A stretch of DNA of 64,000 nt, from the NCBI RefSeq assembly GCF_012163145.1, contig NZ_JAAVTX010000005.1, positions 615,188-679,187 of the forward strand, given 5' to 3'. The stretch's first letter is position 1. Every line of letters starts with the position of its first letter. Origin of the DNA: Falsiroseomonas frigidaquae (GTDB taxonomy: Bacteria; Pseudomonadota; Alphaproteobacteria; Acetobacterales; Acetobacteraceae). The notes beneath the pieces were generated by a model that was given only the letters and a program-made list of their open reading frames with translations, was not told where the DNA came from and did not search any database. The position numbers and the translations under genes are program-made. Positions 1 to 64,000 of the stretch are shown piece by piece.

Positions 1-1640
1 AGCGTCAGCGTGTCGTCCGCATCCTTCACCGTGACGGTGCGCGCATTCTGCACCACTTCGGTCTGGTTGTGGCCGATGGTGCGCTTCTCGTCGTTCTCGA
101 CCTCGACCGTGAGGTCCTTCTGCGCGTGCAGCGTGATGTCCTCGCTGCCCTTCTTGTCCTCGAAGCGCAGCATGTTGGCATCCGCCGCGCTGTCCGACTT
201 GTAGCTGCGCGTCAGGATGCCGCTCTGCGCCTTGTTGGTGCCGGGCTTGAAAGGTGGCGGCGCATCCTTGCCATAGACCGATCCGACGACGATCGGCCGG
301 TCCGGGTCGCCATCGAGGAAGGCGACCAGCACCTCATCCCCCACGCGCGGTGGAAACCAGGTGCCGCCCCAGGCGCCGGCTGCCGTCTGCATGACGCGCA
401 CCCAGATCGAGGAGGTGTCGTCATCTTCCGCCCAGCGGTCCCAGCGGAAGCGCAGCTTCACGCGGCCGAATTCGTCGAGGTGGATCTTCTCCCCCTTCGG
501 GCCGGTCACCTTGGCGGAATGCATGCCCGGCATGATCGGCCGCGTGTGGCGCGGCTGCGGCATCCAGACGCGGCCGGCGAAAACCAGGCGAAGCTGCGCG
601 GCGTAATGCTCCGTCTGCCCCGCACCAGCGACGAGGCCGGAGGTGTCGGAGGCCTGGTGGCGGGCGCCAGTGACCAGGAACTGCCGGTTGTTGAGGCTGC
701 CATCCTCCCGCTTCACGCCGACGAAAAGCCGCACGCCGGGGGCGAAGCGCGGGTCGCGCGCATCCGCGCCGTATTCCTCGGACGCGGCTTCCTGCGCGCC
801 CATCAGCACCTCGCCGCTCTCCAGGTCGGGGCGGGTGGACATGCCGCCGGGCCAGTGGAACACCTCGCCCCCCGCCCACATCTGCGCTTCCTCGACATAG
901 GTGCGGGTCTGCCTTGTGGCGTGCAGTACCTCGGAGGGCCGCGACCTTTCGCTGTCCATGTCGTCCAGCTTGGTCATGGCGCTGCGCGCGCGGTTGATGC
1001 GCCGCCAGCCGCCGAGATGGTCGAGCTGCGGCGCGCCATGTTCCGCCGTCATGCTCTCCACCACGTATTGCGGGAAGCCCTGCGCGCTGTAGGCCACGTT
1101 CATCTCGTGGCCGGAGGCACTATGGGTGAAGCTGTAGGTCAGCCCGTGTTCTTCCAGCAGGCGGGAGACGAAGTGCAGGTCGGTCTCGTTGAACTGGGTG
1201 CAGTAGGGCATCGGCTGGAAGCCGGGCAGCATGCTCCATTTCGGCTCCGCCAGGCCGTGGTCGGACAGCACGGCCTTCACCACCTCCTGCACCGTCTTGT
1301 CCTGGAAGATGCGGCAGTTGCGGCGCAGCCCGAGCCGCCACAGATTCGGCACCGCCACCAGGCGATAGGCCATGCGGCCGGCCGGGCCCGGGCCGAGGCG
1401 CTGGAATTCCGCCACCACGCCATGGAAGTGCCGCACCAGCGGCGAGGGTCCATGCTGCGTGACGGTGATGCAGAGATCCTTGGTCAGCAGGCTCTCGGGC
1501 AGCAGGTCCGGATCCTCGCCCAGCACCTCGGCCTCGATCGCGTAAGGCGTGCCCAGCTCCTCGGTCACGTTCAGCCGCACGACCATGAGGGCCCGGTCGG
1601 GCAGATGCGTCTTGATGCCGAGTAGTCGCGGAGGCTGCAT
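1..1640 (-). CDS. vgrG: Type VI secretion tip protein VgrG (TssI), C-terminus beyond window
   Basis: Spike protein of the T6SS: a trimer caps the Hcp tube and carries effectors. The first 546 codons are present and the C-terminus lies left of base 1. ATG at 1640 follows a GGGGAGGA ribosome site. The gp27-like region has FNETDLHFVSRLLEE at residues 150-164. The gp5-like OB fold follows, with DEFGRVKLRFRWD and WVRVMQTAAGAWGG, then VGDEVLVAFLDGDPDRPIVVG. The visible end (KDLTVEVENDEKRTIG) is the start of the repetitive beta-helix. Any fused effector domain or downstream effector/immunity pair is outside the window. It is divergent from the lipoprotein gene at 1865. Family assignment is very secure. 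Confidence 0.96.
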   Translation of the reverse strand, partial: MQPPRLLGIKTHLPDRALMVVRLNVTEELGTPYAIEAEVLGEDPDLLPESLLTKDLCITVTQHGPSPLVRHFHGVVAEFQRLGPGPAGRMAYRLVAVPNLWRLGLRRNCRIFQDKTVQEVVKAVLSDHGLAEPKWSMLPGFQPMPYCTQFNETDLHFVSRLLEEHGLTYSFTHSASGHEMNVAYSAQGFPQYVVESMTAEHGAPQLDHLGGWRRINRARSAMTKLDDMDSERSRPSEVLHATRQTRTYVEEAQMWAGGEVFHWPGGMSTRPDLESGEVLMGAQEAASEEYGADARDPRFAPGVRLFVGVKREDGSLNNRQFLVTGARHQASDTSGLVAGAGQTEHYAAQLRLVFAGRVWMPQPRHTRPIMPGMHSAKVTGPKGEKIHLDEFGRVKLRFRWDRWAEDDDTSSIWVRVMQTAAGAWGGTWFPPRVGDEVLVAFLDGDPDRPIVVGSVYGKDAPPPFKPGTNKAQSGILTRSYKSDSAADANMLRFEDKKGSEDITLHAQKDLTVEVENDEKRTIGHNQTEVVQNARTVTVKDADDTLT

Positions 1641-1755
1641 GCCCGTCAGGTCCTCCCCTGGGGAATCCGAAATGGAAAGCGGAATCCCTGCCCTGCCGGC
1701 AGGATAGACACGCTTCGCCGCCGACGGAAGCAACCGCTGCGCCGGATGCAACAGG

Positions 1756-1772
1756 GCGCAACAGTGTTGCGC
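1756..1772. promoter_or_regulatory. 17-bp perfect palindrome between vgrG and lipoprotein gene
   Basis: GCGCAACA-G-TGTTGCGC is a perfect inverted repeat in the 224-base divergent region. Further GCAAC words lie near it (about 1731, 1748 and 1780). This is the expected layout of a regulator site serving both genes. The binding protein is unknown; a role is inferred from symmetry and position only. Confidence 0.4.
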
Positions 1773-1864
1773 GGTCGGCGCAACCTTGACGCGAATTGCA
1801 GGGTGGCGGCGGATCGTCGCCGCTGTTACCGTTCGTTGCCATATCCTGCGCCGGAACGCCGCAC

Positions 1865-2980
1865 ATGCCGCGCCCTCATCCCATTGCCGACACCCAGGCA
1901 GGCCCGGTTCGGGCCAACCCGGTCGGGGCCAATCCGGTCGAGGCCAATCCGGTCGGGGCCAACCCGGTCGGGGCCAATCCAGTTCGGGGCAAGCTGCACC
2001 GCGGCCTCGCCATGCTCACCGCCGCCACCATGCTGACGGCCTGCGTCTCGACGCGGGAGGCACGGATCGGTGGCGAGGACGGCGACGCCTGCCGCACGCA
2101 GCTCGTCGCGCTCGACAGCACCGGCAATTTCTTCGCCGAGGACATCCTGCGCGGCGCCGCCATGGGCGCGGTCGGCGGCGCGCTGATCGGCGGGCTGCTG
2201 GCCGCGGCCACCGGGCAGCGCGGCAGCGGCATCGCGGCGGGCGCCGCGATCGGCGCGGTGGGTGGCGGCGTGGTGGGCGGCACCGCCGGCTACCTCTCCG
2301 CCCGCCAGCAGCAGGCCACCGACCAGGCCTCGCTGAACCTGGCAGTGGCGGGCGACCTGGCGGCGGAGAACGCGCAGCTCGACCGCACCCAGATCGCCTT
2401 CGACCAGCTGATGGATTGCCGCTTCCGCAGCGCGGAACAGATCCGCGCCGATCTTCGCAGCGGGCGCCTCGCGCGGCCGCAGGCGGCGGCGGCGATGGAG
2501 AACATCCGCGCCCGCACGCAGCGCGACATCCAGCTGGCGCAGACCATCAACGGGCAGATCGCCAGCCGCGGCGCCCAGTTCGACACGGCGATCGACACCG
2601 TGGCCCCCGGCGTGAAGCAGGCCGCCGCCATGCCGGTGCGCGCCGTGCCGGCGCAGCCACGCGGCGACGTGAAGCTGTATCTCCGCCCCGATGCCGCCTC
2701 CCCGGCCGTCGCGCAATTGCCGCCGCGGGAACGGGTGACGCTGCGCCCGGCGCGCAACGGCTTCACCCAGGTGGAGACCAGCTCCGGCCTGCGCGGCTAT
2801 GCGGCGACGCAATCCTTCCCCGAGGCGCGCAGCCTGGAGGCCCGCCCGGCCGTGGCGGAGGGCGGCGACGTGCGTTCGCTGGCCGCCAGCAACATCGCCC
2901 GGCGCGACAACTTCGCCGAGAGCGTCGGCACGGCGGAGCGTGTGATGGCGCAGGGCCAGGGCTTCGAACTGGCGACCTGA
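1865..2980 (+). CDS. Glycine-zipper and SH3-domain lipoprotein, T6SS-linked
   Basis: Predicted 371-residue outer- or inner-membrane lipoprotein. The lipobox LTAC places the lipidated cysteine at residue 60. The segment before it is unusually long because residues 17-40 are a pentapeptide repeat (NPVGA type), so the signal n-region is about 45 residues. No ATG, GTG or TTG between the repeats and the hydrophobic stretch gives a normal signal peptide, which supports ATG 1865. A glycine zipper with GG-x3-G spacing spans about residues 98-145, followed by a helical part and an SH3-like domain near 270-330 (VKLYLRPDAASP...GFTQVETSSGLRGY). It sits between vgrG and the caspase gene. It may anchor to peptidoglycan or membrane; the exact role is unknown. 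Confidence 0.8.
   Translation: MPRPHPIADTQAGPVRANPVGANPVEANPVGANPVGANPVRGKLHRGLAMLTAATMLTACVSTREARIGGEDGDACRTQLVALDSTGNFFAEDILRGAAMGAVGGALIGGLLAAATGQRGSGIAAGAAIGAVGGGVVGGTAGYLSARQQQATDQASLNLAVAGDLAAENAQLDRTQIAFDQLMDCRFRSAEQIRADLRSGRLARPQAAAAMENIRARTQRDIQLAQTINGQIASRGAQFDTAIDTVAPGVKQAAAMPVRAVPAQPRGDVKLYLRPDAASPAVAQLPPRERVTLRPARNGFTQVETSSGLRGYAATQSFPEARSLEARPAVAEGGDVRSLAASNIARRDNFAESVGTAERVMAQGQGFELAT
1904..1987 (+). repeat. 15-bp in-frame tandem repeat (NPVGA pentapeptide)
   Basis: About five and a half copies of a GGTCGGGGCCAAYCC-type unit with single-base variants. The unit is a multiple of three, so copy-number change would keep the frame and only change the length of the signal peptide n-region of the lipoprotein. 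Confidence 0.85.
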
Positions 2981-2981
2981 G

Positions 2982-3233
2982 ATGCGCCGGCGCCCCGCCG
3001 GCCGCCGGCTGGTGGTGGATCGGGCGCAGCGCGCCTTTCGCCGCGCCTTCGCGGCAGGCGCGCTTGCGGGGCGGGCCTGTCGGGCCTCACCGGATGACGA
3101 GGATCTGGTCGCGGAAGAACGCGCGATGACCGGCGACCGTTGGTGGTATGCCGGAGCCCTCGGATACCTGCCGGAGACGATATGGCCCGACGATCTGGCT
3201 GGCCTGCTGGCCACCGCGCTGCCAGCGCATTGA
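2982..3233 (+). CDS. Possible small protein coupled to the caspase gene
   Basis: An 83-codon frame begins one base after the lipoprotein stop and ends in TGATG, sharing a base with the start of the WD40-caspase gene. This spacing is typical of translational coupling. The first half is arginine/alanine-rich, as expected of a chance frame in GC-rich DNA. The last 35 residues, starting at an internal ATG at 3126, look more protein-like (tryptophans, prolines, mixed composition). No domain is recognised. It could instead be only a leader for the downstream gene. Confidence 0.3.
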   Translation: MRRRPAGRRLVVDRAQRAFRRAFAAGALAGRACRASPDDEDLVAEERAMTGDRWWYAGALGYLPETIWPDDLAGLLATALPAH

Positions 3234-6193
3234 TGCTTCGCACCGTCTGCCTGCTGCTGCTGCTGATCGGCTGCGTGGGGAATGTGGCGGCGCAGGTGCC
3301 CGAGCCGCCGCAGCAACCCTTCCTGCGGGTGGAGGCGGCCGCGCACACCGCCCCCGTGGCGCGACTGGCCACCGATGCGGCCGGGCGCATGCTGGCGAGC
3401 GTTTCCGACGACAAGACGCTGCGGCTGTGGGACCTGCCGGAAGGCACGCTGCGCGCCGTGCTGCGCCCACCCATCGCGCCGGAGGCGGAGGGCGAGCTTT
3501 ACGCCGTGGCGCTGACGCCGGATGGCAGGCGCGCCTTCGTCGCCGGCTGGACCGGCGCGGCCTGGGACCGCAGCTATGCGATCTACCTGTTCGATACCGG
3601 CAGCGGCCGCATGCTGGCCCGCCTGCCCGGCCTGCCCGCGCCGGTGCAGCATCTGGCGCTGTCCGCCGATGGCGCGCGGCTGGCCGCGGCCTTCGGCGGA
3701 CGCGCCGGCATCCGCGTCTGGAACGCGACCAACGGCGCGCCCTTGTGGGAGGATACGGGCTTCGCCGGCCCCGCCCGCATGGTGGCGTTCGAGCCGCGCG
3801 GCCCAAGGCTGGCCGCCAGCGGCGCCGACGGCAGGCTGCGCGTGTACGACGCCAGCGGCCGCAAGCTGGTGGAGCGTGTGCCGCTCGCCAATGCGCGCCC
3901 CTTCGGCCTCGCCTGGTCGCCGGATGGCGGGCTGATCGCGCTCGGCTTCGAGGACCGCCTGCAGGTGGAGGTGCTGGCCAGCAGTGATCTGCGCGCCGTC
4001 TTCACCCCCGATCTGGCGGGGCTGGAAGGTGAGGGCCTGCCCGCGGTGACCTGGGCGCAGGATGGCAGCGGTGGGGTGCAGCTGCATGCCGCCGGCTATG
4101 CGCGGCGCGCCGTGGTGGCGCGCGGCATCGCCACGCAACGGGACACGGCGCCGGCGGAATTCATCATCCGCCGCTGGGGCGATTACGGCCTCGGCGGCTT
4201 CACCGACGTGGCGGCGGCGCGGGATGCCATCGCGCATCTGCTGCCGCTGCCCGGCGGCGGCCTGGCCTTCGCCGCCGCCGATCCGGGCTGGGGGATGCTG
4301 GCGCCGGATGGCAGGCTCGCCATCGCACCGCGGCCGCCGGGGGCGGATTTCCGCAATACCGGCGCGGCGCTGGCGGTTTCCGCCGATGGCACGCGGCTGC
4401 GCGTTTCGCTGCGGCGGAACGGGGCGCCGCTGGTCTTCGATGCGTTGGCCGGCACACTTGGGACCGGCAGCCCTGGCGGCGCCGCAAGCGGTGCCTTCGC
4501 ACAGGCGCGGACCGAAAGCACGAAGCTGGTGGTGACCAATTGGCAGGACACCAACAGCCCAAGGCTTGGCCGCACGCGGCTCGCGCTCGGCGCCGGTGAA
4601 TTCGCCCGCAGCCTGGCGCTGCTGGACGGTGATGCCGGGCTGCTGCTCGGCACCGACAACCATCTGCGGCTGTTCAACGCGGCCGGCCGCCCGCTGGCCA
4701 GCCTGCCGGTGCCGGGCGCGGTCTGGGGGCTGGCGCTGGCAGGCGATGTCGCGGTCGGCGCGCTGGGCGATGGCACGCTGCGCTGGTGGCGGATTGCCGG
4801 CGGCACCATCACCGAACAGGCGGCGCTGTTCATCCATGCCGAAACGCAGCGCTGGGTGCTGTGGACGCCGGAGGGGCTGTTCGACCACGCGCCGAATGGC
4901 GGCCAGGAACTGGTCGGGCTGCATCTGAATGGTGGCCGCGCGCAGACGCCGGAATGGGCCAGCTTCCAGCAGGCCTATCGCGCGCTGTACGCACCGGCCG
5001 CGGTGCGCGCGCGCATCGCCGGGGATGGCGCGCCGGCTCGCGCCCGGCTGGCGCAGCTTGGCGAATTGCGCGCCCGCGTCGGCCGTCTGCCGCTGCTCGC
5101 ACCGGAATCGGCCTGCGCCGTTACGCCCGCGGGCTGCACGGAACTGGCCTGGGACAGCCGCAGCCTGCCGGAAGGCGCGACCGCGCTGCGGCTGCGCTTC
5201 GCCACCACCGATCGGGGCCTCGGGCTGGGTCCGCTGGATGTGCTGGTGAATGACCGCATCGCCGCGCGCGCCGAACCCGAACTGGCCGCCGGGACCCGCG
5301 GCAATGCCGGGGCGCTGGAGGCGGAGGTGCCGCTGGACCCCGGCCCGAACCGCATCACCACGCGGTTATACGCCGAGGACCGCACGCTGTTCGCGGAGGG
5401 TCCGGCACTGGATCTGCGCCGCGCCGGCGCCCAGGCGCCGCCGGAGGCCGGGCGGCTGGTGGTGCTGGCCATCGGCGTCAATCGCTACGCCAACCCGGCT
5501 TTGAACCTGAACTTCGCGGTGCCGGATGCGGAGGCCGTGGCGCGCGCGCTGCGCGCCCGGGCCGGCGGGCTGTTCCGCGACGTGCAGGTGACGGTGCTGC
5601 GCGATGCGCAGGCGACGCGGCGCGGCGTGCTGGCGGCGCTGGAGGATCTGGCACGCACGACCAAGCCGCAGGACACCTTCGTGCTGTATCTCGGCGGGCA
5701 CGGCGTGCGGACGGAGCCGGACCAGCGCTTCCTGTTCCTGCCCCAGGACGCGACGGCAACCGGCGACTGGGCCACGCTGCGCCGGCAGGGGATCGAGGAT
5801 TCGGTGCTGGTCGCCGCCATCGCCCGCATCCGCGCGCGCGACGGGCTGCTGCTGCTGGATACCTGCCACGCCGGCCAGTTGACGCTGGACCAGCTTTCCG
5901 CGCTGGGAAATGAGACCGGTCGCTTCCTGCTCGCCGCCAGCACTTCGGTGCAGGAGGCGCTGGACAGCTACGACGACCGCAACGGCGTGTTTGCCTTCGC
6001 AGTGCTGGAGGCACTCGGCGGCCGCGCCGCGGCAGATGGCGAGGGCCGGGTCAGCGCGCTCGCGCTCGGCGAATGGGTGATGCGCCGCGTGCCGCAGCTC
6101 GCGGCCGAAAAGCGGCACCGGCAGGATGCGGTGTTCCGCAGCGCCAGCCGCGACCTGCGCAGCTTCTCGCTCGCGATCGTGCCGCAGCCCTGA
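3233..6193 (+). CDS. WD40-repeat / caspase-like (peptidase C14) exported protein
   Basis: A 986-residue chimera. ATG 3233 is chosen because it gives a clean signal sequence (MLRTVCLLLLLIGC) with an LIGC lipobox at C15; cleavage by signal peptidase I after VAA is the alternative. Residues about 30-530 form WD40-like blades (ASVSDDKTLRLWDLPEG is the clearest). A linker region follows, then a caspase fold from about 735 to 985 with the catalytic pair in GGHGV (His823) and DTCHAG (Cys878). Both catalytic residues are intact, so it should be an active cysteine peptidase or an Orthocaspase-type enzyme outside the cytoplasm. It lies between the lipoprotein gene and hcp in the T6SS island and converges with hcp. 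Its substrate is unknown. Confidence 0.88.
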   Translation: MLRTVCLLLLLIGCVGNVAAQVPEPPQQPFLRVEAAAHTAPVARLATDAAGRMLASVSDDKTLRLWDLPEGTLRAVLRPPIAPEAEGELYAVALTPDGRRAFVAGWTGAAWDRSYAIYLFDTGSGRMLARLPGLPAPVQHLALSADGARLAAAFGGRAGIRVWNATNGAPLWEDTGFAGPARMVAFEPRGPRLAASGADGRLRVYDASGRKLVERVPLANARPFGLAWSPDGGLIALGFEDRLQVEVLASSDLRAVFTPDLAGLEGEGLPAVTWAQDGSGGVQLHAAGYARRAVVARGIATQRDTAPAEFIIRRWGDYGLGGFTDVAAARDAIAHLLPLPGGGLAFAAADPGWGMLAPDGRLAIAPRPPGADFRNTGAALAVSADGTRLRVSLRRNGAPLVFDALAGTLGTGSPGGAASGAFAQARTESTKLVVTNWQDTNSPRLGRTRLALGAGEFARSLALLDGDAGLLLGTDNHLRLFNAAGRPLASLPVPGAVWGLALAGDVAVGALGDGTLRWWRIAGGTITEQAALFIHAETQRWVLWTPEGLFDHAPNGGQELVGLHLNGGRAQTPEWASFQQAYRALYAPAAVRARIAGDGAPARARLAQLGELRARVGRLPLLAPESACAVTPAGCTELAWDSRSLPEGATALRLRFATTDRGLGLGPLDVLVNDRIAARAEPELAAGTRGNAGALEAEVPLDPGPNRITTRLYAEDRTLFAEGPALDLRRAGAQAPPEAGRLVVLAIGVNRYANPALNLNFAVPDAEAVARALRARAGGLFRDVQVTVLRDAQATRRGVLAALEDLARTTKPQDTFVLYLGGHGVRTEPDQRFLFLPQDATATGDWATLRRQGIEDSVLVAAIARIRARDGLLLLDTCHAGQLTLDQLSALGNETGRFLLAASTSVQEALDSYDDRNGVFAFAVLEALGGRAAADGEGRVSALALGEWVMRRVPQLAAEKRHRQDAVFRSASRDLRSFSLAIVPQP

Positions 6194-6203
6194 CGGCGCA
6201 CAT

Positions 6204-6237
6204 GAAAAACCCCACCCGGCATCGCTGCCGGGTGGGG
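6204..6237 (-). terminator. Rho-independent terminator of hcp
   Basis: Perfect 12-bp stem CCCCACCCGGCA / TGCCGGGTGGGG with a TCGC loop at 6210-6237. Read on the minus strand it is followed by TTTTT, so it ends the hcp transcript. It also separates hcp from the convergent caspase gene. Confidence 0.92.
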
Positions 6238-6266
6238 CGGAAGGTACGGGCGGATGCCCGCGCCGC

Positions 6267-6746
6267 TCAGCCGGACTTGGCGGTGGCGATGTCGTAGATC
6301 ACGTGGCCCGTGGTGGTCGACTTGAACTTGTCGTCCACCTTCAGGTACTCGCTGTCCACCTTGGTGAAGTTGAACGACAGCGACTCCGACGGGCGGTCGC
6401 CGCCGCTGCTCAGCGAGTAGCCGCTGATCAGCGTGTTGGTCAGGATGTACTTCTGGTAGGCGATGTGCTTGCCGCTCGCATCCGTCTGCGTCAGGTCGAT
6501 CTTCACGGTCTTCGCGTCACCGCCGATCGCTTCCTTCAGCATGAGCGGGGAGATCGCGTCCATCGTCTTGGTCACGACGATCTCGGACACGCTCGGCGCC
6601 GTCGCCTCGCGCTTGGAGCCGCCGCCGACGCCGGAGGAAATGCCACGGCCGACGCCCCACTGAAGGCTCTGGACCTCCATCCACTTCTCGTAGCCCGTCG
6701 CCGTCGCCTCGCCCGCGAGGTCGCCATACTTGATGAAGATCGCCAT
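6267..6746 (-). CDS. hcp: Type VI secretion tube protein Hcp (TssD)
   Basis: Hexameric ring protein that stacks into the inner T6SS tube; 159 residues, the normal Hcp length. It begins MAIFIKYGDLAGEATATG and shows the typical core SLQWGVGRG and the Hcp1 end region (LSFNFTKVDSEY). ATG 6746 has an AAGGGA ribosome site nine bases upstream. A strong terminator follows directly, consistent with separate high-level expression. It lies downstream of clpV on the same strand, 67 bases away. No C-terminal effector extension is present, so it is a structural Hcp. Confidence 0.97.
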   Translation of the reverse strand: MAIFIKYGDLAGEATATGYEKWMEVQSLQWGVGRGISSGVGGGSKREATAPSVSEIVVTKTMDAISPLMLKEAIGGDAKTVKIDLTQTDASGKHIAYQKYILTNTLISGYSLSSGGDRPSESLSFNFTKVDSEYLKVDDKFKSTTTGHVIYDIATAKSG

Positions 6747-6813
6747 TGTCCGGTCCCTTGTCTCTGGTTGACCAACATTTCCCCGAATATCGCTGCCTCG
6801 GCCGCGGGGCCCT

Positions 6814-9471
6814 TCAGCCGAGGTCGTACCGGAAGCCGCCGGCATCATTGATGCCGACCTGCACCCGGCTGATCTCATCCCCAGCGGCAAGCCGTTCCAG
6901 GATGCCGGCGGAAAGCTCCGGCAACAGGGTGCGGCTGAGGATGTTGTCGATGTTGCGCGCGCCGGATTCCACTTCGCGGCAGCGGGAGACGATGGTCTCC
7001 GGCACCGCATCGTCGAATTCCAGCGGCACGCCGTAGCTTTCCTGCATCCGCCGGCCGATGCTGCGCAGCTTGAGGATGCAGATGCTCTTCAGCACCGCAT
7101 CGGCCAGCGGGTAGTAGATGACGGTGTTGCAGCGGCCGAGGAAGGCCGGCTTGAACACCTTCAGCAAATCGGGCTGCAACGCCTCCCGCAACGGCTCCGG
7201 GTCCGGCGCCGTGTCCGGGTCCGCGCAGAGCTTCGCGATGGTGTCGGTGCCGGCGTTGCTGGTCATGATGATGACGCAGTTACGGAAATCGATGTCCCGC
7301 CCCTCGCCGTCCTTCATCTGGCCCTTGTCGAAGACCTGGTAGAACACGTCCTGCACGCCGGGATGGGCCTTCTCCATCTCATCCAGCAGCACGACGGAAT
7401 AGGGACGGCGACGCACCGCTTCCGTCAGCACGCCGCCCTCGCCATAGCCGACATAGCCGGGCGGCGAGCCCATCAGGAGCGAGACCTTATGCTCCTCCTT
7501 GAACTCGGACATGTTGATGACGGTGAGGTTCTGCTCCCCGCCATACAGCAGGTCCGCCACCGCCAGCGCGGTTTCCGTCTTGCCGACGCCGGAAGTGCCG
7601 GCCATCAGGAAGACGCCGATCGGCTTGCGCGGATCGGTCAACCCGGCGCGGCTGGTGCGGATGGCCTGGGCGATCGCCTCCAGCGCGTGATCCTGGCCGA
7701 CGACGCGCTCCATCAGCTTCTGCTTCAGGTTCAGCACCGTCTTGATCTCGTCGGAGACCATGCGGCCGACCGGAATGCCGGTCCAGGTCGCGACGACCTC
7801 CGCCACCGCCTGGCCATCGACCACCGGATGCACCAGCGGGTTCTCGCCCTGCAGCGCCTTCAACTCCTTCGATGCATCCGCGAGGTCCTTGCGGACCTGC
7901 TCGGCATCCGCGGCGGGGGCATCCGGCGTCAAGTTCAGCGCCGCGGTCTCGGCCTGTAAACGCAGGTCGCGGATCTTCGCGACGAGGGTCTTCTCCTGCT
8001 CCCACCGCGCATTCAGCTCGCCGAGTTCGGCCTCCGCCTTCACCCGCTCGGCCTCCAGCGCCGCGATGCGGGCGGCGTGGTCGCTGCCTGTCGCGCTCTC
8101 GCGACCGACGGCGCCGAGCTCCGTCGCGATCATCTCCAGCCGCCGCGTGCGATCCTCGATCGGTGCGGGGATCGAGGCCTGGCTCATGGAAACCCGCGCG
8201 CAGGCGGTGTCCAGCAGCGAGACGCCCTTGTCCGGCAATTGGCGCGAGGGAATGAAGCGTGCCGACAGCTTCACCGCATCGCTGATCGCCTCGTCCAGGA
8301 TGCGGACGCCGTGGTGCTTCTCCAGCGTCGCGACCAGGCCGCGCAGCATGGCCATCGCCAGCGGCTCGGAAGGCTCATTCACCTTCACCACCTGGAAGCG
8401 GCGGGTCAGCGCGGCGTCCTTCTCGAAATACTTCTTGTACTCCGCCCAGGTGGTGGCGGCGACGCAGCGCAACTCGCCACGCGCCAGCGCGGGCTTCAGC
8501 AGATTGGCCGCGTCGTTCTGCCCGGCCTGGCCGCCGGCGCCGATCAGCGTATGCGCCTCGTCGATGAACATGACGATCGGCACCGGCGAAGCCTTCACCG
8601 TGTCGATGACACCCTTGAGACGGTTCTCGAATTCGCCCTTCACACCCGCGCCGGCCTGCAGCAGGCCGAGGTCCAGCGACATCAGCTTCACGCCGCGCAG
8701 CGCCGCCGGCACGTCGCCCTGCGCGATGCGCAGCGCCAGGCCCTCCACCACCGCGGTCTTGCCGACACCCGGCTCGCCGGTGAGGATCGGGTTGTTCTGG
8801 CGGCGGCGGGTCAGGATATCCACCATCTGGCGGATCTCCGCGTCGCGGCCGAGGATCGGGTCGATCTTTCCCGCTTTGGCCTGCGCCGTGAGGTCGGTGC
8901 AGAACTGCTCCAGCGGGCCATCGCCACGCGGGGCGCCGCCGGCAGCGGCCGGGGCGGCACCGGGTGCGCTGGCGGTGCTCTCGGCCTGCGCCGCCTCCTC
9001 GCTGCCGCTGGTGAGGTCGGGCAGGTTGCGACGCACACGATCCGCGGGTACCGCCGAAAGTGTCGGCGAACTGTCACGCAGCGTGCGCGCCAGAGCGTCA
9101 TCCGCCAGCAGCGCCGCCAGCAGGTGGCCGCTGCGGATTCGTGAAACATTGGCTTCGAGCGAGGCGATCAGCCAGGCTTCCCGCAGCCAGGCGACGATGT
9201 CGGGCGACAGCGCGGGCGCGCGGGCATTGCCGGTGCGCAGGCGATCCAGCGCCTTGGTCAACTCGCCGGCCACCTTGCCGGCATCGACCTCCAGCTTGCG
9301 GAGGATATGGGCGATGTCGCTGCCGCTGGTCTCCACCAGCTTCAGCAGCACATGCTCGATCTCGACGTTATAGTGGCTGCGCGAAAGGGTCAGCCCGGCG
9401 GCCGCCTCAACCTGCCGACGGCAGATGTCGCTCAACCGTCCGACAACGGACTTCAGGTCCACAGCCACCAT
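6814..9471 (-). CDS. clpV: T6SS sheath-disassembly ATPase ClpV (TssH)
   Basis: An 885-residue AAA+ unfoldase that recycles contracted TssB/TssC sheaths. ATG 9471 (MVAVDLKSVVGRL) is preceded by GAGGAG; longer in-frame starts would add unrelated arginine-rich residues. An N-terminal ClpN repeat domain spans about 1-150. Two ATPase modules follow: Walker A GEPGVGKT near residue 229 with Walker B VIMFIDEAHTL, and a second Walker A GTSGVGKTETA near 621 with VVLLDEMEKAHP. A coiled-coil middle domain (about 470-560) lies between them. It is read divergently from tssA across a 289-base control region and is followed by hcp. Confidence 0.97.
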   Translation of the reverse strand: MVAVDLKSVVGRLSDICRRQVEAAAGLTLSRSHYNVEIEHVLLKLVETSGSDIAHILRKLEVDAGKVAGELTKALDRLRTGNARAPALSPDIVAWLREAWLIASLEANVSRIRSGHLLAALLADDALARTLRDSSPTLSAVPADRVRRNLPDLTSGSEEAAQAESTASAPGAAPAAAGGAPRGDGPLEQFCTDLTAQAKAGKIDPILGRDAEIRQMVDILTRRRQNNPILTGEPGVGKTAVVEGLALRIAQGDVPAALRGVKLMSLDLGLLQAGAGVKGEFENRLKGVIDTVKASPVPIVMFIDEAHTLIGAGGQAGQNDAANLLKPALARGELRCVAATTWAEYKKYFEKDAALTRRFQVVKVNEPSEPLAMAMLRGLVATLEKHHGVRILDEAISDAVKLSARFIPSRQLPDKGVSLLDTACARVSMSQASIPAPIEDRTRRLEMIATELGAVGRESATGSDHAARIAALEAERVKAEAELGELNARWEQEKTLVAKIRDLRLQAETAALNLTPDAPAADAEQVRKDLADASKELKALQGENPLVHPVVDGQAVAEVVATWTGIPVGRMVSDEIKTVLNLKQKLMERVVGQDHALEAIAQAIRTSRAGLTDPRKPIGVFLMAGTSGVGKTETALAVADLLYGGEQNLTVINMSEFKEEHKVSLLMGSPPGYVGYGEGGVLTEAVRRRPYSVVLLDEMEKAHPGVQDVFYQVFDKGQMKDGEGRDIDFRNCVIIMTSNAGTDTIAKLCADPDTAPDPEPLREALQPDLLKVFKPAFLGRCNTVIYYPLADAVLKSICILKLRSIGRRMQESYGVPLEFDDAVPETIVSRCREVESGARNIDNILSRTLLPELSAGILERLAAGDEISRVQVGINDAGGFRYDLG

Positions 9472-9621
9472 GTGACGAGTCGCTCCTCGAGACCTGTGCC
9501 CGGCGTTGTTTCGCCTTAGGCCTTGCCGAATGGACCTTCGCATCGCGAAAGCCGTTTCGGGGCCGCAGGCTAACCACCGGTAGCACAGGTGTCCACAATG
9601 CCAGCGGCAGGGGTGGAGCGT

Positions 9622-9646
9622 GTTTCGCCACGTTTCATGGCGTTTC
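9622..9646. promoter_or_regulatory. Helically phased GTTTC direct repeats upstream of tssA
   Basis: Three GTTTC words occur at 9622, 9632 and 9642, exactly 10 bases apart, in the clpV-tssA divergent region; a further GTTTC is near 9509. Same-face spacing suggests an activator site. The 289-base region (9472-9760) otherwise shows no coding feature. No exact sigma-54 box was found: the nearest GG/GC pair, starting at 9639, has 11 instead of 10 bases between. Confidence 0.4.
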
Positions 9647-9760
9647 ATGATGCTCACCTGGAGGTATCGCGATGACTTGAACCTGCGGCAGAGTAGCGTG
9701 GCGATCGCGGGGTGCCTTAGCTCCGACGTATCGCGGCCGAATGCGGAAGAGGGGTGGCTG

Positions 9761-10882
9761 GTGTCCGAGGATCCGATCGACCTGGAGGCGCTGCTGGCGC
9801 CGCTGGAGACGGGCGAGGCTGGCGCCGGGGAGGATCTGCGCGGCGACTTCTCGCCAACCTCGCCGTATCAGCGCCTGCGCGACGCCCGCGCCGCGGCACG
9901 AGCCGAGGAACGCGCGCGCGACAGCGAGGGCGACACCGAAGGCCCGCCCGCCGAGGGCTGGCGCGACGTGGCGCGCATCGCGCAGGAGGCACTGGCCAAT
10001 CGCTCCAAGGATTTCGAGGTGGCGGCCTGGCTGACGGAAGCGCTGGTGCGCCAGCATGGGCTGCCCGGCCTCGCCGCCGGGGCAAAGCTCATTACCGGGC
10101 TTTGCGAACAGTATTGGGAGAGCGGCTTCCCGCAGCCGGATGAGGATGGGCTGGATGCCCGCGCAGCGCCGATCGGTGGGCTGGCCGGCAGCGGCAGCGA
10201 CGGCACGGTGATGCAGCCGCTGCGCCGCATGCCGTTGTTCCGGCGCACCGATGGCACCCCACTCGCCCTGTACCAGTGGGACCAGGCGGAGGAGACGCAG
10301 GCGATCGTCAATGAGGAACGCCTGGCCGCGCGACGCGCGGCGGGCGTGCCGGAACTGGCGACGCTGCAGACCGAGGCGCGCATGGACCGCGCCTTTCTGA
10401 TCGGCGCCGGCCAGGCCACCACGGTGGCGCGGGAGGCCTGGCTGGCGATGGAGCAGGCGACCGACGCCCGCTTCGGCAGCGAGGCCCCCGCCACCCGCAA
10501 CGTCACCCGGCTGCTGGACCGCATTCTCGAAGTGGTCGGCGGCCTGGGCGGCGGCGCGGCGGAGGCGCCCCCCCTGCCCGCCGGCGCCCCGAATGCGACC
10601 ACGGCCGGTGCGGCCGCCGCGCCGGGTGCGGTTGCAACTGCGGCAGTGGCTGGCGGGCCGGCCGTGCTGGCGACGCGGGAGGATGCGCTGCGCGAACTCG
10701 GCCGGATCGCCGATTATTTCCGCCGCACGGAACCGCATTCGCCGCTGGCCTACACGCTGGAGGAAGCGGTGCGGCGCGGCCGGATGACGCTGTCCGAATT
10801 GCTGGCCGAGGTGCTGCCGGACACCGAGGCCCGGCAGGGCCTGCTGGCCCGTCTCGGCATCCGGCCGGACCCGGTCGAATGA
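9761..10882 (+). CDS. tssA: T6SS protein TssA (ImpA)
   Basis: Baseplate/cap protein that coordinates tube and sheath assembly; 373 residues. GTG 9761 is preferred because GAAGAGGGG lies seven to eight bases upstream and the protein then begins with the usual short acidic segment (SEDPIDLEALLAPL). The ImpA N-terminal domain covers about residues 1-150 (SPYQRLRDARAAARAEERA, then the AALTEALVRQHGLPGL-like block). An alanine/proline-rich linker separates it from a short C-terminal helical domain (LGRIADYFRRTEPHSPLAYTL) typical of the short TssA class. It is the first gene of the plus-strand operon, but a 169-base gap with a hairpin separates it from tssB. Confidence 0.93.
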   Translation: MSEDPIDLEALLAPLETGEAGAGEDLRGDFSPTSPYQRLRDARAAARAEERARDSEGDTEGPPAEGWRDVARIAQEALANRSKDFEVAAWLTEALVRQHGLPGLAAGAKLITGLCEQYWESGFPQPDEDGLDARAAPIGGLAGSGSDGTVMQPLRRMPLFRRTDGTPLALYQWDQAEETQAIVNEERLAARRAAGVPELATLQTEARMDRAFLIGAGQATTVAREAWLAMEQATDARFGSEAPATRNVTRLLDRILEVVGGLGGGAAEAPPLPAGAPNATTAGAAAAPGAVATAAVAGGPAVLATREDALRELGRIADYFRRTEPHSPLAYTLEEAVRRGRMTLSELLAEVLPDTEARQGLLARLGIRPDPVE

Positions 10883-10919
10883 GCCCCCGCTGCAAGCCAG
10901 CCGGGTCTTCGCGCCGACC

Positions 10920-10950
10920 GATGCCCGCGGAGGTTGACGCCGCGGGCATC
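10920..10950 (+). promoter_or_regulatory. Perfect hairpin in tssA-tssB gap
   Basis: GATGCCCGCGG and CCGCGGGCATC form an 11-bp perfect stem around a nine-base loop. No U-run follows, so it is not a standard terminator. It may be an RNA processing or attenuation element that sets the tssB-tssC level apart from tssA, or a protein site on DNA. Confidence 0.5.
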
Positions 10951-11051
10951 GAAAGCGTTATCTGCCGACAAGGCAACGGCTTCGGTCGCGATGGCTTGCG
11001 GCCTGACACTGACCAGAGCGGCACGTTCAACATGAGGGCACGGAAAACGCC

Positions 11052-11558
11052 ATGACAAGCGTCCATGACAAGCTGGCGCGCGTGCGCAAGCCGCGCGTCC
11101 ACATCACCTATGAAGTCGAGACGGAAGGCGCCGCCATCGTGCGGGAGCTGCCCTTCGTCGTCGGCGTGATGGGCGACTACGCCGGGGACCCGACGGAGCC
11201 GCTGAAGCCGCTGGCCGACCGGAAGTTCGTCCAGATCGACCGCGACAACTTCAACGACGTCATGGCGCGCATCGCGCCCGGGCTGAACCTGAAGGTGGAC
11301 AACACCCTGGCCGGCGATGGCAGCCAGATGGCGGTGAACCTGAAGTTCAAGTCGATGGAAGACTTCGAGCCGGCGAAGGTGGCCGAGCAGGTCCCCGCGC
11401 TGAAGGCGCTGCTTGAGACCCGCGCCAAGCTGCGCGACCTGATGAGCAAGGTGGATCGCTCCGACGAGCTGGAAGGCCTGCTGGAGCAGGTGCTGAACGA
11501 CAAGTCGAAGCTCGACGCGCTGTCCGCCGAACTCGGCCTCGACAAGAAGGAGGGCTGA
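11052..11558 (+). CDS. tssB: T6SS contractile sheath small subunit TssB
   Basis: Small sheath subunit that intertwines with TssC; 168 residues. The family core is plain: [13 protein letters not shown] near the start, [16 protein letters not shown], then [18 protein letters not shown]. The lysine/leucine-rich C-terminal helix ([20 protein letters not shown]) is also present. The start ATG 11052 matches family length. Three bases separate it from tssC, so the two sheath subunits are translated together. Assignment is secure. Confidence 0.97.
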
Positions 11559-11561
11559 GCG

Positions 11562-13055
11562 ATGAGCGCGACGCAGTCACAACCGGGCGGCGCCACGACC
11601 ACCACCGAAGAAGGCGGCCTCGGCCTGCTGGACCAGGTGATCGGTGCCACCAAGCAGACCGAACGCGACCGGGCGCAGGAACTGATCAAGGCGCTGACCG
11701 AGGAAGCCCTGAAGGGCACCGTCACCTTCAGCCGCAACCTGTCGCAGACCTTCGACCGCGCCATCGCCGCGATCGACGCCAAGGTGAGCGAGCAGCTCAA
11801 CCAGGTGATGCACCACCCGCGCTTCACCAAGCTCGAAGGGTCCTGGCGCGGGCTGAACTACCTGGTGATGAACAGCGAGACGGGCACCAGCCTCAAGATC
11901 CGCATGCTGCAGGCCAGCAAGAAGGATCTGTCCCGCGATCTGCAGCGGGCGGTGGAATTCGACCAGTCCGGCCTGTTCAAGAAGATCTACGAGAACGAGT
12001 TCGGCACCCCGGGCGGCGAGCCCTATGGCGCGCTGGTCGGCGACTATGAATGGACCGCGCATCCGGACGACGTGGAGACGCTGCGGCTGATCTCCAACGT
12101 CGCCGCCGGCGCCTTCGCGCCCTTCATCTCCGGCGTCGGCGCCGGCATGTTCGGCTTCGAGGATTGGCGCGAACTGTCCAAGCCGCGCGATCTCGCGAAG
12201 ATCTTCGAGACGCAGGAATACGCCAAGTGGCGGTCCTTCCGCGAGACCGAGGATGCGCGCTTCGTGGCGCTGGTCATGCCGCGCGTCATCGCCCGCCTGC
12301 CATATGGCGCGGCGACCAAGCCGATCGAGGAGTTCGACTACGAGGAGGCGCCGAAGAACGCGGACGGCTCCGCCCAGGCGCAGGGCCACCACGACTATTG
12401 CTGGATGAACGCGGCCTATGTGAAGGCGGCACGGCTGACGGATGCTTTCGCGCAATACGGCTTCTGCACCGCGATCCGTGGCGCGGAGGGCGGTGGCAAG
12501 GTCTCCAACCTGCCGAACCACACCTTCACGAGTGACGACGGCGACGCGGATGCCAAGTGCCCGACCGAGATCGGCATCACCGACCGGCGCGAGGCCGAAC
12601 TCTCGGGCCTCGGCTTCCTGCCGCTGTGCCACTACAAGAACACCGACTACGCCGTGTTCTTCGGCAGCCAGTCCGCGCAGAAGCCGAAGAAGTACGACCG
12701 GCCGGAAGCGACGGCGAATGCCGCCATCTCCGCCCGCCTGCCCTACATGATGGCGACCAGCCGTTTCGCGCACTACCTGAAGGTGATGGCGCGGGACAAG
12801 ATCGGCTCCTTCATGGAGGCCTCGGATTGCGAGGTCTGGCTCAACCGCTGGATCCAGAACTTCGTGAACCCGATGGAAGGCGCCGGTCAGGAAGCCCGTG
12901 CGAAGTATCCGCTGCGCGAGGCGCAGATCGAGGTGAAGGAAGTTCCCGGCAAGCCCGGCGTCTACAACGCGGTGGCGCATCTGCGGCCGTGGCTGCAGAT
13001 GGAGGAACTCACCACCTCGATGCGGATGGTCGCGCGGATTCCGCAAAAGTCCTGA
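11562..13055 (+). CDS. tssC: T6SS contractile sheath large subunit TssC
   Basis: Large sheath subunit, 497 residues, normal for the EvpB/ImpC family. Recognisable blocks are [12 protein letters not shown] near residues 88-99, [38 protein letters not shown], and the C-terminal handshake region ([20 protein letters not shown]...[11 protein letters not shown]). It forms the contractile wall with TssB and is the substrate recycled by ClpV. Nine bases (13056-13064 including the next ATG) separate it from a second TssC-like gene. Confidence 0.97.
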
Positions 13056-13063
13056 GCTGAACC

Positions 13064-14578
13064 ATGGACCCGGCCACACCGTTGCGCGACGCGGTGCTGG
13101 CCGGGCGATTCCTCGGCCGGGATTCGGCCGCGGAGGCGCTGGCAGCATTGCTGGCGGAGAAGGACACGGCGCAGCTTCTGCGCGGGTGGTTCGGGGAGGC
13201 ACGGCTGGCGACGCTCGCCCGCGATCCCTGGCCGGCGGAGGCGCTGCGCGGTGCGCTGGACCGCGACATCGCGGCGCTGGATGCGATGCTGTCGGCACAG
13301 CTCGATGCCGTGCTGCATGCACCGCGCCTGCGGCGGCTGGAAGGGTCCTGGCGCGGACTCGCCTGGCTGGTGGACAGGCTGCCCGCGACCGGCGGCAAGG
13401 TGCGGCTGAAACTGCTGACGGCGCGATGGGCGGAACTGTGCCGCGACCTGGAACGCGCGGTGGAATTCGACCAGAGCCAGGTCTTCAAGAAGATCTATGA
13501 GGAGGAGTTCGGCATCGCCGGTGGCGAACCCTTCGGCCTGATCGCGGCCGATTACGAGGTGCGGCATCTGCCCGCCCTGGGCCACCCGACCGATGATGTG
13601 GGCGCGCTGACCGCCTTCGCCGCCATCGCCGCCGCCGCCTTCGCGCCCATCGTCTTTGCCGCCTCCCCGGCCCTGGTCGGCCTCGACAGCTTCGCGGCGG
13701 CCGCGCCGGCCTTCGACCTGGCCGATGCGCTGAACGGGCCGGAACATGCACGCTGGCGCAATGCCGCGGCGCAGGAGGATATGCGCTTCGTCTGCGTCGC
13801 CCTGCCGCGCGTGCTGGGCCGCGCGCCCTGGGCCGATGATGGCAGCCGCGTCGATCGCTTCCGCTATCGCGGTCATGCCGCGGGCGCGGAGCAGCGCGTC
13901 TGGACCACGGCGGTGTACGGGCTTGCCGCCGCCGCCGTGCGCGCCTTCGACCGCTACGCCTGGCCCGGCGAGGTACGTGGTGCGGAGCCGCAGGAGGATG
14001 CGACCGGCGGCGTGCTGGATGGCCTGCCCTATGAGCGTTTCCCCTCCGACCCGCCCGGCCCGCCGCCGCGCGCGCCGCTCGACCTGGCGCTGACGGATGA
14101 ACAGGAACGCCAGATCAGCGACGGACGCCTGGTGCCGCTTTCGGCGCTGGAAGGGCTGGCGGAGGCGAGCTTCGGGGCACTGCCGGCGCTGCACCGCCCG
14201 CCACGCATGAACAGCGCCATCGCCGAGGCCAACCAGCGCCTTTCCACGCAGATCAACACGCTGCTCTGCGTCAGCCGCTTCGCGCATTGCATCAAGCTGA
14301 TGGGCCGCGACATGGTGGGTTCGTCGCGGGAGGCGCCGGAGGTGGAGTATGAATTGCAGCGCTGGCTGGACCGCTTCGTCAGCGGCCTCGGCTCCGGCGG
14401 GGCGGAGGTCACGGCGAAATACCCGCTGATGGATGCGAGGGTCGAGGTGCGCGAGCGGCGCGGCAAGCCCGGCGTCTATGGCTGCACCGTGCATCTGCGG
14501 CCGCATCACCAGCTGGACGAGGTCGGCGCCGCCTTCCGGCTGGTGACGGAATTCGCACCTCGCCGTAACGCCGCGTGA
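13064..14578 (+). CDS. Second TssC-family protein (ImpD-like)
   Basis: A 504-residue paralogue of TssC directly behind tssC. It keeps [42 protein letters not shown] and the C-terminal LMDARVEVRERRGKPGVYG block. The N-terminal 70 residues are different (RFLGRDSAAEALAALLAEKDTA), and the body is more diverged than expected for an interchangeable subunit. Its place corresponds to impD in the Rhizobium imp order, where ImpC and ImpD are both of this family. Whether it enters the sheath, caps it or acts in assembly is not shown by the sequence. Confidence 0.88.
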   Translation: MDPATPLRDAVLAGRFLGRDSAAEALAALLAEKDTAQLLRGWFGEARLATLARDPWPAEALRGALDRDIAALDAMLSAQLDAVLHAPRLRRLEGSWRGLAWLVDRLPATGGKVRLKLLTARWAELCRDLERAVEFDQSQVFKKIYEEEFGIAGGEPFGLIAADYEVRHLPALGHPTDDVGALTAFAAIAAAAFAPIVFAASPALVGLDSFAAAAPAFDLADALNGPEHARWRNAAAQEDMRFVCVALPRVLGRAPWADDGSRVDRFRYRGHAAGAEQRVWTTAVYGLAAAAVRAFDRYAWPGEVRGAEPQEDATGGVLDGLPYERFPSDPPGPPPRAPLDLALTDEQERQISDGRLVPLSALEGLAEASFGALPALHRPPRMNSAIAEANQRLSTQINTLLCVSRFAHCIKLMGRDMVGSSREAPEVEYELQRWLDRFVSGLGSGGAEVTAKYPLMDARVEVRERRGKPGVYGCTVHLRPHHQLDEVGAAFRLVTEFAPRRNAA

Positions 14579-14672
14579 GGTCGCGGCGCGTGCAGCGGCG
14601 TGAAATACTTTCAGGCGTGGCGCAGCCTAGGCTGCCGCCTGCGCAAATTGTCCAGCCGAGGAAATGCCCAGA

Positions 14673-15461
14673 ATGACCACCGCAGGGGATGCCTTACATG
14701 CCGGCGACCTGGCCGCGGCCCTGGCCGCCGCCACCGCCGCGGTGAAGGCCGCGCCGGCCGATTCGGATGCGCGCTGGCTGCTGGCGGAGCTGATGCTCTA
14801 TGCCGGCGAGGCCGAGCGCGCCGACCGCATGCTGGATGCGGCGGCTTTGCGCGAACCCAACCCGGCCGTGCTGGAATTCCGCAAGCTGCTGCGGGCGGAA
14901 GTTGTGCGCGGCCAGGTGCTGGGCGAGGGGCGCGCGCCGAAATACCAGGGCGACGACGCGACCGCGGCGCAGCAGGCCGCGCTGCGCGCCCGCGTGCTGC
15001 TGCGCGCCGGGGAGCTGGAGGCGGCGAATGCGGCGGCGGAGGAGATCGAATCGCTCCGCCCGCGCGCATCCGGCACGGCCGACGACCGGCCCTTCGATGA
15101 CCTGCGCGACGCGGATGACCTGTTCGCCGCGGAGTTCGAGGTGCTGACCACCGCCGGGGACCACATACTTGTGCCGGTGGAGCGTGTGCGGTCCCTGACC
15201 TTCGACCCGCCGCGCCGGCCGCGCGACCTGTTCTGGCGCCGCTGCGCGATCGAGCTGAAGGACAGCACGGAGGGCGTGGTCTTCATGCCGGCGCTGTATT
15301 TCGGCGCGCATGCCGAATCCGAGAATGCGCTGAAGCTCGGCCGCGCCACCGAATGGACGCATCCTGAGGATGGCCCGGTGCGCGGCCGCGGCCAGCGGCT
15401 GCTGCTGGCCGGGGATGACGCGCTGGCGATCTCCGCCGTCACCAGCCTGGTGTTCGATTGA
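14673..15461 (+). CDS. tagJ: T6SS accessory protein TagJ (ImpE/SciE)
   Basis: ImpE-family protein that in other systems binds TssB and modulates sheath recycling. The N-terminal half is TPR-like (repeated alanine/leucine helices: AGDALHAGDLAAALAAATAA, WLLAELMLYAGEAERAD). The C-terminal half is the ImpE domain (ILVPVERVRSLTFDPPRRPRDLFWRR, then VVFMPALYFG). ATG 14673 lies 11 bases after GAGG; an ATG at 14664 would be only two bases from it, so the later start is favoured, though either is possible. It occupies the expected position before tssE. Confidence 0.9.
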   Translation: MTTAGDALHAGDLAAALAAATAAVKAAPADSDARWLLAELMLYAGEAERADRMLDAAALREPNPAVLEFRKLLRAEVVRGQVLGEGRAPKYQGDDATAAQQAALRARVLLRAGELEAANAAAEEIESLRPRASGTADDRPFDDLRDADDLFAAEFEVLTTAGDHILVPVERVRSLTFDPPRRPRDLFWRRCAIELKDSTEGVVFMPALYFGAHAESENALKLGRATEWTHPEDGPVRGRGQRLLLAGDDALAISAVTSLVFD

Positions 15462-15492
15462 GCGCCCGCCTGGCGCCGGAGCGCGAGGAAGC

Positions 15493-15990
15493 ATGAGCGG
15501 CACCCGCATCCGCGGACCGGCGCATCGGGCGCGGCTGCCGCTGCTCGACCGGCTGCTGGATGCGGACCCCGGCGCGCCGGAGCCGCCGCCGCCCAGCATC
15601 GCCGTGGCGCTGGACCTGCTGCATCGCGCGGTGCGGCGCGACCTGGAGGCGGTGCTCAACGCCCGCCGCCGCCGCCGCCCGGTGCCTGCGGCGCTGGAGG
15701 AGCTGGTGGTCTCGCCGCTGAACTACGGCATCCCGGACGCAACCTCCGGCGCCTATGCGGTGCCGGCGCGGCGCGAGGCGCTGGCGCGCGAGGTGGAGGC
15801 GACGATCCGCCGCTTCGAACCACGGCTGATGTCGATCCGCGTCGAGCTGGTGGGCGGGGAGGATGAGCTGGACCGCGCGCTGCGGCTGAAGGTGGATGCG
15901 GTGCTGCGCGCCGACCCGGTGCCTGAACCCGTGAGCTTCGAGACGCTGCTGGAGCCCGTCTCCCGCGACGTGACGGTCCGGGACGCCTGA
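15493..15990 (+). CDS. tssE: T6SS baseplate protein TssE (gp25-like)
   Basis: Small baseplate wedge protein related to phage gp25; 165 residues. ATG 15493 follows GCGAGGAA. The gp25 signature is visible in the middle (SPLNYGIPDATSG near residue 75), followed by a C-terminal strand/helix unit (IRRFEPRLMSIRVELVG) that contacts the sheath. The stop TGA at 15988-15990 overlaps the tssF ATG by one base, showing coupled translation. Confidence 0.93.
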   Translation: MSGTRIRGPAHRARLPLLDRLLDADPGAPEPPPPSIAVALDLLHRAVRRDLEAVLNARRRRRPVPAALEELVVSPLNYGIPDATSGAYAVPARREALAREVEATIRRFEPRLMSIRVELVGGEDELDRALRLKVDAVLRADPVPEPVSFETLLEPVSRDVTVRDA

Positions 15991-17825
15991 TGTCGGACGA
16001 CCTTCTCCCCTTCTACAACCGCGAGCTGGCCGCGATCCGCCGCCTGGCGGGGGAATTCGCGGAGGCCAATCCGAAGGTCGCCGGCCGGCTGCGGATGACG
16101 CCGGATGCGGTGGACGACCCGCATGTGGAACGCCTGCTGGAAGGCGTCGCCTTCCTCGCCGCGCGGGTGCAGCACCGGCTGGATGACGAACTGCCGGAAC
16201 TGACGGATGCACTGCTGGAGCTGCTGTGTCCGCATCTGCTGGCGCCGGTTCCCTCGCTGACCACGGTGCGGCTGCTGCCCAAGCCGGAAGCGGCCGGCGC
16301 CGCGCTGGTACCGCGCGGCACGCGGCTGGAGACGGAGGCTGTGCGCGGTGAGCGCCTGACCTTCCGCACCTGCCAGGACACCACGCTGTGGCCGCTGGCG
16401 GTGGAGGCGGCGCGGCTGACCGGCCTGCCGCTGCCCGCACCGGCCAACCCGCAGGCGCAGGGCGCGGTGGCGGTGCTGCGCCTGACCCTGTCCACCACCC
16501 TGCCCGGCCTGACCTTCGCCGAGATCGGCATCGACCGGCTGCGGCTGCATCTGCGCGGGGCGGGGCCGGTGCCGGTGCAGTTGCTCGAACTGCTCTGCAC
16601 CTCGACCCTGTCGATCGCGCTCGCCGATGGCCCCTCCGATCCGCGCCCCGTTCTGCTGGGGCGGGAGGCGCTGAGCCAGGGCGGCTTCGCACCGGAGGAG
16701 GCGGCGCTGCCCTGGCCGCCGCGCGCCTTCACCGGGCACCGGCTGCTGACCGAGTATTTCGCCTTCCCCGAGAAGTTCCTCTACCTCGACCTCGATGGGC
16801 TGGACCGCCGCAGCCTGGTACAGCGCAGCCCGAAGATGGAGATTTTCGTCTATCTCTCGCGGGCGGTGCCGGAGCTGGAACGCGCCGTCTCCGCCGAGAA
16901 TTTCGCGCTGGGCTGCACGCCGGCGATCAACCTGTTCCGGCAGATCTGCGAACCTATCGCGCTGGATGGCACGCAATCCGACTGGCTGGTGGTGCCCGAT
17001 GCGCGGCGCCCCGCGGCGATGGAAGTCTATGCGGTGGAGGCCGTACGCCTCAGCCGGGCGGAGGACCCCCGCCCGAGGCGCGTGCCCGCCTTCCACCGCC
17101 TGCGCGCCGAAGCGGCGAGCGAGGCGGAGGCGGAGGCGCCGGATGTGAGCTGGATCGCCGCGCGCCGGCCGGCGCCGGGCATCCTCGGCGGCAGCGAGAC
17201 GCGGCTGATGCTGCGCGACCCGCATTTCGATCCTTCCCTGCCGGCGGATGGGGTGCTCGGCGTCGATGCGCTGTGCTGCAACCGGGACCTGCCTTCGCTA
17301 CTGCCCTTCGGCGGCGGCCAGCCGCGGCTGCGGCTCGCGGACCCGGCGACGCCGGCCGGCAGCGCCGAGTGCCTGTCCCCGCCGACGCCGACGCTGCGGC
17401 CGCAGCTGCGCGAACGCAGCGGCTGGCGGCTGGTGTCCCACCTGGCGCTGAACCATCTCGGCGTCACCGGCGGGCCGCAGGCGGCGCTCGCCCTGAAGGA
17501 GATGCTGCGCCTGCATGACCTGCGGGACACGCCGGAGACGCGGCTGGCGCTGGAGGGGCTGATCTCCGTCACCGCCACCCCCGGCGTCGCCCGCCTGCCC
17601 GGCGTGCGCCCGGGCAGCTTCGCGCGCGGGCTGGAAGTGGCGCTGACCTTCGAGCCGCAGGCCTGGACCGCCGGCGGGCTTTTTCTTCTATGCGGGGTGC
17701 TGGAGCGGTTCCTGGCCCTGCAGGTCTCGGTGAATGGCTTCGTCCGCAGCCAGGCCCTGCTGCGCGGGCGCAGCGGCGCGGTCGCCACCTGGCCGCCGCG
17801 CAGCGGCACGCGGGTGCTGCTGTGA
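15990..17825 (+). CDS. tssF: T6SS baseplate protein TssF
   Basis: Baseplate wedge subunit of 611 residues, in the normal TssF range. It starts LPFYNRELAAIRRLAGEFAE, the family hallmark, followed by DPHVERLLEGVAFLAARVQHRLDDE. Further typical blocks are LLTEYFAFPEKFLYLDLDGL and the C-terminal GGLFLLCGVLERFLALQVSVN. It works with TssG and TssE around VgrG. Start overlaps the tssE stop by one base. Secure assignment. Confidence 0.96.
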   Translation: MSDDLLPFYNRELAAIRRLAGEFAEANPKVAGRLRMTPDAVDDPHVERLLEGVAFLAARVQHRLDDELPELTDALLELLCPHLLAPVPSLTTVRLLPKPEAAGAALVPRGTRLETEAVRGERLTFRTCQDTTLWPLAVEAARLTGLPLPAPANPQAQGAVAVLRLTLSTTLPGLTFAEIGIDRLRLHLRGAGPVPVQLLELLCTSTLSIALADGPSDPRPVLLGREALSQGGFAPEEAALPWPPRAFTGHRLLTEYFAFPEKFLYLDLDGLDRRSLVQRSPKMEIFVYLSRAVPELERAVSAENFALGCTPAINLFRQICEPIALDGTQSDWLVVPDARRPAAMEVYAVEAVRLSRAEDPRPRRVPAFHRLRAEAASEAEAEAPDVSWIAARRPAPGILGGSETRLMLRDPHFDPSLPADGVLGVDALCCNRDLPSLLPFGGGQPRLRLADPATPAGSAECLSPPTPTLRPQLRERSGWRLVSHLALNHLGVTGGPQAALALKEMLRLHDLRDTPETRLALEGLISVTATPGVARLPGVRPGSFARGLEVALTFEPQAWTAGGLFLLCGVLERFLALQVSVNGFVRSQALLRGRSGAVATWPPRSGTRVLL

Positions 17826-17937
17826 GGATTTCCGGGCCCTCACGCGCCGGACGGCTCGCCGCATTGGCGGCGACGCGCCTTCACGCGCTCGGCCAGCGGA
17901 AGTCGCCGGCCGCAGGCTCGGCAACCGCGGTGCCCGC

Positions 17938-18912
17938 ATGACCGCTCCCTCCCCACGCGAAAAGCTGGAGAAGGAGCCGGCGCGGTTCAGCCTGGACCAG
18001 GCGGTGGCGGTGCTGGCGCCGGGGCGGGACCCGGTGGACCTGCCCTACCGCACCCAGGCGCGGCTGGGTGCGCCGGGGGGCGAGGTGGCCTCCTCCAACC
18101 CGCAGACCGGGGAGATCGTGACGCCGACCTTCGGGCTGATCGGCCCGGGCGGCGTGCTGCCGCGCCACTACACGGCAACCGTGGCGGTGGAAGCCCGGAA
18201 ACGGTCCGTCGCGCTGCACAATTTCCTCGACATGTTGGCGCGGCGCTTCACCGGGCTGTTCGTGAAGGCCGGCGCGAAGTACCGCCCGGCGCGCGACCCG
18301 GTGCCGGCGGAACGCGTGCTGGCGGCGGCGAGTGGCCTCGGCACGCCGCATCTGGTGCAGCGGCTGGCGACCCCGCTGCCGGCGCTGCTGTATCACGCCG
18401 GCGCGCTCGCCTCCCGGTCCCGCAGTGCGGAGCGGCTGCGCGGGCTGCTGACGGAGGAAACCGGCACGCCGGTGGAGATCGTCGAATTCGCCGGCGGCTG
18501 GATCCGCCTGCCGGTGGGCGAGCAATCCCGCATGGCGGCGCGCGGCCGGCCGGGGGTGAATTGCGGGCTGGGGGTCGATGCGGCGCTTGGCGCCCAGGCC
18601 TGGGACCCCTCCGCCCGCTTCCTGCTGCGGCTGGGTCCGCTGAAGCTGCAGGAATTCGAGGCGCTGCTGCCCGGCGCGCCGCTGCATGGAAGGCTGGTGG
18701 AGCTGATCCGCCTGCAGGTCGGGCTGGAGCAGGAGTTCGCGCTGAACCCGGTGCTGGCCGCCGGGGAAGTGCCGCCGCTGAAGCTCGGGCTTGGCGGCGC
18801 CCGGCTCGGCTGGACCGGCTGGCTGACCACGCCCCGCCCGCGCCGCGCCGATGCGCGGGATGCGATGCTGAGCCCGATTTCCCCCCACTCCTCGCGTCAG
18901 GATGCCGCATGA
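17938..18912 (+). CDS. tssG: T6SS baseplate protein TssG
   Basis: Baseplate partner of TssF, 324 residues. ATG 17938 places the conserved opening EPARFSLDQAVAVL near residue 15. The region after it carries the family patterns FGLIGPGGVLPRHYTA and FLDMLARRFTGLFVKA, and ends with LKLGLGGARLGWTGWL. There is an unusual 112-base gap after tssF. The open frame continues upstream of 17938, but that segment is arginine-rich and lacks a good start, so a slightly longer protein from a rare start cannot be fully excluded. The stop overlaps the next gene in an ATGA. Confidence 0.9.
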   Translation: MTAPSPREKLEKEPARFSLDQAVAVLAPGRDPVDLPYRTQARLGAPGGEVASSNPQTGEIVTPTFGLIGPGGVLPRHYTATVAVEARKRSVALHNFLDMLARRFTGLFVKAGAKYRPARDPVPAERVLAAASGLGTPHLVQRLATPLPALLYHAGALASRSRSAERLRGLLTEETGTPVEIVEFAGGWIRLPVGEQSRMAARGRPGVNCGLGVDAALGAQAWDPSARFLLRLGPLKLQEFEALLPGAPLHGRLVELIRLQVGLEQEFALNPVLAAGEVPPLKLGLGGARLGWTGWLTTPRPRRADARDAMLSPISPHSSRQDAA

Positions 18913-20417
18913 GTACCCCAACCGGCTGGTCCCGCGGCTACCCCGTGGGCGAGCCCTACCCGGCCGCCTGGCACGCCTTCCAATCGCCCGCGCATCTCGC
19001 CGCCGCCTGTGCCCTGATGGGCGTGGCGTGGGAGGTGGGGCCGGAGACCAAGCTGCAGATCGCCGAGATCGGCTGCGGGTCCGGCTACACCGCCAACGTG
19101 CTGGCCGCCGGCAATCCGCATGCCGAGGTGCTGGGGCTGGACTACAACCCCGCACACATCGCCGAGGCCCGTTCGATGGCCGCCGCGGCACGCCTGACCA
19201 ATGCGCGGTTCGAAGCGACCGACCTGGCGGAGTTGGATGGGGCGGAGCTGGACCGGCTGCCGGAATTCGACCTGGTGACGGTGCATGGCCTGTGGTCCTG
19301 GGTGGCGGACCCGGTGCGAGAGGGCGTGCTGCGCCTGCTGCGCCGCCGGCTGAAGCCCGGCGGCGTGGTGCTGATGACCTACAACGCGCTGCCCGGCGCC
19401 GGCGGCGCGCTGGGTCTTTCGCGCCTGGTGCGCGGGGCGCTGCAGGGCGCCGGCAGCACGGAGGCCGGCATCGAGCAGGCGCGCGGCCTGGTGCAGAAGC
19501 TGGTGGCGGCGGAGGCCCAGCACCTGCCCGCCTCCACCTGGCGCTCGCTGCTGACCGGGGAGATTTCCGGCGCGCGGGCCGGCTACCTGCTGCATGAATT
19601 CATCACCGACCATTGGCGCCCCTGCTTCTTCGCCGATGTGCAGGCGGCGATGGGCACCGCGCGCTGCGAATTCGTCGGCAGTGCCACGCTGGACGAGAAC
19701 TTCCCCACCATGTCGCTGACCCCGGCGCAGCAGGAGATCTGGCACGCGGCGCCGGATGACACGGCCCGGCAACTGGTGCTGGATCTGTGCGTGCCGCGCG
19801 CCTTCCGGCGCGACATCTATGTGCGCGGCCTGCGCCGGGTACCGCGGGATGCGGCGGTGGCCGCCATTCCGCTGGCCTCGGCCAGCCACGCCGGGGGCGG
19901 GCGCAAGATGCGGACCCAGGCCGGCGAGGCGGTGCTGCCGCCGCAGATCATCGAACCGATGCTGGCGGCCCTGGCAGCCGGCCCGCAGACCATCGGCGCG
20001 CTGCTGTCCCTGCCCGGCTGCGGCGGCGTGACTCCGCCCGAGGCGCTGGCCCTGCTGGTGGGCAGCGGCAGCGCCATGCCCTTGTGGTCCGCCGCGGGCG
20101 GCGCGGCGGACCAGGCCGCTCGCCGCTTCAACGCGGTGGCGGCGCGACGGCTGGCGCCGCATGGCACCGGCTCCGGCCGCATGGCCCTGGCCAGCCCGGC
20201 GCTGGCCGGCGGGCTTTCGGTGGATGCCATGGAACTCGCGATCGCCGACCTCGCCGCCCGCGCGCCGGCCGATGGCCTGGCCGTGGAGCCGCTGCTGCGC
20301 GGCCTGCTGCCGCCGGGGGCGGAGCCGCCGGAGGACATGCTGGCGCATCTGCGCGAACAGATCGAGTTCCTGCTGCAGAACCGGCTGCCCGTCTGGCGCA
20401 GCCTGGGAATCGTCTGA
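18909..20417 (+). CDS. SAM-dependent methyltransferase with C-terminal regulatory domain
   Basis: A 502-residue class I methyltransferase fused into the T6SS operon by an ATGA overlap with tssG. Motif I is IAEIGCGSGYTANVL (about residues 45-60) and the acidic motif II is VLGLDYN. Motif IV is FDLVTVHGLWSWV, followed by LRRRLKPGGVVLMTYN. The middle and C-terminal part (about 215-500) looks like the methyltransferase regulatory domain, a layout I recall from rickettsial protein-lysine methyltransferases. The substrate could be a T6SS component or effector, or a surface protein; the sequence does not decide. No signal peptide, so it acts in the cytoplasm. It is not a usual T6SS core gene. Confidence 0.85.
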   Translation: MSTPTGWSRGYPVGEPYPAAWHAFQSPAHLAAACALMGVAWEVGPETKLQIAEIGCGSGYTANVLAAGNPHAEVLGLDYNPAHIAEARSMAAAARLTNARFEATDLAELDGAELDRLPEFDLVTVHGLWSWVADPVREGVLRLLRRRLKPGGVVLMTYNALPGAGGALGLSRLVRGALQGAGSTEAGIEQARGLVQKLVAAEAQHLPASTWRSLLTGEISGARAGYLLHEFITDHWRPCFFADVQAAMGTARCEFVGSATLDENFPTMSLTPAQQEIWHAAPDDTARQLVLDLCVPRAFRRDIYVRGLRRVPRDAAVAAIPLASASHAGGGRKMRTQAGEAVLPPQIIEPMLAALAAGPQTIGALLSLPGCGGVTPPEALALLVGSGSAMPLWSAAGGAADQAARRFNAVAARRLAPHGTGSGRMALASPALAGGLSVDAMELAIADLAARAPADGLAVEPLLRGLLPPGAEPPEDMLAHLREQIEFLLQNRLPVWRSLGIV

Positions 20418-20431
20418 AGGGAGGATTTGCC

Positions 20432-21052
20432 ATGCGACGCAGCCTCGTTCGGCCCGGCCTGGCGGGAATGGGTCTCGGGCTCCTGCTTCTGCTGCCACAA
20501 CCCGCACGGGCGCAGGCCGCGGTGCCGGAGGTGGAGCGACTGATCGAGGGGCTGGACCCCGCAAGCCCGGTGACGCGCGGCATCCGCGTGCCCGCCGCAC
20601 CGACCGCGACCGATGCTCCCGCACCGGGTATTCCCGCACCGGGTGTTCCCGCACCGGGTGTTCCCGCGCCAGAGCTGACCACCACCACGGCGCCACCGGG
20701 CGCGGCGGCGATCTCGCTGACCGTCACCTTCGCCAGCGGCTCGGCCGAACTGGGGCCGGAGGCGATGGGCGTGCTGGACAACCTGGGCAAGGCGCTGGGT
20801 TCCACCCGCCTCGCCGGCTACCGTTTCCGGGTTGAGGGCCATACGGACAGCGTGGGCACGGCGGCCATGAACCAGGCGCTGTCCGAACGCCGCGCCACAG
20901 CGGTGCGGGATTTCCTGCTGCGGCGGCATGGCGTGGACCCGGCTCGGATCGAGGCATCGGGCCTGGGCGAGACGCAGTTGCTGGTGCCGACCGGCGACGA
21001 AGCCGCGGAGCCGCGCAATCGTCGCGTCCAGGTCGTCAATCTGGGTGGCTGA
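20432..21052 (+). CDS. OmpA-family periplasmic protein 1
   Basis: A 206-residue exported protein. GGGAGG precedes ATG 20432. The signal peptide is MRRSLVRPGLAG... ending AQA near residue 29. A proline-rich linker with three PAPGV repeats follows, then a C-terminal OmpA peptidoglycan-binding domain (FASGSAELGPEA, VEGHTDSVG, LSERRATAVRDFLL, PRNRRVQVV). There is no transmembrane barrel, so it is a free or loosely bound periplasmic peptidoglycan binder. The next gene is a close paralogue. Some T6SSs anchor to the cell wall with such a domain (TagL or TssL extensions); this may be a separate version of that role. Confidence 0.88.
   Translation: MRRSLVRPGLAGMGLGLLLLLPQPARAQAAVPEVERLIEGLDPASPVTRGIRVPAAPTATDAPAPGIPAPGVPAPGVPAPELTTTTAPPGAAAISLTVTFASGSAELGPEAMGVLDNLGKALGSTRLAGYRFRVEGHTDSVGTAAMNQALSERRATAVRDFLLRRHGVDPARIEASGLGETQLLVPTGDEAAEPRNRRVQVVNLGG
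20618..20671 (+). repeat. 15-bp in-frame tandem repeat (PAPGV)
   Basis: Three and a half copies of CCCGCACCGGGTGTT, the first with an A variant (20618, 20633, 20648, partial from 20663). They lie in the linker between signal peptide and OmpA domain, so copy number would only change linker length. Confidence 0.85.
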
Positions 21053-21089
21053 GGCGTAGACTTCGCGTCGAATGAATGGAGACGGTCCC

Positions 21090-21737
21090 ATGCGCATTGC
21101 CCCCTTTCCGCTCGCCCTGCTCGCCCTGGCGGCCGGCGCCGTCGCGATGCCCATGCCGGGCTGGGCGCAGAGCGACCCGGCCGCGGCGCGGCTGATCGAG
21201 CAGCTCCGCCCCCGGGCGGGCGGCGCCACGCGCGGCATCCGCCTGCCCTCCGCACCGGCGCCGGGTGCCGCGGCCGAGGCCGCGCCGGGTGCCGCGCCCG
21301 CCGTGCCGGCCCCGCCGCCCGTAGCCACGACCCAGCGGCCGGCCCCGCGCCCGCCGGTGGTGCCGGATACGACGGCGCCGGAAGGGGTGGCCGCGGTGTC
21401 CATCACCGTCACCTTCCCCAGCGGCTCCGCCACGCTGACACCGCAGGCCGAAGCCCGGCTGGCGCCGCTCGGCCGGGCGCTGTCCTCGGCCGATCTCGCG
21501 CCCTTCCGCTTCCTGATCGAGGGCCATACGGATTCGGTGGGGGATGAGGCGATGAACCTCGACCTGTCGGAACGCCGGGCGGCCGCGGTGCGGGATTACC
21601 TGATCCGGCAATTCGGCGTCTCCGGCTCCCGCCTCCAGGCGGTCGGGCTGGGCGAGACGCGACTGCTGGTGCCGACCGGGGATGGCGTGAACGAGCCGCG
21701 CAACCGGCGGGTCCAGGTCATCAACCTGGACGGCTGA
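21090..21737 (+). CDS. OmpA-family periplasmic protein 2
   Basis: A 215-residue tandem paralogue of the preceding gene. ATG 21090 is chosen because a GGAGA ribosome site and a signal peptide (MRIAPFPLALLALAAG... GWAQ) fit there. The mature N-terminus keeps the motif ARLIEQLRPRAGGATRGIRLP seen in variant form in the first copy. An alanine/proline linker then leads to the OmpA domain (FPSGSATLTPQA, IEGHTDSVG, LSERRAAAVRDYLI, PRNRRVQVINLDG). Conserved Asp and Arg of the OmpA peptidoglycan site are present. The gap to the first copy is 37 bases. Confidence 0.88.
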   Translation: MRIAPFPLALLALAAGAVAMPMPGWAQSDPAAARLIEQLRPRAGGATRGIRLPSAPAPGAAAEAAPGAAPAVPAPPPVATTQRPAPRPPVVPDTTAPEGVAAVSITVTFPSGSATLTPQAEARLAPLGRALSSADLAPFRFLIEGHTDSVGDEAMNLDLSERRAAAVRDYLIRQFGVSGSRLQAVGLGETRLLVPTGDGVNEPRNRRVQVINLDG

Positions 21738-21792
21738 GGCTCGGCGGGGGCGCAGCGGGCGCCACCGGATCTGGACGCAGGCGGCACGCAGC

Positions 21793-22881
21793 ATGTCGGC
21801 AGAGGACGACGCCACCATCCGCCACAGCCCGGCCAGTCGTGCCGCGCCGCCGCCACGCGTGGAATGGGGACACGCCCCGCCGGCGCCACCGAAGCGAACG
21901 GCGCGGCCGGCCTGGCCCTGGGTGCTGCTCGGCCTCGGCGCGGTGGTGGCGGCGGGGCTCGGCGGCTGGTGGCTGGCGCTGGCGCCGCTGCGGGTGGAAC
22001 CGGCGGCTCAGGTCGCGGCCGTGCCGGAAGCTGTGCCCGTGCCCGCGCCGGTCGTGGTGCCGGTCGTGGTGCCGGTCCCCGCGCCCGAACCCACGCCGGC
22101 GCCCGATCCCGCCGCCCTCCCCGCGCCCTCCCGCCTCGCCACGCTGCCGCCGCTGATGGAGGAGGCGGCGATCGCGGCGCATCGCGCGGACCAGCCCCGG
22201 CTGATCCGCTTCGCCGGCAATCCCGCCGTCTTCCTGGTGGATTATCCGACGCTCGCGGCGCAGGGCGCGGCGCTGAACCGGGTGGCGGCGCTGGTGGAGA
22301 AGGCCGGGCTGCCACGCGACCGGGTGCTGACGGAGGCGGAGATGAACGCCGCCATCGCAAGATCCGGTGACAGCGCCGCCACCTTCTATTTCGGCCACAA
22401 CTACCGCGGCGCCGACCTGGCGCGCTTCTTCGCGCTGGCGGAGCGTGACGGGCTGGCGCTGTCGCCGGCGGAGGAATGGCTGCGCGCGCAATACCGGCTG
22501 GCCCGCGGCCTGGCGCCGGCGGGGCAGGAGATCGTGCTGCTGTCGCTCGCCGCGCCGGGGCCGGAGATGGACGAGGCCGGGCGCGCCACCATCCTGCATC
22601 ATGAACTCAGCCATGGCCGCTACGGCACCGATGCCGCCTATGCCGCGCATATCCGGCGTGTCTGGACCGAGCGCTTCACCGAACCCGAGCGCGCCGCCTT
22701 CCGCGCCTTCCTCGGCCGCGAAGGCTACGACACCGCGATCGAGACGCTGATGATCGACGAGGCGCAGGCCTATCTGCTGCACACGCCCGACCCGCGCTTC
22801 TTCACCCCGGCGCATCTGGGCCTTCCGCCGGCGGAAGTAGAGCGGCTGCGGACATTGATGCGGGAGGGAATGCCGCCGTGA
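21793..22881 (+). CDS. Membrane-anchored putative zinc metallopeptidase (HExxH)
   Basis: A 362-residue protein not recognised as a named family. One transmembrane helix (WPWVLLGLGAVVAAGLGGWW, about residues 41-60) follows a 40-residue cytoplasmic tail. A valine/proline linker (75-110) leads to a globular periplasmic domain. That domain has HELSH at residues 270-274, the zinc-peptidase HExxH pattern, and a glutamate in ETLMIDEAQAYL (Glu323) that could be the third ligand as in gluzincins. The topology is like a tethered enzyme facing the cell wall. It follows the OmpA pair and converges with the kinase gene. Activity is inferred from the motif only. Confidence 0.7.
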   Translation: MSAEDDATIRHSPASRAAPPPRVEWGHAPPAPPKRTARPAWPWVLLGLGAVVAAGLGGWWLALAPLRVEPAAQVAAVPEAVPVPAPVVVPVVVPVPAPEPTPAPDPAALPAPSRLATLPPLMEEAAIAAHRADQPRLIRFAGNPAVFLVDYPTLAAQGAALNRVAALVEKAGLPRDRVLTEAEMNAAIARSGDSAATFYFGHNYRGADLARFFALAERDGLALSPAEEWLRAQYRLARGLAPAGQEIVLLSLAAPGPEMDEAGRATILHHELSHGRYGTDAAYAAHIRRVWTERFTEPERAAFRAFLGREGYDTAIETLMIDEAQAYLLHTPDPRFFTPAHLGLPPAEVERLRTLMREGMPP

Positions 22882-22931
22882 GCGCTGCCACCAGGACCCC
22901 AGGGCTGGGGCCCTCGGCTGGGCCCCGACCT

Positions 22932-25061
22932 CTACCGCTGGGCAACCGTCTCCAGCAGCACGGCGCGGGCGCTGACGCGGATGCCCTGGGCACGGGCATC
23001 CCGCAGGGCGGCGGCCAGCGCCGGCAGATAGTCGTCCAGCGGCTCCACCACCGGGCGGGGCTGCGGGAATAGCGGGCGCTCCGAGGCGAAGACGATGATC
23101 ATGTCCGTGCCGAAGGGCTCATCCACCTGCCAGCCGGTGAAATTCGGGCCGGGCTCGCCGAGCCGCAGCCGGGCGCCGGCGGCCTGCGGTTCCGACGGCA
23201 CCAGGTGGACGATCTCGTTCGATTTCATCAGGTAGCTGACATAGAGCTGCCCGGCGCGCGGCGGCATCTGCACATCCAGCCGCAGCAGATCGCCACGCTG
23301 CAGCGGCATGGCACCGGCGATGGTGACGAGGGGCGCCTCGCCGGGGGCCGCGGCGACCTGGCGGATGGTGTCGATGGCGCCGCAATAGGGGCCTTCGAAG
23401 GCATGCAGGCGGAGCATTGCGGCGGCGGGCGGCACGCCGCGCTCGGCCAGTACACGCCGGATCTCCGCCTCCCCGCCCTGGCGCAGGATGCCGGCGATGG
23501 TCAGGCTGGTTTCGGTCGCGGTGGCTTCGAGCAGGCTGCAGGGCGCAGCCGCGGCCGCGGCGCTGGCGGCGGCGCGCAGATCCGGGCGGGGCGGCGGCGC
23601 GGGGGCTGGTGTGGGGGTGGGCGCAGGTACCGGGACGGGAGCCGGCGTCGGGGTGGGCGTCGGAACCGGGACGGGAGCCGGCGTCGGGATGGGCGCTGGA
23701 ACCGGGACGGGAGCGGGTGACGGTTCGGGCGCGGGTCGCGGCGCAGGCGTGGGTTCAGGCGCGGGCCGGGGTGTCGGGACGGGCAACACATCGGGCGTGG
23801 GAGTCGGTGCCGGCGCGGGCGTCGGGACCGCATCGGGCACAGGGGTCGGGACGGGCGCCGGCGCGGGTGTGGGCGTCGGGGCAGGCGTCGGTGCGGGCGC
23901 CGGCTGCGGTGGCGCGGGCGTCGGCGCGGGGCTCGGCACCGGGCGCGGCTCGGGCGCCTGGGCCACCTGATCCTGCGGCACCACCAGCGGCTCCGGCCGG
24001 GTCAGGATGTAGCCCGCCGCACCGGCCGCGATCAGCGCCACGCCGCCCAGCAAGGCCCATTTCAGCCCGCCGCCGGATCGCGCGGCCGGTGGCGGGGCGG
24101 GTATGGGGGCGGATGGGGCGGGCGCGGCCGGCGGGCGGGTGGCGGTGGCCAGCATCGTCGCGTCGTCCAGCCCTGGCAGCTTGCCGGCGCCGGCAAAGCC
24201 AGGCCCGGCCGGTTCCGCATTCTCCCCGGCGGCACGGATGGCCTCGGCGAAGGCGGTCGCGCTGGGAAAGCGGTCATCCGGGCGCTTCGCCAGGGCGCGG
24301 GCCACCACCGCGTCGAAACCGCGCGGCGCGCTGACGGCAAGCTGGCTCGGCGGCGGCGGTTCGGTGTTCAGCACGCGATGCATCAGCGCGCTGTAGCCGC
24401 CATCGAAGGGCTTCTCACCGGTCAGCAGCTGGTACAGCAGCACGCCGGCGGCCCAGATATCGGCCCGCGCATCCACCGGCTCGCCGCGCAATTGCTCGGG
24501 CGCCATGTAGCTCGGCGTGCCCATCACGGTGCCGACCTGGGTCATGGTCGAGCTCTCGATCCGGGCGATGCCGAAATCCGCGATCTTCACCTGCGGACCG
24601 CCGGAGGTCCCGCCGCCCTCATCAGCCGTCAGCATGATGTTGGCGGGCTTGATGTCCCGGTGCACCACGCCGCGGCCGTGCGAATAGGCCAGCGCGCCGA
24701 GGATCTGGTCCATCAGGCGGACCACCTGCGCCACCGGCAGGCGCTCGCCACGGTCCATCACGCCCTTCAGCGTGCCGCCCTCGACCAGTTCCATGACGAT
24801 CCAGGCGGTGTCGGCATTCTCGCCGTAGTCGAAGACGCCGACGATGTTGGGGTGCGACAGGCGCCCTGCGGCCTGGGCTTCCCGCCGGAAGCGGGCATGC
24901 GCCTCCCGCGCCTCCGCGTCGTCGCCGGAGGGCAGGCGCACCAGCTTCACCGCGACGCGGCGCTCGATCATGCGGTCGAAGGCGTCGATCACGGTGCCCA
25001 TGGCACCGGCCCCGAGCGTGCCGCGCGCCTCGTACTTGCCCGAAAGCTCGCTCGGCAGCAT
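22932..25061 (-). CDS. PpkA-like transmembrane Ser/Thr protein kinase
   Basis: A 709-residue Hanks-type kinase with a long periplasmic part. The cytoplasmic kinase domain is complete: Gly loop GAGAMGTV (17-24), VAVK with Lys39, HRDIKPAN (His134-Asn141), DFG (162-164) and [11 protein letters not shown] single transmembrane helix lies near 335-353. A proline/alanine/threonine repeat linker follows (about 365-500), then a C-terminal domain of about 200 residues resembling the DUF4384-type domains attached to T6SS kinases ([42 protein letters not shown]). In other T6SSs PpkA controls assembly by phosphorylating the FHA protein, which is not in this window. It is on the opposite strand to the main operon. 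Confidence 0.93.
23590..23960 (-). repeat. Proline-rich low-complexity repeat in kinase linker
   Basis: Many imperfect copies of short GGXGYCGGxxC words encode alternating PTPAP and PVPAP units in the periplasmic linker of the kinase. The repeat is in frame and of irregular period. Confidence 0.8.
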
Positions 25062-25137
25062 CAGCCGCTATCCCCCTGTCGCCGCCCACCCTTGCCGGCC
25101 CCCGCCGCGAACCATAGGGCGGGCCGCGGCTTGCAGG

Positions 25138-25160
25138 AAGCGTCAGACCCGCACGCTTCG
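25138..25160. terminator. Weak hairpin after the FkbM gene
   Basis: GAAGCGT and ACGCTTC form a 7-bp stem around a nine-base loop, 120 bases upstream of the kinase start and just before the FkbM stop region. No U-run. It may be a weak terminator; the rest of 25062-25182 shows nothing else. Confidence 0.25.
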
Positions 25161-25182
25161 GATCGGGGCTTCAGATGTGGCC

Positions 25183-26010
25183 CTATACCGGGGCGTCGCC
25201 CCGCGTCAGCAGCAGGTCGCAATGCGAAAGGCCCGGCATCTCCGCCGCCGTCACATCGGTCAGCACGCCCTGGCGTTCGATGCGCCGGCAGCGGAAGCCC
25301 AGCGCGGCGATCCAGTTGGCCAGTTCCGCCACGTCGCCGCGGGCGGCCAGCATGGCGGGGGACCATTCCATCACCACCATCAGCTTCGGCGAGCGTTCCA
25401 TGATCTGCTGCGCGCCGAGCAGCACCAGCCCTTCCGTTCCCTCCGCATCCATCCGCAGCAGGTCGAGCGCGGGCAGCTCCGCCAGCGCATCATCCAGGCG
25501 GGTGGCCGGCACGGCGAAGCTCTCGGTGTAGCTCGGCGCCGCCACCGGGATGGCCAGGTGGGCGCTGCCGGCCTGCGCCGGGTCGGCGGCGAAGTGCACG
25601 TCGCCGGGGGCGTGCAGCACGGCCACTTCGCGCAGGGTCACGCGGTCCTGGAAGCGGTTGCTGGCCAGCGTGTTGCGCAGCAGCGGCAGCACCTTGGGAT
25701 AGGGCTCGAAGGCATGGACATGGCCGGTCGGACCCACCGCCTCCCCCATCACCAGCGTGTGGAAGCCGAGGCTGGCGCCGACCTCCGCCACCTGCATCCC
25801 GGGCTTCAGGACGCGGCGCAGCAGCGCCTCCACATGCGGCTCCCAACGGCCGCTCAGGATGATGTCCGGCGTCATCCCGGCGTCGCCACCCGGCAGGAAT
25901 ATCTTGCGGCCGAAGTGGGTGAGGGCCAAACCCACCCCATTGCCCAGATAATACCAGTCGCTCCGACGGCGGAGCCGCGCACGCAGCAGGGAAAGCAACT
26001 TGTCGAGCAT
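25183..26010 (-). CDS. FkbM-family SAM methyltransferase
   Basis: A 275-residue methyltransferase of the FkbM family, which usually methylates sugar hydroxyls or lipids. ATG 26010 (MLDKLLSLLRARL) gives the family length. SAM-binding motif I is VAEVGASLGFHTLVMGEA (about 93-110), followed by VHAFEPYP, the conserved acidic motif. The family block LDLLRMDAEGTEGLVLLGA is present near residue 190. Start codon lies 46 bases from the likely start of the divergent RNA methyltransferase. No sugar-biosynthesis cluster flanks it, so the substrate is unknown. Confidence 0.9.
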   Translation of the reverse strand: MLDKLLSLLRARLRRRSDWYYLGNGVGLALTHFGRKIFLPGGDAGMTPDIILSGRWEPHVEALLRRVLKPGMQVAEVGASLGFHTLVMGEAVGPTGHVHAFEPYPKVLPLLRNTLASNRFQDRVTLREVAVLHAPGDVHFAADPAQAGSAHLAIPVAAPSYTESFAVPATRLDDALAELPALDLLRMDAEGTEGLVLLGAQQIMERSPKLMVVMEWSPAMLAARGDVAELANWIAALGFRCRRIERQGVLTDVTAAEMPGLSHCDLLLTRGDAPV

Positions 26011-26056
26011 GGAGCCCCGTCCTGGTTCGGACCCCCATCGCACCCAGCCGGCTGGG

Positions 26057-27337
26057 ATGCAACCGGTGCGGGAAATCACAATCGACCGGCTCGGCTCGGC
26101 GGGGGATGGCGTGGCGGAGACGCCGGACGGCCCCTGGTTCCTGGCCGGGACGCTGCCGGGGGAACGCATCCTGGCCCGGCCCGCCGGGCGGCGTGGCGAG
26201 GGCCAGGCGGCGGAGGTGGCGGAAATTCTCGCCGCCAGCCCGGACCGGGTGGTGCCGCCCTGCCCGCACTTCCTGGCCGAATGCGGCGCCTGCGCGCTGC
26301 AGCACTGGGCGATCCCGGCCTATGCCGCGTGGAAGCGCGCCCGGCTGGTCGATGCGCTGGAGCGCGCGGGGCAGCCGGATGTCGCCGTGGCGGAAATGGT
26401 GATCGCCGCGCCGAACACCCGGCGCCGCGCCGACCTGGCACTGAAGCGGCTGCAGGGCGGCGCCATGGCGCTGGGCTTCCACCAGCGCGGCAGCGCGGCG
26501 GTGGCGGACCTGTCCACCTGCCATGTGCTGGACCCGGCGCTGGTGGCGCTGTTCCGGCCGCTGCGCGAATTGCTGCGGCGGATGACGGCGCTGAAGCGCG
26601 AGGGCTCGGCGGTGCTGAACCTGCTGGACAGCGGGCCGGACCTGCTGCTGCGGACGGATGGCCCGCTGGATGCCTCGCAGCGCGCTATGCTGGCCGCCTT
26701 CGGCACCGCGCACGGCATTCCGCGCATTGCCTGGGCGCTGAAGGACGGCCCGGTGGAGAATGCGGCGCAGGCCGGGCCGGTCTGGCTGAACCTGTCCGGC
26801 GCCTCCGTCGCGCCGCCGCCCGGCGCCTTCCTGCAGGCGGCACCGGAGGGTGAGGCGGCGATCGTCGCGGCCGTGCTGGCCGGCCTCGCATCGCAGAAGC
26901 TGCCGGTGCGGGCGCGCATCGCGGACCTCTATGCCGGCATCGGCACGCTGTCCTTCCCGCTTTCGGCCAAGGGTCGCGTCGCGGCCTATGAGGGCGATGC
27001 GGCCGCCGTCGCCGCGCTGGATGCCGCGGCGCGCAAGGCGGGCGGCAGGGTGGAGGCGATCCGGCGCGACCTGGCCTATCGCCCGCTGCTGCCGGCGGAG
27101 CTGAACGGCTTCGGCGCCGTGGTGCTGGACCCGCCCTACAATGGCGCGGTGGAGCAGGTGGCGCAGATTACCCGCAGCAAGGTGCCGGTGGTGATCTACG
27201 TGTCCTGCAACCCGGTGGCGCTGGCGCGCGATGCGGCGGCGCTGGTGAAGGCCGGGTTCAAGGTGACCTCCGCCGTGCCGGTGGACCAGTTCCGCTGGTC
27301 GCCACATCTGGAATCGGTGGTCAGCTTCCGGCGCTGA
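26057..27337 (+). CDS. RlmD/TrmA-family 23S rRNA (uracil-C5) methyltransferase
   Basis: RNA m5U methyltransferase of the RumA group, about 426 residues. It opens with a TRAM domain (ITIDRLGSAGDGVAE) and has iron-sulfur cysteines in CPHFLAECGACALQHW. The catalytic part has FLQAAPEGEAAIVAAV, the SAM motif ADLYAGIGTLSFPL, DPPYNGAVEQV and the catalytic cysteine in YVSCNPVALARD. ATG 26057 is used because the TRAM domain begins just after; an ATG at 26009 is also in frame and would overlap the start codon of the divergent FkbM gene. A 14-bp palindrome (26043-26056) directly precedes 26057. Confidence 0.9.
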   Translation: MQPVREITIDRLGSAGDGVAETPDGPWFLAGTLPGERILARPAGRRGEGQAAEVAEILAASPDRVVPPCPHFLAECGACALQHWAIPAYAAWKRARLVDALERAGQPDVAVAEMVIAAPNTRRRADLALKRLQGGAMALGFHQRGSAAVADLSTCHVLDPALVALFRPLRELLRRMTALKREGSAVLNLLDSGPDLLLRTDGPLDASQRAMLAAFGTAHGIPRIAWALKDGPVENAAQAGPVWLNLSGASVAPPPGAFLQAAPEGEAAIVAAVLAGLASQKLPVRARIADLYAGIGTLSFPLSAKGRVAAYEGDAAAVAALDAAARKAGGRVEAIRRDLAYRPLLPAELNGFGAVVLDPPYNGAVEQVAQITRSKVPVVIYVSCNPVALARDAAALVKAGFKVTSAVPVDQFRWSPHLESVVSFRR

Positions 27338-27453
27338 ACCGCCGCGTCGGGCCGAGGCCCTGCCTATGCCCGCGACAGGCTCGGGCGCAGCGACAGGCGA
27401 GCGGGGTTCCGCTAGCCTCTCCGTGCCGCCACATGCGGACACGGGAGCCCGCC

Positions 27454-28023
27454 ATGACGACGCCGCCCAGGATACTCTCGACCGAGGAGCTCAACCACGT
27501 CAGCGGCGGCGTCTATGACGGCTTCGACGATGGCGAGCAGGACGGCACCGCGGGCGATGACAGCATGCGCGGCGGCAGCGGCCGCGACATGCTGTTCGGC
27601 CATGAGGGCCAGGACACGCTGCTCGGCGGCAGCGGCAATGATGCGATGGATGGCGGCGACGGCGCCGACCTGATGTCCGGCGGCTCCGGCGAGGACCTGA
27701 TGGAGGGCGGACGTGGCGATGGCGACTCCGACAGCCTGTTCGGCGGCGAGGACGGCGACCGCCTGTTCTGGCAGCCCGGCAACGGCAACGACTTCTTCGA
27801 CGGCGGCGATGGGCGGGACATGCTGTGGCTGACCGGCGTCGGCGTGCAGGGGCTGCTGGCCGGGCTGCAGCTGGATGACCCCTCGGTCCGGATCAACGTC
27901 AACGGCAACCAGGTCAGCTTCTCCGACCAGTTCGGCGAGCCGATCGGCGTCAGCGGCAGCGTGACCGTTGGTGGTGAGCGGCTGAGCTTTACCAGCATCG
28001 AGATCTTCACCGCGCCAGGCTGA
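27454..28023 (+). CDS. Small RTX calcium-binding protein with double-glycine leader
   Basis: A 189-residue acidic protein, ATG 27454 with CGGGAG upstream. Residues 7-19 read ILSTEELNHVSGG, matching the double-glycine leader of peptides cleaved by C39-type ABC exporters, with predicted cleavage after Gly19. The mature part (about 30-125) carries RTX-type repeats: GGSGRDMLFGHEGQD, GGSGNDAMDGGDGAD, GGSGEDLMEGG. A short non-repeat C-terminal domain follows (VRINVNGNQVSFSDQFGE). RTX proteins normally use a C-terminal signal and type I secretion, so this leader is unusual. No exporter gene is adjacent. Function unknown; secretion is inferred. Confidence 0.82.
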   Translation: MTTPPRILSTEELNHVSGGVYDGFDDGEQDGTAGDDSMRGGSGRDMLFGHEGQDTLLGGSGNDAMDGGDGADLMSGGSGEDLMEGGRGDGDSDSLFGGEDGDRLFWQPGNGNDFFDGGDGRDMLWLTGVGVQGLLAGLQLDDPSVRINVNGNQVSFSDQFGEPIGVSGSVTVGGERLSFTSIEIFTAPG

Positions 28024-28145
28024 TCCTCGGCGAGGCCAATGGGGCACGACCAGTTCCGCGAACGATTCTTGCGCCATGGGGCGACGGGGCCTTGCAACCG
28101 CAACGCCGCATCCAACCTGACGCAGGAACGAAGCGGGAGGCTTCC

Positions 28146-29135
28146 ATGGATCGCCGTCACCTGATGCTGGGCGCCGCTGGCGCCCTGGCCGCCCCGGCGC
28201 TGTCGCGCGCCTCGCCCGCCCTGGCGCAGGGCGCCCCGGCCGCGCCCGCGGCGGCTTCCCTGACCCAGCCGCCCGGCTTCTTCCGCCTGCGCATCGGCAG
28301 CCGCATCGTCACCATGCTGCATGACGGCAGCCGCGCCATTCCGCTCGCCCAGGGCTTCGTGCCCGCCACGCCGCTGGCGGAGGTGCAGCGCGTTCTGGCG
28401 GAGAGCTTCCTGCCGACCGACACCTTCCGCATCCCCTTCACCCTGACCTGCCTGGATACGCCGAACGGCCTGGTGCTGTTCGACACCGGCAATGGCCCGC
28501 AGCCGGCGGGGTCGCCCGTCGGGCTGCTCGTCGCCAATATGCGCGCGGCCGGGCTGGACCCGGCGCGGGTCACCACGGTGGTGTTCAGCCATTTCCATGG
28601 CGACCATGTCGGCGGCCTGCTCAACGCCGATGGCAGCGCCGCCTTCCCGAATGCGGAAATCGTGGTGCCCGCCACCGAATGGGCCTGGTGGACCGACACC
28701 GCCAATGAAAGCCGCAGCCCGCAGGCCCAGCGCGGCACCTTCCCGAATGTGGCGCGGCGCTTCGCCCCCTACCAAAGCAAGGTCCGCCAGGTCGCCGGCG
28801 GCGCGGAGGTGGTGCCGGGGGTCACCGCCATCTCCGCCCATGGCCATACGCCGGGCCACACCGTGTACCGGATCGCCGATGGCGCGGACCAGATGATCTT
28901 CCTGGCGGACCTGACCAACCGGCCGGAGCTGTTCGCGCGCCGCCCGGATTTCCGCGTCGCCTTCGATTTCGACGGCGAGGCTGCGGAAGCCACGCGGCGC
29001 CGGGTCTTCGACATGGTGGCGACGGACCGCATCCGCGTCAGCGGCTACCACTTCCCCTTCCCCGCCACCGGCCACATGGCGAAGGAAGGCGAGGGCTATC
29101 GCTTCGTGCCCGCCGACTGGGCCGCGTCCGTCTGA
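28146..29135 (+). CDS. Exported MBL-fold metallo-hydrolase 1
   Basis: A 329-residue metallo-beta-lactamase-fold enzyme. The N-terminus MDRRHLMLGAAGALAAPALS looks like a Tat-type signal (RR near the start, cleavage near ALAQ). The zinc motif is SHFHGDHVGG, later ligands are in AHGHTPGHT and ADLTN, and a further His is in GYHFPFPATGH. This is the pattern of the AttM/lactonase-like or alkylsulfatase-like MBL enzymes; the substrate cannot be named. An AAGCGGGAGG ribosome site precedes ATG 28146. Its paralogue follows after 11 bases. Confidence 0.9.
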   Translation: MDRRHLMLGAAGALAAPALSRASPALAQGAPAAPAAASLTQPPGFFRLRIGSRIVTMLHDGSRAIPLAQGFVPATPLAEVQRVLAESFLPTDTFRIPFTLTCLDTPNGLVLFDTGNGPQPAGSPVGLLVANMRAAGLDPARVTTVVFSHFHGDHVGGLLNADGSAAFPNAEIVVPATEWAWWTDTANESRSPQAQRGTFPNVARRFAPYQSKVRQVAGGAEVVPGVTAISAHGHTPGHTVYRIADGADQMIFLADLTNRPELFARRPDFRVAFDFDGEAAEATRRRVFDMVATDRIRVSGYHFPFPATGHMAKEGEGYRFVPADWAASV

Positions 29136-29146
29136 GGGGAATGAAC

Positions 29147-30070
29147 ATGCTCGATCGCCGCACCCTGCTGGCCGCCGGCACCGCCGCCGCGCTGGCCCCT
29201 GCCCTGCCCGCCTCGGCGCAGGCGCCCGCCGTCACCCCCGCCTTCCGCCACGTGACGGTCGGCGCGCTGCGCGCCACCGTGGTGAATGACGGTGCCGCGA
29301 CCCGGCCCGACGCCACGCGCGGCTTCGTGGTGAATGCCCAGCCGGACCAGGTGGCCGCCGCGCTGCAGGCTGCCGGCACGCCGGGCCCGGCCCTGGTGAA
29401 CCCGTACAACGTCACCATCATCCGCACCCCCGCCGGGCTGGTGGCGCTGGATGTCGGCCTCGGCACCTCGCCGGCGCTGATGGTGAACATGCGCAATGCC
29501 GGGCTGGACCCGGCGGAGGTGGTGCTGATCGCCCACACGCATTTCCACGGCGACCATATCGGCGGGCTGCTGGCCGCCGATGGCAGCGCCGCCTTCCCGA
29601 ATGCGCGTATCGCCGTGCCGGAAGGCGAGTGGAATTTCTGGATGGACCCGGGCGAGGAATCCCGTGCCAGCGAGGCGCGGCGCCCTGCCTTCGCCAATGC
29701 CCGCCGCCGCTTCGCGCCCTATCAGGGCCGCATCACCCGCTTCGCCCCGGGCGCGCAGGTGGCGCCGGGCATCACCTCCGTCGCCACGCATGGACACTCG
29801 CCGGGGCATGTTTCCTTCCTGGTGGCGGATGGCGATGCGCAGCTTCTGGTGATCGGCGATGCCATCACCACCCCGGCGCTCTTCATGGCCAATCCCGAGT
29901 GGTATCCGGTGTTCGACATGGACCCGGCGATGGCGGTGGCAACGCGCAAGCGGCTGCTGGACCAGTTGGCCACCGACCGGATCGCGGTGGTCGGCTACCA
30001 CTTCCCGATGCCGGCCACCGGCACGGTGGAGCGCGCCGGCACCGGCTACCGGCTGGTGCCGCTGGTGTGA
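29147..30070 (+). CDS. Exported MBL-fold metallo-hydrolase 2
   Basis: A 307-residue tandem paralogue of the preceding gene. ATG 29147 is six bases after GAGGGGA; the ATG at 29141 would be too close. Signal MLDRRTLLAAGTAAALAP... ends ASAQA near residue 25, again with twin arginines. Zinc ligands are in THFHGDHIGG, THGHSPGH, and GDAITTP; the final His block is GYHFPMPATG. The duplication is old, as the two differ throughout while sharing GSAAFPNA and YHFPxPATG. A hairpin follows the stop. Confidence 0.9.
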   Translation: MLDRRTLLAAGTAAALAPALPASAQAPAVTPAFRHVTVGALRATVVNDGAATRPDATRGFVVNAQPDQVAAALQAAGTPGPALVNPYNVTIIRTPAGLVALDVGLGTSPALMVNMRNAGLDPAEVVLIAHTHFHGDHIGGLLAADGSAAFPNARIAVPEGEWNFWMDPGEESRASEARRPAFANARRRFAPYQGRITRFAPGAQVAPGITSVATHGHSPGHVSFLVADGDAQLLVIGDAITTPALFMANPEWYPVFDMDPAMAVATRKRLLDQLATDRIAVVGYHFPMPATGTVERAGTGYRLVPLV

Positions 30071-30076
30071 TGCGCG

Positions 30077-30104
30077 AAGCCCGGGGGGCGCATCCTCCGG
30101 GCTT
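30077..30104 (+). terminator. Hairpin after the metallo-hydrolase pair
   Basis: AAGCCCGG and CCGGGCTT form a perfect 8-bp stem around a 12-base loop, seven bases after the stop. No clear U-run follows, so it is a probable but not classic terminator. Confidence 0.5.
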
Positions 30105-30112
30105 GAAGGCCG

Positions 30113-30131
30113 CATGCTGCACTGCAACATG
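30113..30131. promoter_or_regulatory. TGC-rich imperfect palindrome, PhaR-like operator candidate
   Basis: CATGCTGCACTGCAACATG is a 19-bp near-palindrome centred 51 bases upstream of the thioesterase start. The core TGCTGCACTGCAACA resembles the TGC-rich sites of the PhaR repressor that controls polyhydroxyalkanoate genes in alphaproteobacteria. Regulation of the thioesterase by such a repressor is inference. Confidence 0.45.
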
Positions 30132-30172
30132 AGCCTGCGGGAGGCGTCCAGACTCGCAGGAGACGCTTTGCC

Positions 30173-30580
30173 ATGCAGACGGATACATCACGCCTGCCGC
30201 GCGGCGAGCTCGCCGCACGGCAACTCGCCATGCCCGCCCACACCAACCCGGCCGGAGACATCTTCGGCGGCTGGATCATGGCGTCGATGGACGCCGCCGC
30301 GTCCATGGCCACCACCCGCTTTGCGGAAGGCCGCACCGTCACCGTCGCCGTTTCCGGCATGACCTTCATCGCGCCGGTGAAGGTGGGGGATGCGGTGTGC
30401 TTCTACGCCGATCTCAAGCGCATCGGCCGCACATCCCTGACGCTGGATGTGGAGGTCTGGGTGCTGCGGCAGGGGCGCGGGGAGCGGGTGAAGGTAACGG
30501 AGGCGGAATTCACCTTCGTCGCGGTGGATGAGGCAGGGCGGCCGAGGCCTATCCAGCCCGTTGCAGCGCCTGCGGGTTGA
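30173..30580 (+). CDS. Acyl-CoA thioesterase, hotdog fold (YciA-like)
   Basis: A 135-residue single-hotdog thioesterase that hydrolyses acyl-CoA to fatty acid and CoA. The catalytic block PAHTNPAGDIFGGWIMASMD corresponds to YciA, with the conserved aspartate in GDIFGGW. VSGMTFIAPVKVGD and VTEAEFTFVAVD are the standard central and C-terminal strands. The 3' end overlaps the convergent dehydrogenase gene by 32 bases. A TGC-rich palindrome lies upstream. Confidence 0.92.
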   Translation: MQTDTSRLPRGELAARQLAMPAHTNPAGDIFGGWIMASMDAAASMATTRFAEGRTVTVAVSGMTFIAPVKVGDAVCFYADLKRIGRTSLTLDVEVWVLRQGRGERVKVTEAEFTFVAVDEAGRPRPIQPVAAPAG

Positions 30581-31532
30581 CGCAGGCATCATCCGGCAGC
30601 TTGTCGCCACGCAGCGCGGCCAGCACATGCATCGCGGCGGCTTCCGCCGTGGCGCTGCGGGCGACTGTGGTGCCGGCGCCCATATGCGGGCTGAGCACCG
30701 TGTTCGGCGCACCGACCAGCGGGTTGCTGCCGGGGGGCGGCGGCTCCGTGGACAGCACATCCAGGCCGGCGCCGTAGATCCGGCCCTCGCGCAGCACCTC
30801 GGCCAGCGCCGCCTCGTCGATCAGCCCGCCGCGGCCGGTATTCACCAGGATCGCCTCCGGCCCCAGCAGCGCCAGTTCGGCGGCGCCGATCATGTGGCGG
30901 TTCCCGGCGCTCATCGGTGCGTGCAGGGACACCACATCGGATTGCGCCAGCAGCGCGTGCAGCGACGGCGCCGCGGTGACCGGGGAGATGTCGCCGCGCC
31001 GCGCCAGGTTGGGGCTGTAGGCGGAGACCTTCATGCCGATGGCCAGCGCCATCCGCGCCAGGCCCTGGGCGATCCGCCCATAGCCGACCAGGCCGAGCCG
31101 CCTGCCATGCAGTTCCAGCCCGAGGCGCGACCTCTCCCAGCCGCCGGCCTGGGTGGCGGCGTTGTGGCGCGGGATGTTGCGGGCGACGGCCAGGATCAGG
31201 CCCAGGCTGTACTCAGCCACCGACTGCGCATTGGCCCCCACCGCCGTCAGCACCGGGATGCCGCGCGCCGTGGCGCCAGCCACGTCGATCAGGTCGTAGC
31301 CGACCGCGGCGCGGGAGATCACCCGCAGCGTCGGGCAGCTCGCGATGGCGGCGCCGCTGATCGGCAGAAAGCGGGAGATGACGCCCTGCACCGGCAGCGT
31401 CGCCAGCTTCCGCTCCAGCTCCGCCCTGCCGCCTTCGAGCGAGACGAAATCGACCTGGCAGCCGGCTTCCTCCAGCAGGCGAAGGCCGGCGGGTTCGAGG
31501 CGGGGGGCGGTGACGAGGATATGGAAGCTCAT
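30549..31532 (-). CDS. NAD-dependent 2-hydroxyacid dehydrogenase
   Basis: A 327-residue D-isomer-specific 2-hydroxyacid dehydrogenase. ATG 31532 (MSFHILVTAP) gives the usual start; the longer frame is not supported. The NAD motif is GLVGYGRIAQGLA (about residue 150). Catalytic Arg is in LVNTGRGGLIDE, Glu in GLDVLSTEP and His in LSPHMGAGT. It reduces 2-ketoacids such as glyoxylate, hydroxypyruvate or phosphoglycerate-related substrates; the exact substrate is not visible. Converges with the thioesterase gene. Confidence 0.92.
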   Translation of the reverse strand: MSFHILVTAPRLEPAGLRLLEEAGCQVDFVSLEGGRAELERKLATLPVQGVISRFLPISGAAIASCPTLRVISRAAVGYDLIDVAGATARGIPVLTAVGANAQSVAEYSLGLILAVARNIPRHNAATQAGGWERSRLGLELHGRRLGLVGYGRIAQGLARMALAIGMKVSAYSPNLARRGDISPVTAAPSLHALLAQSDVVSLHAPMSAGNRHMIGAAELALLGPEAILVNTGRGGLIDEAALAEVLREGRIYGAGLDVLSTEPPPPGSNPLVGAPNTVLSPHMGAGTTVARSATAEAAAMHVLAALRGDKLPDDACVNPQALQRAG

Positions 31533-31660
31533 ATGGTGGGAATCGCCCGATGCGGCCGGTGGGTCAATACGCCTCCGCAGCCGAACCCGCGCCTGCCGCG
31601 CTGCGTTCCACAAGCCCGCCCGGCAGCAGCATCGGGCGGCCGCAGACGGAGGAAGTCAGC

Positions 31661-31840
31661 ATGGCGAACCAGCAGTCCAACGAGGGCAAATCCGGCAGCC
31701 ACCACGGCGCCGAGGGCCAGAAGGGCGTGTCCCAGGAAACCGTGGGCGCGGGCAAGGACAAGGACCCCAACAACTTCGCCAACGATCCGGACCGGGCGGC
31801 GGAAGCCGGCCGCAAGGGCGGCCAGTCCCGCAAGGGCTGA
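31661..31840 (+). CDS. KGG-motif stress peptide (Con-10-like)
   Basis: A 59-residue hydrophilic peptide, ATG 31661 after GGAGGAAG. It shows repeated glycine/lysine/asparagine composition and the KGG motif (DPDRAAEAGRKGGQSRKG), the signature of general stress proteins related to fungal Con-10. Such proteins are intrinsically disordered and induced on desiccation or general stress. It stands alone between two minus-strand genes and almost touches the end of the PDR oxidoreductase. Confidence 0.88.
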   Translation: MANQQSNEGKSGSHHGAEGQKGVSQETVGAGKDKDPNNFANDPDRAAEAGRKGGQSRKG

Positions 31841-31844
31841 TCGC

Positions 31845-32777
31845 CTACAGCGCCAGGCGCAGCCTGCCTCTGCCGCGCGACACGCAGGCGGTCATCGACC
31901 GGCGTCGCGCGGCGGGGGACAGGCATACATCGCGGTGCAGCGGCTCGCCGCCCTCCACCTGCACCACGCAACTTCCGCAGGCCCCATACTCGCAGGCGGC
32001 ATCCACGCCGTGTCCTGCGGCGCGCAGCACCTCCAGCAGGCTGCGATCGGCGGGTACCGGCAGAATGGCGCCGGAGGAGGCGATCTCGACTTCGAAGGCC
32101 TCGCCCTGCTGCGCCTCGGCGCGCGGGATGCCTGCGAAGTGCTCGACATGGGTTGTGCCGGCGGGCCAATGCGCGGTGGCCTCCGCGAAGCCCTGCACCA
32201 TCCGCGCCGGGCCGCAGCAATAGGCATGGGTGCCGGGGGCGGGGCAGGCCAGCAGCCGCGCCAGGTCCAGCCGCTGCGCGATCCAGACCCGCAGACGGTC
32301 GCCGAGCGCCGCGCGCAGCTCCGGCAGGAAGGGCGCCTCCGCTTCGCTGCGGGCGCAGAAATGTACCTCGTAATCGGCACCGGCGCGGCGCAGCTCCGGC
32401 AGCATGGACAGGAAGGGCGTGATGCCGATGCCGCCGGCCAACAGGATGTGGCGCGCGGCCTCCGGCGCCAGGGCGAAGCCCTGCTGCGGATGGCTGGCGA
32501 GCAGCCTTGTGCCGATGGCGGCCGCCTCATGCAGCCAGGCGCTGCCGCCCTGGCCCGCTGCCTCCCGCAGCACCGCCACCTGCCACAGCTCCGGCCGGTC
32601 CGGGTCCGAGGTCAGCGAATAGAGGCGCCGCTTGCCATCCGGCAGCACCAGGATGGTATGCGCCCCGCCGCGGAAGGCGGGGAAGGCGGCGCGCTTCGCC
32701 GGGCGCAGGGTGAGCTGCACAACGCGCGGCGTCACCTGGCGCCGCGCCACCACCTCCACCGCCATCAGCAGCTTCAT
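31845..32777 (-). CDS. PDR/VanB-type oxidoreductase (FMN, NAD, plant-type 2Fe-2S)
   Basis: A 310-residue phthalate-dioxygenase-reductase-type electron-transfer protein. The flavin domain is N-terminal (RRLYSLTSDPDRPELW), followed by an NAD domain (LAGGIGITPFLSML, CGPARMVQGF). The C-terminal ferredoxin has CEYGACGSCVV with a distal cysteine in RDVCLS. It passes electrons from NAD(P)H to a Rieske-type oxygenase, but no oxygenase gene is adjacent. Eight bases separate it from the MOSC gene upstream, so it belongs to the TctC-MOSC-PDR set. Confidence 0.93.
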   Translation of the reverse strand: MKLLMAVEVVARRQVTPRVVQLTLRPAKRAAFPAFRGGAHTILVLPDGKRRLYSLTSDPDRPELWQVAVLREAAGQGGSAWLHEAAAIGTRLLASHPQQGFALAPEAARHILLAGGIGITPFLSMLPELRRAGADYEVHFCARSEAEAPFLPELRAALGDRLRVWIAQRLDLARLLACPAPGTHAYCCGPARMVQGFAEATAHWPAGTTHVEHFAGIPRAEAQQGEAFEVEIASSGAILPVPADRSLLEVLRAAGHGVDAACEYGACGSCVVQVEGGEPLHRDVCLSPAARRRSMTACVSRGRGRLRLAL

Positions 32778-32784
32778 CGGGCGC

Positions 32785-33264
32785 TCAGACCGGCTCGATC
32801 ACGTCGCCGGGGCGGATGGTGCCGCCCTTGATGATGCGGCAGTTCAGGCCCGAGCGGTTGAGCAGCGGGTTGAACAGCGGCCGGCCCAGCAGGTCGTCCA
32901 GATACTTGCAGGGCACGTTCAGCCGGCCGCCGAACAGCACCACCTCCCCCACCCGGAAATGCCGGCCGACCAGGTGGTTCAGCGGCACGCCCTGGGTCGT
33001 CAGGTTGCGGCGGCTTTCATGGGGTTCCAGCGTCAGCCCATGGTCGCGGCGCAGCGCGTCGAGCGTCTCCATCTCGATCAGCGTGCATTGCCGGTCCTCA
33101 TGCGGCTTGTAGCTGTAGGTGCCGCGGCCTGTGGCGTAGCGGTCGCCCTCGATGCCGACACCCTCGATCATCCGCGCGGCCGGCAGTTCCTCCATCTCCA
33201 TGGAGGCCTGCTCGGCGATGTAGGCGGCGATCAATCGGCCGGCCCAGGGGTAGGAATTTGTCAC
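32785..33264 (-). CDS. MOSC-domain protein
   Basis: A 159-residue single MOSC-domain protein. Recognisable blocks are GVGIEGDRYATGRGTYS, HESRRNLTTQGVPLNHLVG (the conserved Asn-Leu-Thr element) and the C-terminal RSGLNCRIIKGGTIRPGD with the conserved cysteine. MOSC domains handle sulfur or the molybdenum cofactor, or carry out reductive detoxification with electron-transfer partners. Here the partner may be the PDR reductase directly downstream. Start ATG 33264, 19 bases after the TctC gene. Confidence 0.9.
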   Translation of the reverse strand: MTNSYPWAGRLIAAYIAEQASMEMEELPAARMIEGVGIEGDRYATGRGTYSYKPHEDRQCTLIEMETLDALRRDHGLTLEPHESRRNLTTQGVPLNHLVGRHFRVGEVVLFGGRLNVPCKYLDDLLGRPLFNPLLNRSGLNCRIIKGGTIRPGDVIEPV

Positions 33265-33283
33265 CTGCGTTCCCTTTGCTTCT

Positions 33284-34300
33284 TCATCCGGCGGAGACGC
33301 CCGCCAGCAGCGGACGCCAGCGCGTCACTTCCCGGTCCACCAGCGCCCGGAATTCCTCCCCCGTGCCGCCCAGCGGCAGGGTGCCCTGCTGCACCAGCCG
33401 TGCCTGCGTCTCCGGCGCGCGCAGCGCCTGGTCGAAGACCTGGTTCAGCCGGGCGAGCACCGCCGCCGGCGTGCCGCGCGGCGCGACGACGCCGGAAGTG
33501 GAGCCATTCTCCAGCCCGGGCAAGCCCGCCTCTGCCGCAGTCGGCACCTGCGGCAGCAGCGCCACCCGCGCCAGGGAGGCCACGGCATAGGCGCGCAGCG
33601 TGCCGGCCTGGATATGGGCGATGACCACCGGCGTGGCCTCCGCCGTCATCGAGACCTGGCCGCCCAGCACCGATTGCACGCTGGCGGAGCCGGAGCGGAA
33701 ATGCACCTCCAGCAGCTTCGCGCCGGTGGCCTGCTGGAAGGCGAGCTGGGTGAGGTGCGGGGAACTGCCGGCGCCGGCCGTGCCGTAGCTCAGCGCCTCC
33801 GGCCGCGCCTTGGCGACGGCGATCAGCCCGGCGAGGTCCGTGGCGCCGACCGAGGGATGCGCCACCAGGATGTGCGGCGTGCTGCCGATGGCAATCACCG
33901 GCTCGAAATCCCGCGCCGGGTCGTAGGGCATGGCGGGGTAGATCACCGGGTTGACGGAGAACATGGCCAGCGACGCCATCAGCAGCGTGTGCCCATCCGG
34001 CGCCGATTTGGCGACGAAATCGCCGGCGATGTTGCCATTCGCCCCGGCGCGGTTCTCCACCACGATCGGCGCGCCGAGGATGGCGGCGGCGCGTTCCGCC
34101 ACCACGCGGGCCACCAGGTCCGTGATGCCGCCGGGCCCGAAGGGCACCACCAGCCGCACCGGACGGCCGCCGGGAAAATCCTGCGCGCGGGCAAGGCCGG
34201 GCGTGGCGAGGGCAGCGGCGGCGCCGAGCAGCAGGCGGCGTGCCAGGGGGCGGGCCAGGGGGCGGGCCAGGGCGCGGGCCGGGGGACGCTGGAATGGCAT
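33284..34300 (-). CDS. Tripartite tricarboxylate transporter binding protein (TctC/Bug)
   Basis: A 338-residue periplasmic solute-binding protein of the Bug family. ATG 34300 gives a signal peptide with an unusually long positively charged n-region (ARPL repeats) followed by LLLGAAAALATPGLARA. Family blocks are RPVRLVVPFGPGGITD, VENRAGANGNIAGDFVAKS, DGHTLLMAS, and the C-terminal VVAPRGTPAAVLARLNQVFD. No TctA/TctB membrane genes are adjacent, which is common for Bug proteins. The ligand is probably a carboxylate. Divergent from an XRE-cupin regulator across a twin operator. Confidence 0.94.
   Translation of the reverse strand: MPFQRPPARALARPLARPLARRLLLGAAAALATPGLARAQDFPGGRPVRLVVPFGPGGITDLVARVVAERAAAILGAPIVVENRAGANGNIAGDFVAKSAPDGHTLLMASLAMFSVNPVIYPAMPYDPARDFEPVIAIGSTPHILVAHPSVGATDLAGLIAVAKARPEALSYGTAGAGSSPHLTQLAFQQATGAKLLEVHFRSGSASVQSVLGGQVSMTAEATPVVIAHIQAGTLRAYAVASLARVALLPQVPTAAEAGLPGLENGSTSGVVAPRGTPAAVLARLNQVFDQALRAPETQARLVQQGTLPLGGTGEEFRALVDREVTRWRPLLAGVSAG
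34242..34283 (-). repeat. 12-bp in-frame tandem repeat in TctC signal peptide
   Basis: GCCAGG-type words recur every 12 bases (34242, 34254, 34266, 34278), encoding ARPL tetrapeptides in the n-region of the signal peptide of the TctC protein. Confidence 0.8.
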
Positions 34301-34360
34301 GTCGGTCGGGTCCTTCGTGCGGTGATGCCTCCCCGGTTGAGCCCGTGCTAGGCTGTCCGG

Positions 34361-34396
34361 GTTTCCTGTGTGGAAACGAGTATCCTGAGAGGAAAC
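34361..34396. promoter_or_regulatory. Twin operators for the XRE-cupin regulator
   Basis: Two tandem inverted repeats: GTTTCC-TGTGT-GGAAAC (34361-34377, perfect) and GTATCC-TGAGA-GGAAAC (34380-34396, one mismatch). Their centres are 19 bases apart, about two helical turns. The second lies directly against the GTG start of the regulator. Auto-repression and control of the divergent tctC set are inferred. Confidence 0.7.
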
Positions 34397-34397
34397 C

Positions 34398-34994
34398 GTG
34401 CCGTCAACCGGAAAGCAGGCACCCGCGACAGAGGTGCCGGATGAGGACCAGGCCGGGCTGGGTGGCCGCCTGCGGGCGCAGCGCATCGCCGCCGGGCTGA
34501 GCCTGGCGGGGCTGGCAGCCGCCACCGGGCTGACCAAGGGCTATCTCTCGAAGGTGGAGCGGGGCGTGGGCCAGCCCTCGATCGGCACCGTGTTCCGCCT
34601 GGCGGAGGCGCTGCGCGTGCCGGTGGGCCAGCTGCTCGCCTCCGGCGCCACGCCCAGCGACACGGCGGATGTGGCGCGGGCCGAGGCGGCGCCGCCTTCC
34701 CCGCCCGGGGAGGCGCTGCATCTGCGCCCGCTGCTGCCCGGCGGCCCGGGCCGTCTCATCGCGCTGGAGATGTGGCCGCCGATGGAGCCACGCCCGGCCG
34801 AGGACCCTTCCACCCATGCCGGGGAGGAGCTGCTGCATATCCTGTCCGGCCGGATGGAGATCCTGTTCGAGAGCGAGGCGCTGGTGCTTGAGACCGGCGA
34901 CACGCTGCGCTTCGACGCGCGCCGGCCGCACCGCACCCGGTCACTGGGCGTGGAGCGGGCGCGGGTGCTGGTGGTGCTGACGGCGGAGGGGTGA
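34398..34994 (+). CDS. XRE-family regulator with C-terminal cupin domain
   Basis: A 198-residue transcription factor. The HTH spans about residues 24-75 (LRAQRIAAGLSLAGLAAATG, then LTKGYLSKVERGVGQPSIGT). The C-terminal cupin (about 110-195: HAGEELLHILSGRMEILFES, LETGDTLRFDARRPHRTRS) should sense a small ligand. GTG 34398 is preceded by GAGAGGAAACC. It is divergent from the TctC gene with twin operators between, so it most likely controls uptake of the TctC ligand. It ends one base from the convergent dioxygenase gene. Confidence 0.93.
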   Translation: MPSTGKQAPATEVPDEDQAGLGGRLRAQRIAAGLSLAGLAAATGLTKGYLSKVERGVGQPSIGTVFRLAEALRVPVGQLLASGATPSDTADVARAEAAPPSPPGEALHLRPLLPGGPGRLIALEMWPPMEPRPAEDPSTHAGEELLHILSGRMEILFESEALVLETGDTLRFDARRPHRTRSLGVERARVLVVLTAEG

Positions 34995-35717
34995 CTATGC
35001 CCGGCGCTTGAAGGTCAGCACCAGCACGTCCCGCCAGGCCGGCCGCGCCGGGTCATGCGGCACCACGGGGGTGACGCCGTGCAGGATGCGGTGGTCATCC
35101 AGCAGCACGGCATCCAGCGGGTCGGTCAGGGTGAAGGCGCCGAGGTGGCGACCATCGGGCGTGGCGATCTCGGTCACCCCCTCATCCACATTCTCCCGCC
35201 GCACCAGCAGGACCAGGACCCAGTCCACACCATCCCGGTGCATGCCTTCCGGCGTCGGGCGGCCGGCGGAATCGGGCGCGGCCTCGATGCGGAACTGGTG
35301 CGCCTCTACATGCCAGTCCTGGCCGGGGGCGGCGCGGTCGAAGGCCTGGCGGGCCCATTCGGCGAGGCCGGAGAAGGCGGCGCCCTGGGTGATAGCCGGG
35401 GGGATCGGCTCGAAATGGCGCTCGATGCCGCCATTCAATGGGTTGTGGTCCACCGCCTGCCAATGCGGGGCGTCCGCTTCCCGCACCAGGCCGGGAGTGC
35501 CGGCGCGGGCGGAGAGCACGGCATGGCGGCGGCGGCGGTAGCGGCCGCCATCGGCCATGTGCTGGTCCAGCGCCATGCCGTCCCAGCTTGCCGCGAAGGC
35601 GGCGAAGCCGGCCAAAGCGTCGGCGGGGATCTGCGCCGCGGTTTCGGCGGCGTGCAGATGGATGAAACCCTCCTCGACCAGCGGAGGCAGCAGCTCGGTC
35701 GCGGGATCAGTGCTCAT
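34995..35717 (-). CDS. 2OG-Fe dioxygenase family protein
   Basis: A 240-residue protein resembling the 2OG-Fe dioxygenase family PF10014, which includes amino-acid hydroxylases such as L-isoleucine dioxygenase. The iron motif HxD is in EGMHRDGVDW (about residues 158-167). The distal His is in DDHRILHGVTPV, and an Arg follows in ARPAWRDVLVLTF. Near the N-terminus, YRRRRHAVLS matches the family. The natural substrate is unknown; a free amino acid is plausible from the family. It stands alone between the XRE gene and sufA. Confidence 0.8.
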   Translation of the reverse strand: MSTDPATELLPPLVEEGFIHLHAAETAAQIPADALAGFAAFAASWDGMALDQHMADGGRYRRRRHAVLSARAGTPGLVREADAPHWQAVDHNPLNGGIERHFEPIPPAITQGAAFSGLAEWARQAFDRAAPGQDWHVEAHQFRIEAAPDSAGRPTPEGMHRDGVDWVLVLLVRRENVDEGVTEIATPDGRHLGAFTLTDPLDAVLLDDHRILHGVTPVVPHDPARPAWRDVLVLTFKRRA

Positions 35718-35791
35718 CCGGCGATGCTAGGCGTGTGGCGGTCCGGGTGCGATGCGCGAAATCTTCATCCCGGACCCGCATCGGTGCAGTA

Positions 35792-36169
35792 TCAGACGTG
35801 GAAGCTCTCGCCGCAGCCGCAGCGGCCCTTCTCGTTCGGATTGGTGAAGGTGAAGCCGGCTGACATGGCCTTCACCTCGTAATCCATGATCGTGCCGATC
35901 AGGAACAGCGTCGCCTTGCGGTCCACGACCACGGTGACGCCCTTATCCGTCACGACCTCATCGCCAGGCCCCGGTCCATCGACCCAGGTGAGGTCATAGG
36001 CCATGCCGGAGCAGCCCTTGGTCTTGACCGCGATGCGCAGCGTCCTGCCGGCTTCCCCATTGGCCTCGCCGGCGGCGTAGAGGCCGCGCAAGCGCTCGGC
36101 GGCGGCGTCCGACAGGCCCATCAGCGGCGGCAGGGCGCGGCGCGGGCGGGTTTCGGTGGTGGTGCTCAT
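35792..36169 (-). CDS. sufA: A-type iron-sulfur carrier SufA
   Basis: A-type Fe-S carrier, 125 residues, last gene of the SUF operon. The three cluster-binding cysteines are present: KGCSGMAY near the middle and RCGCGESF at the C-terminus. It carries clusters from SufBCD to target proteins. The N-terminal extension of about 15 residues (MSTTTETRPRRALPP) is common in alphaproteobacteria. It begins 13 bases after the sufT stop. Confidence 0.95.
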   Translation of the reverse strand: MSTTTETRPRRALPPLMGLSDAAAERLRGLYAAGEANGEAGRTLRIAVKTKGCSGMAYDLTWVDGPGPGDEVVTDKGVTVVVDRKATLFLIGTIMDYEVKAMSAGFTFTNPNEKGRCGCGESFHV

Positions 36170-36182
36170 CCGGGTGCCTCCC

Positions 36183-36554
36183 TCAATACATGTTCAACGC
36201 GAGGCGCGCGTCTTCGCTCATCCGGCTCTGGTCCCAGGGCGGATCCCAGACGACCTCGACGGTCACGTCGGTGACGCCGGGCACGGCCCGCACCGCTTCC
36301 TCCGCCTGCGCCGGCAATTCCTGCGCCGAGGGGCAGGAGGGGGTGGTGAGCGTCATCTCCACCTTCACATGGCCATCATCGCCGATCTCGACCGCGTAGA
36401 TCAGGCCAAGCTCGTAAATATCGACCGGGATTTCCGGGTCGAAGACGGTCTTGAGGACGGAGATCACCGCATCCTCATTCACCCGCACCGGCGGCTCCGT
36501 GCCGCCTTCGGGGGTCCAGGCGCCATGGACGGGGGCTGTCGGGGTCTCACTCAC
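36183..36554 (-). CDS. sufT: SUF-associated DUF59/MIP18 protein SufT
   Basis: Iron-sulfur maturation factor of the MIP18 (DUF59) family, about 123 residues. The family core is VISVLKTVFDPEIPVDIYELGLIY, with the conserved Cys in TTPSCPSAQELP and the C-terminal VVWDPPWDQSRMSEDARLALN. GTG 36554 is chosen because it overlaps the sufU stop by eight bases and yields the family length; a longer frame would add an arginine run. It assists cluster delivery in SUF systems. Confidence 0.93.
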   Translation of the reverse strand: MSETPTAPVHGAWTPEGGTEPPVRVNEDAVISVLKTVFDPEIPVDIYELGLIYAVEIGDDGHVKVEMTLTTPSCPSAQELPAQAEEAVRAVPGVTDVTVEVVWDPPWDQSRMSEDARLALNMY

Positions 36555-37026
36555 TGCTCGCCTCCTTCGCGCCGCCATCCAGCGCCGCGTTCAGCGTGTG
36601 CCAGGCCAGGGTCGCGCATTTCACGCGGCTCGGGAAGTCATGCACGCCGGACAGGGGCGCCAGGCGTTCCATGTCATCCGCGATCTCGCCGCCGCATTCC
36701 GGGCAGACACCGGTCATCGCCAGCGCCCGGAAGTTCTCGCCCATCAGCCGTGCCTGCGCCTGGGTCTTGCCCTTGACCGTGTCGGTCATGAGCGAGGCGC
36801 TGGCCATGGAGATGGCGCAGCCACGGCCCTGGAAGGCCGCATCCTCGATATGGCCATCCGGGGCGAGCTTTACGAACAATTCCATGCGGTCGCCGCACAT
36901 CGGGTTGTCGCCGCGCGCGGTGCGGTCCGCGTCATCGAGACGTTTGAAATTACGCGGCTTGCGGCCGTGATCCAGGATGACCTCCTGGTACAGGTCGCGC
37001 AGGTCGTCAAACAAACCACCACTCAT
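36547..37026 (-). CDS. sufU: Iron-sulfur scaffold / sulfurtransferase SufU
   Basis: IscU-like SufU, 159 residues. Zinc or cluster ligands are in GDNPMCGDRMEL, GRGCAISMASASLM and the distal cysteine in SRVKCATLAWHTL. The insertion around TGVCPECGGEIADDMERL separates SufU from IscU. It accepts sulfur from SufS. It begins within the last four bases of sufS, showing tight coupling. Assignment is secure. Confidence 0.95.
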   Translation of the reverse strand: MSGGLFDDLRDLYQEVILDHGRKPRNFKRLDDADRTARGDNPMCGDRMELFVKLAPDGHIEDAAFQGRGCAISMASASLMTDTVKGKTQAQARLMGENFRALAMTGVCPECGGEIADDMERLAPLSGVHDFPSRVKCATLAWHTLNAALDGGAKEASSE

Positions 37027-38264
37027 CGGAAGAACTCCCGCGCCTGGTGCAGCGCATCGGCCAGCAGATCGACCTCCGCCGGCGTGGTATAGAGGCCGAA
37101 GGAGGCGCGGCAGGTGCTCTCCACGCCGAACCGTTCATGCAGCGGCTCCGCGCAATGGCGGCCGGAACGCACGGCAATGCCGGCCCGGTCCAGCAGCGTC
37201 GCCACGTCATGCGCATGCGCCGTATCCAGCGCGAAGGCGAAGACGCCGCCGCGGTCCTGCGCGCGGCCGAGCAGGGTCACGCCCTCGATCTGCGGCAGGC
37301 GGGCCATGGCGCGATCGACCAGCGCGCGTTCATGCGCCTCGATCGCGGGCATGCCGATGGCATTCACGTAGTCGATGGCGGCGTGCAGGCCGATGGCCTC
37401 GATGATCGGCGGCGTGCCGGCCTCGAATTTCGCTGGATAGGGCGCCCAGACGGAGCGTTCGAAGGACACTTCCGAGATCATGTCGCCGCCACCCAGGAAG
37501 GGCGGCATGACTTCCTGCAGCGCGCCCTTGGCGTAGAGCACGCCGATGCCGGTCGGGCCGTAAAGCTTGTGACCCGTAAAAACGTAGAAATCCGCGTCGA
37601 TCTCGCGCACGTCCACCCGGCGATGCACGGCGGCCTGGCTGCCGTCGAACAGCACCTTGGCACCGGCCTCGTGTGCCATGCGCGCGATCTGGGCCGCGGG
37701 CGTGACGGTGCCGAGCACGTTTGACATATGCGTCACCGCAACCAGCCCGACCCTGCCATCGGCAAGCTTCGCCGCGAGGTCGTCAAGGTCCAGCTCGCCG
37801 CTATCCGTGATGCGGCACACGCGCAGTTCCAGGCCATGCGCATCGCGCGCCATCTGCCAGGGCACGATATTGGCGTGGTGCTCCATCTCGGAGATCACCA
37901 CCGCCTGGCCCGGCTGCATCACGCCGCGGCCATAGCTATGCGCCACCAGGTTGATGGCGTTGGTGCTGCTGCCCGTGAAGATGATTTCCCGGCTGTCACC
38001 AGCATTCAGGAAGGTCGCGACGGCAACTCGGGAAAGCTCATAGGCTTCCGTCGCCTGCTCGCTCATGTGGTAGGCGCCGCGATGGACGTTGGCATAGGCC
38101 GTCTCCATCATCCGCACCATCGCGCCGATCACCTGGCGCGGCTTCTGGGCGGAGGCGCCGCTGTCGAGGAAGGTGAAGGGCTTGCCGCGCACCTTCTCCG
38201 ACAGGATCGGGAAATCCGCCCGCACCGCGTCCAGGTTCAGCCAGGGTGCGATAGGGCCGTCCAT
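37023..38264 (-). CDS. sufS: Cysteine desulfurase SufS
   Basis: PLP-dependent cysteine desulfurase of group II, 413 residues, which releases sulfur from cysteine for Fe-S assembly. The PLP lysine is Lys233 in FTGHKLYGPTG. The active-site cysteine is in SGRHCAEPLHERFG. FLDSGASAQKPRQV and EMEHHANIVPWQ are SufS hallmarks. ATG 38264 overlaps the sufD stop by one base (TGATG). Confidence 0.96.
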   Translation of the reverse strand: MDGPIAPWLNLDAVRADFPILSEKVRGKPFTFLDSGASAQKPRQVIGAMVRMMETAYANVHRGAYHMSEQATEAYELSRVAVATFLNAGDSREIIFTGSSTNAINLVAHSYGRGVMQPGQAVVISEMEHHANIVPWQMARDAHGLELRVCRITDSGELDLDDLAAKLADGRVGLVAVTHMSNVLGTVTPAAQIARMAHEAGAKVLFDGSQAAVHRRVDVREIDADFYVFTGHKLYGPTGIGVLYAKGALQEVMPPFLGGGDMISEVSFERSVWAPYPAKFEAGTPPIIEAIGLHAAIDYVNAIGMPAIEAHERALVDRAMARLPQIEGVTLLGRAQDRGGVFAFALDTAHAHDVATLLDRAGIAVRSGRHCAEPLHERFGVESTCRASFGLYTTPAEVDLLADALHQAREFFR

Positions 38265-39574
38265 CACGCGGCTTCGATCCCGCCCTGGATGCCCTGGCGC
38301 TGCCACCAGCCGGTGACGGCGCGAGACACGGCATCGCGGATCGCCTCATCCGCCACGGCTTCCACGGCTTCCGTCAGGAAGGCCTCGACCAGGATCGCCT
38401 TCGCCTGCTCCAGCGGAATGCCGCGGGAGCGGAGGAAGAAGATCTGCTCGGCATCCAGCTCCCCAACCGTGGCGCCATGGCTGCACTTCACGTCGTCGGC
38501 GTAGATTTCCAGCTGCGGCTTGCTGTCGATCTCGGCATCCGGCGACAGCAGCAGCGCCTGGTTCATCTGGTAGCCATCGGTCTTCTGCGCGATCTGCCGC
38601 ACCAGGATCTTGCCCTGGAACACGCCGCGAGACTTGCCGGACAGCACCGTCTTGTAGGTCTGGCGCGAGGAGCAATCCGGCGCCGCATGGTCCAGCGCCG
38701 TGGTCGTATCCGCATGCTGGCCATCCGCCAGAAGCTGCACGCCGTTCATGTGGCATTCGGCCTTGGGGCCGCACAGAGCCACATGGATCTCGTTGCGCGC
38801 CAGGCGGGAGCCGGCGTTCATGGTGAAGTTGTCGTAGGTGCCGCCCGCCTGCACGCGGGCATAGACGGTGGACAGGAAGAAGGCGTCGCGGCCTTCCTGC
38901 TGCAGCCGCCCATGATTCATCCGCCCGCCCTCGGCGACCTCGATCTCGAAGACCGGGTTGTGCATGTAGCGCGCGGTGGCCGGGCCGGCGGCCGTCTCCA
39001 CCAGGGTCAGGGACGCGTTGGCGCCAAGCTGCACCAGATGGCGCGGGTGGAAGGCGGGGGCGCGTTCACTTTCGGTGGCGAAGGAGAACAGCTCCAGCAC
39101 CCCGCCGGCGACGCCGTCCGGCACCGTCACCACCAGCCCATCCTCGAACAGCATGCCGTTCAGCGCGGCCAGCGCCTGCTCCTCCGGCCGCACCAGCGCG
39201 CCGAGACGGGATTCCAGGCGCGGCAGCGCGCTGGCCAGATTCTCCACCGTGAAAGGCAGGCCTTCCAGCGCGGAAAGATCGGCGCGGAAGCGGCCATCGA
39301 CGAAAACGGCGCGCGGGCCGGCGGCCGGCGGCAGGGCCAGCGCGTCATCCACGCCGGTCAGCGGCTCACCAAAGACGGACGCATTGACCACGGCGAGGTC
39401 GGTGTACTTCCACGCCTCGACGCGGCGCGTCGGGAAGCCCTGCGCGCGGAAGGCCGCGGCGCTTCGGTCGCGCAGCGCCTCCACCCAGGGCAGCGCCGCG
39501 CCGGGCAGCCGCCCGCGCAGCCCCTCATGCCGGCCGAGGAAGGCGGCCGGGCCCGTTCCGGTCACGGCCGTCAT
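38264..39574 (-). CDS. sufD: Fe-S cluster assembly protein SufD
   Basis: SufD subunit of the SufBC2D scaffold, 436 residues. Typical features are the N-terminal helical part with RRVEAWKYTDLAVV, and the beta-helix core with GRMNHGRLQQEGRDAF. The C-terminal core has HADTTTALDHAAPDCSSRQ, GVFQGKILVRQIAQKTDGYQ and VKCSHGATVGELDAEQIFFL. It lies between sufC and sufS with four-base and one-base overlaps. Secure. Confidence 0.96.
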   Translation of the reverse strand: MTAVTGTGPAAFLGRHEGLRGRLPGAALPWVEALRDRSAAAFRAQGFPTRRVEAWKYTDLAVVNASVFGEPLTGVDDALALPPAAGPRAVFVDGRFRADLSALEGLPFTVENLASALPRLESRLGALVRPEEQALAALNGMLFEDGLVVTVPDGVAGGVLELFSFATESERAPAFHPRHLVQLGANASLTLVETAAGPATARYMHNPVFEIEVAEGGRMNHGRLQQEGRDAFFLSTVYARVQAGGTYDNFTMNAGSRLARNEIHVALCGPKAECHMNGVQLLADGQHADTTTALDHAAPDCSSRQTYKTVLSGKSRGVFQGKILVRQIAQKTDGYQMNQALLLSPDAEIDSKPQLEIYADDVKCSHGATVGELDAEQIFFLRSRGIPLEQAKAILVEAFLTEAVEAVADEAIRDAVSRAVTGWWQRQGIQGGIEAA

Positions 39575-40320
39575 GCCGCGGAGGCCTGGATGGCGCCGTA
39601 GCCCGACACCTCCAGCTCCTGCGCCAGTTCCGGGCCACCGGACTTCACGATGCGGCCGGCGGACAGGACATGCACGCGGTCCGGCACGATGTGGTTCAGC
39701 AGGCGCTGGTAGTGGGTGATGACAAGCGCGGAGAAGTCCGGGCCGCGCAGCGCATTCACCGTATCGGAAACCAGCTTGAGCGCATCGATGTCCAGGCCGC
39801 TGTCGGTCTCGTCCAGCAGCGCCAGCTTCGGCGTCAGCAGCGCCATCTGCAGCATCTCGTTGCGCTTCTTCTCGCCGCCGGAGAAGCCGACATTCACCGG
39901 ACGCTTCAGCATGTCGTCCGGCATGTTCAGCACCTTCATGCGGGCGCGTGCCAGCTTGAGGAACTGGATGGCGTCGATCTCCGCCTCGCCCTTCGCGCGG
40001 CGCACCGCGTTCAGCGCCGTGCGCAGGAAATTGGCGTTGCCGACGCCGGGGAGTTCAACCGGCGCCTGGAAGGCCAGGAACACGCCGGCCACGGCGCGCT
40101 CCTCCGGCTCCATCGCCAGCAGGTCCAGGTCGCCGAAGGTGACGGAGCCTTCCGTCACCTCATAACCCTCGCGCCCCGCCAGCACATAGGACAGTGTGGA
40201 TTTGCCAGAGCCGTTGGGGCCCATGATGGCGTGGATCTCGCCCGACGGGATGGTCAGGTTGAGGCCGTTCAGGATCTGCTTGCCGTCGACGGTGGCGTGC
40301 AGGTTTTCGATCTTCAACAT
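39571..40320 (-). CDS. sufC: Fe-S cluster assembly ATPase SufC
   Basis: ABC-type ATPase of the SufBC2D complex, 249 residues. Walker A is GPNGSGKST, the signature is VGFSGGEKKRNEM, Walker B is LALLDETDSGLD and the switch His is in VITHYQRLL. ATG 40320 (MLKIENLHATVDG) gives the family length. It powers cluster assembly on SufB/SufD. It begins 11 bases after the sufB stop. Confidence 0.97.
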   Translation of the reverse strand: MLKIENLHATVDGKQILNGLNLTIPSGEIHAIMGPNGSGKSTLSYVLAGREGYEVTEGSVTFGDLDLLAMEPEERAVAGVFLAFQAPVELPGVGNANFLRTALNAVRRAKGEAEIDAIQFLKLARARMKVLNMPDDMLKRPVNVGFSGGEKKRNEMLQMALLTPKLALLDETDSGLDIDALKLVSDTVNALRGPDFSALVITHYQRLLNHIVPDRVHVLSAGRIVKSGGPELAQELEVSGYGAIQASAA

Positions 40321-40331
40321 CTCAGCAATCC

Positions 40332-41825
<1,494 letters not shown>

Positions 41826-41836
41826 AGCGGCTGATC

Positions 41837-42292
41837 CTACTCGGCGACGAGAACAGGCTGGGGGGCGGGCGCGGCGGCTCGCCGGGGGGCAGGCGGAGAG
41901 GCGATCTCGCTGACCATGATCGCGGACAACGCCCCGCGAATGGCCGCGTTCACCGGGTCCCACCGGCCGCGCACGGGGCAGGTGTGCTCCGCCTCGCAGA
42001 GGCCGAAGCCGCCATCGACGCAGGCGGTCAGCGCGATCGGGCCATCCATCGCCACGATCACTTCCGACAGGCCGAGGGAGGCCAGCGGGCGCAGCAGGCG
42101 ATAGCCGCCGCGCGCGCCGCGCAGCCCCTCGACCAGACCGGCCTGGGACAGCATTTTCAACACCTTGGCCACCGTGGGCTCGGCGATGCCGGTGCCGGCG
42201 GCGAGGCCGGGCGCGGTCTGCACCCCGCCCTCTGCCTCCAGCCGGGACAGCACCACCACGGCGTAGTCGGTGAATTTCGAGACCCGCAACAC
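41837..42292 (-). CDS. Rrf2/IscR-family SUF operon regulator
   Basis: A 151-residue Fe-S-sensing repressor. GTG 42292 is taken as start because it yields [18 protein letters not shown], the exact SUF-regulator opening, with AAGGGAG ten bases upstream. The wing-HTH has [30 protein letters not shown]. Three cysteines (Cys91, Cys99, Cys105) in the [16 protein letters not shown] region can hold a cluster, as in IscR. It is the first gene of the operon and probably represses it when clusters are plentiful; the promoter with a palindrome lies directly upstream. Confidence 0.95.
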
Positions 42293-42322
42293 CCGGCGGA
42301 AACTCCCTTGCCCTGTGAAAGG

Positions 42323-42337
42323 GGACCCATTCGGTCC
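42323..42337. promoter_or_regulatory. Palindromic operator at the SUF promoter
   Basis: GGACC-CATTC-GGTCC is a 15-base inverted repeat just downstream of the predicted SUF -10 element and 31 bases upstream of the regulator start. It fits a repressor site for the Rrf2-family regulator. It does not match the classic E. coli IscR type 1 consensus, so the site type is uncertain. Confidence 0.5.
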
Positions 42338-42343
42338 GGATTG

Positions 42344-42372
42344 CAGATGCGCTCGACCCCCTGCCGTGTCAA
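42344..42372 (-). promoter_or_regulatory. Predicted SUF operon promoter
   Basis: On the minus strand a perfect TTGACA (-35, at 42367-42372) is followed by a 17-base spacer and CATCTG (-10, at 42344-42349). A strong -35 with a weak -10 is common in alphaproteobacteria. It points to the regulator-sufBCDSUTA operon. Confidence 0.6.
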
Positions 42373-42443
42373 GGCGGCGGCGGCTTGCGGCGGGGGGATT
42401 CGGACGGCACCATCCGCGGTCCTGGAACTGGGATACCGACGCC

Positions 42444-43331
42444 ATGCCGATGCTGCATACCGATGATGGGGTGAGCCTGCATTACGAGGAGGCCGGCAGC
42501 GGCACCCCCATGGTGTTCGTGCATGAATATGCCGGCGACCATAGGTCCTGGGAGGCGCAGATGCGCTTCTTCTCCCGCCGCTACCGCTGCATCACCTATG
42601 CCGCGCGGGGCTACACGCCATCCGAGGTTCCGTCCGACCCGGCGAAATACAGCCAGGACCGGGCGACGGATGACATCGCCGCCGTCATCAAGGGGCTGGG
42701 CCTGGGGCCGAGCCATGTGGTGGGCCTGTCCATGGGCGGCTTCGCCACGCTGCATATGGGCCTGCGCCACCCCGGCCTGGCCCGCAGCCTGGTCGCCGCC
42801 GGCGTCGGCTACGGCGCGGCGCCGGGCAAGACCGCGCAATTCCATGCGGAGACGGACGCCGCCATCGCCCGCATCCGGGCGGAGGGGATGGACAAATTCG
42901 GCCTGACCTACAGCCGCGGCCCCACCCGCCTGGTCTTCGAGGAAAAGGACCCGCGCGGCTATGCCGAGTTCCAGGCGCAGCTCTGCGAGCACAGCACTGA
43001 GGGCTCCGCGCTCACCATGAACGGCGTGCAGCGCCGCCGGCCGTCCCTGTTCGACCTGGAAGCCCAGTTCCGCGAGATGACGGTGCCGACGCTGGTGATC
43101 GCCGGCGACGAGGATGACCCGACGCTGGAGGCCAGCTTCTACCTGAAGCGCACGATCCGCAGCAGCGCCCTGCTGGTGATGCCGAAATGCGGCCACACCA
43201 TGAACCTGGAGGACCCGGACGCCTTCAACCGGGCGGTACTGGATTTCGTGACGCAGGTGGATTGCGGCCGCTGGACCAACCGCATCCCGGCCAGCCTGGC
43301 CGGGGGGATCATCGCGGCGGCGGAGAAGTAG
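42444..43331 (+). CDS. Alpha/beta-fold hydrolase
   Basis: A 295-residue alpha/beta hydrolase. ATG 42444 (MPMLHTDDGVSLHYEEAGSG) is the natural start. The nucleophile elbow is VVGLSMGGFA, the acid is probably in AGDEDDPTLE and the catalytic His in MPKCGHTMNLEDP. The oxyanion strand has FVHEYAGDHRSWE in place of the usual HGxG. It resembles esterases and meta-cleavage hydrolases; the substrate is not visible. Divergent from the SUF regulator, with 151 bases between, and its 3' end overlaps the next minus-strand gene by 23 bases. Confidence 0.9.
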   Translation: MPMLHTDDGVSLHYEEAGSGTPMVFVHEYAGDHRSWEAQMRFFSRRYRCITYAARGYTPSEVPSDPAKYSQDRATDDIAAVIKGLGLGPSHVVGLSMGGFATLHMGLRHPGLARSLVAAGVGYGAAPGKTAQFHAETDAAIARIRAEGMDKFGLTYSRGPTRLVFEEKDPRGYAEFQAQLCEHSTEGSALTMNGVQRRRPSLFDLEAQFREMTVPTLVIAGDEDDPTLEASFYLKRTIRSSALLVMPKCGHTMNLEDPDAFNRAVLDFVTQVDCGRWTNRIPASLAGGIIAAAEK

Positions 43332-43656
43332 CGGCGGCGCGCAGCCCCTTCACGCGGCGGCGCTGGTAGGTCTCGATCGCCCGCGCCATGGGAAGGCGCG
43401 GGTCGAAGCGCAGATGAGTGAGTGAGACATAGGCCGCGTGGCCCGTCTGATCCGCGCCGAAATCGAGCTTGCAGACGATGCCGCCCTCGTCACCCGCATA
43501 GCTGATCGCGACGATGCGGCAGCTCGGCGCGAGCTTCATGTCCGGGCTCTGCTGCCGGAGCATCTCGAGCAGCTCCGGCGTCGGCCGCGCCGGCAGTGGC
43601 AGCGCGGCCTCGATCTGCGTCTGAAGGCGGCCGGTGGCCTCGATATCGTCGATCAC
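43309..43656 (-). CDS. Uncharacterised 115-residue protein, last gene of ABC importer set
   Basis: I do not recognise a family. The protein is mixed alpha/beta (SCRIVAISYAGDEGGIVCKLDF, then GHAAYVSLTHLRFDPRLPM) with an arginine-rich C-terminus and no signal or membrane segment. It begins 13 bases after the stop of the substrate-binding protein, so it is probably co-transcribed. Its 3' end overlaps the convergent hydrolase gene by 23 bases. Coding potential is supported by balanced composition and by position. Confidence 0.65.
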   Translation of the reverse strand: MIDDIEATGRLQTQIEAALPLPARPTPELLEMLRQQSPDMKLAPSCRIVAISYAGDEGGIVCKLDFGADQTGHAAYVSLTHLRFDPRLPMARAIETYQRRRVKGLRAAATSPPPR

Positions 43657-43669
43657 CCCGGCCGGCCTC

Positions 43670-44623
43670 TCAGATCTGCACGCGGCCGGCGGCGGCGGCG
43701 GCGAGGGGTTCCTTCCAGATCACCTCGGCCGGCGTCACTTCCTTGGACAGCTTGCCCATGCCGCGCAGCTGGTCGATGGCGAGCTGGATGTTGCCGACGC
43801 TGTCCGGCGTCAGGTTCATCTTGTACTCGACCTTGGTCATCAGCTCCGCGATGAAGGCGCGGTCCTGGCGCAGGAACCGGGCGACCTGAGCGGCGGCCTC
43901 ATTCGGGTTGGAGGCAATGTACTCCTGCGCCTGGATCAGCGACCGCATCAGCCGCGTCGTCGCCTCCATGTTGGACTGCGCCCAGCCCTTGTTCATATAG
44001 ACGAAGTTGCGGACGATCTGGATCTGCTCGTTGGAGACGAGGATCTTGGTGTTCGGAATGGCGCGCATGGCGCGGGTCGGCCAGGGCTCCCACACCGCGA
44101 AGGCGTCGATGTTGCCGCGCTCCAGCGCCGCCACCATCTCCGGCGCCTCGACATTGACGATGGTGTAGTCGGCCGGGTTCAGGTTCAGCTTGGAGACGAC
44201 GGACAGCCAGAAGGTCTCGCTGCCGGTGCCGCGCGCGACGCCGACCTTCTTGCCCTTGAGCCCTTCCATGTTCTCGATGTTGCGGCCGAGCACGCTGATC
44301 CAGCGCAGCAGCGCGGTGCCTTCCGCAACGGCCACCACGTTGGGATCGACCAGATGCGCGGAGACGCCGGCCTGTTCGGCGCCATAGGCGGAGTTGATCT
44401 GGTTGCCGATCAGGAAGGCCACCATGGCGGAGCCGGAGGGGCCGGTGTTCACCGTCACGTCCAGCCCGTTGCGGGTGAAGAAGCCACCCTCCCGCGCGAC
44501 GTAATAGGGCGCGAAGGACGGGTCTACGCCGGTCGCGATGGTCATCTTGATCGGCGCGTTCTGGGCGAAGGCGGGGGCCGCGAGTGCGGCGCCACCGGCG
44601 GCGAGAAGGGTTCGGCGAAGCAT
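43670..44623 (-). CDS. NitT/TauT-type ABC transporter substrate-binding protein
   Basis: A 317-residue periplasmic binding protein of the nitrate/sulfonate/bicarbonate group. Signal peptide MLRRTLLAAGGAALAAPAFA carries twin arginines. Family patterns are FAPYYVAREGGFFTRNGLDV, GLKGKKVGVARGTGSE and ALERGNIDAFAVWEPWP. Together with the permease and ATPase upstream it forms a complete importer; the ligand (sulfonate, pyrimidine precursor or similar) cannot be told. ATG 44623 follows AGGGAGAACAA. Confidence 0.93.
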   Translation of the reverse strand: MLRRTLLAAGGAALAAPAFAQNAPIKMTIATGVDPSFAPYYVAREGGFFTRNGLDVTVNTGPSGSAMVAFLIGNQINSAYGAEQAGVSAHLVDPNVVAVAEGTALLRWISVLGRNIENMEGLKGKKVGVARGTGSETFWLSVVSKLNLNPADYTIVNVEAPEMVAALERGNIDAFAVWEPWPTRAMRAIPNTKILVSNEQIQIVRNFVYMNKGWAQSNMEATTRLMRSLIQAQEYIASNPNEAAAQVARFLRQDRAFIAELMTKVEYKMNLTPDSVGNIQLAIDQLRGMGKLSKEVTPAEVIWKEPLAAAAAGRVQI

Positions 44624-44643
44624 GTTCTTGTTCTCCCTGTTTG

Positions 44644-45405
44644 TCACATGGTCGGGTTGAAACGGCCCGCGAAGGCGCGGATCAGCAGGCGAAACACGCG
44701 GTCCGTCGCGAAGCCCAGAAGGCCGAGCGAGATCAGCGCCACGAAGATGTCCTCCACCTGCATGAACAGCCGCGCATCCCACAGCATCTTGCCGAGCCCG
44801 TCATTGCTGGCGACGAGCTCCGCCGCCACGATGGTGACGAAGGCATTCGCCATCGCCAGCCGCATGCCGGTCAGGATGTAGGGCACCGTCGCCGGCAGGG
44901 CGACGAGCGCGAAGACCTGCAGCTTGTTGGCGCCGAGACATTGCGCCGCGCGGATCTTGTCCCGCCCCACCGCGCCGACACCGGCCGCAGTGGCGATCAC
45001 CACGACGAAGACGGTGGTATAGGCAATCAGGAAGATCTTGCTCTCCTCCCCGATGCCGAACCAGATGACCGAGACTGTGATCATCGCGACGGCGGGGATG
45101 AACCGAAAAAACTCCGTCCAGGGTTCCAGCAGCAGCCGCACGGGCCGGAAGCTGCCGATCGCCAGGCCGATCGGAATGCCGATGGCCGAGCCGAGAAGAA
45201 AGCCCTGGATGATGCGGCGCATCGAAGCCCAGACGGATTCCTGCAGCAGCCCTTCCTCCAGCAGCACCCAGCCGCGCTCGAAGACCGGGAAAGGCGAGGG
45301 GAACAGCACGGAGCTGACCAGGTACTGCGAGGCCAGGTGCCAGATGACGAACAGCAGCGCGAAGCCCAGCACATAGCCGATGACGGTGGCGGTCCGGCTA
45401 TGCAT
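44644..45405 (-). CDS. NitT/TauT-type ABC transporter permease
   Basis: About 253 residues with six predicted membrane helices. The EAA loop is visible in VALPATVPYILTGMRLAMANA. The first helix (VIGYVLGFALLFVIWHLAS) follows a short cytoplasmic start. ATG 45405 is preferred: GGAG lies ten bases upstream and it overlaps the ATPase stop by eight bases. An ATG at 45423 would overlap more. Belongs to the BPD_transp_1 family. Confidence 0.93.
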   Translation of the reverse strand: MHSRTATVIGYVLGFALLFVIWHLASQYLVSSVLFPSPFPVFERGWVLLEEGLLQESVWASMRRIIQGFLLGSAIGIPIGLAIGSFRPVRLLLEPWTEFFRFIPAVAMITVSVIWFGIGEESKIFLIAYTTVFVVVIATAAGVGAVGRDKIRAAQCLGANKLQVFALVALPATVPYILTGMRLAMANAFVTIVAAELVASNDGLGKMLWDARLFMQVEDIFVALISLGLLGFATDRVFRLLIRAFAGRFNPTM

Positions 45406-46168
45406 GGGGGTGGATCTCCGCATGGATCAGCTCATGCACCTGGCGGAAGCTGGCCATGAAGGCGTCGGAGGTGCGTTCGCGCGGAAAGGGTAGGTCGATC
45501 GGCACCACCGCCTTCAGCGTGCCGCCCGGGCCGCGCTTCATCACGCCGACGCGGGTGGCGAGCGCACAGGCTTCCTCGATGTCATGGGTGATGAACAGCA
45601 CCGTCTTCCGGTTCTCCGACCAGATGCGGGACAGTTCGGCCTGCAGCACCGCCCGCGTCATCGCATCCAGCGCGCCGAACGGCTCGTCCATCAGCAGCAT
45701 GCGCGGGTCGTTCGCCAAAGCGCGGGCGATCTGGATGCGCTGCTTCATGCCGCCGGACAGTTCCGAGGGGTGCTTGCCCCCCTGCCCGGTCAGCCCGACC
45801 ATGTTGAGGAAGCGGTCCGCCACCGCGCGGCGCTCGCGAGCCCCCATGCCGCGCAGGCGCAGGCCGAAGGCGATGTTGTCGCGTGCCGTCAGCCAGTCAT
45901 ACAGGCTGTCGTGGCCCTGGAAGACCACGCCGCGATCCGCGCCCGGGCCGCGCACGGGCTTGCCCTCCAGCCGGATCTGGCCGGCGGTGGGCGTATCGAA
46001 GCCCGCCAGCATGTTCATCACGGTGGTCTTGCCGCAACCGGAGGTGCCCAGCAGGCAGAAGAACTCGCCTTCGGACAACTCCAGGTTGAAGTCGCGCACC
46101 GCCTCATAGGCGCCGGTGCGCCCGCGGAAGGTCATGCCGACCCCATCCAGCTCCACGAAGGCCACCAT
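45398..46168 (-). CDS. NitT/TauT-type ABC transporter ATP-binding protein
   Basis: About 256 residues. Walker A is GTSGCGKTT, the Q-loop FQGHDSLYDW, the signature LSGGMKQRIQIARAL, Walker B MLLMDEPFGALD and the switch His in FITHDIEEA. These are typical of the SsuB/TauB group. ATG 46168 (MVAFVELDGVGM) is used; an in-frame GTG at 46177 is an alternative. It is the first gene of the importer set and is divergent from the SDR gene. Confidence 0.94.
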   Translation of the reverse strand: MVAFVELDGVGMTFRGRTGAYEAVRDFNLELSEGEFFCLLGTSGCGKTTVMNMLAGFDTPTAGQIRLEGKPVRGPGADRGVVFQGHDSLYDWLTARDNIAFGLRLRGMGARERRAVADRFLNMVGLTGQGGKHPSELSGGMKQRIQIARALANDPRMLLMDEPFGALDAMTRAVLQAELSRIWSENRKTVLFITHDIEEACALATRVGVMKRGPGGTLKAVVPIDLPFPRERTSDAFMASFRQVHELIHAEIHPHA

Positions 46169-46281
46169 GTCCCCCACTTGTATCCAGGCTTGAGTTTAGG
46201 GCACCCCCGTGATGCGGCAACCCGGCTTCACGCCCCTTCGGCGGGGGATTAGAAGCGGGCTGCACGGATAGGAGGCAACGG

Positions 46282-47193
46282 ATGATGCTCGAAGGCAAGG
46301 TGGCGATCGTCACCGGGGCGGGCGGCGGGATCGGGCGGGAGATTGCGCTCGCCATGGCGTTGGCCGGCGCCTCCGTGGTGGTGAACGATATCGGCGCCAG
46401 CCTGACCGGCGAGGGCCCGACCTCTGCAACCCCCGGTGAGCAGACGGTGGCCATCATCCACCAGCGCGGCGGCAAGGCGGTGGCGAACACCGACAGCGTG
46501 GCGGAATGGGGCAGCGCGCAGCGGATCGTGGCGCAGGCGATGGACGCTTTCGGGCGCATCGACATCGTCGTGAACAACGCCGGCATCCTGCGGGATCAGA
46601 TTTTTCATAAGATGTCGCCGGAGGAATGGCTGGCGGTCATCAATGTGCATCTGAACGGGTCGTTCTTCGTGTCCCGCGCGGCCGCGGAGCAGTTCCGCAA
46701 GCAGGGCAGCGGCGCCTATGTGCACATGACGTCGACATCGGGGCTGATCGGCAATTTCGGCCAGGCAAACTACTCCGCGGCGAAGCTCGGCGTGGCGGCG
46801 CTGTCGAAGTCGATCGCGCTGGACATGCAGCGTTTCGGCGTGCGGTCCAACTGCATCGCGCCCTTCGCCTGGTCGCGCATGACCAGCTCCATCCCCTCCT
46901 CCACCGAGGCCGAGAAGGCCCGCGTGGCGCGGCTGCAGCAGATGACGCCGGACAAGAACGCGCCGCTGGCCGTGTTCCTCGCCTCCGACGCCGCGAAGGA
47001 CGTGACGGGGCAGATCTTCGCCGCACGTCACAACGAGCTGTTCCTGTTCAGCCAGCCGCGGCCGATCCGCTCCACCCATCGTGGCGAGGGCTGGACGCCG
47101 GAAACCATTGCCGAGACCGCCCTGCCCGCCCTTCGCAGCCACTTCCTGCCGCTCGATCGCTCCGGCGACGTCTTTTCCTGGGACCCCGTCTGA
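46282..47193 (+). CDS. Short-chain dehydrogenase/reductase
   Basis: A 303-residue SDR. The NAD(P) motif is TGAGGGIGREIA, followed by NNAGILRDQIFHKM, Ser in MTSTSGLIGNFG and the catalytic Tyr/Lys pair in NYSAAKLGV. AGGAGG precedes ATG 46282. The extended C-terminus and the NDIGASLTG insert resemble the hydroxyacyl-CoA dehydrogenase parts of multifunctional beta-oxidation enzymes. It is the first of five linked genes for acyl-CoA metabolism; the next start overlaps its stop by one base. Confidence 0.93.
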   Translation: MMLEGKVAIVTGAGGGIGREIALAMALAGASVVVNDIGASLTGEGPTSATPGEQTVAIIHQRGGKAVANTDSVAEWGSAQRIVAQAMDAFGRIDIVVNNAGILRDQIFHKMSPEEWLAVINVHLNGSFFVSRAAAEQFRKQGSGAYVHMTSTSGLIGNFGQANYSAAKLGVAALSKSIALDMQRFGVRSNCIAPFAWSRMTSSIPSSTEAEKARVARLQQMTPDKNAPLAVFLASDAAKDVTGQIFAARHNELFLFSQPRPIRSTHRGEGWTPETIAETALPALRSHFLPLDRSGDVFSWDPV

Positions 47194-48347
47194 TGGATTT
47201 TTCACTCACCGAGGAACAGGTCGCGTTCCAGGATTCCGTCCGCCGCTTCGCCGAGCAGCACCTGGCCAAGGACGCGCTGGCCCGCGCGCATGACGAGCGC
47301 TTCCCCTGGGATGTCGCCAAGCTGATGGCCGAGAACGGGTTGTTCGGCATCATGGTGCCGGAGGAAGACGGCGGCCAGGGCGGCACGCTGTTCGATGCGA
47401 TCCTGGCCATGGAGCAGATCGCCTATGTCTGCCCGCGCAGCGCCGATGTGCTGCAGGCCGGCAATTTCGGCGCCTTTCGCACCTTCGCCGAATACGCGAC
47501 GCCGGACCAGAAGAAGCGCTACTTCGAGCCGCTGCTGCGTGGCGAGACCATCGCCGCGGTCGGCATGACGGAGCCGGATGCAGGCTCCGCGCTGACCGAC
47601 CTGAAGACCACGGCGACCAAGGTGCAGGGCGGCTACCTGCTGAATGGCGGCAAGGTCTTTACCTCCAACACCGAGGATGCCGGCGTCTTCGTCATCTATT
47701 GCCGGTTCGGACCGGGCGTGAACGGCATCGGCTCCGTCCTGCTGGAGCGCGGGATGGAGGGGTTCCGGCTCGGCCAGCCCAGCCGCTACATGAATGGCGA
47801 AACCTGGTGCGCGCTGTACTTTGATAATGTCTTCGTGCCCGACGAGAACCTGTTGTTGGGCGAGGGTGGATTCCGCAAGCAGATCGCAGGCTTCAACGTG
47901 GAGCGTGCGGGCAATACGACCCGCGCGCTGGCACTCGGCGAATACTGCTTCCGGCAGGCCAAGGCGCATGCCGAACAAAGGAAACAGTTCGGCCGGGCGC
48001 TGATGGAGTTTCAGGGCCTGCAATGGAAGTTCGCCGAGATGCGCGTGGCGCTGGATAGCGCGCAGCTTCTGCTGTACCGCGCGGCGGTCCGTGCGAAGGG
48101 TGGGCTGCCGGATGCGCAGGACGTCGCCATGGCGAAGTACGCCTGCAACCAGGCCGGCTGGATGTGCTCGAATGAATCCATGCAGGTCATGGGCGGCACC
48201 GGCTACAGCCAGGACCTGCTGATCGAATACTGCGTGCGCAAGACGCGCGGCTGGATGATCGCCGGCGGCAGCCTGGAGGTGATGAAGAACCGCATCGCCG
48301 AGGGCGTCTTCGGCCGCAGCTTCTCGCAGCGGCCGCCCAAGGCATGA
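47193..48347 (+). CDS. Acyl-CoA dehydrogenase
   Basis: A 384-residue FAD enzyme that introduces a double bond into acyl-CoA. It starts MDFSLTEEQVAFQDSVRRFA. The active region has AAVGMTEPDAGSALTDLKTTA and the C-terminal QVMGGTGYSQDLLIEYCVRKTRG region. GKVFTSNTEDAG and ERKQFGRALMEFQ are standard family positions. TGATG overlap with the SDR and ATGA overlap with the next gene show coupling. The substrate chain is not visible. Confidence 0.94.
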   Translation: MDFSLTEEQVAFQDSVRRFAEQHLAKDALARAHDERFPWDVAKLMAENGLFGIMVPEEDGGQGGTLFDAILAMEQIAYVCPRSADVLQAGNFGAFRTFAEYATPDQKKRYFEPLLRGETIAAVGMTEPDAGSALTDLKTTATKVQGGYLLNGGKVFTSNTEDAGVFVIYCRFGPGVNGIGSVLLERGMEGFRLGQPSRYMNGETWCALYFDNVFVPDENLLLGEGGFRKQIAGFNVERAGNTTRALALGEYCFRQAKAHAEQRKQFGRALMEFQGLQWKFAEMRVALDSAQLLLYRAAVRAKGGLPDAQDVAMAKYACNQAGWMCSNESMQVMGGTGYSQDLLIEYCVRKTRGWMIAGGSLEVMKNRIAEGVFGRSFSQRPPKA

Positions 48348-50383
48348 GCCTCGCGCAAGCCTTGCTCAACCCGCGCCGCATCGCCCTGATCGGCGCCTCC
48401 GCCGACGAACAGCGGCTGACGGCGCGGCCGCAGCGCTATCTGCGCCGCCACGGATTCACGGGCGAACTCTTCCCCATGAATCCGCGTGCGGAATCGGTGC
48501 TGGGCGAACGCGCCTTTGCCTCGCTGGCCGATATCCCGGGCGAGATCGACTTCGCCTATATCCTGCTCGGCACCGACAATGTCGAAGCGCAGGTCGTGGC
48601 CTGCGCGGCGCGCGGCATTCCGGTGGCCTGCGTGCTGGCCGATGGTTTCGCGGAGGCGGGGCCGGAGGGCGCCGCGCTGCAGGCGCGTGTCCTGGCGGCG
48701 GCGCAGGGCAGCGGCATGCGTGTGCTCGGGCCGAATTCCATGGGCATCGTCAACCTCAACGCCCGCACGGCGCTGACCACCAATGCGGCGCTGGAGGCGG
48801 AGGATCTGCCGGCCGGGCGCGTCGCGCTGGTCTCCCAATCCGGCTCCATGATGGGTGCGCTGCTGTCGCGCGGCGCGGCGCGGGGCCTCGGCTTCTCGCA
48901 CCTCATCGGCACGGGGAACGAGGCGGATCTGACGGCGGGGGAGATCGCCTCCCTGCTGCTGGATGACCCGGATGTCGATGCGGTGGCGCTGTTCCTGGAG
49001 GCGATTCGCGCGCCGGAACAGATGGCCGCGGCCGCCGCCAAGGCGCGCGAGCTGCGCAAGCCGATCATCGCGCTGAAGCTCGGCCGCAGCCCCTTTGGCG
49101 CGGAGCTCGCGACCAGCCATACCGGCGCCCTGGCGGGCAGCGATGCGGCGGCGGATGCCTTCTTCCGCGCGCATGGAATCCTGCGCGTCTCGATGCTGGA
49201 ATCCCTGCTGGAACTGCCGCTCCTGGTCGCCGGCCGGCGCGCGCCCGCGCACAGCCATCGCGCGGTCAGCGTGATGACGACGACGGGCGGCGGCGGCGCG
49301 CTGGCCGTCGATGCGCTCGGCGTGCTGGGCATCGAGGCACGCAAGCCCGATGCGAAGGCCGCGGCGAAACTGGAGGCCGCGAAATTCGGCACCCATGCGC
49401 GGCTGCTGGACCTGACGCTGGCCGGCGCGCGGCCGGATCGCGTGATGGCAGCGCTGGATGCGCTGCGCGCGGCGGAGGATACGGACCTGGTGCTCGCCGT
49501 CATCGGCAGCTCGGCCCAGTTCCGGCCGAAGGATGCGGTGGCCGGCATCGTCGAGGGCACGAAGATCCCCGGCAAGCCTGTCGCGGCCTTCCTCGCGCCG
49601 CAGGCCGAAGCGTCCCTGCGCCTGCTGGCGGAGGCGGGCATCGCCGCCTTCCGCACGGCCGAAAGCGCGGCGGATTGCATCAATGCCTATTGCGCCTGGC
49701 AGGCGCCGCGCGACGGGATCGAGACGGCCCCGCCCGCCATCCCCCTGCCGGCACGGCCGGATGAGGCCGATGCGCGCGGGGTCTTCGCCGCGCTGGGCCT
49801 CGATTCGCCCTTCGCCGTCATGCAGGACACCCCTCCCGAGGGCCTGCGCTATCCGGTCGCGCTGAAGATCCTGTCGCCGGACCTCGCGCATAAGACGGAA
49901 GTCGGCGGCGTGGCGCTGAACATCGCCGATGCGGCGGCACTGCGCGATGCGGCGGCTTCCATGCGCGCCCGCGTCACGGCGGCGGCGCCGCAGGCGAAGA
50001 TCACCGGCCTGCTGGTGCAGCCCATGGCGAAGGGTCTGGCGGAGGCCATCCTCGGCTTCCGGCGCGACCCGGAGGTGGGGCCGGTGGTGCTGCTCGGCGC
50101 CGGCGGCGTGCTCTCCGAACTGCACCGCGACATCGCCCTGCGTCTGGCCCCGGTGGATCTGGAGACGGCGCGGGAGATGATCGCGGAGGTGCGCGCGCTG
50201 AAGCCGCTCTCCGGCTGGCGCAACCTGCCGCTCGGCGATCTGGAGGCGCTGGCCCAGGCCGTGGTCGCGGCCTCCCGCCTCGCCGGCGTCGAGCAGGTGG
50301 CGGAGGCGGAGATCAACCCGCTGATCGTCGGCCGGCCCGGCGAGGGTGTCACCGTGGCCGATGCCTGGGTGGTGCTGCGGTAG
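48344..50383 (+). CDS. NDP-forming acyl-CoA synthetase (acetate-CoA ligase family)
   Basis: A 679-residue single-chain acyl-CoA synthetase of the ADP-forming type. The CoA-binding domain is first (RRIALIGASADEQRLTARPQ). Two flavodoxin-like ligase domains follow, with the phospho-His in ATSHTGALAGSDAAADAFF. The C-terminal half is the ATP-grasp part (YPVALKILSPDLAHKTEVGG, GLLVQPMAKGLAEAILGF, VLLGAGGVLSEL). It activates the acid used by the upstream dehydrogenase and SDR or works in the reverse direction. ATGA overlap with the previous gene. Confidence 0.93.
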   Translation: MSLAQALLNPRRIALIGASADEQRLTARPQRYLRRHGFTGELFPMNPRAESVLGERAFASLADIPGEIDFAYILLGTDNVEAQVVACAARGIPVACVLADGFAEAGPEGAALQARVLAAAQGSGMRVLGPNSMGIVNLNARTALTTNAALEAEDLPAGRVALVSQSGSMMGALLSRGAARGLGFSHLIGTGNEADLTAGEIASLLLDDPDVDAVALFLEAIRAPEQMAAAAAKARELRKPIIALKLGRSPFGAELATSHTGALAGSDAAADAFFRAHGILRVSMLESLLELPLLVAGRRAPAHSHRAVSVMTTTGGGGALAVDALGVLGIEARKPDAKAAAKLEAAKFGTHARLLDLTLAGARPDRVMAALDALRAAEDTDLVLAVIGSSAQFRPKDAVAGIVEGTKIPGKPVAAFLAPQAEASLRLLAEAGIAAFRTAESAADCINAYCAWQAPRDGIETAPPAIPLPARPDEADARGVFAALGLDSPFAVMQDTPPEGLRYPVALKILSPDLAHKTEVGGVALNIADAAALRDAAASMRARVTAAAPQAKITGLLVQPMAKGLAEAILGFRRDPEVGPVVLLGAGGVLSELHRDIALRLAPVDLETAREMIAEVRALKPLSGWRNLPLGDLEALAQAVVAASRLAGVEQVAEAEINPLIVGRPGEGVTVADAWVVLR

Positions 50384-50405
50384 TTGTCATGGCAGGCTGC
50401 GGATC

Positions 50406-51218
50406 ATGGATGCCGAAGCCCTGATCCGCGCCCGCTACGGCGCCCTGCCCTTCACCCCGCCGGCGGAGATCCCCCCCGGCCTGGCGCTGCTTCTGGACCG
50501 GCGGGTGACGCGCCGCTACCGGCCGGACCCGGTGCCGGATGCGCTGCTGGACCTGGTTCTGGCCGGCGCGCAATCGGCCCCGGCGAAGTCCGATTTGCAG
50601 CAGTACTCCATCCTGGTCACGCGCAATTCGGGAAAGATCGCGCAGGTGGCGGATGCCATCGGCACCATGCCCTGGATCAAGGATGCACCGGTGCTGCTGC
50701 TGTTCTGCGGCGATATCCGGCGCGGCCGGCAGGTCTGTGCGGAGCATGGCCGCACCCATGCCAATGACAGCATCGACACCTTCCTGAACGCCTCGGCCGA
50801 TGCCGCGCTCGCCATGGGGTTCTGCATCATGGCGGCGGAGGCGGCGGGGCTCGGCACCTGCCCGATTTCCTATGTCCGCAACAACCTGGCGCTGGTGCAG
50901 GGGCTGTTCGGGCTGCCGGAAGGCGTCTTCCCGCTGGCCGGGCTGACGCTGGGCTTTCCCGCCGCGCGCAACGAGACATCGCCGCGCCTGCCGCCTTCGG
51001 TCGTGGTGCATCGCGAAGCCTACGACGATAGCGGCCTGGCCGCCGCCCTGCCCGGCTATGATGCGCTGCGCCCGCCCGGCAAGCCGCGCTACCCGGAGGT
51101 GCACGGGCCGAAGCCGGAAGGCTGCACCTGGTCCGAGAATGCGGCGCGGCAGCTCTCCGTGCCGGAACGAGCGAATTTCCGGGCCTGGCTGGCGACGAGG
51201 GGCATCAACCTTGGCTGA
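50406..51218 (+). CDS. Nitroreductase-family FMN protein
   Basis: A 270-residue member of the nitroreductase superfamily. The FMN-binding opening is RRVTRRYRPDPVPDALLDLV, followed by GAQSAPAKSDLQQYSILV. The helix region with DSIDTFLNASADAALAMGFC and the GLGTCPISYVRNN block are typical. The C-terminal 60 residues carry YPEVHGPKPEGC. ATG 50406 is chosen as the first start giving this order; no clear ribosome site is seen. The role in this acyl-CoA gene set is not evident. Confidence 0.9.
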   Translation: MDAEALIRARYGALPFTPPAEIPPGLALLLDRRVTRRYRPDPVPDALLDLVLAGAQSAPAKSDLQQYSILVTRNSGKIAQVADAIGTMPWIKDAPVLLLFCGDIRRGRQVCAEHGRTHANDSIDTFLNASADAALAMGFCIMAAEAAGLGTCPISYVRNNLALVQGLFGLPEGVFPLAGLTLGFPAARNETSPRLPPSVVVHREAYDDSGLAAALPGYDALRPPGKPRYPEVHGPKPEGCTWSENAARQLSVPERANFRAWLATRGINLG

Positions 51219-51888
51219 CGCAACGGCCGACAATCCCGGCGGCACCGGCGACCTGATCCCGGCGCCGCGCAAGCGCACCGTGGTGCCGCGCCATGCGGCC
51301 AGCCTGATCGTCTGGCGGCAAGGCTCGGGCGAGCCCGAGATCCTGATGGGCATGCGCCACGCCAAGCACAAGTTCATGCCGAGCATCCTGGTTTTTCCGG
51401 GTGGCCGGGTGGACCGCGGCGACCACGGCGTGAAGGCGCTGTCCGAGATGAAGCCGGAGACCTTCGGGCTGCTGGCGCATCGGGCGAAGCCGTCGCTGGC
51501 GCGGGCGCTGGGCGTGGCCGCGGTGCGCGAATTGTACGAGGAAACCGGGCTGCTGCTCGGCGAGATGAAGGGCACGCGGCTGCTCGCCGACCTCGCGCCG
51601 CTGGATTACCTCTGCCGCGCGGTGACGCCGACGACCCGCAGCATGCGCTTCAATGCACGATTCCTGATCGCACCCGCGGAGGCGGTGCGCGGCGAGATCA
51701 GCGGGTCTGGGGAGCTTGAGGGTCTGGACTGGTACAAGCTGAGCGCGGCGCGGTCGGCGAAGCTGGCGGATATCACGGCCAAGATCCTGACCGAGTTCGC
51801 GGAGTGGCTGGAGGTGCCGGCGGAGAAGCGGGCGGAACGGCCGCGGATCGTGTTCCGGGGGCAGGACAATCGGCTGAGCGACGGCTGA
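51211..51888 (+). CDS. Nudix hydrolase
   Basis: A 225-residue Nudix protein. TTG 51211 is chosen: GAGGGG lies eight bases upstream and the frame overlaps the nitroreductase stop by eight bases. The Nudix box is split by an insertion, with VFPGGRVDRGD first and AAVRELYEETGLLLGE later, as in the CoA-pyrophosphatase-like and NUDT7-like groups. LIVWRQGSGEPEILMGMR is the usual first strand pair. It may recycle CoA derivatives from this operon. Confidence 0.88.
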   Translation: MADATADNPGGTGDLIPAPRKRTVVPRHAASLIVWRQGSGEPEILMGMRHAKHKFMPSILVFPGGRVDRGDHGVKALSEMKPETFGLLAHRAKPSLARALGVAAVRELYEETGLLLGEMKGTRLLADLAPLDYLCRAVTPTTRSMRFNARFLIAPAEAVRGEISGSGELEGLDWYKLSAARSAKLADITAKILTEFAEWLEVPAEKRAERPRIVFRGQDNRLSDG

Positions 51889-51920
51889 AGCCCTCTCACC
51901 CCACCCTCCCCCTGGGCGTG

Positions 51921-52793
51921 TCAGCGCGGCTCGAACCAGTCCCCCTCCTGCGCGGCCTGCCCCTCGGCCACCAGTTTCAGCAGATGCGCCAGCAGGCTGC
52001 GTGCGGCCGCGGGCACCAGGCGCGGCTCCAGCACCGGGCCATAGACCGGCGGCACCAGCTCCAGCGCCGTTGCCCGGCGGGCAGCGCGCAGTGCATCGAG
52101 CACCTTCGCCTCCCGCTCCAGCCGATGCGCGGCCAGCGCGGCGACGAAGGGCGCCGGGTTCGGCAAGGGCGGGCCGTGGCCGGGCAGGTACAGATGCGCC
52201 TCGCGCGAAGCCAGCTTGGACAGGGAGGCCATGTAGGCCGCCATGTCGCCATCCGGCGGGCTGACCACGGTGGTGGACCAGCTCATCACATGGTCGGCGC
52301 TGAACACCACGCCGTCCTCCCGCGCGAAGCACAGGTGGTTTGCGCAATGCCCCGGCGTATGGATGGCGGCCAGACGAAATTCATCGCCCTCCACCACCGC
52401 GCCGTCGGCGAGCGTGACATCGGGGGTGAAGCCGTGGTCGCCGCCCTCCCCGCCCTGGTCCGGCGGGGTCAGGTGCGGACCGAAGCCGTAGCTGCGCGCA
52501 CCGGTCGCCGCCTGCAGCGCGGCAACGCCCGGGGAATGGTCGCGATGCGTGTGGCTGACCAGGATGTGGGTGATGGTCTCCCCTTCCGTCGCGCGCAGGA
52601 TGGCGGCGAGCTGCGCGGCATTCGCCGGCCCGGGGTCCAGCACCGCCACGCGGCCCTGGCCGATCAGCCAGGTGTTGGTGCCGCGCCAGGTGAAGGGGCC
52701 GGGATTGTTGCACAGGATGCGCCGCACGCCGGGTGCCACCTCCGCCACCACGCCGGGCGCCAGTGGATCGTCGCGCAAAAAGGGGATGCTCAT
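51921..52793 (-). CDS. MBL-fold hydrolase (LACTB2-like)
   Basis: A 290-residue cytoplasmic MBL-fold protein, last gene of the minus-strand run. The zinc motif is SHTHRDHSPGV, with further ligands in HTPGHCANHLCF, FSADHVMSW and LPGHGPPL. The strand NTWLIGQGRVAVLDPGP and the C-terminal winged helix (about 220-290) match the LACTB2 group, some of which are endoribonucleases. The start overlaps the transporter stop by four bases. Confidence 0.92.
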   Translation of the reverse strand: MSIPFLRDDPLAPGVVAEVAPGVRRILCNNPGPFTWRGTNTWLIGQGRVAVLDPGPANAAQLAAILRATEGETITHILVSHTHRDHSPGVAALQAATGARSYGFGPHLTPPDQGGEGGDHGFTPDVTLADGAVVEGDEFRLAAIHTPGHCANHLCFAREDGVVFSADHVMSWSTTVVSPPDGDMAAYMASLSKLASREAHLYLPGHGPPLPNPAPFVAALAAHRLEREAKVLDALRAARRATALELVPPVYGPVLEPRLVPAAARSLLAHLLKLVAEGQAAQEGDWFEPR

Positions 52794-53701
52794 CGCTTCT
52801 TTCCTCGGAGCACGATCTCGCGGTGCATGATGTACAGGCTGGCCAGCACGATGGCCGCCGCGCCGCCCAGCGTCGAGAGGCCCGGCACGTCGCCGAAGGC
52901 AACCCAGCCGAACAGCACCGCCCAGAGCAGTGACGAATAGGAATAGGGCGCCAGGAAGCTGACCTGCGCGCTGGCCCAGGCTTCCGTCAGCAGCACCTGC
53001 GCGGCGCCGCCGATCAGGCCGATGGCGATCAGCATCATCAGGTCCAGCGGCCCCGGCGTGACCCAGACGAAGGGCAGCCAGAACAGGCTGAACAGCGTCA
53101 TCAGCAGCGACTGCCACAGCACGATGGTGCCGGAGGTCTCGGTGGAGGACAGCGTCCGTACCAGCATGGTGGTGCCCGCCGAGAACATGCCATGCGCCAG
53201 CGCCGCCACCATCCCCCAGCGCGCCGCGCCGCCGAAATCACCGGTGAAGGCGCCCTGGCCGAGCGCGATGACCATGATGCCGAGGAAGCCCGCCAGCACC
53301 GCGCCGCCACGATGGATGCCGACCTTCTCGCCCAGCAGCGGAATCGACAGCAGCGTGACGAAAAGCGGCGTGGTGTTGGTCAGCGCCGTGTGCTCGGCCA
53401 GCGGCAGCAGGCCGAGGGCGAAGAAGGAACAGGCCTGCGCCGCCGTGCCGGTCAGCGCACGCAGCACATGGCCCGGGAAGCGCTTGGTGCGCAGCGTGCC
53501 GACGATGTCGCCACGCAGCCCGATGCGGCGCAGCACGATCAGCATCACCACCGGCAGGGCGAAGAAGCCGCGGAAGAACATCTGTTCGAGGAAGTGGACC
53601 CGGTCGGACAGTTCCTTCACCAGCACGCTCATCGCCGCGAACAGGGCGCAGGCGGCCAGCATGTAGATCACGCCGCGCTTGGGGTCGTGCCGGAGTGCCA
53701 T
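52790..53701 (-). CDS. EamA/DMT-family transporter 2
   Basis: A 303-residue membrane protein with ten predicted helices and two EamA domains. AALFAAMSVLVKELSDRV is helix 1 and the conserved EPLLGEK-like motif appears as SIPLLGEKVGIHRGG. The second half has SFLAPYSYSSLLWAVLFGW. It probably exports a metabolite. It follows another EamA gene with a one-base overlap, so the two may be paralogues arising by duplication, though they are well diverged. Confidence 0.92.
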   Translation of the reverse strand: MALRHDPKRGVIYMLAACALFAAMSVLVKELSDRVHFLEQMFFRGFFALPVVMLIVLRRIGLRGDIVGTLRTKRFPGHVLRALTGTAAQACSFFALGLLPLAEHTALTNTTPLFVTLLSIPLLGEKVGIHRGGAVLAGFLGIMVIALGQGAFTGDFGGAARWGMVAALAHGMFSAGTTMLVRTLSSTETSGTIVLWQSLLMTLFSLFWLPFVWVTPGPLDLMMLIAIGLIGGAAQVLLTEAWASAQVSFLAPYSYSSLLWAVLFGWVAFGDVPGLSTLGGAAAIVLASLYIMHREIVLRGKKR

Positions 53702-54744
53702 CAGCGTGGCCCCTCCGCCGCGGCACGATCCCCACGGCCAGCCGCCGCACGATCCTCGCGCACCTTCACCGCGCGATCCTCGCGCACCATCGCCGCGCGA
53801 TCCTCGCGCACCATCGCCGCGCGATCCTCGCGACGCCGCACCTGTTCCCGGTGCAGGTTGTACAGCCCGGCGGCGATGACGACGACGGCGCCGGCCACCG
53901 TGTTCCAGGCCGGCACCTCCGCCCAGATCAGGAAGCCCAGCACCCCGCCCCAGAGCAGCGTGGTGTACTCGTAGGGCGCCAGCGCCGAGACCGGCGCGAT
54001 GGCGAAGGCGCGCGAGAACAGCAGATGCGCGAACCCGTTCGCCATGCCGAGGAAGGCCAGGCACAGGAAGATGTCCCAGCGCGGCACCAGCGGCCCGAGC
54101 GGCGGGAACACCGGCAGCAGCAGGAAACCCACCGGCACATGCGCCGCCAGCAGCCAGAAGGCGATGGTCTGCGGCGTGTCGGTGGCCGCCAGCACGCGGG
54201 TCCAGATCCGCGTCAGGCCGAGCGTCGCGGCGCCGGCCAGCAGCATCGCCGCTTCCCACCGCCACAACTCGCCGCCGGGTTGCAGGATGATCATCACGCC
54301 GGCGAAGCCGACGCAGGTGCTGGTCCAGCGCCGCCAGCCCACCTTCTCCCCCAGCAGCGGAATCGCCAGCAGCGTCATGATCAGCGGCGCGGCGGCGTTC
54401 ACGGCATAGGACGCGCCGAGCGGGAAGGCGTTGAACCAGGCCATGTAGAAGGCCACGGTCACCACGCAATGCAGCAGCGACCGCAGCGCCAGCAGCGGCT
54501 TGCGGACCGGGGCCAGGCCGCGCCCGCGCACCAGCAGCGCGATCGCCAGCATGCCGAAGACGCCGCGCCAGATCATCGCGACGGCCACGCCGACCTCGGG
54601 CAGCGCCCATTTCACCGCGGCATCGGCGGCGGAGATCACGGTATAGCCGGCAACGATGATGGCGATGCCGCGCAGCGTGTCCTGGGTCAGCGGCAGCAGC
54701 GGCAGAATGCGCGCCGCCGCCGCGCCCGGTTGTCGGTCAGCCAA
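53701..54744 (-). CDS. EamA/DMT-family transporter 1, with repetitive charged tail
   Basis: About 347 residues with ten predicted helices (GIAIIVAGYTVISAADA first; AIPLLGEKVGWRRW; ALAPYEYTTLLWGGVLGF). TTG 54744 is taken as start because it overlaps the MaoC stop by eight bases; an in-frame GTG at 54798 would overlap far more. The C-terminal 40 residues are an octapeptide repeat (REDRAAMV type) rich in Arg, Asp and Glu, which is not part of the fold and is rare in this family. Probable exporter; substrate unknown. Confidence 0.88.
   Translation of the reverse strand: MADRQPGAAAARILPLLPLTQDTLRGIAIIVAGYTVISAADAAVKWALPEVGVAVAMIWRGVFGMLAIALLVRGRGLAPVRKPLLALRSLLHCVVTVAFYMAWFNAFPLGASYAVNAAAPLIMTLLAIPLLGEKVGWRRWTSTCVGFAGVMIILQPGGELWRWEAAMLLAGAATLGLTRIWTRVLAATDTPQTIAFWLLAAHVPVGFLLLPVFPPLGPLVPRWDIFLCLAFLGMANGFAHLLFSRAFAIAPVSALAPYEYTTLLWGGVLGFLIWAEVPAWNTVAGAVVVIAAGLYNLHREQVRRREDRAAMVREDRAAMVREDRAVKVREDRAAAGRGDRAAAEGPR
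53726..53838 (-). repeat. 24-bp in-frame tandem repeat (REDRAAMV octapeptide)
   Basis: CGATCCTCGCG recurs at exactly 24-base spacing (53750, 53774, 53798, 53822, and a degraded copy at 53726). It encodes the charged cytoplasmic tail of EamA transporter 1. Confidence 0.88.
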
Positions 54745-55570
54745 CCGCCGGGGCCAGTACCGCTTCGGCCTGCATGCAGGTGGCGCCGGATTCGTCACGC
54801 GTCTCCAACAGTACCTGCTCGCCCTCGACCTTGCCGAGCAGGGTCAGGGGGCGGCTGTCGAAGGTCGGGCGACGGCCGCGGAAGGCGAAGCTGTGCAGGC
54901 GCTGGCCGGGTGCGTGGTCCAGCGCGTGCTGCGCCATCAGCGTCGCCTGCAACGGGCCATGCACCACCAGGCCGGGATAGCCTTCCTCCCCCGTCACATA
55001 GGGGTGGTCGTAGTGAATGCGGTGGCCGTTGCCGGTCAGCGCCGAGTAGCGGAACAGCATGACGGGATCGGGCAGCACCGTGGCGGTGGCGGCGCCCGGC
55101 CAGGGCTCGGCGGCGGGGGCGGCCTTCACGGCGGCGCCTTCCGCACCGCGATAGACGATGTCCTGCTCCTCCTCCAGCGCCAGGCCGGCGGGGCCGTGCA
55201 GCAGGTGGCCGACGGTGACGAAGACCAGCCGACCCGATCCGCCGGATTTCTCGGTGACCTTCAGGATGGTGCTGGTGCGCGTCACCGTGTCGTCCACATG
55301 TAGCGGCACCGGGTGGAAGCGCAGCCGCCCGCCGGCCCACATGCGGCGTGGCAGGTCGTGCACCGGCGGCAGGAAGCCGCCGCGCTTCGGGTGGCCATCC
55401 GGGCCGATCTGGTCCGGCATCACCCAGTCCTGGAACAGCATCCAGTGCCACAGCGGCGGCAATTCCGTGGGCACCTTGCGGCCGAGGGTGGCGGCCATCC
55501 CGCGCAGCAATCTCGGGTCCAGCCGGTCCTCGCGAGTCTCGGTGCGGCCGACGTAATCCTGATGCGACAT
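54737..55570 (-). CDS. MaoC-like / FAS1-type dehydratase domain protein
   Basis: A 277-residue double-hotdog dehydratase of the HTD2/mesaconyl-CoA hydratase group. The N-terminal hotdog contains LPPLWHWMLFQDWVMPDQIG and MWAGGRLRFHPVPLHVDD. The C-terminal hotdog has LFRYSALTGNGHRIHYDHPY, the active-site block with conserved Asn/Arg/His, and GLVVHGPLQATLMAQHALD. It hydrates or dehydrates acyl-CoA. It sits in a run with a membrane protein and transporters, an odd mixture. Start overlaps the upstream stop by one base. Confidence 0.92.
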   Translation of the reverse strand: MSHQDYVGRTETREDRLDPRLLRGMAATLGRKVPTELPPLWHWMLFQDWVMPDQIGPDGHPKRGGFLPPVHDLPRRMWAGGRLRFHPVPLHVDDTVTRTSTILKVTEKSGGSGRLVFVTVGHLLHGPAGLALEEEQDIVYRGAEGAAVKAAPAAEPWPGAATATVLPDPVMLFRYSALTGNGHRIHYDHPYVTGEEGYPGLVVHGPLQATLMAQHALDHAPGQRLHSFAFRGRRPTFDSRPLTLLGKVEGEQVLLETRDESGATCMQAEAVLAPAVG

Positions 55571-57174
55571 CAATCCTCGCGAACGTAGAGAAGGTAGGTA
55601 TTCATGTGCACCACCCGCGTGTAGTGCCGCCAGGTCTCGGCGAAGGCGGGGTGGCGGGAGAAATAGGCGATCGGGTCGAAATCCTCTGCGCCGCAGCGCG
55701 GGATGCCGGAATTCTTCGCGACCAGCACGGCGCCCGGCGGGGCGCGGGCGAAATCCTCCGCCACGGTGCGATAGACCAGGAATTCGGGCCGCGACATCTC
55801 CCAAGGCTCGCGGTAGCGGGGGGCGCCCTCGGGGCAGCCGGGATAGGCGCCGATCAGCAGCCACAGGTTCATGGTGCGCAGCGTGGACCTTGCGCGGGCG
55901 TAGTTCAGCGCCGGATAGACCGGGTAGATGTCGGGCGAGAGCACCAGCAGCCGTTCCCCGGCCACCTCCCGCTTCAGCGTCGCGGTGAGCTGGCCTTCCG
56001 CCAGGCTGGCGTACCAGATCTGCCGCCACGGGCTTTCCCCGCGCACATGCACCGCCGCCACCGCCACCACCAGGGCCAGCGCCAGGGCCGGGGCTGCCTC
56101 CGCCGCGCGGCCGGGCGGCAGGGCGCGGTCGAACCAGCGGGCCACCGCCCAGCACGCCATCAGCGCCGTGGCCATCGCCATCGGCACCACGTGGTAGGAC
56201 CAGCCCTTATGCTGCACCCAGGCCGAAAGCAGGCCGCCGACCGCAACCGCCGCCAGCATGCGCGCCGGCACTCCGGCGCCCTTCCACGCCAGCAGCGGCA
56301 GCGTCACCAGCAGGGCGACCAGCGCCGGGCCGAGCTGGTTGGTGAACAGCACGTCGAAGAAGCCGATGCCGCCATTGTCGAGGTAGAAATCCATCACCAG
56401 CGGCACGACGAAGCCGAGGTAATCCGGGAAGAACACCGGCAGGCTGGCCAGGTACAGCAGCCAGATCCCGGCCATCAGCCAGGGCAGCCGGTCGCGCAGC
56501 GCCGCCGCCGGGCCGCGATGCAGCAGGACCAGCGCCTCCACCAGCGCCGGCACCGCCAGGAAATGCGGCTTCAGCGCGAAGCCCAGCGCCGCGGCGATGG
56601 TCACCGTCAGCGCCACCCCGCCCGGCGTCGGGATGCCTTGCGCCCGGCGCGCCGCCAGCATGGCGTAGGGCAGCGCGAACAGCCCCATCAGGTGTTCCCG
56701 CTGGCCCACATCGTAGGCGACCATGACGATTATCAGCGGGATCAGCGCGTCCAGCGCCGCGGTCTCGACCGGGCCTTCCTCGATGCCCTGGCGCAGCCGC
56801 GCGCATAGCCGCCAGGCCAGGACGCAGCAGCCCACCACGCAGATCAGCCAGGACTGCACGATATCGAGCGGCGTGAAGCGGTCGATCAGTGCCGGGATCG
56901 CCGCCAGCACGAAGATCAGCGGCGGGTTCACGTCGATCAGGTCGCGGAACAGCGATTCACCGGCGACCCAGCGCTCGGCGAAGTTCAGGATGGCGGCGAC
57001 ATCGTGGTTCAGCGGCGGCGTCAGCACCACCAGCAGGAAGCCGAGCGCCGGAACCACGGCCAGGGCACGCAGCAGCCGTGCCCAGTTCGCCGGCTCGGCG
57101 GGGCTGAACAGGCGAGGCGCGGGTGCGGCCTTGGCGATGGCGGGCTTCGGCTTGGGGCGAGGTTTCGGGGTCAT
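55570..57174 (-). CDS. Multi-pass membrane protein, glycosyltransferase-C-like
   Basis: A 534-residue integral membrane protein, with about ten to twelve helices (VVPALGFLLVVLTPP first, WLICVVGCCVLAWRL later). ATG 57174 precedes a lysine/proline-rich cytoplasmic start (MTPKPRPKPKPAIAK). The first loop reads LNHDVAAILNFAERWVAGES with an FRDLIDVNPPLIF continuation, like the acidic first-loop motif of GT-C or ArnT-type glycosyltransferases. The C-terminal region (about 400-534) is soluble. The role is inferred as lipid-linked sugar transfer; it is divergent from a methyltransferase, ArnC-like glycosyltransferase and flippase-like gene. Confidence 0.75.
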   Translation of the reverse strand: MTPKPRPKPKPAIAKAAPAPRLFSPAEPANWARLLRALAVVPALGFLLVVLTPPLNHDVAAILNFAERWVAGESLFRDLIDVNPPLIFVLAAIPALIDRFTPLDIVQSWLICVVGCCVLAWRLCARLRQGIEEGPVETAALDALIPLIIVMVAYDVGQREHLMGLFALPYAMLAARRAQGIPTPGGVALTVTIAAALGFALKPHFLAVPALVEALVLLHRGPAAALRDRLPWLMAGIWLLYLASLPVFFPDYLGFVVPLVMDFYLDNGGIGFFDVLFTNQLGPALVALLVTLPLLAWKGAGVPARMLAAVAVGGLLSAWVQHKGWSYHVVPMAMATALMACWAVARWFDRALPPGRAAEAAPALALALVVAVAAVHVRGESPWRQIWYASLAEGQLTATLKREVAGERLLVLSPDIYPVYPALNYARARSTLRTMNLWLLIGAYPGCPEGAPRYREPWEMSRPEFLVYRTVAEDFARAPPGAVLVAKNSGIPRCGAEDFDPIAYFSRHPAFAETWRHYTRVVHMNTYLLYVRED

Positions 57175-57237
57175 GGAGGGTTCACGGCGACCGCATCCTC
57201 GGCGGGCTTGCCACAAGGTGCAACCGCATTGCGGCGC

Positions 57238-57263
57238 GCATGCGGCAGGGCTGCCCCGCATGC
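57238..57263. promoter_or_regulatory. Palindrome in the 57175-57406 divergent region
   Basis: GCATGCGG and CCGCATGC flank ten bases, and the pairing extends inward with one bulge. It is in the 232-base gap between divergent genes and may be a regulator site for both. Confidence 0.4.
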
Positions 57264-57310
57264 CTCGCACGGGCCGCCGCAGCTGCGGGTTCAGGGTGCG
57301 CCGCATCCCC

Positions 57311-57327
57311 CGGTGCAGGGGGCACCG
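57311..57327. promoter_or_regulatory. Second palindrome in the divergent region
   Basis: CGGTGC-AGGGG-GCACCG is a perfect 6-5-6 inverted repeat, 80 bases upstream of the methyltransferase start. A half-site CCGGTGC recurs near 57383. Operator role is inferred. Confidence 0.4.
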
Positions 57328-57406
57328 CACCTCCGGTGGAAGGGCCGCCTCACCACCGCCGCGCGGCTGCCTTGCGGTTGCCCCGGTGCGGCGTCACAAG
57401 GGCGTG

Positions 57407-58141
57407 GTGGAACCCGCAGAATACGCATTGATGGACGCTGCCGAGGACGGCATGTGGTGGTTCCGGGCCGCCCATGCCCGGGTCCTCGACGCGCTCCACA
57501 CCCGCCCCGGCGCCGCCGGCCCCGTGCTCGATGCCGGCTGCGGCACGGGCGGCTTCCTGCTGCGCCTGGCGCAGCACATGCCGGACCGACCGGCGATCGG
57601 CCTGGAATACATGGCCGATGCCGCGCGCCGGGCGCAGCAGAAGGCGAACCGGCCGGTGGCGGCGGGGGATGCCAATGCGCTGCCCTTCGCCGATGCCAGC
57701 TTCGGCGCCGCGGTCTCGATCGACGTGATCTGCCATGCCGGCGTGGACCCGGCCCGCGGCATGGCGGAGCTGCACCGCGTGCTGCGCCCCGGCGGCACGG
57801 TGGTGCTGAACCTGCCGGCCTATGAATGGCTGCGCAGCGCGCATGACGCCCGGGTGCATACCGCGCGCCGCTACACCGCCGGCAGCGCCCGCGCGCTGCT
57901 GGAGGAGGCCGGCTTCACCCAGGTTTCCGCCCGCTACTGGAACGGCCTGCTGCTGCCGCTGATGGCCCTGCAACGGAAGGTGCTGCAGGCCCGCGCCGAT
58001 GCGCCCAGCGACGTGGCCCACTTCCCCCCCTGGATCGACAAGACCCTGCACGCCGTCTCGGAGATCGAGCGGCGGATCGGCGGCGCGGGCATCCCCATGC
58101 CCGGCGGCGGTTCCGTCCTCGTCATCGGCACGCGGCCCTGA
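57407..58141 (+). CDS. Class I SAM-dependent methyltransferase
   Basis: A 244-residue methyltransferase. GTG 57407 is chosen because the family opening EPAEYALMDAAEDGMWWFRAAH begins there; in these proteins the E-x8-WWF element is conserved. AAGGG lies five bases upstream. SAM motif I is VLDAGCGTGGFLLRLA (about 42-57), then VAAGDANALPFADASF and LHRVLRPGGTVVLNLP. Homologues often sit beside lipid-sugar glycosyltransferases, as here. The substrate is unknown. Confidence 0.9.
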   Translation: MEPAEYALMDAAEDGMWWFRAAHARVLDALHTRPGAAGPVLDAGCGTGGFLLRLAQHMPDRPAIGLEYMADAARRAQQKANRPVAAGDANALPFADASFGAAVSIDVICHAGVDPARGMAELHRVLRPGGTVVLNLPAYEWLRSAHDARVHTARRYTAGSARALLEEAGFTQVSARYWNGLLLPLMALQRKVLQARADAPSDVAHFPPWIDKTLHAVSEIERRIGGAGIPMPGGGSVLVIGTRP

Positions 58142-58154
58142 CGGAGTATGCGAC

Positions 58155-59180
58155 GTGACTGAGACCATGGCCCGGCGCGCCGGTGCTTCCGAAGCAGGAC
58201 CAACTGCGGGATTGTCTTCTGGCTTGGCGCAGCCCGGCGCCGCGCCGGTGGGCCTGTCGATCGTCGTCCCGGTCTATCGCGGCGCGCTCACGGTCGGCGC
58301 ACTGGTCGAGGCGCTGTCCGCGCTGCGACCGGCGGGGGGGCTGGAGATCATCCTGGTGAATGACGGCAGTCCGGACAATTCAGCCGAGGTCTGCCGCGCC
58401 CTGGCGGCGACCGCCACGGTACCACTGGTCTATGTCGAGCATGCCCGCAACTTCGGCGAGCACAACGCCGTCATGTCCGGCCTGCGCCAGGCCCGCGGCG
58501 CCTACGTCATCACCATGGACGACGACCTGCAGAACCCGCCGGAGGAGGTGGTGCGGCTGTACGACCATGCCCGCCTAGGTGGCTGGGACGTGGTCTATAC
58601 CCGCTACGCCAAGAAGGAGCATGAGGGCTGGCGCAACCTCGGCAGCCGCTTCGCCAATGGCGTGGCGGACATGCTGCTGGACAAGCCGAAGGGCCTGTAC
58701 CTGTCGTCCTTCCGCTGCATGAGCGCCATGGCGGTGCGCGAAGTGGCGAAATACAGCGGGCCCTACCCCTATGTGGACGGGCTGCTGATGCAGGTGACGC
58801 AGCGCCTCGACAGCATCGAGGTGAAGCACCTGCCGCGCGCCGAGGGCCGCTCCAACTACACGCTGAAGCGGCTGGTGCTGCTGTGGCTGAACCTCGCCAC
58901 CAATTTCTCGGTGTTGCCGCTGCGGCTGGCGATCCTGGCCGGCGCTGCGATGGGCGTGTTCGGGCTGGTCGCCGCCGCCATCGTGCTGTTCGAGGGGCTG
59001 AGCGGGGAAACCCCCTCCGGCTGGGCCTCGATGATGACGGTCACGCTGCTGGTCGCCGGCGTGCAGTTCCTGATCCTCGGCGTGCTCGGCGAGTATGTCG
59101 GCCGTGCCTTCCTCTCGGCCAATGGCAAGCCGCAGGGCGTGGTGCGGGACGTCGTGCGGGCGGGGGGCGCGGGCCAGTGA
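58155..59180 (+). CDS. ArnC/DPM1-like family 2 glycosyltransferase
   Basis: A 341-residue membrane-bound glycosyltransferase. The GT2 domain shows LSIVVPVYRGALTVGALVEA, the metal site MDDDLQNPPEEVVRLYDHA and the VEHARNFGEHNAVMSGLRQA block. Two C-terminal helices (FSVLPLRLAILAGAAMGVFG, TVTLLVAGVQFLILGVLGEY) end in the typical EYVGRAFLS. GTG 58155 has GGAG eight bases upstream; ATG 58167 is an alternative. It transfers a sugar to an undecaprenyl-type carrier. GTGA overlap with the next gene. Confidence 0.93.
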   Translation: MTETMARRAGASEAGPTAGLSSGLAQPGAAPVGLSIVVPVYRGALTVGALVEALSALRPAGGLEIILVNDGSPDNSAEVCRALAATATVPLVYVEHARNFGEHNAVMSGLRQARGAYVITMDDDLQNPPEEVVRLYDHARLGGWDVVYTRYAKKEHEGWRNLGSRFANGVADMLLDKPKGLYLSSFRCMSAMAVREVAKYSGPYPYVDGLLMQVTQRLDSIEVKHLPRAEGRSNYTLKRLVLLWLNLATNFSVLPLRLAILAGAAMGVFGLVAAAIVLFEGLSGETPSGWASMMTVTLLVAGVQFLILGVLGEYVGRAFLSANGKPQGVVRDVVRAGGAGQ

Positions 59181-59527
59181 TCGCGGCCTGGGCGACCCTC
59201 GCGACCGCCATCACCACCTCCCTCGTCGGGCAGATCCTGCTGAAGGCGGGCGCCTCGGGCTCCGTCGCGGCGGAGGCCGGGTTCATCGACCAGTTGTTCC
59301 GCTGGCAGACGGTTCTGGGCCTGGGCTGCTATGGCGGCGCGGCGCTGCTCTATATCATCGCGCTGCGAAAAATCCCGATGTCGGTCGCCCTGCCCTGCAC
59401 GGCGGCGAGCTACGTGGTCATCGCACTGATCGGCTGGGGCATGTTCGGGGAAAGCCTCGGCCTGGCCAAGATCATGGCGATCGGGCTGATCTCCGCCGGC
59501 GTGGTGCTGCTGGCCACCACCGCTTGA
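59177..59527 (+). CDS. Small four-helix transporter, ArnE/ArnF-like
   Basis: A 116-residue protein with four predicted helices of the EamA/SMR type. GTG 59177 overlaps the glycosyltransferase stop by four bases. The first helix has SLVGQILLKAGASG and the middle YGGAALLYIIALRKIPMSVA, both typical of ArnE/ArnF and EmrE-like folds. The position directly after an ArnC-like gene suggests it flips the lipid-linked sugar made by that enzyme. Confidence 0.88.
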   Translation: MIAAWATLATAITTSLVGQILLKAGASGSVAAEAGFIDQLFRWQTVLGLGCYGGAALLYIIALRKIPMSVALPCTAASYVVIALIGWGMFGESLGLAKIMAIGLISAGVVLLATTA

Positions 59528-59546
59528 AGCCGGGGGCCTGAGTCCG

Positions 59547-60692
59547 ATGCGGCCCGGGCTGGTCCTCGCGGCGCTCGGCGTCACGCAGATCCTGGGCTGG
59601 GGCACGGCGTATTTCCTGCCCGGCGTGCTGGGGCCGGCGATGGAGCGCGACCTCGGCCTGGCGCCGGGGCGGGCCTTCCTCGGCATCACCCTGCTGCTCG
59701 GGCTGGCCGGGTTGCTGTCCCCCTGGGTCGGGCGGCTGATCGACCGGCATGGGGCGCGGCCGGTGATGGCCTGCGGGTCGGTGACCTTCGCCGTGGGGCT
59801 GGGGCTGCTGGCAATCGCGGAAAACTGGGTGCAGGCGCTGGGGGCCTGCCTGGTGCTGGGCCTGGCCGCGGCGCTGGCGCTGACGGAGGCCGCCAATGCC
59901 GCGCTGGCGGCGCTGGGCGCGGAACGGGCGCGGCGGCGGCTCGGGCTGCTGGCGCTGGCCTCCGGCCTGTCCTCCGTGGTGACCTGGCCGGCGCTGGCGG
60001 CGGCGGAGGCGGCGTTCGGCTGGCGCGGCGCGGTGCTGGCCTCGGCCGTGGTGCACCTGCTGGTGGCCCTGCCGCTGCACCTGGCCTGCGTGCCGGCGGC
60101 GCCGCGCGGCGCGAGGCCCGCGCGGGTGGCCGGCGGCAAGCTGCCGCCGCGGCTGCGCTGGCTGTCGGCCGCCTTCGCCATGCAGACGCTGACCGGCAGC
60201 GCCATCCTGGCCAATATGGTGCTGCTGGTGGAGGCGCTGGGCCTGGAACGCGGCAGCGCCATCTGGTGGGCCGCGCTGGTCGGGCCGGCGCAGGTGACGG
60301 CGCGGCTGCTGGATGTGGTGGGCGGCGGGCGGGCCAGCGCCGTCGCCACCGCCTCCGTCGCGCTGCTGCTGATGCCGCTGGCGCTGCTGATGCCGCTGGT
60401 GGCGCCGATCGGCATCGCCCTCGCCGCGCCGGCCTTCGTGCTGAGCTACGGCCTGGCGTCGGGCATCATGACGGTGATGCGCCCGGCCTGCCTGATCGAG
60501 CTGCATGGCACGGATGGCTATGCAACCGTCGCCGGCCAGGTGATGGCGCCGGTGACGGCGGCGATGGCGCTGGGGCCGGCCCTGTTCGCGCCGCTGCTCT
60601 TCGCCGTGGGGGCGGAGGCGGCACTGGCGCTGGCGGCGATCGGCGTGCTGGCCAGCCTGCTGCTGCTGCGCATCGCGGCGCGAACGGCGTAG
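59547..60692 (+). CDS. MFS transporter
   Basis: A 381-residue, roughly 12-helix major facilitator protein. Typical elements are helix 1 ALGVTQILGWGTAYFLPGVL and the loop 2-3 motif GRLIDRHGARPVM. The second half has VSYGLASGIMTVMRP-like packing. Compared with usual MFS proteins it is slightly short. The substrate is unknown. It starts 20 bases after the flippase-like gene. No transport-specific motif is visible. Confidence 0.9.
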   Translation: MRPGLVLAALGVTQILGWGTAYFLPGVLGPAMERDLGLAPGRAFLGITLLLGLAGLLSPWVGRLIDRHGARPVMACGSVTFAVGLGLLAIAENWVQALGACLVLGLAAALALTEAANAALAALGAERARRRLGLLALASGLSSVVTWPALAAAEAAFGWRGAVLASAVVHLLVALPLHLACVPAAPRGARPARVAGGKLPPRLRWLSAAFAMQTLTGSAILANMVLLVEALGLERGSAIWWAALVGPAQVTARLLDVVGGGRASAVATASVALLLMPLALLMPLVAPIGIALAAPAFVLSYGLASGIMTVMRPACLIELHGTDGYATVAGQVMAPVTAAMALGPALFAPLLFAVGAEAALALAAIGVLASLLLLRIAARTA

Positions 60693-60701
60693 CATCCGGC
60701 C

Positions 60702-61100
60702 ATGCGAATCCTGCCCCTTCTCCTGCTGCTCACGGCCTGCGCCACCACCCCGCCGGCCTGCCCGCCCGGCACCCAGTCAGCGACGATGCTGGAGGGGTAT
60801 TTCGGCCGCAATGCCCAGGGGACGGAGGTGGTGGATGACCCCGCCTGGACCGGCTTCATGGACCAGGTGGTGACGCCGGCCTTCCCCGATGGGCTGACCG
60901 TGCTGGATGGCGCCGGCCAGTGGCGCGGCGCCGGCGGGCGGCTGGCGCGGGAACGCAGCAAGATCCTGGTGGTGGCGCTGCCCGGCGCCAGCCCGGCGCA
61001 GGCGCTGGCGCGGATCGACCCGGTGATCCGCCTGTTTCGCGCCCGCTTCGCGCAGGAAAGCGTGATGGTGACGACGGCGGAGGCCTGTGTGAGATTCTGA
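60702..61100 (+). CDS. DUF3574-family lipoprotein
   Basis: A 132-residue lipoprotein. The signal MRILPLLLLLTAC ends in an LTAC lipobox with Cys13. The mature part (MLEGYFGRNAQGTEVVDDPA, VTPAFPDGLTVLDGAGQWRG, then RERSKILVVALPG) matches the small DUF3574 periplasmic family of unknown function. It starts nine bases after the MFS stop and is followed by the rhodanese gene. Confidence 0.88.
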   Translation: MRILPLLLLLTACATTPPACPPGTQSATMLEGYFGRNAQGTEVVDDPAWTGFMDQVVTPAFPDGLTVLDGAGQWRGAGGRLARERSKILVVALPGASPAQALARIDPVIRLFRARFAQESVMVTTAEACVRF

Positions 61101-61126
61101 CTTCACGACCGGAGGAACCCACCATC

Positions 61127-61507
61127 ATGCCGACCACCGTCAAGGACATGCTCGCCGCCGCCAACGCCGCCGTGCCGCGCATCTCCGCCGCCGAGGCCCG
61201 CGTCCTGGCCGGGGAGCCGCAGACCGTGCTGCTGGATGTGCGCGACGCGGCGGAGGTGAAGGCCTCCGGCAAGGCCAAGGGCGCGCTCGCCGTCTCCCGC
61301 GGCCTGCTGGAATTCCGCGCCGATCCGGAAAGCCCGCTGCATGACGCGGCCTTCGACCGGGCCAAGACCATCATCGTCTACTGCGCCTCCGGCGGCCGCT
61401 CCGCGCTGGCGGGCAAGACGCTGAAGGACATGGGCTATACCGATGTCCGCAACCTCGGTGGCTTCAAGGACTGGGTCGAGGGCGGCGGCGAGGTCGAGAT
61501 CGGCTGA
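61127..61507 (+). CDS. Rhodanese-domain protein
   Basis: A 126-residue single-domain rhodanese, ATG 61127 after GGAGGA. The family blocks are TVLLDVRDAAEVKASGKAKG and the active-site loop YCASGGRSALAG with the catalytic cysteine. The end LGGFKDWVEGGGEVE is typical. It could transfer sulfur to cyanide or thiols or serve as a sulfur carrier. No signal peptide. Convergent with the PlsC-like gene, only three bases apart. Confidence 0.92.
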   Translation: MPTTVKDMLAAANAAVPRISAAEARVLAGEPQTVLLDVRDAAEVKASGKAKGALAVSRGLLEFRADPESPLHDAAFDRAKTIIVYCASGGRSALAGKTLKDMGYTDVRNLGGFKDWVEGGGEVEIG

Positions 61508-61510
61508 CGG

Positions 61511-62203
61511 TCACCCCGCGCCGGACAGGCGCTGCACCGCCGCGCGGCAGGCTTCCGTCAGCGCCGCGCGGTCCTCGCTGGGCAGGGCCGGCCCAATTCG
61601 GACCGAGAGGCGGCCGGGGCGCGGCCAGCGGCGTTGCGGCGGCCAGGCGGCGTGCGCACCCTCGATCCAGCAGGGCACCACGGGCACGCCGGTGCCGGAG
61701 ACGATGCTGGACAGCCCGGCCTGGAAAGGCCCCATCTGCCCATCCCGGCTGCGCGTGCCCTCGGGGAACAGGATATAGACCAGCCGGTCCTCCACCAGGC
61801 GTTCCCGCAGCGTCGCCAGGTCGCCGCGCTTCGTGCGGCCGCGCCAGATCGGGAAGGCGTTGATGGCATAGGCGGCGAAGGCCGCGCCGGCCCGGCTGCC
61901 GAAGAACACCTCCCCGGCCGCCAGGGCATGGGCGGACCGCGCAGCCTCGCCGCGCAGCATCGCGGCCAGGACCAGCGCATCCAGGTGGCTGGAATGGTTG
62001 GCGACCAGGACGAAGGGCGGCGGGGGCAGGTTCTCCCGCCCCTGCACCACCAGGCGGTGGGCCAGGCGGAAGTAAAGCCGCAGCAGGGCGCGCCAGGCGC
62101 CGTGCACGGCCATGCCGACCAGGCCGCGTTCGCGCTTCAGGCTGCGCCAGCGGTCGCCCGCCGCCAGGCCCAGGTCGCGCGCGGGGCGCAGCTTCCACTC
62201 CAT
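61511..62203 (-). CDS. PlsC-type 1-acylglycerol-phosphate acyltransferase
   Basis: A 230-residue lysophospholipid acyltransferase. The catalytic motif is NHSSHLDAL, followed by the second block FPEGTRSRDGQMGPFQAG and VPVVPCWIEGAH. ATG 62203 (MEWKLRPARDLG) is supported by position, since the CdsA-like gene ends one base upstream. An N-terminal amphipathic or membrane-associating segment is likely. It makes phosphatidate or acylates a related lysolipid for the two following steps in the same operon. Confidence 0.92.
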   Translation of the reverse strand: MEWKLRPARDLGLAAGDRWRSLKRERGLVGMAVHGAWRALLRLYFRLAHRLVVQGRENLPPPPFVLVANHSSHLDALVLAAMLRGEAARSAHALAAGEVFFGSRAGAAFAAYAINAFPIWRGRTKRGDLATLRERLVEDRLVYILFPEGTRSRDGQMGPFQAGLSSIVSGTGVPVVPCWIEGAHAAWPPQRRWPRPGRLSVRIGPALPSEDRAALTEACRAAVQRLSGAG

Positions 62204-62204
62204 C

Positions 62205-63179
62205 TCAGCCGCCGCCAGTGAACAGCCGCACCGGCTGGTCCAGGCCGAAGCCGATGAAATACTGGATCAGGTGGAACACCGCCGGGGCCACCAGCAGCAG
62301 GCTGTTGAAACGGTCCAGGATGCCGCCATGTCCGGGCAGCACCACGCCCATATCCTTGATGCCGATGTCCCGCTTGATGGAGGACAGCATCAGGTCGCCG
62401 CTCTGCCCGGCGACGCTGACCAGCACGCCGAACAGCGCCAGCCAGTGCCAGGCCTGCATCCCGGTGCCGCCGAACAGCGCCGATCCGATAAGCGCCACGA
62501 CGCTCGCCGTGACCACCACGGCGCCCAGCGCGCCGGAGATGGTCTTGTTCGGGCTGGTCGCCGGCAGCAGCTTGGGCCCGCCGATCAGCTTGCCGCAGGT
62601 GAAGGCGGCCACGTCGTTCAGCGCCACAGCGGTCAGCAGCAGCAGCACCAGCGGCCGGTAATTCGCGTCATTCGCCATATAGCCGAGATGCGCCAGGCCG
62701 GCGCCGAACAGCATATAGCCCAGCACCGCCAGGCCGACGCGCTGCACATAGCCCGCAGGCCGGTCGAGCGGGATGGAGGCCACCGCCAGCACGCAGGTGG
62801 TCAATGGCCAGAGCGCGACGAAGAAGCCGTACCAATGGTCCAGCGCCGCGAAATTCACCGCCAGGATGCCCAGCACCACCACGGCCGAGAGCAGCCTTTC
62901 CCGGAACAGCCCGGTCGCCCGGGCATATTCGCGGTAGCAGAGCAGCCCGAGCAGCGTGACCGCGCCGATGGTCCATTCCCGCCCCGCCAGCACCGGCCCG
63001 ATCATCAACGGCAGCAGCACGCACCAGGACCCCAGCCGCAGCCACAACTCCTTCCGAAGTGCCGGTTGCACCCTGCCGCTGACGGAAAGCAGGCCGATCG
63101 CCAGGGCGGCCGCCGCCACCACGGCCACGGTGGCGGAGACGATCCAGACCGTGACGGGATGCGCGAAGGCCGTGCTCAT
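62205..63179 (-). CDS. CdsA-like phosphatidate cytidylyltransferase
   Basis: A 324-residue membrane enzyme with about eight helices. The C-terminal signature SSIKRDIGIKDMGVVLPGHG and GGILDRFNSLL identify the CdsA family, with the conserved Lys/Asp/Arg residues. A long hydrophobic N-terminal half precedes it. It makes CDP-lipid from CTP and phosphatidate, the substrate of the CDP-alcohol phosphatidyltransferase directly upstream. It overlaps that gene by four bases. A second, housekeeping CdsA probably exists elsewhere. Confidence 0.92.
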   Translation of the reverse strand: MSTAFAHPVTVWIVSATVAVVAAAALAIGLLSVSGRVQPALRKELWLRLGSWCVLLPLMIGPVLAGREWTIGAVTLLGLLCYREYARATGLFRERLLSAVVVLGILAVNFAALDHWYGFFVALWPLTTCVLAVASIPLDRPAGYVQRVGLAVLGYMLFGAGLAHLGYMANDANYRPLVLLLLTAVALNDVAAFTCGKLIGGPKLLPATSPNKTISGALGAVVVTASVVALIGSALFGGTGMQAWHWLALFGVLVSVAGQSGDLMLSSIKRDIGIKDMGVVLPGHGGILDRFNSLLLVAPAVFHLIQYFIGFGLDQPVRLFTGGG

Positions 63180-63814
63180 GGGCGCGCCCGCAGGACGCGG
63201 TAGGCGCCGTGCAGCCGGCGCCAGGCGGTCAGCAGGGACAGCGCCAGGATGATCCACAGCGCCACCACCGGCACGCCCGCCGACCAGGCGACCGGCGCCA
63301 GCCCGCACCACAGGGCAACGGCGGTGGCCAGCGCCATGCGATGCGGCTTGGCCATCGGCCCGCGGAAGTCGCTCGGCGCGCCCGCCGCGCGGCCCACGGT
63401 GCGGACATAGGCGGTGGCCATCGCCGCCAGCGCCGCCGCCCAGCCCAGCACCGGCGCACCGGCCGCGATGCCGAGGCCGACCAGCGCGGCGGTGTCGGAG
63501 ACACGGTCCGGCACCTCGTTGAACAATTCCCCGGCTGGCGAGGCGATGCCGCGCCCGACCGCCACCATACCGTCCAGCATGTTCGCCAATAGGCGAAGCT
63601 GGATCAGCAGCGCGGCCAGCAGCCACAGCTGCCAGCCCGCCTCCGGCCAATCCGGCACCAGCGCCAGGCACAGCCCTGCGGCCAGCCCCGCCACCATGCC
63701 GGCGACGGAAATGGCATCCGCCGAGGCCCCGCGCGCCACCAGCCAGCCGGCCAGCTTCCGCGTGATGGTCAATTCGCGCGCCGCGATCGGCCGCCTGTCG
63801 CCACTTTCCGCCAT
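63176..63814 (-). CDS. CDP-alcohol phosphatidyltransferase with altered signature
   Basis: A 212-residue membrane protein. The family signature DxxDGxxAR(x8)GxxxDxxxD is present with exact spacing but altered: Asn78-x2-Asp81-Gly82-x2-Ala85-Val86-x8-Gly95-x3-Asn99-x3-Asp103. Thus the first and third Asp are Asn and the Arg is Val, while the second Asp and the final Asp are kept. ATG 63814 is the natural start. The pairing with a CdsA-like gene resembles E. coli ynbA/ynbB. It should join a CDP-lipid to an alcohol, or act in a changed way; the product is unknown. Confidence 0.88.
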   Translation of the reverse strand: MAESGDRRPIAARELTITRKLAGWLVARGASADAISVAGMVAGLAAGLCLALVPDWPEAGWQLWLLAALLIQLRLLANMLDGMVAVGRGIASPAGELFNEVPDRVSDTAALVGLGIAAGAPVLGWAAALAAMATAYVRTVGRAAGAPSDFRGPMAKPHRMALATAVALWCGLAPVAWSAGVPVVALWIILALSLLTAWRRLHGAYRVLRARP

Positions 63815-63869
63815 GCTGCCCTCGATCCCGGCCGAGGATGGCACGCGGCCGGAGGGGCGGACATATCCT

Positions 63870-64000
63870 GGCTGTTTCAGTCGGTTGCGCCGGTTGGCGC
63901 TAGGTCGTGGACTCGTAACTGCGCGCCCAGAGGCGTGCGGCGGCGAGGTGGAGCGCGGCGAGGTAGTTCCGGGCGAGCTTGTCGAAGCGGGTGGCGACAC
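63870..64000 (-). mobile_element. IS5-family insertion sequence, left part in window
   Basis: A transposase C-terminus followed by a noncoding end is found at the right edge. The probable terminal inverted repeat starts at about 63870 with GGCTGTTTCAG. The element lies 56 bases upstream of the ATG of the CDP-alcohol phosphatidyltransferase. The rest of the element is outside the window, so the boundary and target duplication could not be verified. Confidence 0.7.
63900..64000 (-). CDS. IS5-family transposase, C-terminal fragment
   Basis: The last 32 codons of a transposase, ending TAG at 63900-63902. The translated end is VATRFDKLARNYLAALHLA followed by AARLWARSYESTT. The RYDKLAxNxLAxxxLA pattern is typical of the C-terminus of IS5-family DDE transposases. 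Only the end is visible, so the intactness of the element cannot be judged. Confidence 0.8.
   Translation of the reverse strand, partial: VATRFDKLARNYLAALHLAAARLWARSYESTT

Follow-up and report, generated by a model that had tools for sequence, protein, structure and literature searches.

The window analysed here is a stretch of 64,000 nucleotides from Falsiroseomonas frigidaquae (contig NZ_JAAVTX010000005.1, positions 615,188 to 679,187 of the forward strand), and it contains a gene for a small RTX protein that begins with a double-glycine leader. We consider it likely, with a probability of about 85%, that an exporter of the NHLM clade with a C39 peptidase domain is dedicated to this protein and to other leader-cleaved, calcium-folding RTX proteins of the same genome. 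In the textbook division of type I secretion, active-C39 exporters handle small leader-tagged peptides and RTX proteins leave by way of an uncleaved C-terminal signal. The pairing of a double-glycine leader with RTX cargo joins what these classes keep apart. Our reading draws on sequence: the leader itself, the RTX repeats, the intact catalytic residues of the exporter, the linkage of one paralog to the exporter operon and the genome-by-genome co-occurrence of RTX family and exporter clade.

The window gene and its product

The open reading frame at window positions 27454..28023 on the forward strand encodes an RTX protein of 189 amino acids plus stop, with the coordinates that a preliminary description of this DNA had assigned to it. 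The start at 27454 follows a Shine-Dalgarno-like GGGAG (27443..27447, forward strand) and is backed by the syntenic ortholog of Falsiroseomonas selenitidurans (BU-1, G087), which begins with MTTPP at the same place and has AGGAG at a similar distance. That ortholog lacks an equivalent of the alternative ATG further upstream, at 27433. The block syntenic with F. selenitidurans spans window positions 23883-29110. The two RTX proteins are identical at 142 of 189 residues, and the dN/dS between their genes is 0.35 (NG86), so the window gene is under purifying selection.

The product consists of a leader (MTTPPRILSTEELNHVSGG, residues 1-19; 27454..27510, forward strand), followed by RTX repeats and a C-terminal region common to the paralogs. 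Pfam PF00353 matches the repeats in 3 stretches at E 1.2e-14. An AlphaFold model based on a six-row alignment (mean pLDDT 86.4) has a helix at residues 10-16, a low-confidence segment at 16-24 around the Gly-Gly, an RTX beta-roll at residues 28-126 (27535..27831, forward strand) and a C-terminal beta region at residues 131-186 (27844..28011, forward strand), the last partly conserved in the paralogs in the six-member alignment. Among solved structures, Foldseek's best match is to RTX block V of adenylate cyclase toxin (CyaA) in its calcium-bound form, at E 1.4e-06; the top eight matches have TM-scores of 0.3-0.4 by query length, and Foldseek therefore backs the fold class and no more. Pfam, AlphaFold and Foldseek agree on GGxGxDxUx repeats that form a beta-roll. 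The mature protein, at 17.4 kDa and pI 4.05, looks like a bare, acidic beta-roll, and a role as extracellular matrix or surface material is our guess.

Several neighbouring genes were also inspected. Downstream of the RTX gene, window positions 28146-30070 encode two adjacent proteins that by eye resemble the metallo-beta-lactamase fold (HxHGDH motif) and have signal-like N-termini. The second of them has no full counterpart in F. selenitidurans, the syntenic block ending at 29110. Positions 22932-25061, on the reverse strand, encode a protein judged by eye to be protein kinase-like, in which a long linker is rich in Pro-Ala-Pro-Thr. The small protein encoded at 31550-31840 contains a KGG motif (EGKSGSHHG...AGRKGGQSRKG) and resembles the stress-induced KGG-repeat proteins.

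Evidence for a double-glycine leader

The preliminary description had recognized a double-glycine leader at residues 7-19 followed by RTX repeats, and the open reading frame, the PF00353 match and a leader matrix bear this out. Residues 7-19, ILSTEELNHVSGG, follow the pattern L(-12)STE-E(-8)L(-7)..V(-4)SGG, with C39 cleavage predicted after Gly19. Such a cut would leave VYDGF as the mature N-terminus, a sequence that the F. selenitidurans ortholog also has. They contain the L(-12), the hydrophobic residues at -7 and -4 and the Gly-Gly at -2/-1 that define a class 1 leader, and the consensus given in PMC6363468 and PMC8277102 is Leu(-12)-X3-Glu(-8)-Leu(-7). The TIGR01847 model (bacteriocin_sig) matches the same residues at 13.6 bits (E 0.081), under its 15.7 cut-off, and that model alone would therefore not settle the leader.

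A leader matrix trained on 33 leaders, none of them from this genome, was scanned over 154,831 positions, comprising the window and 26 other stretches of its own genome rather than the whole genome. The window leader scored 23.8. The top 7 positions, with scores of 22.0-32.3, were six RTX leaders and the leader of a 502-aa non-RTX protein on contig C9, and the next-best position scored 17.8. RTX proteins are glycine-rich, so the motif might be a chance resemblance, and the sub-threshold TIGR01847 match of this single sequence would fit such an origin. A loose filter (GG with hydrophobic residues at -4 and -7) picked out 10 of 22 ordinary RTX frames, in most cases at internal sites, and the loose motif alone would therefore mislead. 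These 22 control frames came from 20 regions of the same genome (two were cut at the start by a region edge, and the pair from L254 could be fragments of a single gene). Their best matrix score was 17.2, at an internal site (residue 361 of 530), and the second was 11.9, as against 22.0 or more for the six leader-bearing proteins. Given this separation and the co-occurrence with an exporter described below, a chance origin of the double-glycine motif is very unlikely, to the point of being negligible.

The same features were examined in 39 leaders from the genus and its relatives. These had been gathered with the loose filter on GG, -7 and -4, so those columns are not independent evidence. At position -12, on which no selection was made, all 39 have L or I. 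When each was scored with its own genome left out of the matrix, every leader reached at least 16.8, with one overlap between leaders and controls (G087j at 16.8 against the internal site in L251 at 17.2; the next control scored 11.9). In the six-member alignment, the leader residues L13, V16, G18 and G19 do not vary.

The leader-RTX family

The source genome (G000) encodes at least six leader-bearing RTX proteins including the window protein, as found by a protein search in which the best places were read. The five further paralogs lie on C15 at 442-443 kb, C13, C12, C16 and C15 at 580 kb, and their leaders end in IDIKTLEIVVGG, IDGSDLEKVSGG, LNDQDLSHVTGG, LSEAELARVTGG and LDEADLAKVAGG. A profile of these six proteins (A1), applied at E 1e-22 or better to 16 genomes of the genus, returned 45 rows that represent 39 ORFs (G000 7, G080 7, G083 5, G087 10, G094 10), and the leader is present in 37 of them. 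Among the ORFs of other genomes, 14 were matched by the profile exclusively in columns beyond the leader, and 13 of these carry the leader. The counts cover profile matches; they exclude further frames that are not such matches, namely those with no candidate leader in L055, L070, L222 and L224 and those flagged in L053 and L220.

The two leaderless family ORFs are G000:C15:242408 (L234, best matrix score 2.3) and G094:C3:126179 (L217, 2.2). The latter (G094:C3:126179-126634) has a family-like C-terminal region and no double-glycine leader; it may have lost the leader or may use another export route.

Together with one member each from G003 and Roseomonas sp. SXEYE001, the 37 leader-bearing ORFs of the genus make up a set of 39. 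These precursors have 166-460 residues and masses of 16.6-46.9 kDa, with a predicted mature cargo of 142-437 residues; neither the window protein nor the family falls within the small bacteriocin-type cargo of less than about 10 kDa. Cysteine is absent from 37 of the 39 members, and the motif W..G.G.D is found in 37 of them versus 2 of the 22 ordinary RTX frames. Pfam recognized RTX repeats and nothing else in the 14 of the 39 that were scanned.

Candidate exporters

Leader-directed export calls for a C39-domain ABC transporter, and the preliminary description had pointed to one as the partner to expect in the genome. Two Peptidase_C39 proteins were found, both closest to NHLM models. Each stands with an HlyD protein and a second ABC protein whose best matches are also NHLM models, and one of the two trios lies beside a leader-bearing RTX paralog. 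This is the trio on C15 (HlyD, C39-peptidase ABC1 and ABC2; G000:C15:443266-449665, L053:11267-17666), our candidate exporter, which is located outside the window on the same contig, approximately 193 kb from the window gene. Its operon adjoins the C15 leader-RTX gene, which is divergently transcribed. Two of its subunits score above the model cut-offs, with TIGR03794 at 248.9 bits and TIGR03796 at 898.9 bits; for the third, TIGR03797 is the best match, but its 604.4 bits lie under the cut-off of 709.4. The C39 domain aligns with the LahT150 structure (6mpz) at E 1.1e-43, including the Cys, His and Asp motifs, and the motifs ECGAA, HWGMNH and INDP are present in all seven of the C15-clade exporters that were examined.

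The second NHLM-type trio (L058:4771-12865; G000:C9, about 599.8-607.9 kb) has only TIGR03794 over cut-off, and its C39 protein is 52% identical to that of C15. The 502-aa protein encoded beside it has the double-glycine leader WVDLDEGSLASVVGG (score 24.1), followed by a glycine-rich and then an Ala/Glu/Lys-rich region, with a weak Pfam similarity to apolipophorin-III under cut-off. It is a candidate for another large cargo of a C39 exporter, one that is not RTX. In another genus (G005), a 458-aa frame with the leader-like start ADLSDEDLGKVVGG (L071:6178-7554) lies near an NHLM-type exporter, and large unmodified cargo may be wider among NHLM-type exporters.

An NHLP precursor was considered as the true cargo and provisionally set aside, the TIGR03793 (NHLP) model having four matches in the source genome and none over cut-off (best 31.7 versus 50.9 bits, another 31.4). 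Visual inspection of the ORFs listed near the C15 operon turned up no recognizable modification enzyme. A PrtD-type type I exporter is encoded at C17:319061 (668.9 bits, over cut-off).

Linkage of cargo and exporter was surveyed at the best 80 of 558 loci of exporter relatives in named genomes, several of them with short flanks. The leader-RTX gene adjoins the exporter in the three nearest loci, those of F. selenitidurans, R. rosea and Roseomonas sp. SXEYE001 (leader LPLNALDKVVGG, read by eye), and was not found at the other 77; one of the latter, L150, has RTX frames without a leader. Within the C15 clade, five of seven loci (G000, G087, G003, SXEYE001 and G080) have a leader-RTX gene beside the exporter, and in G083 and G094 no family member adjoins it.

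Co-occurrence of the RTX family and the exporter clade

Among the 16 congeners, the A1 profile matches in five (G000, G080, G083, G087 and G094), and exporters 73-100% identical to that of C15 are found in the same five. Both the RTX family at E 1e-22 and the C15 exporter clade are absent in the other 11, six of which have no exporter match at E 1e-150. Fisher's exact test gives p = 2.3e-4 for this co-occurrence before allowing for kinship. Six carrier genomes had been predicted in advance; five held and G089 failed. This genome had first been counted as a C15-clade carrier by score, and was reassigned after the RTX search, its exporter being only 44-45% identical. The co-occurrence supports the leader-directed export that the preliminary description had suggested.

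Two other accounts of the pattern were set aside. RTX abundance does not explain it, since each of the 11 non-carriers offered 52-346 first-look candidates, of which up to 150 were scored, and none reached E 1e-22. Shared ancestry was addressed with a TypA tree of 19 genomes, on which the trait shows no more clustering than under randomized labels: its six carriers require six changes, and every one of 500 shuffles requires as few. The tree represents one gene and is poorly resolved, with 9 of 16 inner branches open, and its well-supported branches force at least two changes.

The genus comparison also bears on which of the two trios would serve the family. The leader could be real and its cognate exporter the C9 trio, given that the two C39 proteins are 52% identical and that a similar leader stands beside the C9 genes on the 502-aa protein. 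Four congeners with the C9 type only (G086, G090, G091 and G093; 83-96% identical to the C9 protein) have no RTX family, nor has G089, in which the C9 type occurs with a third clade (44-45% to C15); G087 and G094, whose exporters belong to the C15 clade alone, hold 10 family ORFs each. The C9 trio is therefore a decidedly improbable exporter of this family.

Broader searches were shallower. Among 80 genera of the bacterial family, both traits were found in two (G000 and G003) and neither in 78, at an RTX threshold better than 1e-40 and with up to 39 candidates scored per genome, so that absence here is weaker than in the genus search. Class-wide, in 385 genomes, family matches of such strength and exporters of more than 53% identity were found in G000 only; with 8 or 2 candidates scored per genome, absence is again weaker than in the genus search. 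The class genomes G241, G361 and G407 matched at 1e-29, with no leader in the frames read (the L264 frame is cut at its start). Exporter identity to C15 is 75% in G003 and 44, 40 and 30% in the remaining three genera that gave a match. In 15 further genera the RTX matches are weaker (about 1e-18 to 1e-24), a tally made by profile strength irrespective of leaders.

Proposed route of export

From these observations we infer recognition, cleavage, a route, an outer-membrane partner and calcium-driven folding. The N-terminal 19 residues would be the cleavable double-glycine leader of a secreted, calcium-folding RTX beta-roll. The leader, folded into a short helix, would dock on the C15 HlyD-ABC1-ABC2 exporter at its active C39 peptidase domain, and the peptidase would cut after Gly19. 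The mature chain, still unfolded, would then leave by way of the exporter, HlyD and a channel in the outer membrane, and the RTX repeats would bind calcium outside and fold. Calcium folding, as Bumba et al. 2016 are said to have reported, ratchets RTX translocation. A single exporter would serve the scattered set of paralogs, at least six in the source genome.

Some observations count against this route. The window gene is about 193 kb from the exporter, 2 of 39 family ORFs are leaderless and 2 of 7 clade loci are unlinked. The C-terminal beta region is like that of other RTX domains, a PrtD-type system is encoded in the genome and the TIGR01847 match is under cut-off. Exporters of this kind are assigned to RiPP precursors in PMC2887384. 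Several of these points would suit an ordinary type I system, for example the PrtD-type exporter at C17:319061, acting on a C-terminal signal, with the leader a relic or in another role; that exporter scores over cut-off, the fold is of the CyaA RTX block V type and two family ORFs have no leader. Such a system would not account for the L or I at the unselected position -12 in 39 of 39 leaders, nor for the failure to find the family at E 1e-22 in the 11 congeners without the C15 exporter clade, and we regard it as unlikely. Export by the C15 trio remains our preferred reading.

Comparison with known secretion systems

The preliminary description treated C39 leaders and RTX C-terminal signals as separate classes, and so do PMC8277102, PMC4648471 and PMC8861453, in which active-C39 exporters have small leader-tagged bacteriocin-type cargo and RTX proteins have no leader and an uncleaved C-terminal signal. 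The cargo of active-C39 exporters is put at about 10 kDa or less in PMC8277102 and PMC4648471, and according to PMC10231218 secretion by the MccV system falls abruptly at 116 residues. PMC8277102 also mentions an RTX exporter, CyaB, in which the C39 domain has not been disabled.

The system described here resembles class 1 type I systems and PCATs (colicin V/CvaB, LahT, PCAT1) in its intact C39 motifs, with LahT150 as the closest solved relative, in a leader with the same docking residues and in its HlyD partner gene, but its cargo is RTX, with 142-437 residues after the leader, and not bacteriocin. The NHLM trio (TIGR03794, TIGR03796, TIGR03797) was defined by Haft et al. 2010 (PMC2887384), who link it to precursors of the NHLP type and of the related Nif11 family. 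As in the C15 operon, these three kinds of gene stand next to one another, and the cargo leader ends in Gly-Gly. The present case differs in that the genome has no NHLP precursor over cut-off, no modification enzyme was recognized by eye around the C15 operon and the cargo is a folded-repeat protein with almost no cysteine (2 of 39 have any).

Class 2 RTX secretion (HlyA/HlyB, CyaA/CyaB) shares the GGxGxD repeats and the beta-roll fold. It differs in having a degenerate CLD, where here an N-terminal double-glycine leader goes with a C39 domain of intact motifs, and Pfam finds RTX repeats only in our proteins (14 of 39 members scanned). RTX proteins of class 2/3 systems are characterized by having no N-terminal leader, and here one is present. 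The RTX adhesins of class 4 are known for the LapA retention module. Like the present family they are non-classical RTX proteins of type I secretion, as stated in PMC8861453, but the proteins here are small and have a double-glycine leader.

We think it probable that this is a distinct form of type I secretion, in which an exporter of the NHLM clade, a kind linked in other systems to modified peptides, is now the dedicated cleaving exporter of dispersed and diversified proteins that are pure beta-rolls, with up to 437 residues behind the leader and, within the genus, 5 to 10 genes per genome. A single route would combine removal of the leader with calcium-driven folding, and the exporter and its scattered cargo genes would be gained and lost together. 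The preliminary description had taken the route to be undescribed for this group, and the open-licence literature, which leaves most subscription journals outside, yielded in the parts searched no account of leader-bearing RTX cargo or of the route. The papers PMC3482391, PMC10986499, PMC5557850, PMC6959600 and PMC10574481 were off target or background only for such cargo.

Should the proposed route prove true, it would be a natural system that joins both classes, and the size limit on active-C39 cargo would not be set by the C39 mechanism. It would also make it possible to learn whether large cargo is drawn through a cleaving exporter by calcium folding, and larger proteins might leave the cell with a clean N-terminus. 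Orphan NHLM exporters would then be worth checking for ordinary protein cargo, and not only for modified peptides.
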